Shown here piece after piece: positions 1-64,000 of a stretch of 64,000 nt of DNA; the stretch's first letter is position 1; each line of letters begins with the position of its first letter. The DNA lies in the NCBI RefSeq assembly GCF_900566075.1, contig NZ_UPHU01000001.1:4836325-4900324 (forward strand), given 5' to 3'. The position numbers and the translations under genes were made by a program. The notes beneath the pieces were generated by a model. The model was given only the letters and a program-made list of their open reading frames with translations, was not told the origin of the DNA and did no database searches. The stretch comes from Mycobacterium pseudokansasii. GTDB lineage: Bacteria; Actinomycetota; Actinomycetes; Mycobacteriales; Mycobacteriaceae.

Positions 1-183
1 GTCCGTCCCCGACGTGGACTGATAACCGGCTGCGCCGGATTCGGCCAGCCTCTGGTGCAACCGGGCCCGGACCTCGTCGGCGCTATACGCGCGGCGCTTG
101 CGTTCGTCGCGCACCACCAGCGCCCCTCCGGCGACGACGCCGGCGACACCGGCCAGGCCCAGCCACTTCCATACGCTGCGCAT
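1..183 (-). CDS. Small membrane-anchored protein, N-terminal part only
   Basis: The gene runs leftward off the window edge, so only its first 61 codons are present. It opens with ATG and reads MRSVWKWLGLAG, followed by a Gly/Ala/Val-rich hydrophobic segment (about residues 5-24). A charged stretch with RDERKRR then precedes a helical region. This looks like a single N-terminal membrane anchor with a cytoplasmic basic tail. I do not recognise the family. It is divergent from the peptidase-fold gene that starts at 216, and the two share a very short promoter region. The reading frame is open to the edge and the amino-acid composition is natural, which supports a real gene. Confidence 0.6.
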   Translation of the reverse strand, partial: MRSVWKWLGLAGVAGVVAGGALVVRDERKRRAYSADEVRARLHQRLAESGAAGYQSTSGTD

Positions 184-203
184 GACGACAGCCTATGTCT
201 GCC

Positions 204-209
204 TATGGT
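204..209 (+). promoter_or_regulatory. -10 element (TATGGT), leaderless start at 216
   Basis: TATGGT fits the mycobacterial TANNNT -10 pattern and is followed by six bases and then GTG at 216. This spacing is typical of leaderless mycobacterial transcripts and favours GTG 216 over the upstream in-frame ATG at 195. Confidence 0.5.
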
Positions 210-215
210 GCTGGG

Positions 216-911
216 GTGGAAACCAACACGCTTCCCGTGGACCAAGCGCTGAACGAAACCCGGACCGGCGACCTGTGGTTGTTTCGGGGGCGGTCCGGCC
301 CGGACCGCGCCATTCAGACGTTGACCAACAGCCCGGTGAACCACGTCGGTATGACGGTGGCCATCGACGACTTGCCGCCGCTGATCTGGCATGCCGAACT
401 GGGCGACAAGCTCGTGGACGTGTGGACCGGCACCCACCATCGGGGGGTGCAGCTCAACGACGCCCGCGGGGTCGTGGAACAGTGGACCGGGCGCTACCAG
501 CAGCGGTGCTGGCTGCGCCAGCTGACCCCGTATGCCAACCGGGATCAGGAGAACCAACTACTGCGGGTGATCGCGCGGATGGACGGCACCCCATTCCCGA
601 CCACCGCTCGGCTGACCGGCCGCTGGCTACGTGGCCGGCTTCCCACCATCAACGACTGGATCCGGGGAATCCCCTTGGTGGACAACAAGGTTCGCGAACA
701 GACCCAAAGACGCAAGGCAACCCGACGCGCGCTGGGTCTGGAGACGGCGTACTGCGCCGAGACGGTGGCGATCACCTATGAGGAGATGGGGTTGCTGGCC
801 ACCGACAAGGATGCGAACTGGTTCGACCCGGGCAAGTTCTGGAGTGGCGACACGCTGCCGCTGGCGCCGGGTTACCGACTGGGCAACGAGATCGCCGTGA
901 TCGTCGGCTAG
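216..911 (+). CDS. Permuted papain-like (NlpC/P60-superfamily) hydrolase-like protein, Rv1118c-like
   Basis: This is a 231-aa protein with an early GDLWLFRG strand, a His in a VNHVGM motif (about residue 43) and a late Cys in AYCAETVA. That His-early, Cys-late order is what permuted papain-fold peptidases and amidases show. The substrate is unknown and no signal peptide is visible. The start is GTG 216, chosen from the -10 element six bases upstream; an in-frame ATG at 195 is the alternative. The stop overlaps the convergent Rv1117-like gene by four bases. From memory it corresponds to H37Rv Rv1118c, a conserved hypothetical. The fold assignment is inferred from motif order only. Confidence 0.8.
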   Translation: METNTLPVDQALNETRTGDLWLFRGRSGPDRAIQTLTNSPVNHVGMTVAIDDLPPLIWHAELGDKLVDVWTGTHHRGVQLNDARGVVEQWTGRYQQRCWLRQLTPYANRDQENQLLRVIARMDGTPFPTTARLTGRWLRGRLPTINDWIRGIPLVDNKVREQTQRRKATRRALGLETAYCAETVAITYEEMGLLATDKDANWFDPGKFWSGDTLPLAPGYRLGNEIAVIVG

Positions 912-1231
912 CCCACCGACATCTCCCCCATCGCCGACCACCCGGTGGCGTCGATCGTCTGGCTGATGATCTTTGGCGTGGACGCCAACGCCTGCGGCAA
1001 CTGCTGCATGGCCTGCTTGAAGTGATCGCTGTTGACGTGGGCCGCGCCGGCATCACCGTCACGGAAGGCTTCGACCAGAACGTATTCGGCCGGGTTGTCC
1101 AGGCTGCGCGACCACTCGAACCACAGGTTGCCCGCTTCGGCGCGGGTGGCCGCGGTGAACGGCGCCACCAGATCCGGCCAGCGTTGGCTCCACTCGGGTT
1201 TGGTTTCGAACTTGACGACGATGAAGATCAT
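908..1231 (-). CDS. ABM-domain monooxygenase-like protein, Rv1117-like
   Basis: This 107-aa protein starts MIFIVVKFETKPEW and fits the dimeric alpha/beta-barrel antibiotic-biosynthesis-monooxygenase fold. The family signs are a first strand, a helix around SQRWPDLVAPF, the NLWFEWSRS strand, YVLVEAF, and a helix with HVNSDHFKQ. Relatives are quinol monooxygenases and small oxygenases that need no cofactor. The ATG is preceded by GGGGAG at good spacing. The gene is convergent with the 216-911 gene, with a four-base tail overlap. The substrate is not predictable. Confidence 0.85.
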   Translation of the reverse strand: MIFIVVKFETKPEWSQRWPDLVAPFTAATRAEAGNLWFEWSRSLDNPAEYVLVEAFRDGDAGAAHVNSDHFKQAMQQLPQALASTPKIISQTIDATGWSAMGEMSVG

Positions 1232-1300
1232 TGCCGCTCCCCACTTCTGCCGCCGGCCGCATGCCTGACAGGCAGGGTCAGAATACCCAGCAGACCTCGG

Positions 1301-1825
1301 TCAACTGAGCTGCACTCGGGTGGTCACCGGAGTGGCATTGCGGGTCAGATCCAGCACCGGGCAGTGCTGGTCGACTGCCTGCTGCAATTCGCGGTAGCGT
1401 TCCGGCGTCTCGGGCCCGGTCACGCTGATCACCACGCGGACCTCCTGGAAGCCGGAGCGGACGGTGTCGTCGAATCCGAAGAAGCCCTGCACGTCGAGAT
1501 CACCTTCGGCATGCGCGGTGATGTCGTCGACCGCGATCCCAAGCCTTTCCGCCCAGAAGCGCCAGGTGACGATTTGGCAGGAGAGCAGCGAAGCCAGGTA
1601 GTACTCAACGGGGTTCGGGGCCTTGCTCTCACCGCCGAGGGGTGGCGGCTCGTCGATTTCGACCTGATACTGGCCGAGGCTTACCGTGCTGGCCACCGCG
1701 TCGTGAGCGGTGGCTGAAGCCTGGAATACCACCCGCCCGTTTGCCCGGTCGGCGGTTACCGCCTGCCGGGTGGCGGCGATGATCCGGCCCAAAGCGGTGC
1801 TGTGCTCGGCGGCTTGGGATGTCAC
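1301..1825 (-). CDS. OsmC/Ohr-family protein
   Basis: This 174-aa protein belongs to the OsmC-like family of thiol peroxidases and related proteins that reduce organic hydroperoxides. The family pattern is visible: an N-terminal beta region, then NPVEYYLASLLSCQIVTW with one conserved Cys on the central helix, then a C-terminal half rich in VRVVISVTG-type strands. A second cysteine, VDQHCPVLDL, sits where the other redox Cys of OsmC lies. The start is GTG 1825, preceded by GGAAGGAG eight bases upstream; the frame stays open further upstream but without a ribosome site. It stands alone and no linked regulator is visible. Confidence 0.88.
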   Translation of the reverse strand: MTSQAAEHSTALGRIIAATRQAVTADRANGRVVFQASATAHDAVASTVSLGQYQVEIDEPPPLGGESKAPNPVEYYLASLLSCQIVTWRFWAERLGIAVDDITAHAEGDLDVQGFFGFDDTVRSGFQEVRVVISVTGPETPERYRELQQAVDQHCPVLDLTRNATPVTTRVQLS

Positions 1826-2106
1826 AAGCAAAACTCCTTCCGTCCCGCGCAATGGTAAGGGAGCATCGACCGCCGAATCGAGCCTAAGCCTCAGCGTGAA
1901 CGAATCCCCGCATCCACGAAAATCGAATTCGGCATCGGGCGACCGTGACAAATTAATGCCCCACAAAATGGCGCAGCCGCGCCCGCACCGCATTGTGATT
2001 GGGCGCACAATTGCGATGGGGCGTGGCCGCAGTTATTCGTAGATGGTCATATGTGTGACCCAGGTCGCAGAATTGCTGTTGTCCGTGTCACACAGCAACC
2101 GGTTGG

Positions 2107-2721
2107 TTACGTATTCACCATTTCCGGATCGCCTATCGGCCCCGGATCGTCGGACGCCGGGGCAGGCACTTCGCCCGGGTCCACGGCATCGACCAGAACA
2201 GCGGGCGCATCCGGCGAGGGCGCATCGTCTGCGACCGCGTCGGCATCTATCGGCAGGTACATGTGATGGGTGAATTGCGCCTGGTAGGCGCCACCACCAC
2301 CGATCCGTACACCGCCGCCTTCACCGCTGGCGACCGGGGTGCCATCAGGCAATGTGACGGCCGTGTGGCCACCATTCCACCCGATCACCAAGGCGTTGGG
2401 AGCAGTGCCCCGTTGAAAGCCCCGGGCCGCCAAAGCCGCTTCCTCGTTGCCGGTGTTGAACCGATCACCGAAAACGGGCCGGTCCGTAGCCGCATTCGAC
2501 ACCCACGAAGCCAACCCTGAACAGTCGGTTCCGGCCGGCGAATCGCCACCCGGAATATACGGGGTTCCCGAAACCTGGTTGATAAGCGTCAACAGCGTTG
2601 CTAAAGCAATCATGGGGAGGGACACTACCGACAATATGCATAGGAAACCAAATATTGTGGTGGTTATCACGATTAACCAGATAATCGTCTGACCTGCATA
2701 TACAGCAGATATGTCACACAT
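2107..2721 (-). CDS. Secreted or anchored NlpC/P60-like protein
   Basis: This 204-aa protein has a long N-terminal hydrophobic region (about residues 10-45) that can act as a signal or anchor. A compact domain follows with TDCSGLASW (candidate catalytic Cys about residue 66) and GGHTAVTL (candidate His). This DCSG...GHxxV arrangement is that of NlpC/P60 peptidoglycan peptidases, although the domain is short. An acidic Pro/Ala-rich tail ends the protein. The start is uncertain: ATG 2721 has no clear ribosome site and the upstream DNA is AT-rich. Similar small domains occur in mycobacterial and phage cell-wall enzymes. It could be a cell-wall hydrolase or an inactive relative. Confidence 0.72.
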   Translation of the reverse strand: MCDISAVYAGQTIIWLIVITTTIFGFLCILSVVSLPMIALATLLTLINQVSGTPYIPGGDSPAGTDCSGLASWVSNAATDRPVFGDRFNTGNEEAALAARGFQRGTAPNALVIGWNGGHTAVTLPDGTPVASGEGGGVRIGGGGAYQAQFTHHMYLPIDADAVADDAPSPDAPAVLVDAVDPGEVPAPASDDPGPIGDPEMVNT

Positions 2722-3106
2722 TTATCTAGAAATCGAAACAGATCTGATCAATGTGTACTCAGCAAACTGCTACTTAATCACAAGGTTATCCCCAACCAGG
2801 GGTGTGACCAGCAGAAATGGCGCATTAGAGCGAATGCGCCCGATTGTCGCTGCAACTGCGTGTTCAATCATTGGCGGCGCCCTGGTCAGTACACCGACCG
2901 TTTAACCGGCCGGACGCGGCCGGACTCCCATCGTCGTTCTCATCGACCACATCCATCACATCGCGCATCGACTGATTCGACGCGCGGCCGACGACGGCGG
3001 ACGATGATCTGCTCGCCGAAGCCCGGCCAGATCCACTCGACGATCAGCGAGCCCGCTGTTCTGCCCGACTTCAGCGCCGGGCTTTACTCGACCGCGTCAC
3101 GGTTGG
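2722..3106. other. AT-rich intergenic stretch
   Basis: About 385 bases with clearly lower GC in the first 200 than the flanks. I see no convincing gene. The left part presumably holds the promoter of the NlpC/P60-like gene. Confidence 0.5.
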
Positions 3107-3581
3107 TTATTCTTCCGAGTCGATGTGAGCGCGACGTCGTTCGGACTCGTCCATTTGACGCCTGATCTCGGCCTGTTCCCGAACGGCATGGGCTCGCAGC
3201 CGCTCCTCCTGGTCGGCGGCACGCTGCAAGCGCTCGCGTTCCCGGTCGGCGGCGGTGCCCTCGCGTTGGTCTGCGCATCTTTCTCGTTGGTCGGCGGACA
3301 ACTCGCGATCGTTGGCGACCCGGTCCCGCTCCGCCGCTATCCGATCCCGCTCGGAAGCGAACCATTCCCGTCTTGCCAGTGCGGCCTCGCGTCGTTGCAG
3401 CGCCTTCTCGCGTTCGTCGAGTTCGGCGGCTCGGCGATCAAGCTCGTTGTCCGCATCGGCGCGATGTTCAGCGACCACCGTTCGGTCCTCCGCTCGGGGC
3501 TCGGCGCAGGTCAGCCTGCTCGCGTTGCGCGGCCGCCTCTTGGCGTTGAGCCTGTTGCGCCGTGCGCATTGATTCAGCCAT
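3107..3581 (-). pseudogene. Charged coiled-coil protein, probably frameshifted
   Basis: The main frame (3107-3478) encodes an almost pure heptad-like coiled coil of Arg, Glu, Ala and Asp, for example RRAAELDEREKALQRREAAL and later RERERLQRAADQEERLRAH. It ends RRAHIDSEE. A second frame just upstream opens with ATG 3581 as MAESMRTAQQAQRQEAAAQ, the same style of sequence, and changes frame near 3505. Removing one base there would join them as one protein of roughly 155 aa. The simplest reading is a single small coiled-coil gene with a one-base indel. The function is unknown. If the downstream frame is used alone, it starts at GTG 3478. Confidence 0.55.
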
Positions 3582-3760
3582 CCCAGGCTCTCACTTGTCG
3601 CACCCTCAACACATAGTCCACCCGCACGGGCCCGGTCTAGGGCCGGTGGACCTTGACGTTGGCGCCGTGACGAGCCGGCGGATGCTTCGTTATCGGTTGA
3701 TCAGCGACCAGCAGCCTTGCGGCCCGACGCCGCTTGAAACCGCAACTCGACCAGTCGCGG

Positions 3761-4533
3761 TCACACCGTCCCGCGGGCGGCCCACGCGGTAGCGGTTACG
3801 GTGAACGGCCCATCACCCAGACGTTCGCGAGCCACCGATTCGAGACGCGCGCGACCATCGTCAGCGAGTCGCCGGACGTAGTCACCGGCGGGACCGACAC
3901 CATAGGTGTATGGCTCCCACCACTCCTCGAAGGTTGGATGCACCACATCGACGGTGAGGGCTCCTTCTTTAACGTCGCGCAGGCCGGCGGCTTTGAATAG
4001 CTCAGTCAGATGCCCCCTGCGCGCCCCGGGGAGTAGCGCCTCGTCGCCAACTTCAGGCTCGATTGTGTGAACCGCTTCCCAGAACGGCGCGAGCGTACCG
4101 GTCGGCCCGTCCCACACGCATGTCGCGACTACGCCGCCAGGCCGAGTCACGCGGGCCATCTGGCTGAGCCCGACAACTGGATCCTTCATGAAGTGCAGCA
4201 CTAATTGTGCGAGAGCACCGTCGAAAACCGCAGTGTCGTATGGCAATTCCTCCGCCGTACCTCGACGGATGTCGACGTCTGGGAAGCGCACACGGATCGC
4301 GTCGATGAACGGCGGTGGGGGATCGATCGCCGCGACCTGGACTCCGACCGACAGCAGATGTGCCGTCAACGCGCCCGGCCCGCAGCCCACGTCGAGCACC
4401 GTATCGCCCGCACTGACACCGGCAAACACCACGAAGACCTTCGCAAGAGGCTCGCTTACCGGCCCATGAAACGGGCGTACGCCTCCGGTGGGACGACAAA
4501 ACTCACAAAGTCAAGGTACGTCGACTCACCAAT
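3761..4533 (-). pseudogene. SAM-dependent methyltransferase (Methyltransf_11 type), frameshifted
   Basis: From 4432 downward the frame encodes a class I methyltransferase: VLDVGCGPGALTAHL (SAM motif I), AIDPPPPFIDA, GTAEELPYDTAVFDGALAQLVL, then MARVTRPGGVV. The N-terminal segment lies in another frame and reads TYLDFVSFVVPPEAYARFMGR, ending at TAA at 4457-4459. Restoring one base there gives FMGR-Y-SEPLAKVFVVFAGV and joins both parts. The position expected for the start codon reads ATT (4531-4533). It follows ychF on the same strand. Either a recent pseudogene or a sequencing indel would explain it. Confidence 0.75.
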
Positions 4534-4567
4534 GCATACCGCGCGTTGAACCGGCGGCTCAGTCCGA

Positions 4568-5665
4568 TTACTGCTTCTTCTGCTGACCAGACGCCGCTTG
4601 GAAGCGGAACTCCACCACGTCGCCGTCGGCCATCACGTAATCCTTGCCTTCGATCCGGACCTTGCCGGCCGCCTTGGCCGCCGCCATGGACCCGGCGGCC
4701 ACCAGATCGTCATAGGACACAATCTCGGCCTTGATGAAGCCCTTTTCGAAGTCGGAATGGATCACCCCCGCCGCTTTGGGCGCGGTGTCGCCCTGATGGA
4801 TCACCCACGCCCGCGATTCCTTGGGGCCGGCGGTCAGAAAGGTCTGCAGCTTCAGGGTGTGAAACCCGGCCCGAGCCAGCGCGTCGAGGCCGCGTTCGGT
4901 CTGCCCGATCGACTCCAGCAGCTCGGCGGCCGACTCGTCGTCGAGTTCGGCCAGCTCCGATTCGATGGCGGCGTCCAAGAAGACGGCGTCTGCGGGCGCG
5001 ACCAGCGCACGAAGCTCGGCGACCCGGGCGGAATCGGTCAGGACCGCCTCGTCGGCGTTGAACACGTACAGGAACGGTTTGGTGGTCAGCAGGTTCAGCT
5101 CGCGAAGCACCGCGGCGTCCACACCGGCGCCGAACAGCGTTGTGCCGCCGTTGAGCAGCTGCCGGGCGGCCACTGCCGTGTCGTACACCGGCTTGCGCTC
5201 CTTGGTGGTGCGAGCTTCCTTCTCCAGCCTCGGCAGGGCACGGTCGAGAGTCTGCAGGTCGGCCAGGATCAGCTCGGTTTCAACGACCTCGATGTCGGAC
5301 TGCGGGTCGACCCTGCCGGCCACGTGGGTCACGTCGTCGTCGGCGAACACCCGCACCACCTGACAGATGGCGTCGCATTCGCGGATGTGCGCGAGGAACT
5401 TGTTGCCCAGGCCGGCCCCCTCCGAGGCCCCTTTGACCAGGCCGGCGATATCGACGAACGTCACCGGCGCGGGAACGATGCGCTCGGATCCGAAAAGCTC
5501 CCCCAGCTTGTCCAGGCGCGGATCCGGCAACGAAACGACACCCTCGTTGGGCTCGATGGTCGCGAAAGGATAGTTGGCCGCCACCACGTCGTTGCGGGTC
5601 AGCGCGTTGAAAAGGGTCGACTTTCCGACATTGGGCAGACCCACGATTCCCAGGCTCAGGCTCAC
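4568..5665 (-). CDS. ychF: Redox-regulated ATPase / OBG-like GTPase YchF
   Basis: This 365-aa P-loop protein of the Obg family binds ribosomes and hydrolyses ATP rather than GTP. Visible are the Walker [16 protein letters not shown] near the N-terminus, the switch region [17 protein letters not shown], the NADE motif in [10 protein letters not shown] in place of the usual NKxD, and the C-terminal TGS domain ending near VEFRFQA. The length matches the family (about 360). The start is GTG 5665, directly before SLSLGIVG; a TACACT -10 lies nine bases upstream. It is the Rv1112 orthologue. Confidence 0.97.
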
Positions 5666-5674
5666 AGGGACCCA

Positions 5675-5680
5675 AGTGTA
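5675..5680 (-). promoter_or_regulatory. -10 element (TACACT) of ychF
   Basis: TACACT on the minus strand lies nine bases before GTG 5665, which predicts a very short leader of two to three bases. Confidence 0.45.
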
Positions 5681-5924
5681 GGACGGCAGCACCCAAGTGC
5701 CCTGTCGGCCATCCGGGCCCAGCCGCTTATGACATCAGTCACAGCCAATCCCGCGGGTCGAGGCGCTCCCTGCGCGCAACAGCGCGGGCCAACTGTGGAC
5801 CGACTCCGCTCGAGAGGCTCCTGGGGCAGATGTGACTACTGCCCCGCGCACGGCGCCATCGGCTGCGGAGGGCACGCCGCCGGCGGCTGGCGAGGTGTTG
5901 CCGATCCTTCGGGCCCACAGCCGG

Positions 5925-5930
5925 TACGGT
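5925..5930 (+). promoter_or_regulatory. -10 element (TACGGT), leaderless start at 5937
   Basis: TACGGT, six bases, then GTG 5937. This selects the start of the DUF6542 gene over the upstream in-frame codons from 5832. Confidence 0.55.
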
Positions 5931-5936
5931 CTACAT

Positions 5937-7130
5937 GTGTCAGCGCGGCGGACGAGTTCAGCGGTGGAGCCAAGTCACCGCTCCATCGTCCCCAGCATCC
6001 CCGGAGTGCCCTGGTGGGCGGCCGTGCTGATAGCCGTCACAGCTACCGCAGTGGGGTACGCGTTCGATGCCGGCCACAAAGAGTTGACGCACGTCTTCAT
6101 CGGCTTCTACGTCGCCGGTTGCGTGGCGGCGGTGCTGGCCGTGCGCCAGTCGGGCTTGTTCACCGCGGTCATCCAGCCGCCGCTGATCCTTTTCTTCGCG
6201 GTGCCCGGCGCCTACTGGCTGTTCCACGGGGGCAAGATCGGCAAATTCAAAGATCTGCTGATCAATTGCGGTTATCCGCTGATCGAGCGCTTCCCGCACA
6301 TGCTTGGTACCGCCGGTGGCGTGCTGCTGATCGGTCTGATCCGGTGGTACTTCGGCATGACCCAGCGCACGACCACAGCCGGGAAAGCCGATGACGCCAC
6401 GACGACAACCGCCCGGCGAAAGTCTGCGATCAGCGGTCTCGCCGCCAAACTCAGCGGATGGCTCTCCCCCGGCGACAGCACCGAGGAAGCTCCCGACCCG
6501 GGCTCACAGCCGGCCCACGCGACCGGCCGTACGTCCCGGAGCGGCCGGACCGCCCGGAGCAGTCGAACTACCGCCCGGCGCACCGATCGGACCCGTTCCC
6601 GGCATGCCCGATCCGCGGCGGGAGATGATCAGCCCGATCCGGCCGCCGAACGTCCGCGCCGGCGTCCGGCGCCGGCACGCGATTACCGCGATTACGACGC
6701 CGCCGACCCGCCGCCTCGATCACGCCGCCGGCCCCGGCCACAAGACGATCCCGACCTGCGCGCCCAGCCGCCACGGGAGACGCGCCGAGATCCGCACACC
6801 CGCCGCAATCCGTACGAACGGCCCGCCCCACGCAGCAGCCGCTTCGATCCCTACAGCGCCTACGAGCCGGCCGAGCCGGCCGAGCCGTCCAACCGGTACG
6901 AACGGCGGGGGACCCGGTACGAGCCCTACGAGCCGCCCCGCCGGCGCTCCGCCCCGGGCGGGCCAACCGGCGCCAACCCGACCCACCACCCGATCTCGCA
7001 GGTCCGTTACCGCGGCTCGGCTCCCTATGACGAGCTGCGTGACAAGCCGCGCGACGAGCCGCCACCTGAGCGCCGGAATCGCTCCCGCACACCGCGCAGA
7101 CCCCAGCCCGACCGGGAATACGACGCATAA
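5937..7130 (+). CDS. DUF6542 membrane protein with long Arg/Pro-rich tail, Rv1111c-like
   Basis: This protein is about 397 aa. The first 140 residues form a membrane domain: PGVPWWAAVLIAVTATAVGY, then YVAGCVAAVLAV, then the LFTAVIQPPLILFF segment, then MLGTAGGVLLIGLIRWYFG, so about four membrane helices. The rest is a low-complexity cytosolic or extracellular tail dominated by Arg, Pro, Asp and Tyr, for example repeated YEPAEPAEP. The function is unknown; the tail looks disordered. Very high GC in the tail makes other frames open too, but only this frame keeps the conserved head. It is divergent from ychF and convergent with ispH. Confidence 0.85.
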   Translation: MSARRTSSAVEPSHRSIVPSIPGVPWWAAVLIAVTATAVGYAFDAGHKELTHVFIGFYVAGCVAAVLAVRQSGLFTAVIQPPLILFFAVPGAYWLFHGGKIGKFKDLLINCGYPLIERFPHMLGTAGGVLLIGLIRWYFGMTQRTTTAGKADDATTTTARRKSAISGLAAKLSGWLSPGDSTEEAPDPGSQPAHATGRTSRSGRTARSSRTTARRTDRTRSRHARSAAGDDQPDPAAERPRRRPAPARDYRDYDAADPPPRSRRRPRPQDDPDLRAQPPRETRRDPHTRRNPYERPAPRSSRFDPYSAYEPAEPAEPSNRYERRGTRYEPYEPPRRRSAPGGPTGANPTHHPISQVRYRGSAPYDELRDKPRDEPPPERRNRSRTPRRPQPDREYDA

Positions 7131-7151
7131 GCCGATACGCGCCGGTGGGCC

Positions 7152-8159
7152 TTACCTTGCCGGACGGATCTCCCGCGGCAGGGCAAACACCAGCGTCTCG
7201 TTGGCCGTGGTCACCGGCTGCACCACGTCGTAGCCCAATTCGGCCAGCCGTTCCAGCACGCCGCGCACCAGTACCTCGGGGACCGACGCGCCGGACGTGA
7301 CACCGACCGTGGTGACGCCCTCCAGCCAGGCGGGGTCGATGTCGTCAGCCCAATCGACCAAGTGGGCGGTCTTGGCCCCGGCGCCCAGCGCCACCTCGAC
7401 CAGCCGCACCGAGTTCGACGAATTGCGGGAGCCGACGACGATCACCAATTGGCATTCGGGTGCCATCGCCTTGACCGCCACCTGCCGGTTCTGGGTGGCG
7501 TAGCAGATGTCGTCGCTGGGCGGATCCTGCAGCGTGGGGAACCGCTGACGCAGTTTCTCGACGATCTCCATGGTCTCGTCGACGGAGAGCGTGGTCTGCG
7601 ACAGCCAGACCACCTTGTTCTCGTCGCGGACCGTCACCTGGTCGACGGCTTGCACGCCGTCGACCAGCTGCACGTGGTCGGGCGCCTCCCCGGCGGTGCC
7701 GACAACCTCTTCGTGGCCCTCGTGACCGATCAGCAGGATGTCGTAATCGTCGCGGGCAAAGCGTCTGGCCTCGTTGTGCACCTTCGTGACCAGCGGGCAG
7801 GTGGCGTCGATGGTCTGCAGGTTGCGTTCGGCCGCGACCGCGTAGACCGTGGGCGCCACCCCGTGCGCGGAGAACACCACAATGGCTCCCTCGGGAACCT
7901 GGTCGGTCTCCTCGACGAACACCGCCCCGGCCTTGGCCAGGGTGTCGACAACGTGCCGGTTGTGCACGATCTCATGCCGCACGTAGACGGGCGCGCCGTG
8001 CTTTTCCAGTGCTCGCTCGACCGTCTCGACGGCTCGGTCCACACCTGCGCAGTAGCCCCTCGGCTCGGCCAGCAGCACCCGCTTACGGGTTGGGACGTGG
8101 GTTACCGGTCTCGCCGACCTCGACGCACCGGGGATCCCCATATCGACAGTCGGCACCAT
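7152..8159 (-). CDS. ispH: 4-hydroxy-3-methylbut-2-enyl diphosphate reductase (LytB2)
   Basis: This 335-aa iron-sulfur enzyme performs the last MEP-pathway step, turning HMBPP into IPP and DMAPP. Three conserved cluster cysteines are visible in [22 protein letters not shown] and [11 protein letters not shown]. Active-site histidines lie in [17 protein letters not shown] and [15 protein letters not shown] and SGASVPE complete the signature. The length equals the H37Rv LytB2 (Rv1110). The start at ATG 8159 is backed by TACCCT six bases upstream. It sits close to xseAB and a lipid-droplet-type gene, which are divergent from it. Confidence 0.97.
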
Positions 8160-8165
8160 GCATCC

Positions 8166-8171
8166 AGGGTA
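8166..8171 (-). promoter_or_regulatory. -10 element (TACCCT) of ispH, leaderless
   Basis: Minus-strand TACCCT, six bases, then ATG 8159: the leaderless arrangement. Confidence 0.5.
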
Positions 8172-8266
8172 CTTTCCGCCCGCCGGCAGCGACACAACCA
8201 TGACACAACCCCGGCTCTTCGCGGCCCCGCTTGGAGTTAGCCGCCGCTTGAGGCAGTCTTGGACCC

Positions 8267-8902
8267 ATGGCTACTGCACCGTATGGGGTTCGGCTACTGG
8301 TCGGCGCGGCGACAGTCGCCGTCGAGGAGACGATCAAACTGCCGCGCACCATTCTCATGTACCCGATGACGCTGATCAGTCAGGCCGCGCACCTGGTCAT
8401 GCGGTTCCAACAGAACCTTGCCGAGCTGGTCATCAAGGGCGACAGCACGCTGGAGACGCTGTTCCCGCCGAAGGACGAGCAGCCGGAATGGGCGACCTTC
8501 GACGAGGACCAGCTCGACGCCGCGGAGGGCTGGGACGGGTCGTTCACGGCGTTGCCGGGTCCCGACGCCGCTGGCGCCGACCGCCGGTCCGCGGGACGGT
8601 TCGCCCTGTATTCGGTATCCGACCCGGATGAGTCCAGGGCCGCCGATTCCCCGACCAAGCCGATGCCTGCCAGGCAACCCAAGCCGCCGAAGACATCGTC
8701 GCCGAATTCAGCGGTCCCGGCACCTACGATCGCGAGTGAACTCGACTATCCGTCGCTGACGCTGGCCCAACTGCGGGCCCGGCTGCAATCGCTGGATGTC
8801 AACGACCTCGAAGCCCTGCTGGCCTACGAGCAGGCCACCAAGGCGCGCGCCCCGTTCCAGACGCTGCTGGCCAACAGGATCACCCGCGCGACCGCCAAGT
8901 GA
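8267..8902 (+). CDS. Lipid droplet-associated-type protein, Rv1109c-like
   Basis: This 211-aa protein has an amphipathic N-terminal half ([21 protein letters not shown], then [21 protein letters not shown]), a Pro/Ser/Ala-rich linker, and a C-terminal helical domain, [26 protein letters not shown], ending with [13 protein letters not shown]. Mycobacterial and rhodococcal relatives are annotated as lipid droplet-associated; that naming is from memory. No membrane-spanning signal peptide is clear. It overlaps xseA by four bases (GTGA), which suggests coupled translation. The role is inferred from the family name only. Confidence 0.8.
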
Positions 8903-10146
8903 CCCGAGCTTCCGACGCAAACTCGGCCGAGAATCCGTTCCCGGTACGCGCGGTAGCCATCCGGGTCGCGAGCTGGATCGATCGGCTGGGCACGGTCTGG
9001 GTCGAGGGGCAGCTGGCCCAGATCACGATGCGGCCCAACTCCAAGACGGTATTCATGGTGCTGCGTGACCCCGCGGCCGACATGTCGCTGAACGTCACCT
9101 GCCCGCGCGACCTGGTGCTGGGCGCGCCGGTGAAATTGACCGAGGGTACCCAGGTGGTGGTCTGCGGCAAGCCGTCGTTCTACACCGGGCGCGGCACGTT
9201 CTCGTTGCGGCTCAGTGAGATTCGGGCCGTCGGCATCGGCGAGCTGCTGGCCCGCATCGAACGGCTACGGCGGCTGCTGGACGCCGAAGGCCTCTTCGAT
9301 CCGCGGCTCAAGCGCCCAATCCCCTTCTTGCCCAACATGATCGGCCTGATCACCGGTCGGGCGAGCGCGGCCGAGCGCGACGTCACGTCGGTGGCCACCG
9401 CGCGCTGGCCCGGCGTGCGGTTCGCCGTGCGCAACACCGCCGTGCAGGGGCCCAACGCCGTCGTGCAGATCGTCGAGGCGCTGCGCGAGCTGGATCGCCA
9501 CCTCGAGGTCGATGTGATCGTGCTGGCCCGCGGCGGCGGCAGCGTCGAGGACCTGCTGCCGTTCTCCGACGAGACGCTGTGCCGCGCCATCTCGGCCTGC
9601 CGCACACCGGTGATCAGCGCGGTCGGTCACGAACCCGACAACCCGATCTGCGACCTGGTCGCCGATCTGCGGGCCGCCACCCCTACCGACGCGGCCAAGA
9701 GAGTCGTTCCCGATACCGCCGCCGAGCAGCGGTTGATCGTCGACCTGCGCCGGCGCAGCGCCCAAGCGCTGCGCAACTGGGTGTCTCGCGAGGAACGGGC
9801 ACTGGCCCACCTGCGCAGCCGCCCGGTGCTGGCCGATCCGCTGAAGTCGTTGACGGTGCGCGCCGAGGAGGTCCAGCGGGCCCGGTCGGCGCTTCGCCGC
9901 GACGTCCACCGGTTGATCGCCGCCGAGACCGAACGAGTCGGCCACCTTTCGGCCCGACTGAGCACGCTAGGGCCGGCGGCCACGCTTGCCCGCGGCTATG
10001 CCGTGGTGCAGCGGCTTTCGGCCGCCGGACAACCGGCCGGGGTGCTGCGGTCGGTCTACGACGCGCCGGCGGGCACCAGGCTACGGGTCCGGGTTGCCGA
10101 CGGCGCCATTGCGGCGCTCAGCGAAGGACATACCGATGGCGGCTGA
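8899..10146 (+). CDS. xseA: Exodeoxyribonuclease VII large subunit
   Basis: This 415-aa catalytic subunit of the bidirectional single-strand DNase ExoVII has an N-terminal OB-fold (WVEGQLAQI, then [19 protein letters not shown]). The nuclease core carries [31 protein letters not shown] and [21 protein letters not shown], then [13 protein letters not shown] long coiled-coil C-terminal part follows and ends in LARGYAVVQ. The start GTG 8899 lies inside the end of the preceding gene, and the stop overlaps xseB. It matches Rv1108c. Confidence 0.97.
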
Positions 10147-10393
10147 CGAAAACGACGAAAATCACGACGTGACCGGCTCTATTACACCTATTAGTCAGCT
10201 CGGCTATGAAGCCTGCCGGGATGAACTGATCGAGGTGGTGCGGCTTCTGGAACAGGGCGGCCTGGATCTCGATACGTCGCTGAAGCTCTGGGAAAGGGGC
10301 GAGCAACTCGCCAAAAGGTGTGAGGAGCACTTAGCTGGCGCTCGGCAACGGGTAACCGATGCGCTGGCGGCCGGCGCGGCTGCGGACGACTAG
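10136..10393 (+). CDS. xseB: Exodeoxyribonuclease VII small subunit
   Basis: This 85-aa helical subunit decorates the XseA coiled coil. The hallmark segments are [41 protein letters not shown] and the [11 protein letters not shown] helix. It starts with ATG 10136 inside the last codons of xseA (11-base overlap), so the pair is translationally coupled. The length equals the H37Rv Rv1107c protein. Confidence 0.95.
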
Positions 10394-10440
10394 CGCATAC
10401 CGATGCCCGCCGGTGTCCCCGGGCGACCGTTATTCCAAAC

Positions 10441-10454
10441 TGGAACACGTTTTA
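10441..10454. promoter_or_regulatory. KstR-type operator upstream of the 3-beta-HSD gene
   Basis: TGGAACACGTTTTA matches the KstR consensus TNNAACNNGTTNNA at every fixed position. It sits just upstream of the TATGCT -10 (10457-10462) and the start at 10470, where a repressor would block RNA polymerase. From the literature as I recall it, Rv1106c belongs to the cholesterol-responsive KstR regulon. Confidence 0.8.
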
Positions 10455-10456
10455 GT

Positions 10457-10462
10457 TATGCT
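10457..10462 (+). promoter_or_regulatory. -10 element (TATGCT), leaderless start at 10470
   Basis: TATGCT, seven bases, then ATG 10470. This argues against the upstream in-frame ATG at 10458, which overlaps the -10 itself. Confidence 0.5.
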
Positions 10463-10469
10463 TCGCCGC

Positions 10470-11579
10470 ATGGGTGATGCATCGTTGACAACTGAACTCG
10501 GCCGCGTCCTGGTAACCGGCGGCTCAGGCTTCGTCGGGGCCAACCTGGTTACCACGCTGCTCGAGCGGGGATACCAGGTGCGTTCCTTCGACCGCGCGCC
10601 GTCGCCGCTACCCCCGCACCCGAAGCTCGAGGTGCTGCAGGGTGATATCACCGACGCGGCCACCTGCGCCACGGCAGTCGACGGCATCGACACGATTTTC
10701 CACACCGCGGCGATCATCGAGCTGATGGGCGGCGCATCGGTGACCGACGAATACCGGAAGCGCAGCTTCGCGGTCAACGTCGGCGGCACCGAGAACCTGG
10801 TGCACGGGGGGCAGCGGGCGGGGGTGAAGCGGTTCGTCTACACCTCCTCCAACAGCGTGGTGATGGGCGGCCAGAACATCGCCGGCGGCGACGAGACCAT
10901 GCCCTACACCAGCCGGTTCAATGACCTGTACACCGAGACCAAGGTGGCTGCCGAGCAATTCGTGTTGTCGCAGAACGGTATTGACGGCATGCTCACCTGC
11001 GCCATCCGGCCCAGCGGCATCTGGGGCCGCGGCGACCAGACGATGTTCCGCAAGCTGTTCGAAAGCGTGGTCAAGGGCCAGGTGAAGGTGTTGGTCGGCC
11101 GAAAATCGGCGCGGCTCGACAACTCCTACGTGGACAACCTGATCCACGGATTCATTCTCGCCGCGCAGCATTTGGTGCCCGGGGGAACCGCACCCGGGCA
11201 GGCGTACTTCATCAACGACGCCGAACCCATCAACATGTTCGAGTTCGCCCGGCCGGTGGTCACGGCCTGTGGCGAAAGTTGGCCGCGGATAAGAGTTTCC
11301 GGCCGCTTGGTGCGCGACGCCATGTCAGCGTGGCAGTGGCTGCACTTCCGGTTCGGGCTGCCGAAGCCGCCGCTGGAACCCCTTGCGGTGGAGCGGCTTT
11401 ACCTCGACAACTACTTTTCGATCGCCAAGGCGCAGCGTGATCTGGGCTACCGTCCGCTGTTTACCACCGAGCAGGCCACAGCCGAATGCCTGCCCTACTA
11501 CAAGGACCTTTTCGAGCAGGTCAAGGCGGCAGCCAAACCCCATCTGGTGTCTGTCGTCGACGCGGCACCACCGGAGTAG
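10470..11579 (+). CDS. 3-beta-hydroxysteroid dehydrogenase / isomerase, Rv1106c-like
   Basis: This 369-aa short-chain/extended NAD(P)-binding enzyme oxidises 3-beta-hydroxysterols such as cholesterol to the 4-en-3-one. It has the Rossmann GGSGFVGANLV at the N-terminus, FHTAAIIELMGG, VYTSSNSVVMGG (catalytic Ser region) and DLYTETKVAAE with the YxxxK pair. The C-terminal part RLYLDNYFSIAKAQRDLGYRP is the family tail. A KstR operator lies directly upstream. I chose ATG 10470 on promoter spacing; ATG 10458, which adds MLRR, is the other annotated possibility. It follows xseB after a 76-base gap and probably has its own promoter. Confidence 0.95.
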   Translation: MGDASLTTELGRVLVTGGSGFVGANLVTTLLERGYQVRSFDRAPSPLPPHPKLEVLQGDITDAATCATAVDGIDTIFHTAAIIELMGGASVTDEYRKRSFAVNVGGTENLVHGGQRAGVKRFVYTSSNSVVMGGQNIAGGDETMPYTSRFNDLYTETKVAAEQFVLSQNGIDGMLTCAIRPSGIWGRGDQTMFRKLFESVVKGQVKVLVGRKSARLDNSYVDNLIHGFILAAQHLVPGGTAPGQAYFINDAEPINMFEFARPVVTACGESWPRIRVSGRLVRDAMSAWQWLHFRFGLPKPPLEPLAVERLYLDNYFSIAKAQRDLGYRPLFTTEQATAECLPYYKDLFEQVKAAAKPHLVSVVDAAPPE

Positions 11580-11634
11580 CGCGAGCCCCCGAGCCGGCAC
11601 CACTGGTTGGGCAGAATCTCCCCGATGTTGTGAG

Positions 11635-12904
11635 CTAGAAGGGCGGCGGGTCAGCCGCCATCCGGGCGTGGTTGATGCCGCGCTCCCGGCTGATCCGCGC
11701 GGCCCGTTCCTGGGCACGGGTTCGGCGGCGAGTTGGCATCATCAGTCCGCGCTTGTCCCCCGGCGGCGGCACAGCCGGAGGCGGTGCCAGTATGCCCGTC
11801 GGCATTCCTAGTGCGGGAAAGAGCTGGGCGCCAAGAGGTTCGGTTGTGTACTCATGACCGGTCGGCGAAGTCCAAATCACGGTTCCGTCCGGTTCTTGAC
11901 GGTCTTGCCACCCGCTGTAGAAGGTCTTCAGCAAATGGTGGTAGCGGCACAGCAGCTTGCAGTTCGACGGATGAGTCAGACCTCGCGGATAGGGCACGGT
12001 GTGGTCGATGTCGCACACCTGCGCCGGCTGATCGCACCCGGGAAAGCGGCACGTAAGATCCCGGAAACGGATGAATTCAGCCAATGCCGCAGAGGGCCGA
12101 TATCCGGCTTCCGGACGAGCCTGCGGTATCGGCAAGGGCTTGCTCCTGGCATGACCGGCCAAATCCCGCAGCAAAGCCGACGTTAGCGGGCCGAACCCCG
12201 GCAGATAGGACAACGCCTGCGAATCGCCGTCGACGGCAGCCTGCTCAGCCAGTACATGAATCACCACGCTCGTGGCCGGGCGTCGTTGTGCCGCTGGGCA
12301 ATCCGAAGCCCCACACTGGCACCGTAAGACCTCCGATCCGGCAGCGAGGGCTGCCAGGGCATCGGCACGGCGTTGGTCCTTGGTGCGCGGGTCGTCCCCG
12401 CAGACCGTATCGGCCAATGCGTCAAGCCTGCGATCCAGCGCGGCCCCGTCGGTAGCGTGCAGCTGCGCGAACATTCCGGCCAGCCCTGGATGTGTCGGAC
12501 CGAACTCGACGTAACGGTCCTCGGTGCGCCCTCCCGGCACGCGCAAACCAGCCGGATCAAATCGCGCAACCCACATATCAATGCGCTCAACCAATTTCGG
12601 TGCCGACAGTCGCATCCATCGCGAGGCGTGCCGGGCCAGCGCGGCGTCCAATTCCGCGATCAGCTCGGGGTCGTCGACCAGCCCAGTGCGGTAAACCACC
12701 GCAGCGATCAACCGGAAGTCAATATCGCCGCGCGCGAAGACCTCAGCAACCCAGGGCAGGCGCTCCCGCAACGCAATCGCGTGGCGCAACCGCCCCGCCG
12801 CCCGGCCACGACTGATGCGCAACGCGGCGGCGACTTCGGCCACCACATTCTCGTGTCCGTCGATGGCCCAGTCCAGCCGATCGGCGTCGTCTTCGGGCCA
12901 TGCG
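11635..12904 (-). pseudogene. 13E12-repeat-family DUF222/HNH endonuclease, 5'-truncated
   Basis: The frame encodes the middle and C-terminal parts of the mycobacterial 13E12 repeat family: WAIDGHENVVAEVAAALRISR, RGRAAGRLRHA, MRLSAPKLVERIDMWVARFDP, LDRRLDALADTVCGDDPRT, then the HNH nuclease CRFPGCDQPAQ...CDIDHTVPYPRG...HPSNCKLLCRYHHLLK with its zinc cysteines and DIDH. The usual first 60-100 residues are missing. Instead the frame runs into DNA that, in another frame, encodes a flavin monooxygenase. Any usable start (for example 12942) would add foreign residues. The HNH residues themselves are intact, so a shortened product cannot be ruled out. Confidence 0.8.
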
Positions 12905-13255
12905 CCAAAGGCTACCGTCGTGCTCGAGGCGGCGGACCTCACGGCCGTAGCGGATCAACTCGTCGACGCCATAGCGGCGGGCCACGGCCTCGAAGTACGC
13001 GAGAATCTCGGGGCCGGGTGCGAACGCGTGGCTCCATTCCGGATTCGGCGCGAAGCTGTAGGTGTACAGGTGTGCCGGCACATCGCAGGCGATCCCGGGG
13101 TAGGTGTTCTCCCGCCAGGTTCCGCCCAGCCGGTCCGCTTTCTCATACACCGCGACGTCGGTGAAGCCGGCCTCGCGCAGCTTGATGGCGACCAGCACTC
13201 CGGCCATTCCGGCGCCGATGACGACGAAGCGCAGGCCAGCCCGATCCGGACTCAC
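12905..13255 (-). pseudogene. Flavin monooxygenase (Baeyer-Villiger type), N-terminal fragment
   Basis: About 117 codons of an FAD-dependent monooxygenase remain. They show the FAD Rossmann FVVIGAGMAGVLVAIKLREAG, VAVYEKADRLGGTWRENTYPG (typical of the BVMO / 4-hydroxyacetophenone monooxygenase group), DVPAHLYTYSFAPNPEWSHAF and the start of the next region, EVRRLEHDGSLWR. The protein should be 480-650 aa. At about 12905 the sequence changes into the 13E12 HNH gene, which lies in another frame, so the rest of the enzyme is lost. GTG 13255 overlaps the stop of the dehydrogenase gene by four bases, so it was the last coupled gene of that operon. Confidence 0.85.
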
Positions 13256-14358
13256 GGGGTGATCACTGCGTGCACGGGCGGCAGACCGGCACGCTCACCG
13301 GCCATGGTGGCGAGCAGGTCCTCGGCGTCCTCGAGTCGCACGCAGCATCGTGGCAGGCTCTCGAACGGGTAGCGCCCCGATGCCAGCAGCGCCAGCGCAG
13401 CCCGGTAGGCGACGACGTCCACCCCGAGCGCGCCGAGGATGCGCAGCTCCTTGAACACCACCAGGTCCGGCGAGAATCCGGGAACCCCGGCGACGGCGCC
13501 TCTGGTGCCCGCGACCACGACCGTTCCGGCGGGCCGCGCGAGCGCGATCGCCTGTGCGAACGCTGCCGGCGCCTTGGCGGTGACGTCGACGACGACGTCG
13601 GCCAGCCCACCTGTCGCATTATGCAGCGCCGCCACCGGGTCGTCCGTCGCGACGTCGACGGCGAGGTCCACGCCGAACTCGGGAGCCAGTGCCAGCCGGT
13701 CGGCGTCGCGGGGACCCAGCCCGGTCAGCATGACGAATGCCGCGCCGGCTTCCTTGGCCGCCACCGCGGCGCACAGTCCACGGACACCCGGTCCGAGCAC
13801 CGCGACCACGTCACCCGCACCCGTTCCTGGAACCGTTGTACCCCAACGTATTCCGGCTCCCAGCGGATTGAACAAGGTGGCCACCGCGGGAGTAAGACCG
13901 GCCGGCACCGGCAACACCATCGAGTCGGGCGCCAGGTATTGGTATTCGGCGTAGCCGCCCCACAGGCCCGGCGCATGGTCGACCGGGATGAAGCCGTACA
14001 TGTCGGCCAGGCCGTGGCGTGCACAGCGGCGGTACTCACCGGCGAGGCAGTTCGCGCACTGACGGCACGACTGGAACACCTCGACCGCCACCCGGTCGCC
14101 GGCGGCAACTCCCCAGCGCCGGGCCGCTTTAGACCCGATCGCCTCGATGATCCCCACGGTTTCGTGACCGGGAACGAACGCGAAGCCACCGCTGAGCTCT
14201 CCGGTGTATTGCTCGTGGTCGGTGCCGCACAATCCGCAGGCTTCCACCCGCACCAGCGCGTCGTCAGCGCCGACCTCCGGCACCGCAAGCTCCCGGACAA
14301 CCAGGCGGCGCGGCGCCTCCAGGACCAGCGCTCGTGACGTCGTGGCGCCCGCGCTCAT
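13252..14358 (-). CDS. Zinc-dependent alcohol dehydrogenase (MDR family)
   Basis: This 368-aa medium-chain dehydrogenase has catalytic-zinc ligands in ACGLCGTDH (residues 40-48) and in PGHETVG. Four structural-zinc cysteines sit in SCRQCANCLAGEYRRC. The cofactor domain contains VVAVLGPGVRGLCAAVAAKEAG. The substrate is unknown. It is followed with GTGA overlap by a Baeyer-Villiger-type monooxygenase stump and preceded at 27 bases by a carboxylesterase, so it probably oxidised a secondary alcohol to the ketone used by the monooxygenase. The start ATG 14358 has GAGAGGTGGG upstream; an in-frame GTG nine bases earlier lacks a site. Confidence 0.9.
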   Translation of the reverse strand: MSAGATTSRALVLEAPRRLVVRELAVPEVGADDALVRVEACGLCGTDHEQYTGELSGGFAFVPGHETVGIIEAIGSKAARRWGVAAGDRVAVEVFQSCRQCANCLAGEYRRCARHGLADMYGFIPVDHAPGLWGGYAEYQYLAPDSMVLPVPAGLTPAVATLFNPLGAGIRWGTTVPGTGAGDVVAVLGPGVRGLCAAVAAKEAGAAFVMLTGLGPRDADRLALAPEFGVDLAVDVATDDPVAALHNATGGLADVVVDVTAKAPAAFAQAIALARPAGTVVVAGTRGAVAGVPGFSPDLVVFKELRILGALGVDVVAYRAALALLASGRYPFESLPRCCVRLEDAEDLLATMAGERAGLPPVHAVITP

Positions 14359-14385
14359 CGCACCCACCTCTCGATCCAGCCACGG

Positions 14386-15930
14386 CTAGCGGAAGCCGAC
14401 GACCTCGCCGCCCCAGGCAGCTCGGATGTGGCCGTCGAGATCGCGCGCGACAGTGTCGGTTCTGTTGATGACCAGGCAGACCCGGTCGGCGTCGTCGTAC
14501 GACGGCCAGTCCGGCTCGCCCACCGGACCCGCGGGCTTGCCGTGCCTGGCGAAGTTGACCCACCGGGTCCGCACTCTGCCCGAAACCGCCTTGGCGGTCC
14601 TGACGCCGCCCAGGCGCAGCGTCGGGTCGTGGGGACCCCCGAGATTGCCCCAGACATAAGGTAATTCGGTCGCGTGCGCGGCGTTGACCAGCAGCAGCTT
14701 CAGCAACGGCGTCGAATAGTCGAAGCGGTACAGGTATACCGGCGCCACCTTGCGGTGTCCGTCAGCCAGCCACACCGAGGGCATCCGGAAGCCGACATCG
14801 GTGGCGATGCTCAGCGGCCGGGCCTTGCGCCGGATGCGCGAATAGGCCAGCCCGATCTGCTCCTCGGTGGGCAATTGCAGGTCGGGCTGTTCGGCGGCGA
14901 TCTGAGTGAACATCGACGTGATCGCGTGCGGAGTGATCGGCATCAGCGGCGAGCGCATCAACCGAAACAACGCCGCCTCGTGCTTGTTGGTGCCGATGAT
15001 CAGCGGGACGGGCTGGGAGCGGCCCTCCTGCGCCACTTTGACCGGGTAGTCGTCCAACAGATCACCGTCGACGATCGGGACGAACGCCAGCGTGCCGGGA
15101 TTACGTACCGGGACTTCGTCGAACACTTCTTTCGCCGCGCCGACGATCGTGGCGATGGGGACATCGACCAGCCGGTCCGGCTCGGACGTGGCGATACCCA
15201 GTTTGTCCAAAATGCACACCGCCGCCCGCCGGGCCCTGTCGCGGTCGTATACCGAGGTGGCCGGCGAACTCTGGGCGATTGCGCGCCCGAACAGCCCGGC
15301 CGCCGCCGGGACGGCCAGCAGGGTCGTGACGATCCCCGCTCCCGCGGATTCGCCGAACAGCGTGACGTTGCCGGGATCACCGCCGAACCCCGCGATGTTG
15401 TCGCGGATCCACTGCAACGCGGCCAGCACGTCGCGCAGCCCGATATTGGAGTCGAAACGTCGCCGTGCGGTGCCCAACGACGACAGGTCGAGAAAGCCCA
15501 GCACTCCGAGCCGGTAGTTGATGGTCACCACCACCACGTCACCGCTGGCGGCCAGCCGCCGGCCGTCGTAGAGGGGCTGGCTGCCCGACCCCAGCAGGTA
15601 GGCGCCGCCGTGCAGCCACACCATCACGGGTTTGCCGTCGCCGGGTTGGGTGCCGGGCGGTGCCCAGACGTTCAGCCGCAGACAGTCCTCGCCCTGGGGC
15701 GCTCCCAAATCGAGTGGCATGTTCGGGATGACCGGCTGCGGGCAGGCCGGGCCGAAGCTGGTGGCGTCGGCCACCTCGGTCCATCGCTGCGGCGGTTGTG
15801 GCCCCCGGAAGCGCAGGTCGCGCAGCGGCGGCGCGGCATACCGCACGCCTTTCCAGGTCTTCGCCGACACGTCGCCGGTGCCCCGGACCGGGCCGTAGCT
15901 GGTTTCGACCACGCAGTCGTCGATCGCCAT
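14386..15930 (-). CDS. Type B carboxylesterase (para-nitrobenzyl esterase family), full length
   Basis: This 514-aa alpha/beta hydrolase has VWLHGGAYLLGSG (oxyanion hole), NVTLFGESAGAG with nucleophile Ser195, the acid in IIGTNKHEAALF and the His in ANAAHATELPYVWGN in the place of the family's GxxHxxELPYVF. The length is that of complete family members. In H37Rv the equivalent position holds Rv1104 and Rv1105, which I recall as two fragments of one esterase; here the gene is unbroken. No signal peptide is present. It lies 27 bases upstream of the dehydrogenase gene on the same strand, forming an ester/ketone catabolic cluster. Confidence 0.92.
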   Translation of the reverse strand: MAIDDCVVETSYGPVRGTGDVSAKTWKGVRYAAPPLRDLRFRGPQPPQRWTEVADATSFGPACPQPVIPNMPLDLGAPQGEDCLRLNVWAPPGTQPGDGKPVMVWLHGGAYLLGSGSQPLYDGRRLAASGDVVVVTINYRLGVLGFLDLSSLGTARRRFDSNIGLRDVLAALQWIRDNIAGFGGDPGNVTLFGESAGAGIVTTLLAVPAAAGLFGRAIAQSSPATSVYDRDRARRAAVCILDKLGIATSEPDRLVDVPIATIVGAAKEVFDEVPVRNPGTLAFVPIVDGDLLDDYPVKVAQEGRSQPVPLIIGTNKHEAALFRLMRSPLMPITPHAITSMFTQIAAEQPDLQLPTEEQIGLAYSRIRRKARPLSIATDVGFRMPSVWLADGHRKVAPVYLYRFDYSTPLLKLLLVNAAHATELPYVWGNLGGPHDPTLRLGGVRTAKAVSGRVRTRWVNFARHGKPAGPVGEPDWPSYDDADRVCLVINRTDTVARDLDGHIRAAWGGEVVGFR

Positions 15931-16151
15931 ACGCCTGAAGCTCCCATTCCCGTGCCTGATGTCAGGTTAACGACCGGCCGTCGCACAACTCCGATAGCCT
16001 GGCTCGGCGCGGATCGGGCCGTGTCCCCCCTTTTTCCCATTCCTGACCTTCCACGTACGCCGTGGCATACCTCCCGGGCACGCTCGCCGAGTCTGTCGGC
16101 CTGGGTGCCGCACGGATGTAGGAGTGCCAGCGGTGACTGAGACCGACTTCT

Positions 16152-16167
16152 GCCAACTAAGGTTGGC
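16152..16167 (-). terminator. Small hairpin downstream of the gamma-glutamyltransferase gene
   Basis: GCCAAC-TAAG-GTTGGC forms a perfect six-base stem 30 bases past the stop at 16197. No T-run follows, as is usual for mycobacterial terminators. Confidence 0.4.
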
Positions 16168-16196
16168 CAGGCTCGGCAACCAACGCAACAGGGACG

Positions 16197-17780
16197 TTAG
16201 AACCCGACCGCTTGGCCGTCGCGTCGGGGATCGCTTGCAGCTAGGTAGCCGTCGTCCAGACACCAGATCGCCTGGCAACTACCGAATTGGTTGTAGTCGT
16301 CAACCGTAACCAACTCATGCCCACGTCTAGTCAGCTCGTCGACGGTTGACGCGGGAAAGCCGTCCTCCACGGTGACCTGCATGCCTTGCACCACTCGGAA
16401 ACGTGGACCATCGCATGCGGTTTGCGGATTTTGACCGTAGTCAACGATCCGTACCACGACTTGCGTCTGGCCCTGCGGCTGCATGGTGCCGCCCATCACC
16501 CCGAAGCTCATCACCGGGCTGCCGTCCTTGGTCACAAACCCCGGCACGATAGTGTGGTAGGGCCGCTTTCTGGGTCCGACCTGGTTCGGATGGCCTTGCT
16601 GTGCCACGAAATTCGCGCCCCGATTGTGCAACGAGATACCGGTGCCGGGGACCACCACGCCAGAACCGAAGCCCATGTTGTTGGACTGGATCATCGACAC
16701 CATCATCCCAGCGCTGTCTGCGGCCGTGAGGTAAACCGTTCCGCCGCTTGGCATGCCGGCGTCAAACGGCTGCGCCAGCCGCATGTCAATCTGGGCCGCC
16801 CTGGCGGCCAAGTACTCGTCGTCGAGGAGTTGGACCGGGGCGAACTGCATGTAGTCAGGGTCGCCGACATAGGCCTGCGCATCGGCGAAAGCCAGTTTGA
16901 TCGCCTCGATCTGCACATGCACACTGTCTGCTGAATCGACACCAAACGCGGCCATGTCGAAGTGCCGCAGAATGCCCAACGCGATCAACGCGACGATGCC
17001 CTGACCGTTCGGCGGAATCTCGTGCACCGTGTAGCCGCGGTAACCATGGCTGATCGGTGTCACCCAGTCCGCACGGTGTGCAGCAAGGTCGGCCACCGTC
17101 ATGACTCCACCGTGCGACTTCGCATGTGCCGCCATGATTTCCGTCAGCTGCCCGTGGTAGAAGGCGGCCCCGTTGCTGGCCGCGATCTTTTCCAACGTGC
17201 ACGCGTGGTCGGCAAACCGGAAGACCTCGCCGGCCCGCGGCGCCCGCCCGTCGGGCAGGAACGCCTCACCGAAGCCCGGCTGACCCTCCAGCAGCGAAAC
17301 CTGTGCTGCCCACTGTTTAGCGATCGTCGGGGAGACCGGGAACCCGTTGCGCCCGTAATCGATTGCCCGCTCGAAGAGGGCAGCGAAGGGCAGCCGTCCA
17401 AATCGCGCGTGCAACTCAACCCACGCCGACACCGCTCCGGGCACGGTCACCGCATTCCAGCCCAAGCTCGGTACGCCTTGCTCACCGAAATACTCCGGGG
17501 TCCACCCGGCGGGTGAGCGACCCGAGGCGTTGAGGCCATGCAACTGGCCGCCGTCCCACACGATCGCGAAAGCATCTGACCCAATGCCGTTGGACACGGG
17601 TTCCACCAGGGTCAGCGTGATCGCCGTCGCAAGGACCGCATCAACGGCGTTGCCGCCCTGAGCCAGCATTCGCAACCCGGCCTGCGCCGCGAGTGGCTGC
17701 GAGGTGCACACCACATTGCGGGCCAGCACCGGTGTCCGGGGCCATCCATAGCGAAGTTCCCACGAGGGCGACACCGTCAC
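16197..17780 (-). CDS. Gamma-glutamyltransferase-family Ntn hydrolase
   Basis: This 527-aa protein of the GGT family would autocleave into large and small subunits. The likely nucleophile is Thr348 in PSGGTVYLTAAD. Downstream are SMIQSNNMGFGSGVVVPGTGI, then LHNRGANF, and the MSFGVMGGTMQPQGQ segment, all family marks. The N-terminal half has the usual AAQAGLRMLAQGGNAVDA and NGIGSDAFAIV. No signal peptide is visible although many GGTs are exported, so it may be a cytosolic member acting on gamma-glutamyl amides or a cephalosporin-acylase-like relative. It overlaps the bicupin gene by four bases (ATGA), which suggests a two-gene operon. Confidence 0.9.
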   Translation of the reverse strand: MTVSPSWELRYGWPRTPVLARNVVCTSQPLAAQAGLRMLAQGGNAVDAVLATAITLTLVEPVSNGIGSDAFAIVWDGGQLHGLNASGRSPAGWTPEYFGEQGVPSLGWNAVTVPGAVSAWVELHARFGRLPFAALFERAIDYGRNGFPVSPTIAKQWAAQVSLLEGQPGFGEAFLPDGRAPRAGEVFRFADHACTLEKIAASNGAAFYHGQLTEIMAAHAKSHGGVMTVADLAAHRADWVTPISHGYRGYTVHEIPPNGQGIVALIALGILRHFDMAAFGVDSADSVHVQIEAIKLAFADAQAYVGDPDYMQFAPVQLLDDEYLAARAAQIDMRLAQPFDAGMPSGGTVYLTAADSAGMMVSMIQSNNMGFGSGVVVPGTGISLHNRGANFVAQQGHPNQVGPRKRPYHTIVPGFVTKDGSPVMSFGVMGGTMQPQGQTQVVVRIVDYGQNPQTACDGPRFRVVQGMQVTVEDGFPASTVDELTRRGHELVTVDDYNQFGSCQAIWCLDDGYLAASDPRRDGQAVGF

Positions 17781-18838
17781 TCCCCCATCGCTCGTTCATC
17801 CAGCGGGTTGTTTCGCGTCACGATCAGCGGATCGGTGTTGGTGAACGGGAATTGCGGCAGGTCGTCGATGTGAGTGTTGAATGTGGCGGCGAGGACCTCG
17901 CGGGAATACGCGCTGACCGACGCCCGGTACCCGATGTCACCCGGGGTCGGCTGGTCGAAAAAGATCGCGAAGTGGATGTCGGGCGCGTCGACGACCTCGA
18001 TGTGATGGGGGTAGGCCCGCGGGACGAAGTACACGTCGCCCTGGTTGAGGTAATATGTGTCGAGCGATCCATCGGGATCCATGATCGTCATCCGCGCGGA
18101 ACCTGTTTGTACGTAACCCATCTCGGCGGTGATCGGATGCCAATGCGGTTCGCGCATTCCATCTTCACGCACTCGCAGCGAGTACATCGACAGGTCCTTC
18201 AGCGCCGGCCAGAACTGTACCCGCGCCAGCCGTGCCGAGCCGACGGCAATGCCGACCGGCGGGCTCTGCGCCTCCACGGAGAACTTGTGCGGATCGTTAA
18301 ACCAAGCGGTGGCAGGCACATTCGGCTTGCCGACCCGGGCCGCCAGCGCACGATCGGTGGTGTCGCGGCGCAGTGCAGCGAAGTCCGACGCCGGCAGGTC
18401 GTAGGTGTTGCCCAGCACCGCGTCGGTCATTGCTCCGAACGCCGCGCCCAGACCGAAATCCTCTGGGCGCTCGCTGCGGAAGGCGATGATGAACTCCGCC
18501 ACGTCCTCCCCGATGTTTTCGATATGGTGCAGCGATCCCGAATCGATGTGGAACATGTCTCCGGCGCTGACGACAAAGCTGGCGAACTGGCTATAGGCGT
18601 CAAGGACTGAGACCAGCGACGTTCCGGAGACGCAATAGGTCAACTCGTTGGCGTTGGCGTGCCAGTGCGGTGTACGCATCGCACCCGGATGGATGACCAC
18701 CCGTTTGATGGACATTCCGCGCAGTATCGGAAAGTTGTCGCCCGTCAGACGCCGGATGGAGCCCAGATCGGACTCCTCAACGATCTCACCCTCAACGAGG
18801 GATGCCGCATGCCTGCTAGAACGATCTGAAGTTGCCAC
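17777..18838 (-). CDS. Bicupin, oxalate decarboxylase-like
   Basis: This 353-aa protein has two germin-type cupin barrels. The first carries TPHWHANANELTYCVSG and HIDSGSLHHIENIG; the second carries EPHWHPITAEMGYVQTG and FVPRAYPHHIEVV. Each has the HxH, Glu and distal His set that binds Mn or Fe, as in oxalate decarboxylase (OxdC). OxdC also needs a flexible lid Glu, which I cannot place with certainty, so the reaction remains open (decarboxylase, oxidase or other cupin). The start GTG 18838 has GAGGAAC upstream; the frame stays open to 18961. It is followed by GGT with an ATGA overlap. Confidence 0.85.
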   Translation of the reverse strand: MATSDRSSRHAASLVEGEIVEESDLGSIRRLTGDNFPILRGMSIKRVVIHPGAMRTPHWHANANELTYCVSGTSLVSVLDAYSQFASFVVSAGDMFHIDSGSLHHIENIGEDVAEFIIAFRSERPEDFGLGAAFGAMTDAVLGNTYDLPASDFAALRRDTTDRALAARVGKPNVPATAWFNDPHKFSVEAQSPPVGIAVGSARLARVQFWPALKDLSMYSLRVREDGMREPHWHPITAEMGYVQTGSARMTIMDPDGSLDTYYLNQGDVYFVPRAYPHHIEVVDAPDIHFAIFFDQPTPGDIGYRASVSAYSREVLAATFNTHIDDLPQFPFTNTDPLIVTRNNPLDERAMGE

Positions 18839-18961
18839 TCCGAGTTCCTCACATCCTGTTTGAACCACTGTCGGCTTGCTGCCGGTCTGCTGGTCGAGAC
18901 ATCGCGGCTGCCGGGCGTGTTCGGCGGACACCATCGCGTCCATGACGACCACCGAGCACAA

Positions 18962-20374
18962 CGCCGCGAGCAGCCGGGTGCGCCTCGATCACCGGGACAA
19001 CATCGCACGCCATCGCCGAAACCTCGTAGCCCAGCAAAGTAATAGGTGAATTCTGCTTTGCTCATGTTCTGGCATGACGCCTCGATGTGCTGGCTAGCGA
19101 CAATAGTAACGCGCGAATCTGAAGTTAGTATGTGATTTAATTGCTAGCTTGCTGACAGTTCGCTAATCGAGCGCTGAGAGCTTCGATTTTAACGCGCCAC
19201 TGCTGGACTACTTGATGAGTAGTATGTGCCCGTACGCGGAGCGCCCAGACTGGGTACAGACTCGCATGTCATAATGGTCGGCTCGAGCGGCAAACACCAC
19301 GCTATACCAGATACGGCTCGCAAACACCAGACCGCGGTTGCGGTGCATGCCTAATGCCTACCGACGGCCGCTTTGATTTCCTGGAATGACGGTATCGGCA
19401 ACCCATCGATGTATCTCTAACGCTTTCTAATAATCGAGGTGTATCAGTTTATTGAAAAATCCGATCGAAGATCAGCTGAATCCCCTCTATACTGTGGCGG
19501 CTGGATTTATTCGTTGCGTCAAAGTAATTCCGTGGCCGCGGCCAGATGGGGGCCGCTCCCACTGCAATGGACCGCCAACGATCAGGTAAATCGGTGCGAT
19601 AGGTGCATCCGCCAGCCGACGATGTCGTTGGCGGCAACGTGGGCACCGCCGCCGACTAACGCCATGTCTAGCGGATTTTCCCGAAATATCCAGTCAGATA
19701 GGCAGCACCCTGCGATGATTAAATCTTTAGTCAAGCAGCTAACAGCCAGGCGGCTTCGACGCACTCGCCGCGGCATGAGAACGTGCGCGATAACCAGGGT
19801 GGATCCGCAGCAGTGGACCAAGGCGGTTGAGGAATCGTGAGTGCCTTAGTCGATCAGCTTTGTCCCAAATCCAGTACGGGACATATCGATATATCTATCC
19901 CGGGAGTAAAATCGACACCACGCAGACGCTTATGGCGGCAGATGAAGATCGATGATAATCCTCGCGCCGGACAGTCGCTAGCGCTGATGGCGGCCCGTCG
20001 TGTCAAATCATACAGCCGTATTAACAGTTTGCTAGAATAGCATTTGCTTCGGGACGATAATCGAACATGTCCTTCCGAACTCCCTACTCGACGATAATTT
20101 TTGTGAGGTAGTTGCCAATTTTCGTGTCAGCTAGCAGGTTTGGCACAGCCCCTTCACGACAACCGCGAGCAACGTCCAGGCACTCCGGCGCTCTAGTCCT
20201 GGCTGCCCATCCGATTCCAATGAGGACACGCCGTGAGTCTTGAGCACGGGCTCGCCATGTTCACCGCGAGCGGAGTTCGGATCCCACGCGGGCACCGAAA
20301 AATCTCGACCCCGGCCGGGGGCCGCCGGTTAGGGTGACGCTCAACATCGATGCGGAGGGCGGCCGGGCCTAGGC
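18962..20374. other. Lower-GC gene desert of 1.4 kb
   Basis: Base composition is visibly lower in GC than on either side, with many stops in all frames. The longest readings (for example 19439-19840 plus, 19582-19821 minus) have no recognisable motif, no ribosome site and odd composition. I found no tRNA, no transposase and no terminal inverted repeat. It lies where the accessory block meets the conserved AI-2E gene, so it may be decayed foreign DNA. The last 100 bases presumably hold the AI-2E promoter (TAGGGT near 20331). Confidence 0.6.
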
Positions 20375-21532
20375 ATGAATACCGAATTCACGCTCAGCCA
20401 GAAACGTGCGCTGGCGGTCCTCACCCTGGTCGCCCTGCTGTTCGGCGCGTACTTCCTGCGTGACTATTTCGTGCTCATCGTGGTAGCGGCGGTCGGCGCG
20501 TATCTGTTCACGCCACTGTTCAATTGGTTCAACAAGCGGCTGAGCACCGGCTTGTCGGCCACGTGCACGGTGTTGACGGCATTGGCCAGTGTGTTCATTC
20601 CGGTCGCGCTGTTGGTGGTGCTGGCCATAGTCCAGGTCGCCCGGATGGTCGACAACGTCGCCGAGTGGTTCAAGACCACCGATCCCAGCCAGCTCGGCGA
20701 CAAGGTTCTGCACCTGGTCAACGACTTGCTGGCCCGGGTGCCGTTCCTGCATGTGACCGTGACTCCCGAGATGTTGCGAAACACGATGATTTCTGCGGCT
20801 CGCACCGTCGGCACTTGGCTGCTGCATGTCTTGCAGGGCGCGGCCGGAAGCCTCGCCGGCGCAATCACGTCCGCCATCATCTTTCTGTATGTCTTCGTGG
20901 CACTGCTGTTGAACCGGGACAAGTTACGGACGCTGATCGGCCAGCTCAACCCGCTGGGCGAGGAAGTCACCGACTTGTACCTGCGCAAGATGGGCTCGAT
21001 GGTTCGCGGCACCGTCAACGGCCAGTTCGTCATCGCCCTGTGCCAAGGGGTGGCCGGCGCCGCGTCCATCTACCTCGCCGGGTTTCACCACGGGTTCTTC
21101 ATCTTCGCGATCGTGCTGACCGCGCTGTCGATCATTCCGCTGGGCGGCGGGATCGTGACGATCCCGTTCGGCATCGGGATGATCTTCTACGGCAACATCG
21201 CGGGCGGCGTGTTCGTGGTGCTCTGGCACCTGCTGGTGGTCACCAACATCGACAACTTCTTACGACCGATCCTGGTTCCGCGCGACGCCCGGCTGAACTC
21301 GGCGCTGATGTTGCTCTCGGTGTTCGCGGGCATCGGCATGTTCGGCCCGTGGGGCATCATCATCGGTCCGGTGCTGATGATCCTCATCGTCACCACCATC
21401 GACGTCTACCTGGCGGTGTACAAGGGGGTCGAACTCAAGCAGCACCACGACCCACCCACCCGTCGCAAGTGGCTTTCGCGCCGAACCGGGAACACCCCGG
21501 CCGGCGCGACTACTGACTCAGTCGATCCGTGA
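20375..21532 (+). CDS. AI-2E family transporter-like membrane protein, Rv1101c-like
   Basis: This 385-aa polytopic protein of the AI-2E (PF01594) family shows LVALLFGAYFLRDYFVLIVV, ATCTVLTALASVFIPVALLVV, SAIIFLYVFVALLLNRDKLRT and the C-terminal block FIFAIVLTALSIIPLGGG, then VVTNIDNFLRPILVPRDARL, the family signature. A cluster of eight or so helices is expected. Family members are proposed exporters of small molecules; the substrate is unknown here. It is a lone gene whose end overlaps the convergent dienelactone hydrolase by 23 bases. Confidence 0.93.
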   Translation: MNTEFTLSQKRALAVLTLVALLFGAYFLRDYFVLIVVAAVGAYLFTPLFNWFNKRLSTGLSATCTVLTALASVFIPVALLVVLAIVQVARMVDNVAEWFKTTDPSQLGDKVLHLVNDLLARVPFLHVTVTPEMLRNTMISAARTVGTWLLHVLQGAAGSLAGAITSAIIFLYVFVALLLNRDKLRTLIGQLNPLGEEVTDLYLRKMGSMVRGTVNGQFVIALCQGVAGAASIYLAGFHHGFFIFAIVLTALSIIPLGGGIVTIPFGIGMIFYGNIAGGVFVVLWHLLVVTNIDNFLRPILVPRDARLNSALMLLSVFAGIGMFGPWGIIIGPVLMILIVTTIDVYLAVYKGVELKQHHDPPTRRKWLSRRTGNTPAGATTDSVDP

Positions 21533-22310
21533 GGAATTCGGCCACGCGCTTGCGGGCTTCGTATGCCGCCTGACCGTCCACCTCGCGGACCTCGTCGGTG
21601 AGCACCGAATGCGCCATCCGGCTGAAGCCGTCCGCGTTGCCCGGGCTGGAGTCGATCTCGATCACCGCGAATGCGTCGCCGAGTCGCTGCTTGAGCGTGG
21701 CGAACCGTTCCCGCGGCGCCATCTTGTCCTCGCTGAAACGCAACCCCATGGCGCACAAGCCGTCGTTGGCGCAGCGGTCGGCGACGACTCGAAGCTCGGA
21801 TTCGCTCAGCCCGGGGTCGCGACGCTGTGCGGGCGTCAGCGGCAGTGGCACCGAGGGCTGGCTGAGCACTGGGGCGAGCACACTGTCGTCGACCGCGGCA
21901 GCCAGCGCGAAGCCGCCGGTGAAACATTGGCCGATCACGCCGACACCCTTACCGGGGGTCGACGCGTTGAGGTCGCGCGCCAGCGCCCGCAGAAACTGCG
22001 CCACCGGGCGTTGCTTGTCGGTGGCCATCGCCGCGAATTCCCTTGCCACGCAGGCCCGGCTGATCGTAGCCGCCATATAACCCGCCGACACCGCCTTGCC
22101 CGGCTCACCGAACAGCGACGGGATGGCCACGGTGAACCCGTTGTCCACCAGGTGGTTGCCCAGGCCCAGCACTCCGGGGTGAATGCCCGGGATCTCCGGG
22201 ATCAGCACCACTCCCGGGCCGGACCCCTTGCGATAGACGTCGTGGGTGTAGCCGCCACCGGTGAAGGGCGTTGACGACCACCCGGACAGGTCTGCTTCGG
22301 GTCCGCTCAC
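21510..22310 (-). CDS. Dienelactone hydrolase family protein
   Basis: This 266-aa alpha/beta hydrolase of the DLH family carries the nucleophile cysteine in GVGVIGQCFTGGFAL (GxCxxG, where serine hydrolases have Ser) and an N-terminal GVVLIPEIPGIHPGVL with a Glu typical of DLH. It is slightly longer than the 235-aa prototype. The natural substrate is unknown. It starts with GTG 22310, 12 bases downstream of the end of the DUF4245 gene, so the two form an operon. The tail overlaps the AI-2E gene on the other strand. Confidence 0.9.
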   Translation of the reverse strand: MSGPEADLSGWSSTPFTGGGYTHDVYRKGSGPGVVLIPEIPGIHPGVLGLGNHLVDNGFTVAIPSLFGEPGKAVSAGYMAATISRACVAREFAAMATDKQRPVAQFLRALARDLNASTPGKGVGVIGQCFTGGFALAAAVDDSVLAPVLSQPSVPLPLTPAQRRDPGLSESELRVVADRCANDGLCAMGLRFSEDKMAPRERFATLKQRLGDAFAVIEIDSSPGNADGFSRMAHSVLTDEVREVDGQAAYEARKRVAEFLTDRLSQ

Positions 22311-22322
22311 GATACGTCTCTC

Positions 22323-22970
22323 CTAACGGTTCGGGGCCAACGGCGGCTGCGACTGGGTCGCAGCGGCCAGCGTGCGGAACTCCTCGGCGTTGCCCGCACC
22401 GGTGATCGCGACCTGGGTGGGACCGGCCGTGCTGGCCAGCCTGGTGGTCCACACCGGCTCGAATGCGCCGTTTTTGTCGGCGCCTTCATACACGATCCAG
22501 TTGGTTCCGTCGACGTCGACGGTTCCGGTGGGGTACATGCCCGGATGGATGGAACCGACCAGCTTGTCCTCGTCGGCGTTGCTCTGAGTCAGGCTCAGGT
22601 ACATCCCCGTCGGGCTGATGTATCCCACGGTTGAGGTGGCCGCGTTCAGCCGCTGACCGGCAGACGTATCGGTCCGGCCGTTCTCGATGCCGCCACGACC
22701 ACCGGAGTTGGGTTGCCATCCCGGGGGCAGTACCGGCAGCCGGATCGGGAACCCCAGCGTAGCGGCGTCTGCCCGTAATGCCCTCGCCGCGTCGTAGGAC
22801 GGGATCCGTCCCCGGCTGGTCCCGCCCGGCTGCAACGAACACATCCCGACCAGGCCCGCCAGCACGATGCAGCCGATCACCAGCGGCACCAGCGACCAGA
22901 ACATGTCGCGACCGTCCTGCAGCAACCGTGGTTTGGCCGGCTTCGGGGCAGGCTGCGGCTCAACAGTCAC
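22323..22970 (-). CDS. DUF4245 membrane-anchored protein, Rv1100-like
   Basis: This 215-aa protein has a short Pro-rich cytosolic head, one membrane helix ([20 protein letters not shown]) and an extracytoplasmic domain with [49 protein letters not shown] and ATSTAGPTQ-like strands. This is the DUF4245 architecture found next to glpX in actinobacteria. The function is unknown. The start GTG 22970 lies only 55 bases from the divergent glpX start, so both share a control region. It is followed by the DLH gene at 12 bases. Confidence 0.88.
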
Positions 22971-23025
22971 CCGGCCAGTATCCCAGCTCGTGCCGCGTGA
23001 TTCGCTTCTGGGACAATCACCAACC

Positions 23026-24114
23026 ATGACTGCACAGGGATCCGGTTCGTCGCCGGCGACCGTTGCGAAAACCGACCCTTCGGCCACCCGACCGGCGCGC
23101 GGGGAGGCGCCGGACCGCAACCTGGCCCTGGAGTTGGTGCGGGTCACCGAGGCCGGCGCCATGGCCGCCGGGCGCTGGGTGGGCCGCGGCGACAAAGAGG
23201 GCGGCGACGGCGCGGCGGTCGACGCGATACGTGAGCTGGTGAACTCGGTCTCGATGCGCGGCGTCGTGGTGATCGGCGAGGGCGAAAAAGACCATGCGCC
23301 GATGTTGTACAACGGCGAAGAAGTCGGCAACGGCGACGGCCCGGAATGCGACTTCGCCGTGGACCCGATCGACGGCACCACGCTGATGAGCAAAGGCATG
23401 CCCAACGCCATCTCGGTGCTGGCGGTGGCCGATCGCGGCGCGATGTTCGACCCGTCGGCGGTGTTCTACATGAATAAGATCGCCGTCGGCCCCGACGCCG
23501 CACACGTACTGGACATCACCGCCCCGATTTCGGAAAACATCCGGGCCGTGGCCAAGGTCAAGGAATTGTCGGTACGGGACATGACGGTGTGCATCCTGGA
23601 CCGCCCACGGCACGCGCAGCTGATCCACGACGTGCGCGCCACCGGGGCGCGGATCCGGCTGATCACCGACGGTGACGTAGCCGGCGCGATCTCGGCGTGC
23701 CGCCCCGAGTCGGGCACCGACATGCTGGCCGGCATCGGCGGCACTCCGGAGGGCATCATCACCGCGGCGGCCATCCGGTGCATGGGCGGGGCGATCCAGG
23801 CGCAGCTGGCGCCCAAGGACGAGGCCGAACGCCGCAAGGCGCTGGACGCCGGCCATGATGTCGAGCGAGTACTGACCACCGAGGATCTGGTGTCCGGCGA
23901 GAACGTCTTCTTCTGCGCCACCGGGGTCACCGACGGCGACCTGCTCAAGGGTGTGCGCTATTACCCCGGCGGCTGTACCACCCAGTCGATCGTGATGCGG
24001 TCGAAGTCGGGCACCGTGCGAATGATCGAGGCCTACCACCGGCTTTCGAAGCTCAACGAGTACTCGGCAATCGACTTCACCGGCGACACCAACGCCGCCT
24101 ACCCGCTCCCCTGA
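23026..24114 (+). CDS. glpX: Class II fructose-1,6-bisphosphatase
   Basis: This 362-aa lithium-sensitive metal-dependent phosphatase makes fructose-6-phosphate, an essential gluconeogenic step during growth on lipids. Key motifs are [38 protein letters not shown] (metal and phosphate binding) and [12 protein letters not shown], then [18 protein letters not shown]. The length matches the H37Rv Rv1099c protein. ATG 23026 is used. It is followed by fum after 27 bases on the same strand, so co-transcription is likely. Confidence 0.97.
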
Positions 24115-24141
24115 CCCACCCCACAACCAAGGACCCTATCT

Positions 24142-25548
24142 ATGGCCGAGGACCCCGAATACCGCATCGAACACGACACCATGGGCGAGGTCAGGGTGCC
24201 GGCGAAAGCGTTGTGGCGCGCGCAAACCCAGCGTGCGGTGGAAAACTTCCCGATCTCCGGGCGGGGCCTGGAGCGCGCCCAGATCCGCGCCCTGGGCCTG
24301 TTGAAAGGCGCCTGCGCGCAAGTGAACAAGGACCTCGGCTTGCTGGCGCCGGAAATGGCCGACGCCATCATCGCCGCCGCAGCCGAGATCGCCGACGGTC
24401 AACACGACGACCAGTTCCCCATCGACGTCTTCCAGACGGGTTCGGGTACCAGCTCCAACATGAACACCAACGAGGTGATCGCCAGCATCGCCGCCGCCAA
24501 CGGTGTTGCGGTGCACCCCAACGACGACGTCAATATGTCGCAGTCGTCGAACGACACCTTCCCCACCGCAACCCATATCGCGGCCACCGAGGCCGCGGTC
24601 AGCCATCTCATCCCGGCACTGCAGGTCTTGCACGATGCGCTGGCGGCCAAGGCTCTTGAGTGGCAGACGGTGGTGAAGTCGGGCCGGACCCACCTGATGG
24701 ATGCCGTCCCGATCACCCTCGGTCAGGAATTCAGCGGATACGCCCGCCAGATCGAGGCCGGCATCGAAAGAGTGCGCGCCACGCTGCCGCGGCTGGGCGA
24801 ACTGGCGATCGGCGGCACCGCCGTCGGTACCGGCCTCAACGCGCCCGAGGCCTTCGGCGTCAAGGTGGTGTCAGTACTGGTGGCTCAGACCGGCCTGTCC
24901 GAATTGCGGACGGCGGCGAACTCTTTCGAGGCCCAAGCCGCCCGGGACGGATTGGTGGAGGCGTCGGGGGCGTTGCGCACCATCGCGGTGTCGCTGACCA
25001 AGATCGCCAACGACATCCGCTGGATGGGCTCCGGCCCGTTGACCGGGCTGGCCGAAATCCGGCTGCCGGACCTGCAGCCGGGCAGCTCGATCATGCCGGG
25101 GAAGGTGAATCCGGTTATCCCCGAGGCGGTTACGCAGGTGGCCGCGCAGGTGATCGGCAACGATGCCGCAGTCGCCTGGGGCGGAGCCAACGGCGCCTTC
25201 GAACTCAACGTCTACATCCCGATGATGGCCCGCAACATCCTCGAGTCGTTCAAGCTGCTGACTAACGTCTCGACGTTGTTCGCCCACCGCTGCATCACCG
25301 GGCTGACCGCCAACGTCGAGCACCTGCGTGAACTGGCCGAGTCGTCACCGTCGATCGTCACGCCGCTGAACTCGGTCATCGGTTACGAGGAGGCGGCCGC
25401 CGTCGCCAAGCAGGCACTCAAGGAGCGAAAGACCATCCGCCAGACCGTCATCGATCGCGGCCTGGTGGGCGACAAGCTCTCGATCGAGGAGCTCGATCGC
25501 CGCCTCGACGTGTTGGCGATGGCCAAGGTCGAAGCGGCCGACGACTAG
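24142..25548 (+). CDS. fum: Class II fumarate hydratase
   Basis: This 468-aa tetrameric, iron-independent fumarase of the TCA cycle carries the superfamily signature [17 protein letters not shown], the [18 protein letters not shown] segment, the catalytic-His region [17 protein letters not shown] and [17 protein letters not shown]. It is preceded by AAGGAC near the ATG and lies directly downstream of glpX. It matches Rv1098c, a few residues shorter at the C-terminus. Confidence 0.97.
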
Positions 25549-25564
25549 GCCGGTCGATACCGGC
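25549..25564 (+). terminator. Short hairpin after fum
   Basis: GCCGGT-CGAT-ACCGGC is a perfect six-base stem beginning one base after the fum stop codon. No T-run follows, so termination strength is doubtful. Confidence 0.35.
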
Positions 25565-25642
25565 GTCACGCGGATCTGCGGTGGCGCGAATGCACGGCTA
25601 CCTTGGTTGAGGTAGTCCCTGAAAGCGAGGGTGGTTCAGCAG

Positions 25643-26605
25643 ATGACGGCACCTCCGGGCGGCCCATACGGCCAAGATCCGAATCAGTATGGGCAGCAAC
25701 CCTATTGGGGTGGCCAGCCGCAGGGCGGGCCGTACCCGTACCCGCCGGGCGGCCCGTACGCCAACCCTCAAGGGACGGATCCCTACGGCGCGCCCCCCTA
25801 CCCGCCCCAGCAATATCCGCAACCCGGCCAGCAATATCCGCCCGGCTGGCCCCCGGGGCAGTACCCGCCCGGACCACCGCCGAAGCCGCCCGGCTCGAAG
25901 GTGCCGTGGCTGATCCTCGCCGGCGTCGCGCTGGTGGGCGTGATCGCGCTGGTAATCGTCCTGGTGGTGGTGCTCAACCACCGCAACAGCTCGGTCACCG
26001 CCAACTCCCCGAGTCCCTCGGCGACGACGGGCGCCCCGAGCTCCGGGCCCAACGGTTCTCAGCAGACCGCGACCGACTGCACGCCCAACGTGTCCGGCGG
26101 CGACAAACCCGAGAACGGCACGATCAGCGCCGGCAAACTGTCGTTTCCGGCCAGCGTGGCACCGGGATGGGCACCGTTCTCCGACGACCAGAGCCCTAAT
26201 CTGATCGACGCGGTAGGTGTGGGCCAAGAGGTGCCCGGCGCCAGCCAGTGGATGATGCAGGCCGAAGTCGCGATCACCAACTTCGTCTCCAGCATGGACG
26301 TCGGCAAGCAAGCCTCGAAGCTGATGCAATGTGTGGCCAGCGGCCCGGGCTATTCGCAGTCCCAGCCCACCCTGGGGCCGACGAAGACGTCGTCGATCAC
26401 CGTCGACGGAGTCAAGGCCGCCCGCGTGGACGCCGACATCACGATCGCCGACACCTCACGCCACGTGAAGGGTGACACCGTTACCATCGTCGCGGTGGAC
26501 ACCAAACCGGTCACCACCTTCATGGGCGCGACACCCATCGGTGATGCCGGCTCAGCGGCAACGATCAGTAAGGTCATCGCCGCCCTGAAGGTGTCGAAAT
26601 CGTGA
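25643..26605 (+). CDS. Gly/Pro/Tyr-rich membrane protein, Rv1097c-like
   Basis: This 320-aa protein begins with about 85 residues of Gly-Pro-Tyr-Gln repeats (PYGQDPNQYGQQPYWGG and similar). One membrane helix follows, WLILAGVALVGVIALVIVLVV, then a Ser/Thr linker and an extracytoplasmic domain with TDCTPNVSGGDKPENG, WMMQAEVAITNFV and KVIAALKVSKS. The last domain resembles sensor-like secreted domains of actinobacteria (inference). The start is uncertain: ATG 25643, or GTG 25631 directly after GAGG. A TACCTT element lies about 50 bases upstream. Confidence 0.85.
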   Translation: MTAPPGGPYGQDPNQYGQQPYWGGQPQGGPYPYPPGGPYANPQGTDPYGAPPYPPQQYPQPGQQYPPGWPPGQYPPGPPPKPPGSKVPWLILAGVALVGVIALVIVLVVVLNHRNSSVTANSPSPSATTGAPSSGPNGSQQTATDCTPNVSGGDKPENGTISAGKLSFPASVAPGWAPFSDDQSPNLIDAVGVGQEVPGASQWMMQAEVAITNFVSSMDVGKQASKLMQCVASGPGYSQSQPTLGPTKTSSITVDGVKAARVDADITIADTSRHVKGDTVTIVAVDTKPVTTFMGATPIGDAGSAATISKVIAALKVSKS

Positions 26606-26636
26606 CGGATCGCGGTTGCGCGGCCATACTTCCGAT

Positions 26637-27347
26637 ATGGCTCGACTGATACGCAGGTACTGCCTCGCGTTGGCGGCGGTCCTAGCGGTAGTGACCTCGG
26701 CGTGGGCGGTCATCTCAGTGCCGGCGGCAGCGGTGCCGGCAACCCCCAGTGGCGAGATCTGGCAATGGGCGTTGGGAAAAAACATGCTCACCGACGCGAC
26801 GTTGCGGGACTACCTCAACTCGGCGCCGGGCGGACCCGGCCGGGTTTGCTACGGAGACCCCAAACTCTGCCAGCAGTCAACCCCCGACCCGCAGGACATC
26901 CGCGCGCTGACCGATATCGTCCGAGTCCCCAGCGAGGGGTTCGGGCTGGTTCCTGACGAACACGGCACCGTGGTGAGCGTCGTGTTGTACAACGACATCC
27001 GCGAACAGAAATACCTCTACCGGGGCAAACTACCCGAAGGATGGACCTGGGACAGCACCGCCACCGACGTCGGAGCCGTCTTCGGCACACCCAACATGGT
27101 GGCCGGCTTCGAGCAGCAACCCTACATTCCGATCGCCTTCAAATACCAGACAGCCGATCATCTCTACGATCTGCGGGTCGAATTCGCCGCCACCACAGCC
27201 GATGAGTTGCCCGGCGCACACATGCGCACCATCGCGGTCAGCCAGGCGCCGGGCGCCCCCGCCAGCCAGACCGCGGTATCGACGAGTGCACCCGCACCGG
27301 CATCGGTGTCGGTGTCGCCGGCGGCGACCCGTCCCCCCAACGCCTAG
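26637..27347 (+). CDS. Secreted protein of unknown function
   Basis: This 236-aa protein begins MARLIRRYCLALAAVLAVV and ends its export signal near VISVPAAAVPATPSG, a typical Sec signal with an Ala-X-Ala cleavage site. The mature part contains a CYGDPKLCQQ cysteine pair, a DDIRALTDIV-like helix, YNDIREQKYLYRGKLPEGWTW and KYQTADHLYDLRVEF, then a low-complexity Ala/Ser/Pro tail. I do not recognise the family. It follows the Rv1097c-like gene by 31 bases and is convergent with the cyclase gene, the two stops overlapping by four bases. Confidence 0.8.
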   Translation: MARLIRRYCLALAAVLAVVTSAWAVISVPAAAVPATPSGEIWQWALGKNMLTDATLRDYLNSAPGGPGRVCYGDPKLCQQSTPDPQDIRALTDIVRVPSEGFGLVPDEHGTVVSVVLYNDIREQKYLYRGKLPEGWTWDSTATDVGAVFGTPNMVAGFEQQPYIPIAFKYQTADHLYDLRVEFAATTADELPGAHMRTIAVSQAPGAPASQTAVSTSAPAPASVSVSPAATRPPNA

Positions 27348-28861
27348 CCTAGCTTCGCATCGCCGACGGGTGCCGAGACGTGCGTGGCTTCGGAGCGGCC
27401 ACGCAGCACCGTGGAATAGCACTCGGCCCAGCGTCCACGCTCGTCCTCGGCGGCGCGCTCGACGGCCGCCGCCGAGCACAGGATCCGCCGGTCCGATGTT
27501 TTGGCGAGATCGGCCAGCCGCGCGGCTTCATTGACGGCGTCGCCGACAACGGTGTACTCGTGCCGGTTTTCGGCGCCGATATTGCCGGCAAACACCCGTC
27601 CTGCCGACACGCCGATCCCGAAGTCGACCACGGGCAGCTCGTGTAACCGGGTCGCCAGCGCACGCGCCGTCGCCAGCGCCGCCGACGCCGGTCGGCTGGT
27701 GCGCAGCGGCGCTCCGAAGATCGCCAGCGCCGCGTCACCCTCGAACTTGTTGACCAGACCCTGATATTCGTCCACGGCGTCCACGACTATCCGGAAGAAG
27801 TCGTTGAGCACGTGGGCCACCTCCTGCGGCGGACGATTTTCGGCCAACTGCGTCGAACCCACCAAGTCGATGTAGAGGACTGCCGCCTCCACCACGTCGC
27901 CCGACAGCGCCGAGCCCTCTTCGATGGCGCGGCGGGCGACATCCGTTCCGACGTACCGGCCGAACAGGTCACGCAGCCGCTCCCGTTCCTCGAGCCCGGC
28001 GACCATCCGGTTGAATCCGGTTTGCAGTCGCCCTATTTGGGAACGTTCGTAGGCGCCGACGTAGGTTGCAATGTTGCCGCGTTCGACCTGCGCCATCGCA
28101 TCGACGATCTCGTCGAGCGGATCGGAAATGGATCGCGACGTCAGGATCATCGTCGGCAGCCCAAGCAGCAGCGCTGCCAGCGACACCACCAAAATGGGCA
28201 CATCCAACGATGCCGACTCCTGAATCAGCCAGCCATAGGACCGCAGTACGACAAAGGCGGCAATCACCCCGATCGGGATCGCGCTGCACAAAAACCACAA
28301 CAGAACCAGTCGCGCCAACACGCCGGGGACCGCCAGGCGCGGCTGACATCCTCGGGTGGCCACTCCCATGATCGGCCGCAGGGTGCGTTGTGCGAGCAGC
28401 AAGCCGGTGCCCGCGGCGGCGGGTCCACCTAGCAGCACACCGAGCAGGATGGGCAGCAATATCTTGGCGCCGTAAGCATGATTGATCAGCATCAGCACCG
28501 AGCCGGACGCTGACCAGGCACCTACCAAGATGGCCGACTGGCGGCCGCCAAGCTTGATCGCGGCCTGTCGCTGCTGCGGGGTGGGCTCGTCGCCGGGGAC
28601 GAACCATCGCAGCGTGGGAGCCAGGAGGACAACACCACCCACCGCGACGCCGACCGTCCCCAAAACGACCAACACCGATACCAATGCCATGTTTTTCTCG
28701 ACGAAGTCGACGTAGGTGTGGCCTCTGAGCGGAATCAAGACAGCCGATGCGTCGAGGACGGCGAGGACGTAGGCGAGGCCGAGGCCGAGCGCATAGTGAG
28801 CCAACAACCTGCGGGCGCTTCGTGGATGCGCTTCGGCTGCGGATACGCGAGCCCTACGCAC
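27344..28861 (-). CDS. Membrane adenylate cyclase (six TM, HAMP, class III catalytic domain)
   Basis: This 505-aa protein of the Rv1318c/Rv1319c/Rv1320c/Rv3645 type has about six N-terminal membrane helices and a HAMP region after RSISDPLDEIVDAMAQVERGN. It ends in a class III cyclase domain. All catalytic residues appear intact: metal Asp332 (VLYIDLVGST) and Asp376 (KFEGDAALAIFG), adenine-binding Lys372 and Asp441 (YTVVGDAVNEAARL), Asn444 and Arg448. The start is GTG 28861, overlapping the deacetylase stop by eight bases, so translation is coupled. From memory, H37Rv has no cyclase at this locus. Expected product: cAMP. Confidence 0.92.
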   Translation of the reverse strand: MRRARVSAAEAHPRSARRLLAHYALGLGLAYVLAVLDASAVLIPLRGHTYVDFVEKNMALVSVLVVLGTVGVAVGGVVLLAPTLRWFVPGDEPTPQQRQAAIKLGGRQSAILVGAWSASGSVLMLINHAYGAKILLPILLGVLLGGPAAAGTGLLLAQRTLRPIMGVATRGCQPRLAVPGVLARLVLLWFLCSAIPIGVIAAFVVLRSYGWLIQESASLDVPILVVSLAALLLGLPTMILTSRSISDPLDEIVDAMAQVERGNIATYVGAYERSQIGRLQTGFNRMVAGLEERERLRDLFGRYVGTDVARRAIEEGSALSGDVVEAAVLYIDLVGSTQLAENRPPQEVAHVLNDFFRIVVDAVDEYQGLVNKFEGDAALAIFGAPLRTSRPASAALATARALATRLHELPVVDFGIGVSAGRVFAGNIGAENRHEYTVVGDAVNEAARLADLAKTSDRRILCSAAAVERAAEDERGRWAECYSTVLRGRSEATHVSAPVGDAKLG

Positions 28862-29729
28862 CGTTGGTGGGCCCGCCCGAATTTTGGCCGGGAATGTCGG
28901 TGATCGGGAAGTTGGGCATCGGCTTGGGCGAGGGGGTGTTGGGCAACGACGGGATGTCCGCGGCCGGGATGTCGTGCAGTTCGTTGACCGGCGGCCCGTT
29001 CTCCCTGCTGCCGTAGCTGCTTCCGGGCGCGCGCGGCCCGAGCAGCTCACTGACCGTCACCAGCCGGTAGCCGTTGGCCTTGAGCACCGGGATGAACTGG
29101 TACACCAGGTCGACGGTGCTGGAGTAAGTGTCGTGGAACAGCACCACCGAGCCCGGCTTGATCTGGGTCATCAGCAGGTATCGCGTTGCCGCGGTGTTGG
29201 AGTCGTTGGCCCAGTCGAAAGGAATCACGTCCCAAAGGATTTCGGCTTGGCCGAAGTTGGCGGCGGTTCGCCGCACCGCGTCGTTGGACAGGCCGCCGGC
29301 CGGACGGTACAGCGTGGGCGTGCGGCCGGTGGCCGCGGTGATCGCGTCGTTGGCCCTGGCGAACTGGCCGGCGATGTCTTCGGGAGGGATCGTCGTCATG
29401 TTCGGGTGTTCCCAGGTGTGGCTGCCTATCTCCATGCCGGCGTCGGCGATGCGCTTGGCGCCCGCCGGGTTGGCCGTCACCTTGTTGCCGATCAGGAAGA
29501 ACGTCGCCTTGGCGTCGTTGTCTTTCAGGATTTGCAGCAGCCGGTCGGTGTAGGGTCCCGGCCCGTCGTCGAAGGTCAGCGCCACACACTTGACCACCGA
29601 ACAGCTGAGGTTGTCCGCGCGGGTGACGTGACCGGTCAGCCCGCCGATCACCAGCACCGCGACCGCCGCCACGACACCTATGACCATGCGCCAGTAGCGC
29701 CAGGCCTGGTTGTCGGGTCGTTTGGGCAC
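28854..29729 (-). CDS. NodB-type polysaccharide deacetylase, Rv1096-like
   Basis: This 291-aa protein has a membrane anchor or signal (MVIGVVAAVAVLVIGGLTG) and a NodB carbohydrate-esterase-4 domain. The five CE4 motifs are visible: ALTFDDGPG (Asp54/Asp55), GSHTWEHPNM (His104, His108), YRPAGG, FDWAND and VVLFHD. A Pro-rich tail of about 50 residues follows. CE4 enzymes deacetylate peptidoglycan or other cell-wall polysaccharides, which can alter lysozyme sensitivity. The stop overlaps the adenylate cyclase start. It matches Rv1096. Confidence 0.93.
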   Translation of the reverse strand: MPKRPDNQAWRYWRMVIGVVAAVAVLVIGGLTGHVTRADNLSCSVVKCVALTFDDGPGPYTDRLLQILKDNDAKATFFLIGNKVTANPAGAKRIADAGMEIGSHTWEHPNMTTIPPEDIAGQFARANDAITAATGRTPTLYRPAGGLSNDAVRRTAANFGQAEILWDVIPFDWANDSNTAATRYLLMTQIKPGSVVLFHDTYSSTVDLVYQFIPVLKANGYRLVTVSELLGPRAPGSSYGSRENGPPVNELHDIPAADIPSLPNTPSPKPMPNFPITDIPGQNSGGPTNGA

Positions 29730-29784
29730 TTAGGAAGTTTACCGGGCGTCGAGTGTGCGCTCGCGGCGTCGAGCGGGTGCTCAG

Positions 29785-29807
29785 GGCGAAATCCGCCGGA
29801 TTTCGCC
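29785..29807. terminator. Hairpin between phoH2 and the deacetylase gene
   Basis: GGCGAAATCC-GCC-GGATTTCGCC is a perfect ten-base stem with a three-base loop, about 90 bases past the phoH2 stop. It is a plausible terminator isolating phoH2 from the next gene on the same strand. Confidence 0.6.
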
Positions 29808-29896
29808 GCCCTGGACGCACAACCGAAGCCCTGGGCGCACGCTCAACACCCTGGTGCTTCGAGTCTGTGCCTACGGGCACATGCTCGGGAGAACGG

Positions 29897-31198
29897 TCAG
29901 CGCGGCCCGCTGATTTCTTCCAGCATCTCGGTGACCAGCGCGGCGATCGGGGACCGTTCGCTGCGCAGCAGCGTGATGTGGGCGAACAGCGGATGGCCTT
30001 TCAGCTTCTCGATCACCGCGACAATGCCATCGTGGCGGCCGACCCGCAGGTTGTCACGCTGGGCGATGTCGTGGGTCAGCACCACCCGCGAACCAGCGCC
30101 CAGCCGGGACAGCACGGTCAGCAGCACGTTGCGTTCCAGTGATTGGGCCTCGTCGACGATGACGAACGAGTCATGCAGTGACCGGCCCCGAATGTGGGTC
30201 AGCGGTAGCACCTCGAGCATGCCCCGGGACAGGACCTCGTCCAGCACGGCAGGGCTGGCCAGCCCCTCGAGCGTGTCGAAGACGGCCTGAGCCCAGGGTC
30301 CCATCTTGTCGCTCTCGCTGCCGGGCAGGTAGCCCAGCTCCTGACCGCCGACGGCATACAGCGGGCGGAAGACGACCACCTTGCGGTGGGTCCGTCGCTC
30401 CAACACAGCCTCCAGACCCGCACACAATGCCAGCGCCGACTTTCCGGTGCCGGCCTTACCGCCCAACGAGACGATGCCCACCGACTCGTCGAGCAGCAAG
30501 TCGAGCGCTACCCGCTGCTCGGCGGACCGGCCGCGCAGCCCGAACACTTCGCGGTCACCGCGAACCAGCTGGACGCGTTTGGCCGGGTTCACCCGTCCCA
30601 GCGCATGCGAACTACCGCCCAGCAGCCGAATCCCGGTGTGGCAAGGCAGGTCCCGCGCTTCGGCCAGATCGATTTCGCCGTCGGCGAACAGAGTGGCGAT
30701 CTCCTCGGCAGCAGTCTCGATCTCGCGCATCCCCGACCATCCGGAGGCGACGACGTCCTGCGCGTGGTACTCGTCGGCGGGCAGGCCAACCGCGGCAGCC
30801 TTGACCCGCAGGGGGATGTCCTTGCTGACCAACGTGACTCGCCTGCCCTCGGCGGCAAGATTGGCAGCACAGCTCAAGATCCGCGAGTCGTTGCTGTCGG
30901 TCCGGAAGCCGGCGGGCAGCACCGCCGGGTCGCTGTGGTTGAGTTCGACGTGCAGCGTACCGCCTTGGGTACCAACCGGAATGGGCTGATCCAGCCGTCC
31001 GTACTCCAGCCGGAGATCGTCGAACAACCGCAGCGCCTGGCGAGCGAACCAGCCTAACTCGTGGTGGTGGCGCTTGGCCTCCAGTTCGCTGATCACCACC
31101 AGCGGAACCACCACCTCGTGTTCGGCGAACCGGCTGCATGCCCAGGGATCGGACAGCAGCACAGAGGTATCGAGCACGTAAGTCCGGAGTTCGGTCAC
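29897..31198 (-). CDS. phoH2: PhoH2: PIN-domain / PhoH ATPase fusion (RNA helicase-RNase)
   Basis: This 433-aa protein has an N-terminal PIN RNase domain ([14 protein letters not shown] with Asp10; later acidic residues in DSNDSRIL and LVSKD) and a C-terminal PhoH ATPase (Walker [16 protein letters not shown], Walker [10 protein letters not shown]). Mycobacterial PhoH2 is described as a sequence-specific RNA helicase and RNase whose gene is paired with a small upstream antitoxin-like gene, phoAT. The start GTG 31198 has GAGGAGCG upstream and shares GTGA with the end of that small ORF. It matches Rv1095 in length. Confidence 0.96.
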
Positions 31199-31338
31199 GG
31201 GGCGCTCCTCGAGCGAATGACGCCCGGGCGGACCCACACGAGCGTGTCGGCGCGGGCCGCAGCACCAGGACCGGGGCCGGTCCTGCCCTTGTGGTGACGG
31301 GAGGTGCCGCCCTGGCAGCAGAGCATGTCGCTGACCAT
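31195..31338 (-). CDS. Small ORF overlapping phoH2, PhoAT candidate
   Basis: This is a 47-aa reading frame starting at ATG 31338 ([18 protein letters not shown]) and ending [11 protein letters not shown]. Its TGA overlaps the GTG of phoH2 (GTGA), the classic coupling of antitoxin-toxin pairs. The product is basic and has a Cys-Cys pair. The literature describes phoAT as an unannotated ORF directly upstream of and overlapping phoH2 in mycobacteria; position and overlap fit. I could not compare the protein sequence itself. The start may be further upstream, since the frame remains open for several codons. Confidence 0.6.
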
Positions 31339-31410
31339 CGAAGCCGACGCTACTCCGGTGACGACACCGCCGCAGCGCAGGCGCGCCGACGCGCTCCGTG
31401 CAGGCTGGGA

Positions 31411-32238
31411 CTAGCCGGTGACGAACTGCTTGAGCGCGGGCTCGTCAGCCAGCCCCCAGGCGGTGATGCGATCGGAAATCACCTGCCGCCGCTGCTGCGG
31501 CCCGAAGATCCCGGCGTCGGCCACCTTCTGCACCTTGTCCTGGTAGGCGTCAATGTCGCCACCGACGGCCTCGAGGTCGGCAGCGCGGGCCGCGATCGCC
31601 GCGACCGTTTCGTCCCGCGAGTAGTCGAGGCAGTGGGTGACGAGGTTGGCGAAGAACAGCTCGTGGCGCACCTCGTCGCGGCCGATCCGGTCAATGAGTG
31701 CGGCCAGGATCGGCTCTTCGATCTGCGCGGCCAGGTTTTGGCAGAAAACGGCCAGGGAGCGTTCGTAGAACGCCATGTACACCAGCGTCTCAACTTGCGT
31801 GTACTTGTCGGCGCGGTAGCCCTTCATGACGTGCTGGACCCGGACCTCTTCATTGGCAACCGGATCCACCTCGCGGGTCACCACGAGGTATTCGCGCAGC
31901 GCAATGGCATGCAGGTGCTCTTCGGCGGTCCACCTGCCGAGCCAGCGTCCCCACCACTCCTCGAGGATGAAGTGCTCGACCAGCTCGCGGTGATGGCCGG
32001 CCAGGTTGTCCTTGAGGATCAACAGGATCTCGCAGGCGTCGGTGATGACCCGCGGCAACGTCGCCTGGGACGGATCCCAATCCCGTCCGCCGAGAAAGGC
32101 GAAGTTCTCGCCCCGGTCGAACGGAACGTAGTCGTGGGCGAACCAGATGTCCTCGGTGTCAAGATGTCGAGCCATGTTTTGTTCCACCACAGGCTCGAGT
32201 TCCAGGGTCAGCGCATTAGCGACAGGTTTCTGTGCCAT
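31411..32238 (-). CDS. desA2: Acyl-[ACP] desaturase DesA2
   Basis: This 275-aa protein of the soluble diiron acyl-ACP desaturase family is thought to act in mycolic acid desaturation. Helices with iron ligands are visible: [18 protein letters not shown], then [17 protein letters not shown] (first ExxH), and [16 protein letters not shown] (second). The length equals H37Rv Rv1094. DesA2 in the literature shows low or unproven catalytic activity, so its function is inferred from family. A near-ideal leaderless promoter (TACAGT at 32245-32250) sets ATG 32238. Confidence 0.95.
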
Positions 32239-32244
32239 GCAGTA

Positions 32245-32250
32245 ACTGTA
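32245..32250 (-). promoter_or_regulatory. -10 element (TACAGT) of desA2, leaderless
   Basis: Minus-strand TACAGT, six bases, then ATG 32238. There is no room for a ribosome-binding site, so a leaderless mRNA is expected. Confidence 0.6.
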
Positions 32251-32337
32251 ACCCGACGACACAGGTTTCGTGAAATTGGGGCGGCGCGTGTCGTGGCTTA
32301 CCCGCGTGATCACGCTGACAACACGTTTCGCCGCCGG

Positions 32338-33618
32338 CTAGCGACCTGCCAGGCTCCAATCCTCGAGGCCCTCGTACAGCGGAAACTCCCTGGCCAGACG
32401 GGTCACCCGGGCGCGCAGCGCCGGGACATCGGCACCGCTGCCGTCGGCCAGGGCGGTAGCGATCACGTCGGCGACTTCGCTGAATTCGGCATCGCCGAAC
32501 CCGCGGGTAGCCAGCGCGGGCGTTCCGATCCGCAGGCCTGAGGTCACCATGGGCGGGCGGGGGTCGTTGGGCACGGCGTTGCGGTTGACCGTAATTCCCA
32601 CCTCGTGCAACAGATCCTCGGCGGCCTGGCCGTCCAGTGGAGAGTTGCGCAGGTCGACCAGCACCAAGTGGACGTCGGTTCCGCCGCTGACGACCGAGAC
32701 ACCGGCCTTGGCGACATCGTCACCGAGCAGTCGTTCGGCAAGGATCCGGGCACCGGATAGGGTGCGCCGCTGGCGGTCGGCGAACTCGGGGGTGGCAGCG
32801 ATCTTGAGCGCGACCGCCTTGCCCGCGATCACATGCATCAACGGTCCGCCCTGCTGACCGGGGAACACCGCCGAGTTGATCGCCTTGGCGTACTCCTGCT
32901 TGCCCAGGATCATGCCGGAACGGCCTCCGCCGAGCGTCTTGTGCACCGTGGTGGAAACCACATCGGCGTGCGGCACCGGCGACGGATGCAATCCGGCGGC
33001 AACCAAACCGGCGAAATGCGCCATGTCCACCCACAACTTCGCGTCGACCTCGTCGGCGATGGCGCGGAACGCCGCGAAGTCGAGAATCCGGGGGTAGGCC
33101 GACCAGCCGGCGATGATCACCGTGGGCCGGAATTCCAGCGCCTTGGCGCGCACCGCCTCCATGTCGATCAGGTGCGTCGTGGAGTCCACACCGTAGAACC
33201 CGTTCTCGTACAACTTGCCGGAGAAGTTCAACCGCATGCCATGGGTCAGGTGGCCGCCGTTGGCGAGGTCCAGACCCAGCAGCCGCTCCCCCGGGGTCAT
33301 CAGCGCATGCAAGACCGCGGCGTTGGCCTGGGCGCCCGAATGCGGCTGTACGTTGGCGAAATCGGCGCCGAACAGCGCCTTGGCCCGGTCCCGGGCGATG
33401 TTTTCCACCACGTCGACGTGCTCACAACCGCCGTAGTACCGCCGGCCCGGCAGCCCCTCCGCATACTTGTTGGTCAGCACGCTGCCCTGAGCCTGCAACA
33501 CCGATCGCGGCACGAAATTCTCCGAGGCGATCATCTCCAAGGTGTCTCGTTGCCGGCCGAGTTCCTTGCCCAGCAGCTCTGCGATATCGGGGTCGACCTC
33601 GGCCAGCGGGGCGGACAT
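32338..33618 (-). CDS. glyA: Serine hydroxymethyltransferase
   Basis: This 426-aa PLP enzyme interconverts serine and glycine and feeds one-carbon units to folate. The PLP lysine lies in [18 protein letters not shown]. Other marks are [51 protein letters not shown] and [16 protein letters not shown]. The length equals GlyA1 (Rv1093). The start is ATG 33618 ([12 protein letters not shown]); the frame continues upstream through GTG codons but conserved sequence begins at this Met. It is divergent from coaA with 324 bases between. Confidence 0.97.
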
Positions 33619-34881
<1,263 letters not shown>

Positions 34882-34938
34882 CACGTCCCGCGTCGAGCCG
34901 GTGGCGAATCGGACCGGCGATGCGCCGTGGACTCCGTG

Positions 34939-35476
34939 CTAGCCGAACAGCAGCCCGCCCGTGCCGCCCTCGCCCCGATGCCACCATTGGAGCCGTTACC
35001 GCCGTTACCGCCGTTACCGCCGTTACCGCCGTTACCGCCGTTACCGCCGTTACCGCCGTTACCGCCGTTACCGAGCAGTAGCCCACCAGGTCCACCGGCT
35101 GCCCGGGCGCACCGTTGGCGCCGTTGCCGATCAGCGGCCGCCCCAGCAACGCCTGGGTGGGCGCGTTGATCGCATTGAGGAGGTTCCGCTCGACATTGGC
35201 GGCCTCGGTGCTCGCGTACGCACCCGCACCTGCCGTCAGGGCCTGCCACGAGCGGTGCATGAAAACCGGCCACTTGCGTACCGAGGTTCTGATAGGCCTG
35301 CGCGTAGGCGGAAAACAGTGCGGCGACGCCGGCCGACACCTCGTCGGCGGCAGCCGCCACCAGGCCGGCCCTCGGGCCGCGGCATCCGCGGTGGCCGCAC
35401 TGATGCTCGAACCGATACCGGCCACATCGGTGGCTGCTGCGGCCATCATTTCCGGCCTCGCGATCACGAACGACAT
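34939..35476 (-). pseudogene. PE_PGRS gene, multiply frameshifted (PE_PGRS22-like position)
   Basis: It opens with a perfect PE start (MSFVIARPEMMAAAATDVAG, about 30 residues) and then changes frame to AAAADEVSAGVAALFSAYAQAYQ. It changes again to LTAGAGAYASTEAANVERN with NAINAPTQALLGRPLIGNGAN, and again to GGPGGLLLGNGGNGG. A last shift leads to the typical end EGGTGGLLFG followed by TAG at 34939-34941. At least four indels are therefore needed to restore it. The PGRS part is only about 60 residues, built on a nine-base array. Its place beside coaA matches PE_PGRS22 (Rv1091) in H37Rv. Confidence 0.88.
34992..35072. repeat. Nine perfect copies of a 9-bp unit (GCCGTTACC)
   Basis: Exactly nine consecutive GCCGTTACC units with no substitution. 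On the minus strand each encodes Gly-Asn-Gly in the PGRS frame. Perfect identity inside a pseudogene points to recent slippage. Confidence 0.95.
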
Positions 35477-35646
35477 GGCGGCCTCCAATCTCTGCACCTG
35501 AATCACGTCGGCTGCCGGCAATGACCGGAGTTTGGGGCGTATCGCCGCGGGAAACGACGTCTTCCGCCTTTGCCGAAAGCGCCGCCAAATGGCTGACGTG
35601 GGGCGGCCACGGCATACCGCGGCGCCCCGCGTCAGTAACGCGGCGA

Positions 35647-36060
35647 CTAGGCCGCCAGCCGGCGCACCCCCAGGTACTGCAGACCGGCGAACAACGCCGT
35701 GTACCCGCCACTGGCCAGCGTCGCGGCCACGCCAACGACGGTCATGGGCACCAGCTCGGCGGCCACGACGGCGGCCAGGGTGTAGACGATGTTGCCCACG
35801 ACGACGCCGATACCCACCCGGCGCAGGTACGGCAGTGCGGCAAGGCCGAACACCACTAGGCCGTAGAGCACGAAGAAAGCGCCCATGCTGTATTCCTGAC
35901 CGGACGTCAGGCCGGTCATCTGCGAAATCGGGTCGGCGGCGACGGCGACGGCTAGACCCAGCAGTCCCGTCAACGTGGCATCGGCACGCATTGCGAACCG
36001 CAGCAGTGAGTCCGTCGAGTCGTACAGGGGCCGGATTGTCGGATCGGAAAGAGCGGTCAT
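35647..36060 (-). CDS. Small four-helix membrane protein
   Basis: This 137-aa protein has a short polar head (MTALSDPTIRPLYDSTDSLL) and about four membrane helices: ATLTGLLGLAVAVAADP, MGAFFVLYGLVVFGLAAL, IGVVVGNIVYTLAAVVAAEL and VGVAATLASGGYTALFAGL. Similar small integral membrane proteins of unknown role are widespread in actinobacteria. GGAGTAATGAC precedes the ATG at 36060, giving a plausible ribosome site. It sits between two pseudogenes but its own frame is intact. Confidence 0.78.
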   Translation of the reverse strand: MTALSDPTIRPLYDSTDSLLRFAMRADATLTGLLGLAVAVAADPISQMTGLTSGQEYSMGAFFVLYGLVVFGLAALPYLRRVGIGVVVGNIVYTLAAVVAAELVPMTVVGVAATLASGGYTALFAGLQYLGVRRLAA

Positions 36061-36175
36061 GTCATTACTCCTTGGCTGTGCGGAAGGCGGATTGTCGAAC
36101 GGGTTTCACGGTGCCGCCCAAGCACTGCCAGATCGACGCATGGCACTGCCAGCTACTGCCATCGACGGGCCAAGA

Positions 36176-37217
36176 TCACACCGCGATGCCCTCGACCAGG
36201 CTGTATGGCGAGGCGGTTGCCACCACCCGGGTCATGCGAAAGCCCGCGCGCCCGAGGAGTCGGCCGTACTCGTCGGCGGCGCGTTCGCGCGCGTCGGCGA
36301 GCAGCAGCATCTCCAGGTCGACCCATTGCCCATGAATTCCCGGTCATGCGGCGGAATCACCTGCTCGATGAGCAAGACCTTCGTGCCCGCTGCCGCTGCC
36401 GCACGGACGTTGCGAAGGATTCGCACCGCGTCCTCGTCGGGCCAGTCGTGGATGATGTGCTTGAGGACGTAGGCGTCGCCGCCGGTCGGTATCTCGTCGA
36501 AGAACGAACCAGCTTCGATCCGAACCCGGTCCGCGACACGGTGTTCGGAAAGCAGGTCGGGGGCTCCGGCAACCACGTGGCCAAGGTCGAACAGGATGCC
36601 ACGGGCCTGCGGCGCCGACGTCAGGATCGCGGCCAACAGCCGGCCATGTCCGCCACCGACGTCGACGTCGACGACGGTCCCTCAGCCGCTGAAGTCATAG
36701 GCGGCGACCACCGGCGCGATCGACAGTTCCGACGAACTTGTCATGGCCTGGTTGAAGATTTCGGTGAGCGCCGGTTCGCTGGCGAGATAGTCGAAGAACG
36801 GTTTGCCGTGCAATGCCGGGACAATCGTGTGGCCGCTGCGCACCGCATCCGTCAGCCGACTCCAGTGGTCTCGATGAGCAGGAGCGCCCACAAATCGAGC
36901 CATCCCGGCCAACGACACGTCAGCATCGCTGCGAAGAGCTTCCGCCAGCGGGGTCAATGCGTAGCGGCCGTCGCGGCATTGCCGGAAGATGCCGCGCCCG
37001 ATCAAGGCACCAGTAGCCGGCTGACGGCGTCGACGTCGGCGCCGACGGCTGCCGCGAGTTCCTCGGCGTTCAGAGGCCCCTTGGCAAGCACGTCAACGAT
37101 ACCGAGGTCCGCGGCGACGGTGATCGCCTGAGCCGCCCACGCCCCCAGAATCATTTCCATCAGCGCGACCGGTGCCGGAACCAAGCCGCGATGCAATCGA
37201 CCGAGGTGATGCCGCAC
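36176..37217 (-). pseudogene. Class I O-methyltransferase (Methyltransf_2 type), disrupted
   Basis: Three pieces of one gene lie in order. The N-terminal dimerisation part reads LMEMILGAWAAQAITVAADLG...VDAVSRLL; a frameshift near 37010 leads to GIFRQCRDGRYALTPLAEALR and ends VVAAYDFSG. There a TGA (36682-36684) replaces the Trp expected in DFSGWGTVVDV. The same frame continues with GGGHGRLLAAIL, HIIHDWPDEDAVRILRNVR and LLIEQVIPP, then shifts near 36335 to WVDLEMLLLADARER...GLVEGIAV-like sequence ending at 36176. So one nonsense change and two indels. The start is not certain. Confidence 0.85.
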
Positions 37218-37343
37218 CGTCTCTACGACCGCACGACCCTGGCCGGCGGAAGCTTTGCTGCCATGACTGACCCTTTTCGGCCCTACCCAACCGGATATTC
37301 GACGCTCAGGACGCTGAGGATGGTACGCCGGCCGGCGCCCGGG

Positions 37344-38714
37344 CTAATCGCTGGGAACGGTGACCCGCCCGCGCAGATCGGCGGCGATCAGCCGAGCCGC
37401 GGCATTCTGCCAGTTGTGCAGTGAGCGCTGCGGCACCTCGGTGACCAGCCACTGCCAGGCTTGGCGGGCGGTCGTATCCAAACCGGCAGCGGTGGCGTTT
37501 TGTGCGTAGGCGCGCACCCCCACGACATAGGGGAAATACAGCGAGTTGTAGTAACGCCAGTGTTCGGTGGTTCCAAAATCGCCGGCGTCGCGCGGCTTGA
37601 GCCGGGCAATGCCGTCGGCGAGCACGGCCTTGAGTTCGTTGGCCCGCTCCAAAGGATGGTCGGGTGCCCCGCGTGCGGCCAACCGCTCATCGATCACCGG
37701 CAAAGCGGTCAGCGGGCTGGCGACGAGTTTGGTCAGATCGCCGTAGTGGCCCAGCGCCCGGCGGGTGAGCCGGACGAAGGTGTCGTCGTCCATGTCGGCG
37801 AGGGGGTTCACCGACCGCAGCGGCAAACCCGCCCCGGTATGCCGCAGCGCGGCCCGGTCGGCGCGCAGCCCGGGCGACCGGGAAAACGCCAGCCGGTCCA
37901 GCAGCCCGGCCAGCGGATCGGCGAGCACCTGCACGATGATCGCGATCGCCACGCTGGTGAAAAGCAGCACCGTTAGCGCGGTCTGCGCCGTCGGCTCAGT
38001 GCGGGTCACCGCCAAACCGATCAGCGCCTGGCCGCCGAACAACGCCGCCACCGCCAGCGTGCCGAAAAACGAGCGCAGCATGTCTGCCCGCAACGCCTGG
38101 CCCTCGTCGAAGGCGTCCGACAGAGCAACCGCCACCCCGAGCGCCAAGACGTCGAAACCCGTCGACGTCAGAGCCAGCCAGCTGGGCACCAGGCCCAGCG
38201 GAATGACCAGGATGGCATTGGCCAGCGCGAAGAACAGGGTTGCCACAATCACCACGCCAACGACCGGGGTCGGCTGCGCGGGCCGCAGCACCGCGACGAC
38301 CATCGCCCCGAGGGTGGACGCCGATATCACGGCCAACATCATCAGATGGCCGGCCCGCAACGGGCCGGTGACGCCGCCCGCCATCGTCGCGCCGAACAGG
38401 GTCAGCGCCGCGACACCGCCGATGAGTGCGAGCTCGCGGGTGCGGGACCGCCAGCTGTCGCACGGCCGGGCCAGCTCAAGGAGCACCGCCAACCACGCGA
38501 CGCCCGGGACGGCGACAAGGTAGATCTCCAGCCGGCTCAGCAGCGCGGCGTGCACGACACTGGTCGTGCGCACCGCATCCAAGGCCACCACCAGTGCGAA
38601 ACCGCACAGTCCGGTCGCCGCCAACACCAGCACCGGCTTGCGCGAATCACGGGCCAGCAGATACAGCCCCAGCCACAGGCTCACCGTGAACACCGCCGCC
38701 GACAGCGCAGCCAT
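37344..38714 (-). CDS. Polytopic membrane protein with C-terminal soluble domain, unknown function
   Basis: This 456-aa protein has about eight membrane helices in the first 270 residues (AAVFTVSLWLGLYLLA, VLVLAATGLCGFALVVAL, VPGVAWLAVLLELA and so on). A cytosolic domain follows with LADMDDDTFVRLTRRALGHYGDL, HPLERANELKAVLADGIARL and TEHWRYYNSLYFPYVVGVRAY, ending in VPQRSLHNWQNAAARLIAADL. The layout resembles a membrane sensor coupled to a small helical output domain, but I recognise no family. It is not present at this place in H37Rv as I recall. The frame is intact. Confidence 0.72.
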   Translation of the reverse strand: MAALSAAVFTVSLWLGLYLLARDSRKPVLVLAATGLCGFALVVALDAVRTTSVVHAALLSRLEIYLVAVPGVAWLAVLLELARPCDSWRSRTRELALIGGVAALTLFGATMAGGVTGPLRAGHLMMLAVISASTLGAMVVAVLRPAQPTPVVGVVIVATLFFALANAILVIPLGLVPSWLALTSTGFDVLALGVAVALSDAFDEGQALRADMLRSFFGTLAVAALFGGQALIGLAVTRTEPTAQTALTVLLFTSVAIAIIVQVLADPLAGLLDRLAFSRSPGLRADRAALRHTGAGLPLRSVNPLADMDDDTFVRLTRRALGHYGDLTKLVASPLTALPVIDERLAARGAPDHPLERANELKAVLADGIARLKPRDAGDFGTTEHWRYYNSLYFPYVVGVRAYAQNATAAGLDTTARQAWQWLVTEVPQRSLHNWQNAAARLIAADLRGRVTVPSD

Positions 38715-38721
38715 GCATTCA

Positions 38722-38847
<126 letters not shown>

Positions 38848-39636
38848 TTACTTGCCGTAGCGGCGGTGGCGCTGGCTGTAATCACGCAGCGCGCGCAGAA
38901 AATCGACCCGGCGAAACGCGGGCCAGTGCGCTTCAGTGAACCACATCTCCGAATAGGCGCTTTGCCACAGCAAGAATCCGGACAGGCGTTGCTCGCCCGA
39001 GGTGCGAATGACCAAGTCGGGGTCGGGTTGGCCAGAGGTGTACAGGTTTTCGGAAATGCCGTCTTCCGTCACGGCGTCAATGAGCTCCTCGGCGGTTGCG
39101 CCGTTGGCAAGCTGCTTGCTGAGCAGCGCTCGGACCGCGTCGACGATCTCCCGGCGCCCGCCGTAGCCCACGGCGACATTGACATGGAACGGCGCCGCCG
39201 CGGGCGTGGATTCCACCGCCTCGCGCAGCCGGCGGGCCGGCTCCTCGCCGATCAGCTCCAGATCGCCGACGGTACGGACACTCCAGCGGTTGGCCGGGGC
39301 GCAGATCTCCTCGACGACGTCGGTGATGATCTCGATCAGTCCGGCAAGCTCGTCAGGATCACGCTGCAGGTTCTCGGTGGAAAGCAGGTAGACCGTGGCC
39401 ATTTCGATGCCGGCGTCTTGGCACCACCGCAGCATCTCGGCGATCTTGGCCGCGCCCATCCGGTAGCCGTAGCTGACGTCGTCGTAACCGGCGCTGCGCG
39501 CCCAGCGCCGGTTGCCGTCGCACAGGACCGCGATGTGTCGCGGCAATTCGGACCTGGTGGCGGCCAGACCCTGCCGCAGGCGCAGCTCGTAAATGCGATA
39601 CAACGGCTCTTTGAGCCGCGGTGGGATGATCTCCAC
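38848..39636 (-). CDS. Short-chain (Z)-isoprenyl diphosphate synthase, Rv1086-like
   Basis: This 262-aa cis-prenyltransferase of the UppS fold carries HIAVLCDGNRRWARSAGY with the metal-binding Asp, GAAKIAEMLRW, TVYLLSTENLQRDPDEL and the C-terminal PDLVIRTSGEQRLSGFLLWQ. The H37Rv orthologue makes omega,E,Z-farnesyl diphosphate, a precursor for decaprenyl phosphate used in cell-wall arabinogalactan synthesis. The length matches exactly with GTG 39636 as start; TAGTCT (39645-39650) is eight bases upstream. Confidence 0.95.
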   Translation of the reverse strand: MEIIPPRLKEPLYRIYELRLRQGLAATRSELPRHIAVLCDGNRRWARSAGYDDVSYGYRMGAAKIAEMLRWCQDAGIEMATVYLLSTENLQRDPDELAGLIEIITDVVEEICAPANRWSVRTVGDLELIGEEPARRLREAVESTPAAAPFHVNVAVGYGGRREIVDAVRALLSKQLANGATAEELIDAVTEDGISENLYTSGQPDPDLVIRTSGEQRLSGFLLWQSAYSEMWFTEAHWPAFRRVDFLRALRDYSQRHRRYGK

Positions 39637-39644
39637 GAGAATCC

Positions 39645-39650
39645 AGACTA
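39645..39650 (-). promoter_or_regulatory. -10 element (TAGTCT) of the prenyl synthase gene
   Basis: Minus-strand TAGTCT lies eight bases before GTG 39636, giving a leaderless or nearly leaderless transcript. Confidence 0.45.
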
Positions 39651-39791
39651 CTGTGACGGACACCAGATTCCGGTCTTGATCCGGGCCAAAATCACCGCGC
39701 GCCCGCCCACGTCGTCACTGTCTGCGCCGACCAACGCGACTATGGTGATCGTGACGGTTACCGGCGATAACACAACGGGGAGATGGGAGAC

Positions 39792-40520
39792 ATGAGCAGC
39801 CAGGCCACCGCAGCACCCGAAGCACACCGGCTGACGCCGTCCAACGCTGCCCACCACATCGTCGAGGGCGTTACCCGGGCCCTGCACAAGCCCCGGTTCC
39901 GCGGCTGGATCCACGTCTATTCCGCCGGTATCGCCGTTTTGGCCGGGGCCTCCCTGGTCGCAGTCTCCTGGGCGGTCAGCTCCACTAAGGCCGGGCTGGC
40001 GACGCTGGCCTACATCATGGCCACCGTGGTGATGTTCACCGTCAGCGCCACCTATCACCGCGTCAACTGGGAATCCGCGACGGCCCGCGTCTGGATGAAG
40101 CGGGCCGATCATTCGATGATCTTCGTATTCATCGCCGGCAGCTACACACCGTTCGCGCTGTTGGCCCTACCGGGCCACGCGGGGCGGGTCGTGTTGTCGA
40201 TCGTGTGGGGTGGTGCGATCGCCGGGGTGCTGCTGAAGATGTGCTGGCCGACGGCACCGCGCTGGGTGGGTGTACCCCTCTATCTTCTGCTGGGCTGGGT
40301 TGCGGTCTGGTACACGGCGACGATCCTGCACAACGCGGGGGTGACGGCGCTGGTGCTGCTGTTCGTCGGCGGCGCTCTCTACAGCATCGGCGGCATTCTC
40401 TACGCAGTACGGTGGCCTGACCCGTGGCCGTCGACGTTCGGCTATCACGAGTTCTTTCATGCCTGCACCGCGGTGGCGGCGATCTGCCATTACATCGCGA
40501 TGTGGTTTGTGGTGTTCTGA
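39792..40520 (+). CDS. Hemolysin III (PAQR/HlyIII family) membrane protein, Rv1085c-like
   Basis: This 242-aa seven-helix protein shows the HlyIII marks SATYHRVNW (first His), [18 protein letters not shown] and [21 protein letters not shown] (C-terminal His cluster), which form a metal site in PAQR proteins. Despite the name, the role in mycobacteria is unknown; lipid-modifying or membrane-homeostasis functions are proposed for the family. ATG 39792 has GGGGAG nine bases upstream, while the in-frame ATG at 39783 abuts that site, so 39792 is preferred and gives the H37Rv length. Confidence 0.93.
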
Positions 40521-40592
40521 CCGCCGCTCAAGCCCGATTGCGCACCTCCTCACCCGGCCGCTTCCCGGCCGGGATCGTCGGCACGCGCAAAG

Positions 40593-40976
40593 CTACAGCC
40601 GGGTGACGTCGGTGGCCGACCAGTAGGCCTTCATCGCGGTCACCTTGCCGCGGTCGTCGAACACCATCACCTCGATGGGCTCCACCCGCATCGCGTTGTC
40701 GCCGGCCGTCACGGTCAGCCGGAACTGGAAGGCCGCCTCGTTGCCCGAGACCCGCAGTGACACCAGTTCACACACCCGCTCGAGCCCGACGATCGCCGAG
40801 TAGAAGCCGCGGATTGCCTGCGTTCCGATGTGCACCTCCCCGCCGACGGGATCCTCGAGAGTGGCGTCGGCGGCGTAGAAGTTGACCAAGTCCTCGACGT
40901 CGCCGTCGTTGAGCACCTCGATGTAACGGTGGACGGTGCCAGCGATCGCCTGGGCTCTGTCGGTGCGGTCCGGCAT
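40593..40976 (-). CDS. Ketosteroid isomerase-like (SnoaL-fold) protein
   Basis: This 127-aa protein closely resembles delta5-3-ketosteroid isomerase: VHRYIEVLNDGD with Tyr18, ADATLEDPVGGE with Asp42 (the proton-shuttling base), NEAAFQFRLTV and EPIEVMVFDDRGKV. The third catalytic residue, an Asp in known isomerases, is Glu102 here, which may preserve or change activity. A steroid or similar ring substrate is likely but unproven. ATG 40976 is set by TAGCGT seven bases upstream. It lies 13 bases downstream of the Rv1084-like gene and is convergent with the hemolysin-III gene. Confidence 0.88.
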   Translation of the reverse strand: MPDRTDRAQAIAGTVHRYIEVLNDGDVEDLVNFYAADATLEDPVGGEVHIGTQAIRGFYSAIVGLERVCELVSLRVSGNEAAFQFRLTVTAGDNAMRVEPIEVMVFDDRGKVTAMKAYWSATDVTRL

Positions 40977-40983
40977 GGGGGGC

Positions 40984-40989
40984 ACGCTA
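40984..40989 (-). promoter_or_regulatory. -10 element (TAGCGT) of the KSI-like gene
   Basis: Minus-strand TAGCGT, seven bases, then ATG 40976. The alternative GTG 40985 would lie inside this element. Confidence 0.45.
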
Positions 40990-43002
40990 CTATCCCGGCG
41001 GTCGCAGAGCGGCGGCGAGTTCGTCTGAGCTGGTCACCGGCAGGTCACAGACTCGACCCCGGCACACGTAGGCCGCGTCGGCGCCACCCACCCGGTCCCG
41101 GTCGATCAGTAGCGCCGACGAGCCCACCCCGCCACCGATGACGATCGCCCCTCCCGGCGCGAGTCGGCGAGCGGCGGCCAACAACGGTGACTGCGGATCG
41201 GCACACGCGACCGCAATCTGCAGCGGCCCACGCACCGCCGCCTCCGCGACCGACAGCCAGTGACCGGCCGACCGTGGCGCCCGCGCCAGCAATACTGAAT
41301 TTTCGCGCAGCGTGTTCGTGGCCGCCTGCAAATACCGCTGGGCGCGGCCAGGCTCGACCAAGTGTGCGGCGGTCAGCAACGCCTCGGCGATCGATGACGC
41401 GCCAGACGGTGTCGCCCCGTCCAGCGGGTCGGCCGGCCGCAATATTAGCTGCTCGGCGTCTTCGGCGGTGTCGAACCACCGGCCCGGATGCTGCGGATCG
41501 GCAAAGTGCTGCAACGCGGTATCCAGCAAGCCACTAGCCGCCGTCAGCCAGGCCGCATCGCAACTCAGTTGGTACAGCGCCAGCAAACCGGTGGCCAGCA
41601 TCGCGTAGTCCTCCAAGATGGCGGCACTGTCGCCGACCACCCCGCCCAGGCTGGCACGCCGCAACCGGCCGTCAACCGCGTGCAAGTCCATCAGCGCGGT
41701 CGCACAGCGCTGCGCGGCTCGCAGCAGTCGTGGCTCCGGCAATGCCAGGCCGGCCTCGGCCAACGCTGTGACGGCCAGCCCGTTCCAGGAGGTGACGACC
41801 TTGTCGTCGCGCCCGGGCTGGGCACGGGTGAGCCGGGCCGCCAACAATGCGTTCTTGACCCGCTCGAAACGCTGCGGGTCGTCGGGATCCCTGAGTAGCT
41901 GCAGCACCGAGGTCCCATGTTCGAAGGTGCCGGACCGGGTGACCGCGAAAACCTCTGCTGCCCAACGCCCGTCGTCGGCGCCGAGCACCTCGGTCAGCTC
42001 CGCGGGGGTCCACACGTAGGTGGAGCCCTCGCGGCCGTCGGCGTCGGCATCCAGCGACGACGTGAACATCTCACCGTCGGCCAGCTCGTCGAGCAAGAAC
42101 CGCGCGGTCTCGGCGGTGATTCGGCGGGCCAGCGGATCCCCGGTGCGGCGGGCCCAGTGTGCGTAGGCGCGCAGCAGCAGCGCGTTGTCGTACAGCATCT
42201 TCTCGAAATGCGGTATCACCCAAGCGTTGTCGACGCTGTATCGGGCGAAGCCGCCGGCGAGTTGGTCGTAGATGCCGCCCCGGGCCATGGCGGTGCCGGT
42301 GCGCGACACCGCCTGAAGAGCCGCCAAGGAACCGGTGCGCTCGTAATGTCGTAGCAGCCCTTCGAGCAACGCCGACGGCGGAAATTTTGGTGCCCTGCCC
42401 CAGCCGCCGTGAACCGTGTCCTGGTCACCCAGCACAACCTCGACGGCGTGATCGCACAACCGCGGCGCAACATCCGGCCCGCCGCCGGGCAGGCCCGACG
42501 CCATCGAGCGCAGCTCGCCGGCGATATGGTCCGAGGCTTGCTCGACCTCGTCGCGGCGCTGCTGCCAGGTCTCGGATATGGCCGAAAGAAGTTGCAGGAA
42601 AGCGTCTTTCGGGTAGTACGTGCCGCAGAAGAAGGGCCGCCCGTCCGGGGTCAGGAAGCACGTCATCGGCCAACCGCCCTGTCCGGTCAGCGCGACCGTG
42701 GCGTTCATGTAGACCGCGTCGATGTCCGGCCGTTCCTCGCGATCCACCTTGATGCAGACGAATCCGGCGTTCATCACCGCGGCCACCGCGTCGTCCGCGA
42801 AGGATTCGTGGGCCATCACGTGACACCAGTGGCAGGCGGCGTAGCCCACCGACAGCAGGATCGGCACGTCGCGCGCGGCCGCCTCGGCCAGTGCCTGCGG
42901 GGTCCACTGCTGCCAGTGCACCGGGTTGTCGGCGTGCTGACGCAAGTATGGGCTGGTGGCTGCCGCGAGGGTATTGGCTCCGGACGGATCAGCCGGGGTC
43001 AT
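40990..43002 (-). CDS. Thioredoxin-domain / (alpha6/alpha6) protein, YyaL/SPATA20 family, Rv1084-like
   Basis: This 670-aa protein has an N-terminal thioredoxin-like domain with CHWCHVMAHESF (CxxC at about residues 56-59), then the sugar-isomerase-like alpha/alpha barrel of the DUF255 family (YDQLAGGFARYSVDNAWVIP, HFEKMLYDNALLLRAYAHW, SSLDADADGREGSTYVW). The family is widely conserved from bacteria to mammals but its reaction is unproven. ATG 43002 lies within the end of the preceding gene (14-base overlap), so Rv1083-, Rv1084- and mca-like genes form one coupled set. Confidence 0.93.
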   Translation of the reverse strand: MTPADPSGANTLAAATSPYLRQHADNPVHWQQWTPQALAEAAARDVPILLSVGYAACHWCHVMAHESFADDAVAAVMNAGFVCIKVDREERPDIDAVYMNATVALTGQGGWPMTCFLTPDGRPFFCGTYYPKDAFLQLLSAISETWQQRRDEVEQASDHIAGELRSMASGLPGGGPDVAPRLCDHAVEVVLGDQDTVHGGWGRAPKFPPSALLEGLLRHYERTGSLAALQAVSRTGTAMARGGIYDQLAGGFARYSVDNAWVIPHFEKMLYDNALLLRAYAHWARRTGDPLARRITAETARFLLDELADGEMFTSSLDADADGREGSTYVWTPAELTEVLGADDGRWAAEVFAVTRSGTFEHGTSVLQLLRDPDDPQRFERVKNALLAARLTRAQPGRDDKVVTSWNGLAVTALAEAGLALPEPRLLRAAQRCATALMDLHAVDGRLRRASLGGVVGDSAAILEDYAMLATGLLALYQLSCDAAWLTAASGLLDTALQHFADPQHPGRWFDTAEDAEQLILRPADPLDGATPSGASSIAEALLTAAHLVEPGRAQRYLQAATNTLRENSVLLARAPRSAGHWLSVAEAAVRGPLQIAVACADPQSPLLAAARRLAPGGAIVIGGGVGSSALLIDRDRVGGADAAYVCRGRVCDLPVTSSDELAAALRPPG

Positions 43003-43288
43003 CGGCGGGTCCCGGTGGTCTCGCGGATCCCTTGCCGTCGGTACGGGGCGGCTCGTCGGGAGTGACCGGGTCCGTGCCCTCGTCGGCAGCCTGGTCAGGC
43101 TCGGGGTGCTGGCGGTCGAACGATTCGGGAACCTTCTTCAGTTGCCGATTCATCGATCGCACCAGGAACAGCGTGGCGACCACCAACAGCACGATGACCA
43201 GCAGCCCCACCGGACTGGCCTTGCCAAAATCGGGGCCGTGGTTGCGGGGCGCATCGTCGGCAATCACGCTGAGCAAAACGCCGTTCAC
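42989..43288 (-). CDS. Small single-helix membrane protein, Rv1083-like
   Basis: This 99-aa protein has a short extracytoplasmic or cytosolic head ([19 protein letters not shown]), one membrane helix ([17 protein letters not shown]) and a charged Pro/Asp tail with [19 protein letters not shown]. The start is GTG 43288, which overlaps the stop of mca (GTGA); its own stop lies 14 bases inside the next gene. The tight overlaps with mca on one side and the thioredoxin-domain gene on the other suggest a shared thiol or detoxification context (inference). Confidence 0.88.
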
Positions 43289-44157
43289 TGGTCCGGCTCG
43301 ATCCCGGCGAACAACTCCGTCTCCGGCAGACGGACGGGAACGCGCGAGCGCGCCAATTCGAATTCCTCGGTCGGCCATAGCTCCCGCTGCCAGGACAGCG
43401 GAGCGGCGAAGAACTCGGCGTTCGGGTCGATCTGGGTGGCGTGCGCTCGCAGCGCGTCGTCACGCTGAGCGAAATACTTCGAGCACTCGACGCGCGTCGT
43501 CACCCGGTTGGCAAAGGGATCGTGGTCGGGATGCCAGTGCTCGAGCCACTTGGCGAACGGGCCCTCCTGGCCGCGCTTGATGAACTCCTCCTGCAAAATC
43601 CGCATCCGCTCCCGCAAGAATCCGTGGATGTAGTACAGCTTGGACACCGTCCAGGGCTCACCGGCATCCGGGAATCGACGGTAGTCGCCAGCCGCCTCGT
43701 AGGCGCCGATCGAGACCTGATGGCAACGAATGTGATCCGGATGCGGGTACCCGCCGTTCTCGTCGTAGGTGGTGATGACGTGCGGCCGGAACTCACGGAC
43801 CACCCGCACCAGCGCCTCGATCGACTCCTCCAGCGGGACCAGCGCAAAGCAGCCTTCGGGCAGCGGTGGTGGCGGGTCACCCTTGGGCAGTCCGGAGTCG
43901 ACGAAGCCCAGCCAGGTGTGCTCCACACCGAGCATCTCGGCAGCCTTGGCCATCTCGTCCCGGCGGATCTCCGAGATGTGGCCATGGACGTCGGGCAGGT
44001 CCATCGCCGGGTTGAGAATTTCGCCCCGCTCGCCGCCGGTCAACGTCACCACCAACACGCGATGGCCCTCGTCGGCATACCGGGCAAGAGTGGCCGCACC
44101 CTTACTGGACTCATCGTCGGGGTGGGCGTGCACCGCCATCAACCGCAGTTCGCTCAC
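43285..44157 (-). CDS. mca: Mycothiol S-conjugate amidase
   Basis: This 290-aa zinc amidase of the LmbE/MshB family cleaves mycothiol conjugates of electrophiles into mercapturic acids for export. Zinc motif [16 protein letters not shown] (His12, Asp15) and the second-site [15 protein letters not shown] are visible, as is [16 protein letters not shown]. The start GTG 44157 follows AAGGGAGC. It is the first gene of the mca/Rv1083/Rv1084 overlapping set and is divergent from the DUF4307 gene. It matches Rv1082 in length. Confidence 0.96.
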
Positions 44158-44265
44158 GTGCTCCCTTGTTCCTGTGCCAGCCGGCCGGTCTGCTGCTCGC
44201 CCGGTTGCGACCCTATAATTCCAGTCTCGATCGTTCCATCCTGCGCAGCCAGCCATCCACGAGGC

Positions 44266-44700
44266 ATGAACACAGCACCGCCTTCCCGTCCCGAAGCCCG
44301 CTACGGGCGAGCGCGGCTGTCCGGCCGGTCGCGGCGCCGCCTGGCCATCATCTTGTCGGTGGTGGCCGTGGCGGCCGGATTGGCCGTGGCCTTCATCGCC
44401 TATCAACGGATCGACACCAGTGCCGTCACCGGCTCGCTGGCCGCCTATCGGGTGATCGACGACGAAACGGCATCGGTGACGATCAGCGTGACCCGCAAAG
44501 ACCCGTCGCGACCGGTGGACTGCATTGTGCGGGTTCGCGCCCACGACGGCAGCGAGACGGGTCGACGCGAAGTGCTGGTGGCACCGTCGGATCAGAACAC
44601 CGTGCAGGTGACGACGACGCTGAAATCGAGCAAGCCGCCGGTGATGGCGGACATATATGGTTGCGGCACAGACGTGCCCGCATATCTGCGCTCGTCTTGA
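44266..44700 (+). CDS. DUF4307 membrane protein, Rv1081c-like
   Basis: This 144-aa protein has a basic cytosolic head ([17 protein letters not shown]), one membrane helix ([19 protein letters not shown]) and an extracytoplasmic domain with [19 protein letters not shown] and [19 protein letters not shown], plus a second Cys near the end (YGCGTDVP), so a disulfide is possible. This is the DUF4307 family of unknown function, found between mca and greA in actinobacteria. The start ATG 44266 matches the conserved position. Confidence 0.9.
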
Positions 44701-44781
44701 GTCGCGTCTTCCGGCTCATCGTGAGCCGAACTGCGCAGATGCCGTCATCGAGTGTTTGCGCAGTGGTAACATTGCTGGATG

Positions 44782-44803
44782 CACGGTCCTGCTTTGGACC
44801 GTG
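44782..44803. promoter_or_regulatory. Perfect hairpin in the greA leader
   Basis: CACGGTCC-TGCTTT-GGACCGTG, an eight-base stem with a six-base loop, about 125 bases before greA. A TAACAT element (44767-44772) lies just upstream. It could be a terminator of the DUF4307 gene, an operator, or a leader hairpin. Confidence 0.5.
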
Positions 44804-44927
44804 TATTGCTGCATTAACGGCCGTGAGCAAAACGGCGTGACAGCAACCGGGGCGGCAACCCGCACACCGACAGCGGGATCAGCACCTTAGGCGACTGCGC
44901 ATAAGAGAACACAAGGAGCGCGACGAG

Positions 44928-45422
44928 ATGACGGATACTCAGGTGACCTGGTTGACCCAGGAGTCACATGACCGACTCAAGGCCGAGCTCGATCAATTGA
45001 TCGCGAATCGTCCGATCATCGCCGCCGAAATCAACGACCGCCGCGAGGAAGGTGACCTGCGTGAGAACGGCGGATACCACGCCGCTCGCGAGGAGCAGGG
45101 CCAGCAGGAAGCTCGCATCCGTCAGCTACAGGACCTGCTCAGCAATGCCAAGGTCGGCGAAGCGCCCACGCAGTCGGGGGTGGCCCTGCCCGGTTCGGTC
45201 GTCAAGGTCTACTACAACGGCGACGAGTCCGACACCGAAACGTTCCTGATCGCCACCCGTCAGGAGGGTGTCAACGACGGCAAGCTCGAGGTCTACTCGC
45301 CCAATTCACCGCTGGGCGGCGCGCTGATCGACGCCAGGGTCGGTGAGACCCGCAGCTACAAGGTGCCCAACGGCAACACCGTCGAGGTGACCCTGGTCAG
45401 CGCGGAGCCGTACCACTCGTAA
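44928..45422 (+). CDS. greA: Transcription elongation factor GreA
   Basis: This 164-aa factor inserts a coiled coil into the RNA polymerase secondary channel and stimulates cleavage of backtracked RNA. The coiled-coil tip [19 protein letters not shown] has the acidic residues that act there. The C-terminal FKBP-like domain includes [10 protein letters not shown] and [18 protein letters not shown] strong site, AAGGAG, precedes the ATG. The leader of about 225 bases holds a perfect hairpin. It matches Rv1080c. Confidence 0.98.
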
Positions 45423-45473
45423 TCCTGCCCCCCAAGCGCCCTAAGCGCCCCAAGCGCCCCGAGCGTGATTTGA

Positions 45474-45488
45474 CCGACGCTTCGTCGG
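45474..45488. terminator. Short hairpin between convergent greA and metB
   Basis: CCGACG-CTT-CGTCGG, a six-base stem, lies between the greA stop (45422) and the metB stop (45494). Three imperfect AAGCGCCCC units precede it. Confidence 0.4.
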
Positions 45489-45493
45489 CGCGC

Positions 45494-46660
45494 CTAGTCG
45501 AGCGCCTGCTCAAGATCGCCGAGCAGGTCGGCGATGTCCTCGATGCCGACCGAAAGCCGCACCAGATCGTCGGGAACCTCGAGCTGCGAGCCAGCCGTCG
45601 ACGCATGGGTCATGGCGGCGGGGTGTTCGATCAGCGACTCCACCCCGCCCAGCGATTCGGCCAGGATGAAGACCTCGGTGCTGGCGCATAGATCCCGGGC
45701 GGCTTCCCGGCCCGCTTTCATGCGCACCGAGACCATGCCTCCGAAGCCGCGCATTTGCCGCGCGGCGACGTCATGTCCGGGGTGGTCTGGGAGTCCCGGA
45801 TACAGCACAGTTCTGACCGCGGGATGCTCGGCGAGGAATTCGGCTACGGCACAAGCGTTTTCGCTGTGTCGTTGCATCCGCAGCACCAAGGTCTTCAGCC
45901 CGCGCATGGTCAGGTAGGCGTCGAACGCACCCGGGACGGCTCCCGCCCCGTTCTGCAGGAAGCCGAACGCCTGGTCCAGCTCCTCGTCGTTGGTGACCAG
46001 AGCACCGCCCACGACGTCGGAGTGCCCGCCGATGTACTTGGTGGTCGAGTGCAACACCACGTCGGCGCCCAGCGTCAACGGCTGCTGCAGAGCCGGCGAT
46101 GCGAACGTGTTGTCCACCAGCACTCTTGCGGAGCTGTCCGCGGCCAGCTGGACGATTCCAGCGATGTCGGCGATCGACAGCAACGGGTTGGTCGGTGTTT
46201 CCACCCAGATCACCCGGGTGCGCGGCGTGATCGCACCGCGCACCGCATCCAGATCGGAAAGCGCCACCGGTGTGTACTCGACGTTCCACCGGGTGAACAC
46301 CTTGTCGATCAGCCGGAAGGTGCCGCCGTAGGCGTCGTCGGGGATGACCACGTGATCCCCGGGTGACAGTATGGCCCGCAGCGCACAGTCGGCGGCGGCC
46401 ATCCCGGAGCTGAACGCCCGGCAGTGCCCGCCCTCCTCGACGGCGGCCAGCGACGCCTCCAAGGCGGCCCGCGTCGGGTTGCCGGTGCGAGCGTATTCGT
46501 AGCCGCCCCGCAGCCCGCCGACACCGTCCTGGGCGAACGTACTGCTGGCATAGATCGGAGCGTTGACGGCTCCGGTTGCCGAGTCGGGCCGGTAGCCGGC
46601 GTGGATGGCTTTGGTGGCTAGCCCGCTGAACTGGTGGTGCTCCCGGCGGTCGTTATTCAT
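45494..46660 (-). CDS. metB: Cystathionine gamma-synthase / gamma-lyase-type PLP enzyme
   Basis: This 388-aa Cys/Met-metabolism PLP enzyme has its lysine in DVVLHSTTKYIGGHSDVVGG. Other marks are ATKAIHAGYRPDSATGAV, YEYARTGNPTRAALE, AFSSGMAAADC and VIWVETPTNPLL. Rv1079 is annotated as metB; members of this group can act as gamma-synthase or gamma-lyase, which the sequence alone cannot settle. With cbs nearby it links homocysteine, cystathionine and cysteine. TAGGCT (46670-46675) sits nine bases before the ATG. Confidence 0.95.
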   Translation of the reverse strand: MNNDRREHHQFSGLATKAIHAGYRPDSATGAVNAPIYASSTFAQDGVGGLRGGYEYARTGNPTRAALEASLAAVEEGGHCRAFSSGMAAADCALRAILSPGDHVVIPDDAYGGTFRLIDKVFTRWNVEYTPVALSDLDAVRGAITPRTRVIWVETPTNPLLSIADIAGIVQLAADSSARVLVDNTFASPALQQPLTLGADVVLHSTTKYIGGHSDVVGGALVTNDEELDQAFGFLQNGAGAVPGAFDAYLTMRGLKTLVLRMQRHSENACAVAEFLAEHPAVRTVLYPGLPDHPGHDVAARQMRGFGGMVSVRMKAGREAARDLCASTEVFILAESLGGVESLIEHPAAMTHASTAGSQLEVPDDLVRLSVGIEDIADLLGDLEQALD

Positions 46661-46744
46661 CGGTGCTCAAGCCTAGTAGCAAGGCACTACCCCGGGCCGC
46701 CGCTGCACGGCCGGGATAGCGCCTTGCCGAGGTCGCTGCCAGTG

Positions 46745-47515
46745 TCAGACCGGCAGGCAGACCGTGGTCATGATCTTGTCGGCCAGCGTCTGTCGCTTTG
46801 CATCCCACAACGGGAACAGGAAGCCGACGTAACAGATGATCGCGTCGACAAAGTGTGCGAGTTGACGTACCAGCGACATCCCGAAGCCCAACGGCTGACC
46901 GGTGGTTTCGCTGACCACCTTGAACTTCAGCACCGACTTTCCGATGCTCGATCCGGTGGTGCCTTGGCGGTAGCCGTAATTCCACACCCAGTAGGCCAGT
47001 ATTGCCAGCGATGCCAGCCCCTGCGCCAGCACACCGATGATCGAGTCCTGCGCATAGCAGTACTGGCTCACGTCGTACTGATTGACGCTGGTGACGCACG
47101 ACGACTGCTGAGTGACCATTGCGATCACCCAACCGATGCCGTAGACGACGACAATCGGAGCGGTGTCGATGAGGAAGGCCAGTACGCGAGTGATCCACGG
47201 GGTGTAGGACTCCGTCGGCTGGGAGCGGATCGCCGGCCCCGGCGGTGGCGGCGCGTAGCCGGCGGCCGACGGAGGCGGCGGTGGCGGATAGCCGCCCTCG
47301 GGCGGGGGTGGTGGGGGCGGATAAGACCCGCCAGGCGCCGGAGGCGGCGGGTAGGAGCCAGGCGCCGGAGGCGGCGGGTAGGAGCCAGGCGCCGGAGACG
47401 GCGGGTAGGCGCCGCTCGGCTGCGAAGGCTGGGACGGTGGCTCAAACCCACCGGAGGAGCCGGGAGGCGGTGGCGGTGGGGGGTAAGACCCGCCGGGGGG
47501 CGGCTGATCGGTCAT
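46745..47515 (-). CDS. pra: Proline-rich antigen homologue Pra (RDD family)
   Basis: This 256-aa protein has a first half almost entirely of Pro/Gly/Tyr repeats (SYPPPPAPGSYPPPPAPGG and similar). An RDD membrane domain follows: TPWITRVLAFLIDTAPIVVV, then YWVWNYGYRQGTTGSSIGKS, VLKFKVV and FLFPLWDAKRQTLADKIM. The known mycobacterial Pra proteins are antigens of unknown function. It lies between metB and cbs on the same strand. GGAAGG precedes ATG 47515. Confidence 0.95.
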   Translation of the reverse strand: MTDQPPPGGSYPPPPPPPGSSGGFEPPSQPSQPSGAYPPSPAPGSYPPPPAPGSYPPPPAPGGSYPPPPPPPEGGYPPPPPPSAAGYAPPPPGPAIRSQPTESYTPWITRVLAFLIDTAPIVVVYGIGWVIAMVTQQSSCVTSVNQYDVSQYCYAQDSIIGVLAQGLASLAILAYWVWNYGYRQGTTGSSIGKSVLKFKVVSETTGQPLGFGMSLVRQLAHFVDAIICYVGFLFPLWDAKRQTLADKIMTTVCLPV

Positions 47516-47639
47516 GGGAGCAACCTTCCACTCAGGGTTCGCTTGAGGCGGCCTTACAGTACCTGAGGTCGGATGCCGTTGGGAGGCTGGGAGAAAGCCG
47601 CCGGCCGCGTTGTGTCGCGTGCCTATCCTCCGCCGTTCC

Positions 47640-49034
47640 TCAGCGTCGACCCGCCCCTTCGGACAGAAAACCCAGCAGGTCGTAGCGGGTAATCACGCCA
47701 ACCGGTTTGCCTTCCTCCACCACCATCAACGCGTCGCTGTCCCGCAACGCCTTTTCGGCCACGCTGACCAATTCGCCGGCCCCGATCAGCTTCAGCGGCG
47801 GGCTCATGTGTTGTGAGACGGCGTCGGCGAGCTTGGCGCGGCCTTCGAAAACGGCCGACAGCAGTTCGCGTTCGGACACACTGCCGGCAACCTCGCCGGC
47901 CATCACCGGCGGCTCGGCGCCGACGACGGGCATCTGCGACACCCCGTACTCGCGAAGAATCCCGATTGCGTCGCGCACCGTCTCGGACGGATGGGTGTGC
48001 ACCAGATCGGGCAATGCACCGGACTTGCGGCGCAGCACATCACCGACCGTGGCTTCCTCGGCCGACCCGTCCAGACGGCTCCGCAAGAACCCGTACGACG
48101 ACATCCACGCGTCATTGAAGATCTTCGACATGTAACCGCGACCGCCGTCGGGCAGCAGGACGACGACCAACGCGTCGGGCCCGGCTTTTTCGGCCACTTT
48201 CAACGCCGCCACCACCGCCATCCCGCACGACCCACCCACCAGCAGCGCTTCCTCCCGGGCCAACCGCCTGGTCATGTCGAACGAGTCGGAATCCGACACC
48301 GCGATGATCTCGTCGGGCACCGACGGGTCGTAGGCCGCCGGCCAGAAGTCCTCGCCGACCCCCTCCACCAGATAGGGGCGGCCGGTGCCGCCCGAATACA
48401 CCGAGCCCTCGGGGTCGGCGCCGATGATGCGCACCCGGCCTCCGGACACCTCTTTGAGATAGCGGCCCGCGCCGGTGATCGTTCCGCCGGTGCCGATGCC
48501 GGCGACGAAATGAGTGACCTTGCCGTCGGTGTCGGCCCAGATTTCCGGCCCGGTGGTGGCGTAGTGGCTGGCCGGGCCTTCGGGGTTGGCGTACTGGTCG
48601 GGCTTCCAGGCGCCGTCGATTTCTCTGACCAACCGGTCGGAGACGCCGTAGTAGCTGTCCGGGTCGGCGGGCGGCACCGCCGTCGGGCACACGACTACCT
48701 CGGCTCCGTAGGCGCGCAAGACATTTCGCTTGTCCTCGCTGACCTTGTCCGGGCAGACGAACACGCACCGGTACCCGCGGCGCTGAGCCACCAACGCCAG
48801 CCCGACCCCGGTGTTGCCGGAGGTGGGCTCGACGATGGTGCCGCCGGGCCTCAGCTGTCCGCTGGCCTCGGCGGCGTCGATCATCTTCACCGCGATCCGA
48901 TCCTTGGAACTGCCGCCCGGACTGAGATATTCGATCTTTGCCGCCACGGTCGCGGCCCCGCCCGGGACGACCGAGTTCAGGCGGACCAGTGGTGTGCCAC
49001 CGATGAGGTCACTGATGTGCTGCGCGATCCGCAT
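47640..49034 (-). CDS. cbs: Cystathionine beta-synthase
   Basis: This 464-aa fold-II PLP enzyme condenses serine and homocysteine to cystathionine. The PLP lysine is in EYLSPGGSSKDRIAVKMI, the substrate loop is VEPTSGNTGVGLALVA, and the phosphate loop is GTGGTITGAGRYL. The C-terminal 130 residues hold a pair of CBS domains (VHTHPSETVRDAIGILREYGV, then GAGELVSVAEKALRDSDALM). There is no heme-binding N-terminal extension. It matches Rv1077 in length. It is followed by pra and metB on the same strand. Confidence 0.97.
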   Translation of the reverse strand: MRIAQHISDLIGGTPLVRLNSVVPGGAATVAAKIEYLSPGGSSKDRIAVKMIDAAEASGQLRPGGTIVEPTSGNTGVGLALVAQRRGYRCVFVCPDKVSEDKRNVLRAYGAEVVVCPTAVPPADPDSYYGVSDRLVREIDGAWKPDQYANPEGPASHYATTGPEIWADTDGKVTHFVAGIGTGGTITGAGRYLKEVSGGRVRIIGADPEGSVYSGGTGRPYLVEGVGEDFWPAAYDPSVPDEIIAVSDSDSFDMTRRLAREEALLVGGSCGMAVVAALKVAEKAGPDALVVVLLPDGGRGYMSKIFNDAWMSSYGFLRSRLDGSAEEATVGDVLRRKSGALPDLVHTHPSETVRDAIGILREYGVSQMPVVGAEPPVMAGEVAGSVSERELLSAVFEGRAKLADAVSQHMSPPLKLIGAGELVSVAEKALRDSDALMVVEEGKPVGVITRYDLLGFLSEGAGRR

Positions 49035-49078
49035 GCGTTCATGGTCTCAGGCGGTTTGGGCCCGCGTACATCCAGCTG

Positions 49079-50146
49079 CTAGCCGGTGGCTTCCCGGATG
49101 TACTCGCCGATCTGGCGCAGCGAGCGCACCGCCTCGGGCAGCAGCGGCCCGGCGACCTGGAAGTCATGCACCTGGCCGGGCCAGACGCGAAGCTCCGCGG
49201 GCACACCGGCCGCCGCCAGCTTGCGCGCGGCCAGCTGTGCGTCGTGCAACAGCACCTCGGATCCGGACACGTGAATCAGGGTTCGCGGCAGGCCCGGCCG
49301 GATGTGCTCCAGTGGCTCGTACAGCTCCTCGGGTTTGCCGTCGACAGCGTTGTTGGCAGCGGCGCTAGCAACCAATTGGTCGAGCGCGTCGAAGGCCTTT
49401 GCCGGGAACATCGCATCGGTCTTGATGTTCGGATGCGCCTTCTTGTTTTCCTTTGCCAGCTGTAGCAGTGGCGAGATCGCTACCAAAGCTGCCGGCTCCT
49501 CGCCCTCGTCCTGCAGACGCTGCGCGAGCGCCAATGCGAGATAGCCGCCGGCGGAGTCGCCGGCCAGCACGATCTGCTCCGGGCCATAACCCAACAGCCG
49601 CAACCAGCGGTAGCCGTCGTGACAGTCGTCGAGCGCCATCCCGATCGAGTGCTTGGGCATCAGCCGATAGTTGACGATCAGGACGGGCGAATCAGCAAAC
49701 TGTGACAGCAACTCGACGAGCCGCCCGTGCGAGTTTGCTCCACAGGTCAGGAACGCGCCGCCGTGCAGATACAGAACCACTCGCCGGGTGCCGTCCGCGG
49801 GCAGCACGCCGCGCGCCCGAACCAATTGCGCCGACGCACTAGGCAAGCTCACCGAGGCCCTGACGGTTATCGGTGCCGGAAGCAGCATCTTGGCTGCGTG
49901 GTCGATCAGGCCCCACGGCCACGGCACATGCGGAACGTAGCTGCCCACAGTGAGAACCGGCCGGATCGTCAGCCGCGACGCCAGCGTAGCAACTCGCGCA
50001 GCAAGACTTGGGCCAGACTCGACGACCTCCACCGGAGCGCCGTCGCTGATGGCAAATCTGCGTGCCTGTAGTCTACGTGCCTTCAGAACGTCCCGTGGGC
50101 GAATGGGATGTCTAGGGGAACCGGATACCCTGCTCGGTGCCGTCAT
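49079..50146 (-). CDS. lipU: Lipase/esterase LipU (HSL family)
   Basis: This 355-aa alpha/beta hydrolase of the hormone-sensitive lipase family has VLYLHGGAFLTCG (oxyanion hole HGGAF), VLAGDSAGGYLALAL (nucleophile), Asp in SGSEVLLHDAQ and His in PGQVHDFQVAG. It probably hydrolyses short- to medium-chain esters. ATG 50146 has AGGAAG at good spacing; the protein is longer than the H37Rv annotation (Rv1076) by its N-terminal 55 or so residues, which may reflect start choice. It lies 45 bases upstream of cbs on the same strand. Confidence 0.93.
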   Translation of the reverse strand: MTAPSRVSGSPRHPIRPRDVLKARRLQARRFAISDGAPVEVVESGPSLAARVATLASRLTIRPVLTVGSYVPHVPWPWGLIDHAAKMLLPAPITVRASVSLPSASAQLVRARGVLPADGTRRVVLYLHGGAFLTCGANSHGRLVELLSQFADSPVLIVNYRLMPKHSIGMALDDCHDGYRWLRLLGYGPEQIVLAGDSAGGYLALALAQRLQDEGEEPAALVAISPLLQLAKENKKAHPNIKTDAMFPAKAFDALDQLVASAAANNAVDGKPEELYEPLEHIRPGLPRTLIHVSGSEVLLHDAQLAARKLAAAGVPAELRVWPGQVHDFQVAGPLLPEAVRSLRQIGEYIREATG

Positions 50147-50366
50147 GCTCAACACTTCCTACGCCGTTGTAGTCCGATACAGCATGTAACGAATAGATTG
50201 ACCGTTCGGTTCACGTGCTCCCCCGGAGCGGTCAGCCAACTCGTCCGACTTAGCTTGACAGCCTATTCCCGCGGCACGGTTTGTAGAGTCTGATTCGATA
50301 TCACAATTGATCCACACCGTGATTCACCCGTTTTGTCAGCTACCCGCGCAAACAGCGAAGCCGACC

Positions 50367-50372
50367 TAAACT
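50367..50372 (+). promoter_or_regulatory. -10 element (TAAACT), leaderless start at 50379
   Basis: TAAACT, six bases, then GTG 50379. No ribosome site is present, consistent with a leaderless transcript. Confidence 0.55.
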
Positions 50373-50378
50373 GGTCTC

Positions 50379-51362
50379 GTGGGCATAAGCGTGCCGCGAC
50401 GTTCGACTATTGCTTTGGCCACAGCAGGTGCACTTGCCTCGACGGGCACCGCCTATCTGGGTGCACGCAACTTGCTGGTCGGCCAGGCGACACACGTGCG
50501 CACGGTCATACCCCGAGCCTGCGACATGCCGCCTCGTGCCGACGGGGTGTACACCCGCGGCGCCGGGCCGGTGCAACGGTGGCGCCGCGGAACACTATTC
50601 GACCTGCACCTGATGATGTTCGGCGACTCGACGGCATGCGGGTATGGATGTAGCCGCGCAGAGGAACTCCCAGGCGTGCTGATTGCTCGCAAACTCGCCG
50701 AGCAGACCGGCAAGCGGGTCCGGTTGAGCACCAAAGCCATCGTCGGCGCCACCTCGAAAGGTGTCAGCGGTCAAGTCGATGCGATGTTCGTGGCCGGACC
50801 GCCGCCGGACGCGGCGGTGATCATCATCGGCGCCAACGACGTCACGTCCCTCAACCGCATCGGCGAGTCTGCCGAGCGGCTGGCCTCATCGGTGCGCAGA
50901 TTGCGTGCCCGCGGCGCGGCCGTGGTCGTCGGCACCTGTCCTGACTTCGGCGTTATCACGGCCATCCCCCAGCCGCTGCGTTCCCTGGCGCACACGCGTG
51001 CCGCGCGGCTGGCCCGCGCCCAGACCATTGCCGTCAAAGCGGCCGGCGGGGTGCCGGTGCCACTGGCGCACCTGCTGGCGCCCCAATTCCGGGCCGCGCC
51101 CGAAGGCATGTTCTCCGCCGACCGGTACCACCCGTCGGCGACCGCCTACGCGCTGGCAGCCGACCAGCTGTTGCTGGCCCTGCGCGATGCGCTTCGCGAT
51201 GTGCCGCGCGAGAAGGTCTCTCGTCCAGGGCTTGAGCTGCCATCTCGAGCCACTGCGCCGGCACGCCGTTGCGAGCCCGCCCGAGGCAACATCGTGTCCC
51301 GACTGTGGCGGCGTCCGCTACCGGCCGTGCCCGCAGCTGTCGCCGCGCCGGCCGGGGGGTGA
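50379..51362 (+). CDS. SGNH/GDSL-family esterase, Rv1075c-like
   Basis: This 327-aa protein has an N-terminal signal or anchor (STIALATAGALASTGTAYL) and an SGNH hydrolase core: MMFGDSTACGYG (Ser84), a Gly in block II, IIIGANDVTSL (Asn) and SADRYHPSATAYA (Asp/His). Rv1075c is described as a secreted or envelope esterase acting on short acyl chains. The last 50 or so residues are a Pro/Arg/Ala-rich extension that ends just before repeat DNA at 51.4 kb. It is divergent from lipU. Confidence 0.92.
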   Translation: MGISVPRRSTIALATAGALASTGTAYLGARNLLVGQATHVRTVIPRACDMPPRADGVYTRGAGPVQRWRRGTLFDLHLMMFGDSTACGYGCSRAEELPGVLIARKLAEQTGKRVRLSTKAIVGATSKGVSGQVDAMFVAGPPPDAAVIIIGANDVTSLNRIGESAERLASSVRRLRARGAAVVVGTCPDFGVITAIPQPLRSLAHTRAARLARAQTIAVKAAGGVPVPLAHLLAPQFRAAPEGMFSADRYHPSATAYALAADQLLLALRDALRDVPREKVSRPGLELPSRATAPARRCEPARGNIVSRLWRRPLPAVPAAVAAPAGG

Positions 51363-51456
51363 CCTCAGCCGGGTTCGGTTTGCCATCCGACTGTGCGTCC
51401 GCGGCGTCGAGCGTGCTTTTCGCGGCGCCGAGCGTGCTCTTGCGGCTTCGCAGCGT

Positions 51457-51576
51457 GCGTCTGTGGCTTCGAACGTGCGTCTACGGCTTCGAGCGTGCGT
51501 CTACGGCGCCGAGTGTGCGTCTGTGGCTTCGAACGTGCGTCTGTGGCGCCGAGTGTGCGTCTGTGGCGCCGAGTGT
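51457..51576. repeat. Six tandem 20-bp units (GCGTCTGTGGCTTCGAACGT type)
   Basis: Units start at 51457, 51477, 51497, 51517, 51537 and 51557. They vary at a few positions (TGTGG/TACGG, TTCGAAC/GCCGAGT). More divergent 20-21-base copies precede them from about 51415 and one follows at 51577. Confidence 0.9.
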
Positions 51577-51660
51577 GCACATGCGGCGGCCTGGGCGCCT
51601 CTGGCCCGCCGTGTCCGCACAGTCGATGCCGCCATTGCACACCTCGATTCCACGGGCCGC

Positions 51661-52079
51661 ATCGTCGCCAGGCCCAGCCCAATTGCCCGGCTCCTTCTCG
51701 CCCCGCTTCGCGGGCCGCATCGTCGCCAGGCCCAGCCCAATTGCCCGGCTCCTTCTCGCCCCGCTTCGCGGGCCGCATCGTCGCCAGGCCCAGCCCAATT
51801 GCCCGGCTCCTTCTCGCCCCGCTTCGCGGGCCGCATCGTCGCCAGGCCCAGCCCAATTGCCCGGCTCCTTCTCGCCCCGCTTCGCGGGCCGCATCGTCGC
51901 CAGGCCCAGCCCAATTGCCCGGCTCCTTCTCGCCCCGCTTCGCGGGCCGCATCGTCGCCAGGCCCAGCCCAATTGCCCGGCTCCTTCTCGCCCCGCTTCG
52001 CGGGCCGCATCGTCGCCAGGCCCAGCCCAATTGCCCGGCTCCTTCTCGCCCCGCTTCGCGGGCCGCATCGTCGCCAGGC
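51661..52079. repeat. 58-bp VNTR, seven complete copies plus a partial
   Basis: The unit beginning ATCGTCGCCAGGCCCAGCCC recurs at 51661, 51719, 51777, 51835, 51893, 51951 and 52009, with a partial copy at 52067. I see no difference between the copies. Each holds CCCGC-TTC-GCGGG, a small hairpin. Because 58 is not a multiple of three, all frames are visited. Confidence 0.95.
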
Positions 52080-52118
52080 TAAATTCGGCTTCGCACAGCC
52101 CAATGGAGGGAGTCCGTC

Positions 52119-53336
52119 ATGCCCGAAGCCGTCATCGTCTCAGCGGCCCGCTCACCCATCGGCCGCGCCATGAAAGGCTCACTGGTCAGCATGCGGCCCG
52201 ACGACCTGGCCGTGCAGATGGTGCGTGCCGCACTGGACAAGGTGCCCGCGCTGAACCCACACCAGATCGACGATCTGATCATGGGCTGTGGTCTGCCAGG
52301 CGGTGAGTCGGGCTTCAACATCGCGCGCGTGGTCGCTGTCGCGCTCGGCTATGACTTCTTGCCGGGCACCACGGTCAACCGGTACTGCTCGTCGTCGTTG
52401 CAGACCACCCGGATGGCGTTCCACGCGATCAAGGCCGGCGAGGGCGACGCATTCATCTCCGCGGGGGTGGAGACAGTGTCCCGGTTCGGCAAGGGCAATT
52501 CCGACTCCTGGCCGGACACCAAGAACCCACTGTTCGACGAGGCGCAGGAACGCTCAGCTGCCGCCGCCGCGGGAGCCGACGACTGGCACGACCCCCGCGC
52601 CGACGGCAAGCTGCCCGATGTCTACATCGCGATGGGCCAGACCGCGGAAAACGTCGCAATCCTCACCGGAATTTCCCGCCAAGACCAGGACCACTGGGGT
52701 GTGCGCAGCCAGAACCGCGCCGAGGAGGCGATCAAGAGCGGCTTCTTCCAGCGCGAGATCACTCCGGTCACGCTTCCGGACGGCACCACGGTCAGCGCTG
52801 ACGACGGCCCGCGCGCGGGTACCACCTACGAGAAGGTGAGCGAACTTAAGCCGGTGTTCCGGCCCAACGGCACCGTTACCGCCGGGAACGCCTGCCCACT
52901 CAACGACGGCGCCGCCGCGCTGGTGATCACCAGCGACACCAAGGCCAAGGAACTCGGCCTGACACCGTTGGCACGCATCGTGTCCACGGGCGTCAGCGGC
53001 TTGTCCCCGGAGATCATGGGCCTCGGCCCGATCGAGGCCTGCAAGAAGGCACTCGAACGAGCCGGCATGTCGATCAACGACATCGACCTGGTCGAGATCA
53101 ACGAAGCCTTCGCTGTGCAGGTGCTGGGATCGGCCCGCGAGCTGGGCATCGACGAGGACAAGCTGAACGTCTCGGGCGGAGCGATCGCCCTGGGACACCC
53201 GTTCGGCATGACCGGCGCACGCATCGCCACCACGCTGCTGAATAACCTGCAGACCCACGACAAGACATTCGGTCTGGAGACGATGTGCGTGGGTGGCGGC
53301 CAGGGTATGGCGATGGTGATCGAGCGGCTCAGTTAG
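52119..53336 (+). CDS. fadA3: Acetyl-CoA acyltransferase (thiolase) FadA3
   Basis: This 405-aa thiolase performs the last step of beta-oxidation. The acyl-enzyme cysteine is in TTVNRYCSSSLQTTRMAFHA, the His in LVEINEAFAVQVLG and the C-terminal catalytic Cys in TMCVGGGQGMAMVIE; GGAIALGHPFGMTGARIATTL is the other signature. GGAGGGAG precedes ATG 52119. It matches Rv1074c. It is preceded by the 58-bp VNTR and followed by a very strong hairpin. With echA8/echA9 nearby it supports fatty-acid use. Confidence 0.97.
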   Translation: MPEAVIVSAARSPIGRAMKGSLVSMRPDDLAVQMVRAALDKVPALNPHQIDDLIMGCGLPGGESGFNIARVVAVALGYDFLPGTTVNRYCSSSLQTTRMAFHAIKAGEGDAFISAGVETVSRFGKGNSDSWPDTKNPLFDEAQERSAAAAAGADDWHDPRADGKLPDVYIAMGQTAENVAILTGISRQDQDHWGVRSQNRAEEAIKSGFFQREITPVTLPDGTTVSADDGPRAGTTYEKVSELKPVFRPNGTVTAGNACPLNDGAAALVITSDTKAKELGLTPLARIVSTGVSGLSPEIMGLGPIEACKKALERAGMSINDIDLVEINEAFAVQVLGSARELGIDEDKLNVSGGAIALGHPFGMTGARIATTLLNNLQTHDKTFGLETMCVGGGQGMAMVIERLS

Positions 53337-53345
53337 CCGGTGGCG

Positions 53346-53399
53346 AGCAGACGTAAAGGGGCCCGATTTCGAGCGAAATCGGGCCCCTTTACGTCTGCT
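53346..53399. terminator. Perfect 26-bp stem hairpin after fadA3
   Basis: AGCAGACGTAAAGGGGCCC at the left arm is mirrored exactly at the right arm (53374-53399) around a two-base centre. It begins nine bases after the fadA3 stop. It is a bidirectional terminator candidate without a T-run. Confidence 0.85.
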
Positions 53400-53562
53400 G
53401 CTCGCGGCCGATAGTCGTTACGGCCGGTTGACTGTGCATTGTGGGCGTTCACCGTGAGCCCAGTGTGGCGACGCCGCGCCTGGCGCCGCCACCACCACAC
53501 ACTCGCCACCACCGATGCACACTCGCCACCACCGATGCACACTCAAAGCCACCACCAACAGC

Positions 53563-53602
53563 GCGACAAAAAGCCGGCACGTAGGTGCCGGCTTTTTGTC
53601 GC
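53563..53602. terminator. Perfect 18-bp stem terminator with T5/A5
   Basis: GCGACAAAAAGCCGGCAC pairs with its exact complement across a GTAG loop. The A5/T5 runs give a rho-independent form for both strands. It ends five bases before the stop of the convergent Bax-inhibitor-like gene. Confidence 0.9.
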
Positions 53603-53607
53603 CCGAC

Positions 53608-54441
53608 CTAGTCGTTCTGCAGATAACTGAGCAGGCGCAGGATCTCTATGTACAGCCAGACCAGCGTCACAGTCAGGCCGAGAGCAATACCCCATGCCGC
53701 CTTATCCGGCGCTCCCGCACGGATCATCTGGTCAGCCGCGTCGAAGTCGATCAGGAAGCTGAACGCCGCGATACCGATGCAGACCAGGGAGAAAATGATG
53801 CCCAGCGGACCGGGGCTGCGCAGGCCCAACCCCTCGCCGCCGCCAACATGGAACATCGCCAACACGAAGTTGCCGAGCATCAGGAACAGCACGCCGAAGA
53901 GTGCAGCGACCACCATCCGGGTGAACTTGGGCGTCACCCGAATGGCCCCGGTCTTGTACACGATGAGCATGCCGAAGAACACGCCAAGAGTGCCCAGGAC
54001 GGCTTCTCCGATGAGCATTCCGGCATTGGCCGAGCCCACCGAGAAGTTGGCCATTACGAACGAGAAGGCGCCCAGGAACAGGCCTTCGAGTCCGGCGTAG
54101 GTGAGCACGATCGCCGGGTTGTCCTGCTTGCGACCAAAGGTGGCCACCAGCACCAGCGCCAACCCGCCGAGCGCGCCGATCAGGGTCAGCGGCATCGCGA
54201 GGTTGAGGTTCTGGGCGACCAGGAAGTAGGAGACGACGGCGCTGGCCGTCAGCGTCGCCAAGGTCAGGCCGGTCTTGGTGACGACGTCGTCGATGGTCAG
54301 CGGGCGCGCAGCCCGCGTTTCCTGATAGGGAGCAGGATAAGGGTCCGCGTATCCCGGCTGGGCCAGGCCCGGACCGAATTGTGCGTATCCGCCCCTCTGC
54401 TTCGGCAGCGAACGAAATACCGGGTTACTTGTCTCCCGCAC
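53608..54441 (-). CDS. Bax inhibitor-1/YccA family membrane protein, Rv1072-like
   Basis: This 277-aa protein has a polar Tyr/Pro/Gly head of about 55 residues and then seven or so membrane helices, among them TLATLTASAVVSYFLVAQ, LIGALGGLALVLVATFG, YAGLEGLFLGAFSFVMA, MVVAALFGVLFLMLGNF and IIFSLVCIGIAAFSFLIDFD, ending ALGLTVTLVWLYIEILRLL. This is the BI-1-like (PF12811) bacterial family of unknown function, possibly an ion leak channel. GTG 54441 follows GAGAGG. Confidence 0.93.
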   Translation of the reverse strand: MRETSNPVFRSLPKQRGGYAQFGPGLAQPGYADPYPAPYQETRAARPLTIDDVVTKTGLTLATLTASAVVSYFLVAQNLNLAMPLTLIGALGGLALVLVATFGRKQDNPAIVLTYAGLEGLFLGAFSFVMANFSVGSANAGMLIGEAVLGTLGVFFGMLIVYKTGAIRVTPKFTRMVVAALFGVLFLMLGNFVLAMFHVGGGEGLGLRSPGPLGIIFSLVCIGIAAFSFLIDFDAADQMIRAGAPDKAAWGIALGLTVTLVWLYIEILRLLSYLQND

Positions 54442-54689
54442 CGTCGGATCCTCTCTTGTGGCTCCACATATGACTACAGCTTCGGAAGCTTCGGACTACA
54501 GCTTCGAGTTGTGCGAACACCTGCTCAACGATCAGTGGCCCGGCCGGGTTCCCAGCGGAGCTGCTGTTTTGTCGTCCGGCTCACGATAAACCTTAGCCCC
54601 GCGGGCACCCCGGGGCGAGTCACGATCTAGATTGCTCGTCAAACTCATGGGCAGACTTGGGACGGACACCCGCGATTGGAGACCAGAGC

Positions 54690-55739
54690 GTGACTGAGGC
54701 CGTGACGGGCGAATCCGACGAAGTTCTGACCCGCGTCGACGGTGGCATCGGCTTGATTACGCTCAACCGCCCGAACGCGATCAATTCGCTGAACCAGACG
54801 ATGGTGGACCTGCTGAGCACCGTGCTCATTCGTTGGGAACGCGACGACGAAGTCCGTGCCGTGGTGGTTTCGGGGGCCGGCGAACGCGGATTGTGCGCGG
54901 GCGGCGACGTCGTCGCGGTTTACCACAGCGCCCGCAAGGACGGGGTCGAGGCGCGGCGGTTCTGGCGCGCCGAGTATTTGATGAATGGCCAGATCGGCCG
55001 GTTCTCCAAGCCGTACGTCGCACTGATGGACGGCATCGTGATGGGGGGCGGCGTGGGCGTCAGCGCCCACGGCGACACCAGGGTGGTCACCGACACTTCC
55101 AAGGTCGCGATGCCCGAGGTCGGCATCGGGTTCATTCCCGACGTGGGCGGGGCGTATCTGCTGTCCCGGGCACCGGGCGCGCTGGGTTTGCACGCCGCAC
55201 TGACCGGAGCGCCGTTTTCCGGAGCCGACGCCATCGCGATGGGCTTCGCCGACCACTACGTGCCGCACGCCCACCTCGACGCGTTCCGTGCAGCGATCGC
55301 CAACGACGGCGTTGCCAGCGCACTTGCCCACTACGTCGTCGAACCTCCATCCAGTGAACTTGCCGCACAACGTGATTGGATCGACGAGTGCTATACCGGC
55401 GACACCGTCGCCGAGATCGTTGCCAAGCTGCGCGATCATGGCGCACAACCGGCTAAGGACGCCGCCGAGCTGATCGCCACCCGCTCCCCCATCGCGCTGT
55501 CGGTGACGCTGGAGGCAGTACGCCGGGCGGCCGCCATGGAATCGCTGGAAGACGTTCTGGTCCAGGACTATCGGGTGTCGTCGGCGTCGCTGCGCTCCCA
55601 CGATCTGGTGGAGGGCATCCGCGCGCAACTGGTCGACAAGGACCGCAGACCGAAATGGTCGCCGTCGACACTGGCCGAGATCACAAGGGCCGACGTTGCA
55701 GCGTATTTCGAGCCGGTCGATGACGACTTGAGCTTCTAG
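54690..55739 (+). CDS. echA9: Enoyl-CoA hydratase/isomerase family, 3-hydroxyisobutyryl-CoA hydrolase-like (EchA9)
   Basis: This 349-aa crotonase-fold protein contains [39 protein letters not shown] and [20 protein letters not shown], the pattern of 3-hydroxyisobutyryl-CoA hydrolases in valine catabolism rather than classical hydratases. The C-terminal half is longer than in EchA8, as expected for that group. The start GTG 54690 has GGAGA upstream; TAGATT at 54628-54633 may be the -10. It is followed by echA8 after 11 bases. It matches Rv1071c. Confidence 0.94.
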
Positions 55740-55750
55740 AAAGGCAATCC

Positions 55751-56524
55751 ATGGGATACCAAACGATCCTGGTCGAGCGCGACGAGCGGGTCGGCACCAT
55801 CACGCTGAACCGCCCGCAGGCGCTGAATGCGCTCAACAGCCAGGTGATGAACGAAGTCACCAGCGCAGCAATGGAATTGGACAACGATCCCGGCATCGGG
55901 GCGATCGTCATCACCGGCTCCGCCAAGGCGTTCGCCGCGGGCGCCGACATCAAGGAAATGGCCGGGTTGACGTTCGCCGACGCATTCGACGCCGATTTCT
56001 TCGCCGCCTGGGGCAAACTCGCCGCCGTGCGTACCCCGACGATCGCCGCGGTGGCCGGATACGCCCTGGGCGGCGGCTGCGAGCTGGCCATGATGTGCGA
56101 CCTGCTGATCGCCGCCGATACCGCCGAGTTCGGCCAACCGGAGATCAAGCTCGGCGTCCTGCCGGGTATGGGTGGCTCGCAGCGGTTGACCCGGGCCATC
56201 GGTAAAGCCAAGGCCATGGATCTCATCCTGACCGGACGCACCATCGACGCCGCCGAGGCCGAGCGCAGTGGCCTGGTTTCGCGGGTCGTGCCGGCCGACG
56301 ACCTGCTGACCGAGGCCAAGGCCGTCGCCACCACCATCTCGCAGCTGTCACGGTCAGCCACCCGGATGGCCAAAGAGGCCGTCAACCGCGCCTTCGAATC
56401 GACTCTGGCCGAGGGACTGCTCTACGAACGCCGGCTCTTCCATTCCACGTTTGCCACCGACGATCAGTCGGAAGGAATGGCGGCCTTCATCGAGAAGCGC
56501 GCGCCCAACTTCACCCACCGATGA
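55751..56524 (+). CDS. echA8: Enoyl-CoA hydratase EchA8
   Basis: This 257-aa crotonase hydrates trans-2-enoyl-CoA in beta-oxidation. The two catalytic glutamates lie in [14 protein letters not shown] and [19 protein letters not shown]; the oxyanion region is [17 protein letters not shown]. The length equals Rv1070c, an essential gene in H37Rv and a reported target of an anti-TB compound (from memory). It sits between echA9 and a membrane hydrolase, with a four-base overlap at its end, so the three genes form one unit. Confidence 0.97.
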
Positions 56525-58287
56525 GCGAATCGCGTTCTGCCACAAGCACCGACACCGGCGCCCAGCCGACAGTTGCGGCGACCGATACATCGGCCGCTCC
56601 GATCGCGAAAACCCCTGCGCCACAAAGAGTTCGTAAGGCATGGTGGATTCGCCACTACACTTTCACCGGCACCACGCTCGGGCTGATTTTCCTGTGGTTC
56701 TCCATGACTCCGTCACTGCTGCCGCGAGGTCCCCTCTACCAGGGTCTGGTCAGCGGCATCTCCGGCGCCATCGGATATGGCTTGGGCGTCTTCATGGTCT
56801 GGCTGGTCCGGTACATGCGCTCGCAGAATTCCAGCCCGCCACCGCCCCGGTGGGTGTGGCTGCCGCTGATCGCCGTCGGCGCGGTGGGCATGGTCCTGAT
56901 GGCGATCTGGTTCCACGTGTGGCAGGACGACGTGCGCGACCTGATGGGTGTCGAACACCTGAAGTGGTACGACTACCCATTGGCCGCGGTCGTATCGCTG
57001 ATCGCGTTGTTCACCCTTGTCGAGATCGGCCAGTTCATTCGGCGGCTGGTCGGTTTCCTGGTGGGGCAAGTCGACCGGATCGCTCCGTTCCGGGTGTCGG
57101 CGACCATCGTGGTGGTCCTGCTGGTGGCGCTGACGATCACGCTGCTCAACGGTGTCGTGCTCAAGTTCGCGATGCACTCCATGAACAGCACCTTTGCCTC
57201 CGTCAACCAGGAGATGAACCCCAACACGGCGCCGCCGAAGACGTCGCTGCGATCGGGCGGCCCGCAGTCGCTGGTGTCGTGGGACTCGCTGGGTCGCCAG
57301 GGCCGCATCTTCGTCGAGGCCGGTCCCACCGTCGCCGAACTGACCAAGTTCAACGGAACCCCGGCGACCGAGCCGATCCGGGCCTATGCCGGCTTGGACT
57401 CGGCGAACGGAATCACGGAAACGGCCGAGTTGGCGGCGCGCGAATTGCAGCGCACCGGCGGTCTGCAACGCGCTGTCGTCGCCGTCGCCACCACCACCGG
57501 CACCGGCTGGATCAACGAGGCCGAAGCAGACGCGCTGGAGTACCTCTACAACGGCAACACCGCGATCGTCAGCACGCAGTACTCGTACCTGCCGAGCTGG
57601 CTGTCGTTCCTGGTGGACAAGGAGAATGCCCGCCATGCCGGGCAGGCGCTGTTCGAGGCGGTCGACAAGTTGATCCGGCAGATGCCGGAATTCAAGCGCC
57701 CCAAGTTGGTGGTGTTCGGAGAGAGCCTCGGATCCTTCGGCGGCGAGGCGCCGTTCATGAGTCTCAACAACGTCCTTGCCCGCACTGACGGTGCCTTGTT
57801 CAGCGGCCCGACCTTCAACAACTCCATTTGGAACGATCTGACCAGGACTCGCGATCCCGGTTCACCGGAGTGGCTGCCGATTTATCACCGCGGCGCCAAC
57901 GTGCGGTTCGTCGCGCGCCCGAGTGATCTGCAACGCCCGGACGAGCCCTGGGCACGCCCGCGCGTGGTCTATCTGCAGCACGCCTCGGATCCGATCGCGT
58001 GGTGGACGCCCGACCTGTTGTTCAAGAAACCCGACTGGCTGCACGAGCCGCGCGGTTACGACGTGCTGCCGCAGACCCGCTGGATCCCGGTGGTGACGTT
58101 CCTGCAGGTCACGGCCGACATGGCGGTGGCAGTGGAGGTGCCGCCCGGGCACGGGCACCACTACGTCGCCGATGCGGCCGACGCCTGGGCCGCGATACTG
58201 TCACCGCCCGGCTGGACCCAGCAGATGACCGAGCGACTGCGGCCGATATTGCACTCCGACGCCAAGCCGCTCGGCTCGTCGGGCTAA
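56521..58287 (+). CDS. Membrane alpha/beta hydrolase (Abhydrolase_9 family), Rv1069c-like
   Basis: This 588-aa protein has an N-terminal domain with about four or five membrane helices ([87 protein letters not shown]). A soluble alpha/beta hydrolase follows with [18 protein letters not shown] (Ser nucleophile), [11 protein letters not shown] (Asp) and [18 protein letters not shown] (His). The ATGA overlap with echA8 suggests co-expression, perhaps on lipid carbon. The substrate is unknown. Tail-to-tail with the rhodanese gene. Confidence 0.93.
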
Positions 58288-58679
58288 CACCTGCCCAGCG
58301 GCTCGAGCTCGGCCAGCAGGACGGCGGCCTGCAGCGCGTGGTAGCCGCCGATGACGTCGGTGGCGCGGTGCAGCCCGAGGTCCAGCAGCACCGCCGCCGC
58401 CAGGCTGGAGGTGTAGCCCTCCGAGCACAGGATCACCCATTCGACGTCGTCGTCGACGGCCTGCGGCAGGCGGGCGTCGCTGGTCGGGTCACACCGCCAT
58501 TCCAGGACGTTGCGTTCGATCACCAACGCGCCGGGCACCTCGCCCTCGCGGGCGCGCTGGGCCTGCGGCCGGATGTCGACGAGCACCGCGCCGCGTCGCA
58601 ACGCTTCGGGAACCTCGTCGGCCGGCAGGCGGCGATACCGGCTGCGGGCGGCGTCCAAGATTCGATCGATGCGGCTCAT
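58284..58679 (-). CDS. Rhodanese-like protein, Rv1066-like
   Basis: This 131-aa single rhodanese domain has the N-terminal Asp in AVLVDIRPQAQRAREG and the active-site Cys85 in WVILCSEGYTSSLAA, with a six-residue loop of the sulfurtransferase type (CSEGYTS). It starts with ATG 58679, overlapping the stop of the CDO-like gene (TGATG), so both are probably translated together. A sulfur-transfer role next to a cysteine-dioxygenase-like protein fits cysteine or thiol breakdown (inference). Confidence 0.92.
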   Translation of the reverse strand: MSRIDRILDAARSRYRRLPADEVPEALRRGAVLVDIRPQAQRAREGEVPGALVIERNVLEWRCDPTSDARLPQAVDDDVEWVILCSEGYTSSLAAAVLLDLGLHRATDVIGGYHALQAAVLLAELEPLGRC

Positions 58680-59245
58680 CACGACTTTTCGGGTTGGTCG
58701 GTCAACTCGGTGCGCCGGCGGCGCAGCGTATTGCGTTCGGTGACTTCGTAATACGACATCGCCGTCAGCGGCGGCGAATACGCGTGCACGCTCAGCGTCG
58801 GCAGTATGGGACTCGAAAGTGGCTCGACGACCGGGGCCTTGCGCGGCGCCCACACCACGTCGTGCACCCAGCCCAGCGGGAACCCGGCCTGATCGCCCGC
58901 ATCAAGCCGGCGGCGTCGCAACCGCCGGCCGTCCCACCGGTATTCGTTGAGCGACCCGGACAGCACCGTCAGCGCCCCGATCGAACCGCCATGGTCGTGC
59001 AATTCGGTGGCGTGCCCGAAGACCCAGCTGATCAGCCAGATATCCAGGTCGTCGTCTCCGTGAACGCGGGCAAACCAGCGTTCCGTCTCGGGCAGGCCGC
59101 CCGGGGGCAGAAGGTGGTCGTAGCGCCCGCTGAGCACGTCGTCGGCGACGTGGTCGGTGGCGTGCAACAGGTCGGGCACCCGCAGCCGCGTGGGCCCGGC
59201 GAACGGGGATGCAACGGCAGGTGAGGTGAGAAGAGGCATAGCCAT
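58679..59245 (-). CDS. Cysteine dioxygenase-type cupin, Rv1065-like
   Basis: This 188-aa cupin of the CDO type I group shows the metal-binding set ATELHDHGGSIGALTVLSG (HxH), GWVHDVV and LSVHAYSPPLTAM (third His). CDO enzymes oxidise cysteine to cysteine sulfinate with non-heme iron; bacterial members can prefer 3-mercaptopropionate. A cross-link Cys is not evident. Coupled to the rhodanese gene downstream by TGATG. The length equals Rv1065. Confidence 0.92.
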   Translation of the reverse strand: MAMPLLTSPAVASPFAGPTRLRVPDLLHATDHVADDVLSGRYDHLLPPGGLPETERWFARVHGDDDLDIWLISWVFGHATELHDHGGSIGALTVLSGSLNEYRWDGRRLRRRRLDAGDQAGFPLGWVHDVVWAPRKAPVVEPLSSPILPTLSVHAYSPPLTAMSYYEVTERNTLRRRRTELTDQPEKS

Positions 59246-59350
59246 GCAAGGGACTCCAGGGTGCGAAAGCGGATCGGGTTATCGGCGGCAGGTCAGGGCC
59301 GACAACACTCGAAAAGTCCGACGCACTTCATCACGGCAGCCAGTGTTGCA

Positions 59351-59356
59351 TAAATT
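59351..59356 (+). promoter_or_regulatory. -10 element (TAAATT) of lpqV, leaderless
   Basis: TAAATT, six bases, then ATG 59363. A clear example of the leaderless pattern in this window. Confidence 0.6.
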
Positions 59357-59362
59357 GGCACC

Positions 59363-59830
59363 ATGCGCGGATCGCAACCTCGGAGCCTGGCGCTCGCCTT
59401 GCTGTGGGGGCCGCTGGTTGTCGCGGCGAGCGCGTCGGTCGTCACCGGCTGCTCGCAAACCGGCGCCGGCGGTAGGGCGGCGTCTTCTTCGTCATCTCTG
59501 GCCAAGTCGTCGGCGCTGCCACCAACCGCGCCGAGTTCGCTGCCGTCGGGTGTTGTCGGGGTCTCACCCACCGGCGTGACGACCCGGGTCGACGTGCCCG
59601 CCGAGTCGACCGAGGAGGAATACTTCCAGGCCTGCCATGCCGCCAAGGTGTGGATGCAGACCCAGCCCGTCACCGGCGAGGCATTGATCGAGCCATATCT
59701 TGCGATGGTGCAGGCCTCGCGATCCGGTGTTGCCGGCAGCTGGAATACCCGCTGGGCGGAACTGAGCCCGGCGCGTCAGGCGGCGGTGATCGTGGCGGCG
59801 GTCGCGGCCGCCAACAACGAATGCGGATAG
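59363..59830 (+). CDS. lpqV: Lipoprotein LpqV
   Basis: This 155-aa protein has a lipoprotein signal (MRGSQPRSLALALLWGPLVV) and lipobox VVTGC with Cys30. A Ser/Ala/Pro-rich linker of about 45 residues follows. The C-terminal domain contains EEEYFQACHAAKVWMQTQP, then LIEPYLAMVQASRSG and SPARQAAVIVAAVAAANNECG, with a likely Cys-Cys bridge. The function is unknown. It matches Rv1064. It is divergent from the CDO-like gene. Confidence 0.95.
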   Translation: MRGSQPRSLALALLWGPLVVAASASVVTGCSQTGAGGRAASSSSSLAKSSALPPTAPSSLPSGVVGVSPTGVTTRVDVPAESTEEEYFQACHAAKVWMQTQPVTGEALIEPYLAMVQASRSGVAGSWNTRWAELSPARQAAVIVAAVAAANNECG

Positions 59831-59909
59831 TCATCGGCCGGGCGGTTCCAGCCGATCGCGCAATTGCGATCACGGCTGCAAGAAACTGCCGACCGGTTGC
59901 CCGGGAACC

Positions 59910-61043
59910 ATGACGGCCACGCAGAATGAAGGGATGACCGGGCCAGCAGCCGTGCGAGTGCGCGGATCATCTCCGCGTCGGGTCGCGTTGGCGCTCGGCA
60001 GCGGCGGTGCCCGTGGTTACGCCCACATTGGGGTGATCCAGACGCTGCGAGAGCGGGGCTACGACATCGTCGGGATCGCCGGGTCCTCGATGGGGGCACT
60101 GGTCGGCGGTCTGCACGCGGCCGGGCGGCTGGAGGAGTTCACCGACTGGGCGAAGTCGCTGACGCAACGCACCATTTTGCGACTGCTGGACCCGTCCATT
60201 TCCGCGGCCGGGGTGCTGCGGGCCGAGAAGATCCTGGATGCAGTCCGCGACATCCTCGGTCCTGTCACCATCGAACAACTGCCGATCCCCTATACGGCGG
60301 TAGCGACGGACCTGTTGGCGGGCAAGTCGGTATGGTTTCAGCGCGGGCCTCTCGACGAGGCCATCCGAGCGTCGATCGCGATACCAGGGGTCATCGCCCC
60401 GCACGAACTCGACGGACGCCTGCTCGCCGACGGCGGCATCCTGGATCCGCTGCCGATTGCGCCGATCGCCGCGGTCAATGCCGATCTGACCATCGCGGTC
60501 AGCCTCAACGGCAGCGAAGCCGGACTACCGCGCGGCTCCGAACCCGGGGTCACCGCCGAATGGTTGAACCGCGTGGTCCGCAGCACCTCGGCGATCTTCG
60601 ACGCCACCGCCGCGCGGGCCTTGCTTGATCGGCCGACGGCGCGGGCGGTCCTGAGCCGGTTCGGGGCGGGTTCCCAGGAATCGGATTCCTTTTCCGATGA
60701 TGCGGAGTTGGAACAGCGCGCGGCCGACCGCGACAATGCCGAATATGCCGACAATGCCGACAATGCCGACAATGCCGACGATCAGGCACCCGAACTCCCC
60801 AGGATGGGCAGCTTCGAGGTGATGAATCGAACCATCGACATCGCCCAGTCCGCGCTGGCCCGCCACACTCTGGCGGCCTATCCCGCCGACCTGCTGATCG
60901 AGGTGCCCCGTGCGACCTGCCGAAGTCTGGAATTCCACCGGGCCGTCGAAGTGATCGCCACCGGTCGGGCCCTGGCCGCGCGTGCCCTGGATGCCCTCGA
61001 AGCCGACGACGAGCAGCTGGCCCCTCCCGCAATAGAAGGCTGA
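59910..61043 (+). CDS. Patatin-like phospholipase, Rv1063c-like
   Basis: This 377-aa protein of the bacterial patatin/RssA group has the oxyanion GSGGARGYAHIGV, nucleophile Ser60 in GIAGSSMGALVGG and the dyad Asp in LLADGGILDPLP. A low-complexity insert of EYADNADNADNADDQ from a nine-base repeat (60738-60782) separates the catalytic part from a helical tail. It probably hydrolyses phospho- or neutral lipids. The start is ambiguous between ATG 59910 and ATG 59934. It is convergent with a second patatin gene only one base away. Confidence 0.93.
   Translation: MTATQNEGMTGPAAVRVRGSSPRRVALALGSGGARGYAHIGVIQTLRERGYDIVGIAGSSMGALVGGLHAAGRLEEFTDWAKSLTQRTILRLLDPSISAAGVLRAEKILDAVRDILGPVTIEQLPIPYTAVATDLLAGKSVWFQRGPLDEAIRASIAIPGVIAPHELDGRLLADGGILDPLPIAPIAAVNADLTIAVSLNGSEAGLPRGSEPGVTAEWLNRVVRSTSAIFDATAARALLDRPTARAVLSRFGAGSQESDSFSDDAELEQRAADRDNAEYADNADNADNADDQAPELPRMGSFEVMNRTIDIAQSALARHTLAAYPADLLIEVPRATCRSLEFHRAVEVIATGRALAARALDALEADDEQLAPPAIEG
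60738..60782. repeat. In-frame 9-bp repeat inside the patatin gene
   Basis: Five consecutive units: GCCGAATAT, then three identical GCCGACAAT, then GCCGACGAT. They encode Ala-Glu-Tyr, Ala-Asp-Asn (three times) and Ala-Asp-Asp. This is a slippage-prone tract that changes length without changing frame. Confidence 0.9.
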
Positions 61044-61044
61044 A

Positions 61045-61896
61045 TCAGACGCCCAGGAAGCCGGCGACGGCCGCCGCTTCCCGACGGCCCTGTTCTCGCC
61101 CCGCAATGGCTGAAGCAGCCCGGCAGCGCGGATCCAGCGGGTTGGGACCGAACGCCGTCAGCGACTCGTCGTCGGCGAACACGGCGAATGTGCTGCCCGG
61201 GAATGCCGCGATCTCGTTGGCCGGTCCCGGGCCGAACGGGGACGGTGTGTCCTTGCCGGACGGCACCAAGACCACCGCCACCGCACAGTCGTCGGCAACG
61301 CCGAGGTTGACCGAGCTGGCCACGCCGCCGTCCATGTACCGGCGGCCCCCGATCGTCACCGGTGGCCAGGCTCCCGGCACCGCACAGCTGGCGGCCACCG
61401 CATCGACGAGGTCCACACCCGAGTGGCGGTCGAAGACCACCAATTCGCCTGTGGCGATGTCGATCGCGGTGATCCGCAGATCTCGGTCCGGCCACTCGTG
61501 CACCGGCAGCCGCTCGGCGATCACCGCCCGGCGAACCGGCTCGGCAACGGTGTGCGTCGCCAGCGCCACGGCCCCGATCCGCTGCACTGGCCCGCGCTCC
61601 CCCGGCTCTCGCAGGGCCTGCAGGAACAGCTCGGTGATGGCATCGATGTCGACGCCGGGGTCGATCTCAGCCGATGTCTCGGCGAGCTGCAGATCGAACA
61701 AGTCTTCCAGGAGCCGACCGCCGCTGATCTGCGCCGCCACCGCCGATCCGGCCGATGTCCCCACCAGCAGGTCCGAATCCAGCAACAGCCGGGCCGCCGC
61801 CGGCGACTGCTCGGCCACGCCGCGGAGAACACCTGTCTGCCAAGCGATTCCGGCCAGGCCGCCGCCGGCCAGCACGAGCGCCCGCCTGCTTGCCAC
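61045..61896 (-). CDS. Patatin-like phospholipase, Rv1062-like
   Basis: This 283-aa patatin has ALVLAGGGLAGIAWQTGVL (oxyanion GGGLAG), nucleophile Ser48 in LLVGTSAGSAVAA and the dyad Asp in RRYMDGGVASSVN. It is only distantly like the neighbouring patatin, so this is not a recent duplication. The gene is convergent with that one and lies six bases from the end of the class II amidotransferase gene on the same strand, with which it may be transcribed. Confidence 0.93.
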   Translation of the reverse strand: MASRRALVLAGGGLAGIAWQTGVLRGVAEQSPAAARLLLDSDLLVGTSAGSAVAAQISGGRLLEDLFDLQLAETSAEIDPGVDIDAITELFLQALREPGERGPVQRIGAVALATHTVAEPVRRAVIAERLPVHEWPDRDLRITAIDIATGELVVFDRHSGVDLVDAVAASCAVPGAWPPVTIGGRRYMDGGVASSVNLGVADDCAVAVVLVPSGKDTPSPFGPGPANEIAAFPGSTFAVFADDESLTAFGPNPLDPRCRAASAIAGREQGRREAAAVAGFLGV

Positions 61897-61902
61897 GTCG
61901 AT

Positions 61903-62757
61903 CTACTCTGCCATCACCGACGAACCCAGATCCGCCCGCCGCAGCAGGTGACCGGGCGGATCTGCCAGCACCACACCGCCGGTCATGTGCAGCCCGGCGT
62001 CGACATGGACCAGCTCGCCCGGTTCGAGCAACGACCAACGCGGGTCCTCGTCCATCGGCTCGGTGGCGAACACCACCGACGGCCGGGTGCACAGGTGCGA
62101 CGACCACGCGCGAATTCGGTTGCTGCGCAGGTGAAATTCCGGACCGCATGCCGACAGGTCGCGCCGGTCCAGCACATAGAGCTCATGAGAGTCCGGATAA
62201 CGCAGCGCCCACATGTCGGTGGCGGTGCTGAGCAGCACGTTGACGGCGTAAATCGGCACGTTCGCGGCCAACCATCGCAGGGCGTCGACCAGGCCGGCTG
62301 ACGGGTCGCCGCCGTGAGCGCGGATCGTGGCGGTGATCAACGCGAACACCCGCTCGGAATCGGTCTGGCCCAACACCAGATCCGCTGCGCCGAGTTCGCG
62401 GAGTCGTCCGTCGATGACGTCCAGGCCCTCGACCACACCGTTGTGTGCGAACATTCGCCCGTCCTGCAAGAACGGGTGGGTGTTGCGGACGTCGAGCGAC
62501 CCGGTTGTCGCGTAACGCACGTGAGCGACGAACGTCGTGCCGGTCAGCTCGCGGGCCTCGGTCGCGAATGCGGTGTCATGCCAGGCTGCCATCGGCTCTT
62601 TGTGCAACTGCGGCCGGCCGTGTTCGTCGAACACTCCCACTCCGGTGCCGTCGGGGTTTCTGCGGCTTTGCCGGGCCAGGCTATCGGGGGCGTCCAGCAG
62701 CCAAAAGGTGGCGGTGACAACGTCATTCCCGGCATGCAGGCCAAAGAGTCGGCACAT
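61903..62757 (-). CDS. Class II glutamine amidotransferase (DUF4966/Gn_AT_II type), Rv1061-like
   Basis: This 284-aa Ntn amidotransferase-fold protein begins MCRLFGLHAG, so after Met removal Cys2 becomes the N-terminal nucleophile. Further marks are RRNPDGTGVGVFDEHG, TTFVAHVRYATTGSLDVRN, THPFLQDGRMFAHNGVVE and LGQTDSERVFALI. It resembles the EgtC-type gamma-glutamyl amidases. The acceptor substrate is unknown. ATG 62757 is fixed by the Cys2 rule and by TAACGT seven bases upstream; the frame is open further upstream but would bury the nucleophile. Confidence 0.92.
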   Translation of the reverse strand: MCRLFGLHAGNDVVTATFWLLDAPDSLARQSRRNPDGTGVGVFDEHGRPQLHKEPMAAWHDTAFATEARELTGTTFVAHVRYATTGSLDVRNTHPFLQDGRMFAHNGVVEGLDVIDGRLRELGAADLVLGQTDSERVFALITATIRAHGGDPSAGLVDALRWLAANVPIYAVNVLLSTATDMWALRYPDSHELYVLDRRDLSACGPEFHLRSNRIRAWSSHLCTRPSVVFATEPMDEDPRWSLLEPGELVHVDAGLHMTGGVVLADPPGHLLRRADLGSSVMAE

Positions 62758-62764
62758 GGCCTCG

Positions 62765-62770
62765 ACGTTA
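62765..62770 (-). promoter_or_regulatory. -10 element (TAACGT) of the amidotransferase gene
   Basis: Minus-strand TAACGT, seven bases, then ATG 62757: leaderless pattern. Confidence 0.5.
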
Positions 62771-62921
62771 CCCAACCTCGCGGCGCCGGCATTGCCGGCC
62801 ATGAACGCAGCCCGGCTGTACATCAGCAAAGACATGACTGCGGTGCTCCGGTGTGGTCAAATACGGGCTAGCGCTCGGTGGCGTCCCGGTTGCCGGCGGC
62901 AGATCAGGCGGGAGGCCACCC

Positions 62922-64000
62922 ATGGCAGCTGCTGACCTCGTGATCCGCGGTGTGGTGTTGACCGTCGACGACGCCCGACCTACCGCCGAAGCCCTTGCCG
63001 TCAAAGACGGCCGGATCGTCGCGGTGGGCAACTGGTCGGACGTCGAGGGCTGGGTCGGCTCCGATACGCCGGTCGTCGACACCGGATCGGGCTGTGTCAT
63101 GCCGGGCCTGGTGGAGGCGCACGGGCACCCGCTGCTGGAGTCGATGGTGCTGTCGGACCGGATGGTCGACATCCGCCCGGTCACGGTCCGCAACGCGGAC
63201 AACGTGGTCGGCGCGATTCGGCAGGAGGTGTCCGCGCGAGGTGCGACGGGCGCCTACCTGTTCGGCTGGGATCCGCTGCTGCAACCAGGTCTCCCGGAGC
63301 CGACCCTGCACTGGCTCGACGGCCTGGCCGCAGACACCCCGCTGGTCATCTTTCACAACTCCTGTCATAAGGCCTACTTCAACTCGACTGCCGCCAGGCA
63401 GGCCGGGATCACCCGCGATACGCCAAACCCTAAGGGCGCCAACTACGGTCGCGACGCCAACGGCGACCTCGACGGCACCGCCGAGGAAACCGCCGCGTTG
63501 CTGCCGCTGGTCGCCGGAGCGATCAACCCGGCCGACTATCCGGGCATGCTGCGCGCCGAGTGCGCCCGGCTGAATCAGGTGGGCCTGACGACCTGCTCGG
63601 AGATGGCGTTCGAGCCCACTTTCCGCCCGGTGCTTGCCAAGGTTCATGAGGCGGGCGAGCTGACCGTCCGGCTGCGCACCTACGAGATCTCCAACGCGGC
63701 GCTGAGCACCGACATGACCCCCGCCAACGGCGACGACATGGTGCGCCAGGTGGGCATCAAGATCTGGGTCGACGGCTCGCCGTGGCTGGGCAATATCGAC
63801 TTGTCGGCCCCCTATCTCGACACTGGTGCCAGCCGCGCCATGGGCATCGCGCCGGGTTCCTGCGGCCACGCCAACTACAGCCGCGAACAGTTGACCGAGA
63901 TCGTCGACGCCTACTTCCCGCACGGCTGGCCGATGGCGTGCCACGTCATGGGTGACGCCGGAATCGACACCATTCTCGACGTCTACGAGGAAGCACTACG
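62922..64000 (+). CDS. YtcJ-like metal-dependent amidohydrolase (Amidohydro_3), 3'-truncated by the window
   Basis: The frame opens with ATG 62922 after GGGAGGCC and runs off the right edge with about 359 codons present. It reads VIRGVVLTVDDARPTAEALAV (N-terminal beta domain), VVDTGSGCVMPGLVEAHGHP (first metal His pair), FHNSCHKAYFNSTAARQAG, VGIKIWVDGSPWLGN (position of the metal-binding Lys/Asp) and WPMACHVMGDAGIDTIL (further His). This is the Amidohydro_3/YtcJ group, which hydrolyses amides or N-formyl compounds; the substrate is unknown. It is divergent from the amidotransferase gene. Confidence 0.9.
   Translation, partial: MAAADLVIRGVVLTVDDARPTAEALAVKDGRIVAVGNWSDVEGWVGSDTPVVDTGSGCVMPGLVEAHGHPLLESMVLSDRMVDIRPVTVRNADNVVGAIRQEVSARGATGAYLFGWDPLLQPGLPEPTLHWLDGLAADTPLVIFHNSCHKAYFNSTAARQAGITRDTPNPKGANYGRDANGDLDGTAEETAALLPLVAGAINPADYPGMLRAECARLNQVGLTTCSEMAFEPTFRPVLAKVHEAGELTVRLRTYEISNAALSTDMTPANGDDMVRQVGIKIWVDGSPWLGNIDLSAPYLDTGASRAMGIAPGSCGHANYSREQLTEIVDAYFPHGWPMACHVMGDAGIDTILDVYEEAL

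Follow-up and report, generated by a model that had tools for sequence, protein, structure and literature searches.

The window analysed here, a 64,000-nucleotide stretch of the Mycobacterium pseudokansasii genome (a member of the M. kansasii complex; 6.43 Mb, 2 contigs, listed completeness 100), carries on its minus strand, in this order, an esterase gene, an alcohol dehydrogenase gene, an ORF with an FAD-Rossmann motif and a DUF222 ORF, the last two overlapping in different frames. This arrangement raises the question of how the beginning of a flavin monooxygenase gene came to be joined to a 13E12-type HNH gene, and whether the latter invaded an operon or had been its neighbour all along. 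The best explanation, which we consider very probable, is that one deletion in the lineage of the window fused the two genes, then neighbours.

Organisation of the locus and position of the junction

The first two genes are intact, as the initial annotation had stated: the carboxylesterase family gene (14386..15930, minus strand) encodes 514 aa matching PF00135 over nearly its full length, and the zinc-dependent alcohol dehydrogenase (ADH) gene (13252..14367, minus strand) encodes 371 aa with both PF08240 and PF00107, each identified from its ORF and Pfam domains. Their dN/dS values against five relatives (0.14–0.21 for the two genes together, 0.14–0.20 for the esterase) are those expected of working genes. 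The ADH stop overlaps the start of a type I Baeyer-Villiger-like monooxygenase gene, of which a 5′ remnant that keeps the first Rossmann motif was recognised by homology (12899..13255, minus strand), and this meets, at 12898..12899, a 13E12-type DUF222-HNH gene that has no 5′ end and is otherwise open (11635..12898, minus strand; Pfam and homologues). Two overlapping chimeric ORFs on the minus strand span the join, and the claim that the truncated genes lie in different frames is borne out by them: one of 170 aa (12743..13255) comprises the monooxygenase stump and 51 out-of-frame residues from the 13E12 side, and one of 435 aa (11635..12942) has a GTG start and comprises 14 foreign-frame codons of monooxygenase DNA followed by the 13E12 remnant. 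Beyond the 13E12 3′ end lies a convergent 3-beta-hydroxysteroid dehydrogenase (3-beta-HSD) family gene (10359..11579, plus strand), a flank common to the relatives. On the other side, gamma-glutamyltransferase and bicupin genes (16197–18961) adjoin the esterase; this pair occupies the same place in M. persicum and M. attenuatum and was unmatched in the loci fetched from M. innocens, M. gastri and M. ostraviense.

The join was located using a 656-base query across it, searched against 396 genomes of the genus drawn from a larger group; 99 genomes, the source genome included, matched at E values up to 1e-20. The 15 strongest monooxygenase matches besides the window's own ended at query positions 352–357, with weaker matches stopping earlier, and the 29 strongest 13E12 matches began at 358–365 in 28 cases and at 384 in one, with none starting before. 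Together these ends and starts place the break at 12899/12898, leaving a stump of 118 full codons and two bases, with base 12899 itself fitting neither side in the relatives shown. The sharp switch that had been placed at about 12905, after some 117 codons, is thus real and its position shifts slightly. Around the break the sequence continues as monooxygenase in seven monooxygenase relatives and extends back as 13E12 in 16 loci of that family, which represent 14 distinct genes, and since homology switches sharply on both sides, chance is excluded and both genes are truncated at a single point, as first proposed. Inspection by eye against the relatives revealed no clear microhomology beyond 1–2 bp at the junction, and the absence of a longer shared stretch would fit end joining.

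The junction is known from one genome of the window's species. Although 45 plasmid records matched the junction query, none did so over 80% of its length, and among the 20 of these 45 matches listed all covered the monooxygenase part only. Among the titles and abstract openings listed for literature on 13E12/DUF222-HNH genes and on the M. kansasii complex, no account of the junction was found.

Two truncated genes

Type I Baeyer-Villiger monooxygenases convert ketones to esters using NADPH and O2, and are recognised by the fingerprint FxGxxxHxxxW(P/D) flanked by two Rossmann motifs, GxGxx(G/A). Comparison with five named relatives (M. persicum, M. innocens, M. gastri, M. attenuatum and M. ostraviense) identified an intact monooxygenase of 485–499 aa in all but M. 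attenuatum, which leads us to reject a naturally short enzyme, and each of the four intact proteins contains the fingerprint and two Rossmann motifs, GAGMAG and GTGSSA. The protein used as query, that of M. ostraviense, matches type I Baeyer-Villiger enzymes with E values of about 1e-65 to 1e-62, the solved enzymes being steroid monooxygenase (4ap3), phenylacetone monooxygenase (1w4x) and cyclohexanone monooxygenase (6era). Unlike these enzymes, the window copy breaks off ahead of both the fingerprint and the second Rossmann motif; a pattern search found neither in the monooxygenase portion of the 170-aa ORF, a further pattern match at residue 152 lying within the out-of-frame tail. When the source genome was searched with an intact monooxygenase, residues 3–118 matched at 91% identity, which is the stump itself, and the other 21 places were paralogues or parts of paralogues at no more than 48% (best full-length paralogue 46%), so that the lost part was not found elsewhere in this genome. 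The window monooxygenase gene appears to be dead. The M. attenuatum monooxygenase is also in pieces, with an internal loss of ~228 bp, and remains recognisable to somewhere between residues 170 and 202; as this copy extends past the window's break, the two losses are distinct events.

On the other side of the junction, the window DUF222 domain scored 229.6 bits against a cut-off of 24.4, covering profile positions 26–306 of 306, whilst a complete 13E12 homologue was matched from position 2. In a genome-wide DUF222 search the window copy started at profile position 16, and among the 17 other places scoring >170 bits, 16 started at position 2 or 3 and one at 4. The HNH profile PF01844 gave 11.9 bits in the window, under its cut-off of 21.4, as did the complete homologue with 12.5. 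Across the 13E12 homologues examined, which came from loci found by the junction and locus searches, an N-terminal stretch absent from the window copy is conserved in all 14 distinct genes, and in each the upstream codons end in GELYARRA (GELYVRRA in one) directly before the junction. The first start codon lies 40–59 codons ahead of the junction in 12 of these genes and the open frame extends much further upstream in two, so that a 13E12 gene naturally starting at the junction was rejected, none of the 14 doing so. Both observations that the initial annotation had named as counting against a fusion, a naturally short monooxygenase and a 13E12 gene beginning at this very sequence, therefore fall away.

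The window gene resembles the 13E12 repeat family (REP13E12) in having the same DUF222 domain (230 bits), a weak HNH-like C-terminal stretch and many dispersed relatives in the genome; unlike that family it is without its 5′ codons and begins within another gene. The names REP13E12, HNH and DUF222 are tied together in an excerpt of PMC10589994. With the start of DUF222 lost, the window 13E12 protein is probably non-functional. A PADLOC search gave no match for the window DUF222 protein or for one complete homologue, and membership of a defence system was rejected on this basis. DUF222 is matched at 22 places in the source genome, where two pairs of near-identical dispersed copies were also observed (98.6% over 1380 bp and 99.2% over 1566 bp).

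Remnants in related species and the probable ancestral gene order

The relatives retain traces of the 13E12 gene at the corresponding place, its 3′ end (65–222 bp) adjoining 3-beta-HSD in four of the five. In M. innocens and M. ostraviense the last 65–70 bp of 13E12 follow ~5–10 bp after the monooxygenase stop, in M. gastri a spacer of ~50 bp is followed by 222 bp of 13E12, and in M. persicum a 67-bp remnant lies next to 3-beta-HSD on a different contig from the monooxygenase; M. persicum and M. gastri have a common spacer past the monooxygenase stop (48 bp at 90%). In M. ostraviense, M. innocens and M. persicum the locus matches 13E12 solely over the 3′ end of the gene, at 11631..11700 of the window (minus strand). 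Two loci, those of M. persicum and M. attenuatum, are divided between contigs, and in the latter no remnant was found in the 3.2 kb that separate 3-beta-HSD from the contig end. The M. gastri remnant (locus L051, 12624–12845) contains an inverted stretch of ~40 bp.

Because these remnants stand beside 3-beta-HSD, a 13E12 gene must have lain between the monooxygenase and 3-beta-HSD before the species split, and the order of the remnants suggests that the two genes were at that time neighbours on the same strand. The proposal that a deletion or recombination joined them gains support from the intact monooxygenases and 13E12 remnants kept by the relatives. The picture of an operon "cut by" the 13E12 gene does not hold, since the remnants put that gene already downstream and its own 5′ end went together with the monooxygenase 3′ end. 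The expectation that the monooxygenase would be intact in relatives, with a complete 13E12 gene after it, was realised in its first half, in four of five; both genes complete were seen together at the locus in none of the five.

We therefore favour a single deletion between old neighbours, which can be set out as follows. In the ancestor of the M. kansasii complex the ADH–monooxygenase pair would have lain between the esterase and the convergent 3-beta-HSD gene, and the monooxygenase would have been followed immediately, on the same strand, by a presumably complete 13E12 gene. A deletion in the window's lineage, probably a single event of the end-joining type, would have taken the last ~367 monooxygenase codons, a short spacer and the 5′ codons of 13E12, amounting, by an estimate from the relatives, to at least about 1.27 kb (~1.1 kb from the monooxygenase, ~48 bp from the spacer and at least 120 bp from 13E12). 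The outcome would be two truncated genes, out of frame with each other and joined at 12898/12899. Two successive deletions leaving one visible end would give an alternative course.

The interval between monooxygenase and 3-beta-HSD has five structures in six species: that of the window, which retains most of the 13E12 gene, that of M. gastri, one common to M. innocens and M. ostraviense, and those of M. persicum and M. attenuatum, in both of which the contigs are broken. A gene judged from its sequence to be PE_PGRS-like (locus L039, 6488–7593) immediately adjoins the 13E12 remnant of M. persicum, and another (locus L052, 12083–12704) lies near the broken monooxygenase of M. attenuatum; both fall within the interval that the deletion affected in the window. 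Much the same junction between monooxygenase stop and 13E12 stub is present in M. innocens and M. ostraviense, although each of them is closer, in synonymous distance, to another species (M. persicum, M. gastri) that is without it, pointing to parallel deletion or exchange. A broader reading, in which the DUF222-HNH gene seeded repeated rearrangement of this interval, lineages losing different parts of it or gaining PE_PGRS-like genes there, and in which the gene or its 3′ end may provoke breaks, is in our judgement very unlikely.

It is very unlikely that the 13E12 gene was instead a late arrival, a mobile or converted copy that took the place of the monooxygenase 3′ part by insertion with deletion. 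Genes of this type are indeed dispersed, as the 22 DUF222 places and the near-identical copy pairs of this genome attest, but the remnants of the same 3′ end beside 3-beta-HSD in four of five relatives imply that the gene was present before the split, and the 13E12 part of the window matches the rest of its own genome at just 69–72% over 86–231 bases, so a close donor copy is absent.

Esterase, ADH and monooxygenase outside the complex

The wider history of the locus was surveyed in 198 genomes of the genus drawn from a larger group, 34 of which, outside the complex, gave an esterase match at E = 0. In all 26 of these for which a 3-beta-HSD place was listed, the esterase and 3-beta-HSD lie on the same contig, about 30–1301 bp apart; for the remaining eight the 3-beta-HSD place was not among the matches listed, and weaker esterase matches far from 3-beta-HSD (e.g. 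in G185 and G054) were left uncounted. A tblastn search of the eight outgroup gaps of at least 494 bp found no ADH, monooxygenase or 13E12, and the presence of a 13E12 gene in these larger gaps was rejected accordingly. As the esterase adjoins 3-beta-HSD without ADH or monooxygenase in all 26 outgroup genomes compared, parsimony suggests that the latter two were inserted beside an old esterase.

Among 80 ADH loci, 11 (four from the M. kansasii complex) include a monooxygenase relative (36–100% identity over >250 residues), and 11 include an esterase relative, at 89–95% identity in the five M. kansasii-complex loci alone and at 37% in six others. The ADH and monooxygenase genes of one ADH locus (L090) overlap in a manner similar to those of the M. 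kansasii complex; in M. sp. SM1 the two are separated by a nitronate monooxygenase gene. A functional ADH–monooxygenase pair is plausible from these gene arrangements, and the esterase may have provided a third step after them. The full route put forward in the initial annotation, from alcohol through ketone and ester to acid, has weaker support than the fusion itself.

Probable timing, and rival readings of the join

The stump has dN/dS values of 0.09–0.14 against four relatives (113–117 codons compared) and the intact monooxygenases 0.13–0.21 over six relative pairs; values of 0.35–1.47 for M. attenuatum, which derive from 34–38 poorly aligned codons of a broken copy, were not used. Since the stump values are not above those of the intact pairs, there is no relaxation and the deletion is probably recent.

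The 13E12 side bears on a further reading, that the 435-codon chimeric ORF is a functional new gene expressed from the ADH operon and yielding a DUF222-HNH protein with a replaced N-terminus. The ORF is open, with its GTG start inside monooxygenase DNA, and its retained 13E12 part shows third-position-biased divergence from six homologues (dN/dS 0.13–0.20, dS near 1.0–1.3), but this constraint is long-term, can wholly predate the fusion and is uninformative on the time since. The missing start of DUF222, a stretch kept in every one of the 14 homologues, and the apparent dispensability of the copy at this locus, of which four of five relatives hold scraps and in the fifth none was found, make a functional chimera highly improbable. 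An assembly error joining two distant sequences has an equally slight chance: repetitive 13E12 copies can generally mislead assemblers, but the assembly comprises 2 contigs at full listed completeness, the lost monooxygenase part was not found in it, both flanks are syntenic with the relatives and the window's 13E12 copy is no near-identical repeat.

Implications

The deletion between old neighbours is lineage-specific and amounts to ordinary pseudogenisation, neither its mechanism nor its parts being new. It resembles the mycobacterial regions of difference, likewise lineage-specific deletions with truncated genes at both ends. Deletion regions have been described for M. kansasii in PMC11316565, the main text of which does not name this locus by gene, with zero occurrences of monooxygenase, 13E12 or HNH.

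The locus offers a well-resolved case of the decay of a mycobacterial gene pair, and a warning for annotation, in that what look like a short oxidoreductase and an HNH protein are here the stumps of two genes. Were the junction fixed in the species, it would mark a lineage of the M. kansasii complex. Relatives with an intact enzyme, set against a lineage that has lost it, provide a natural handle on the role of the ADH–monooxygenase pair.
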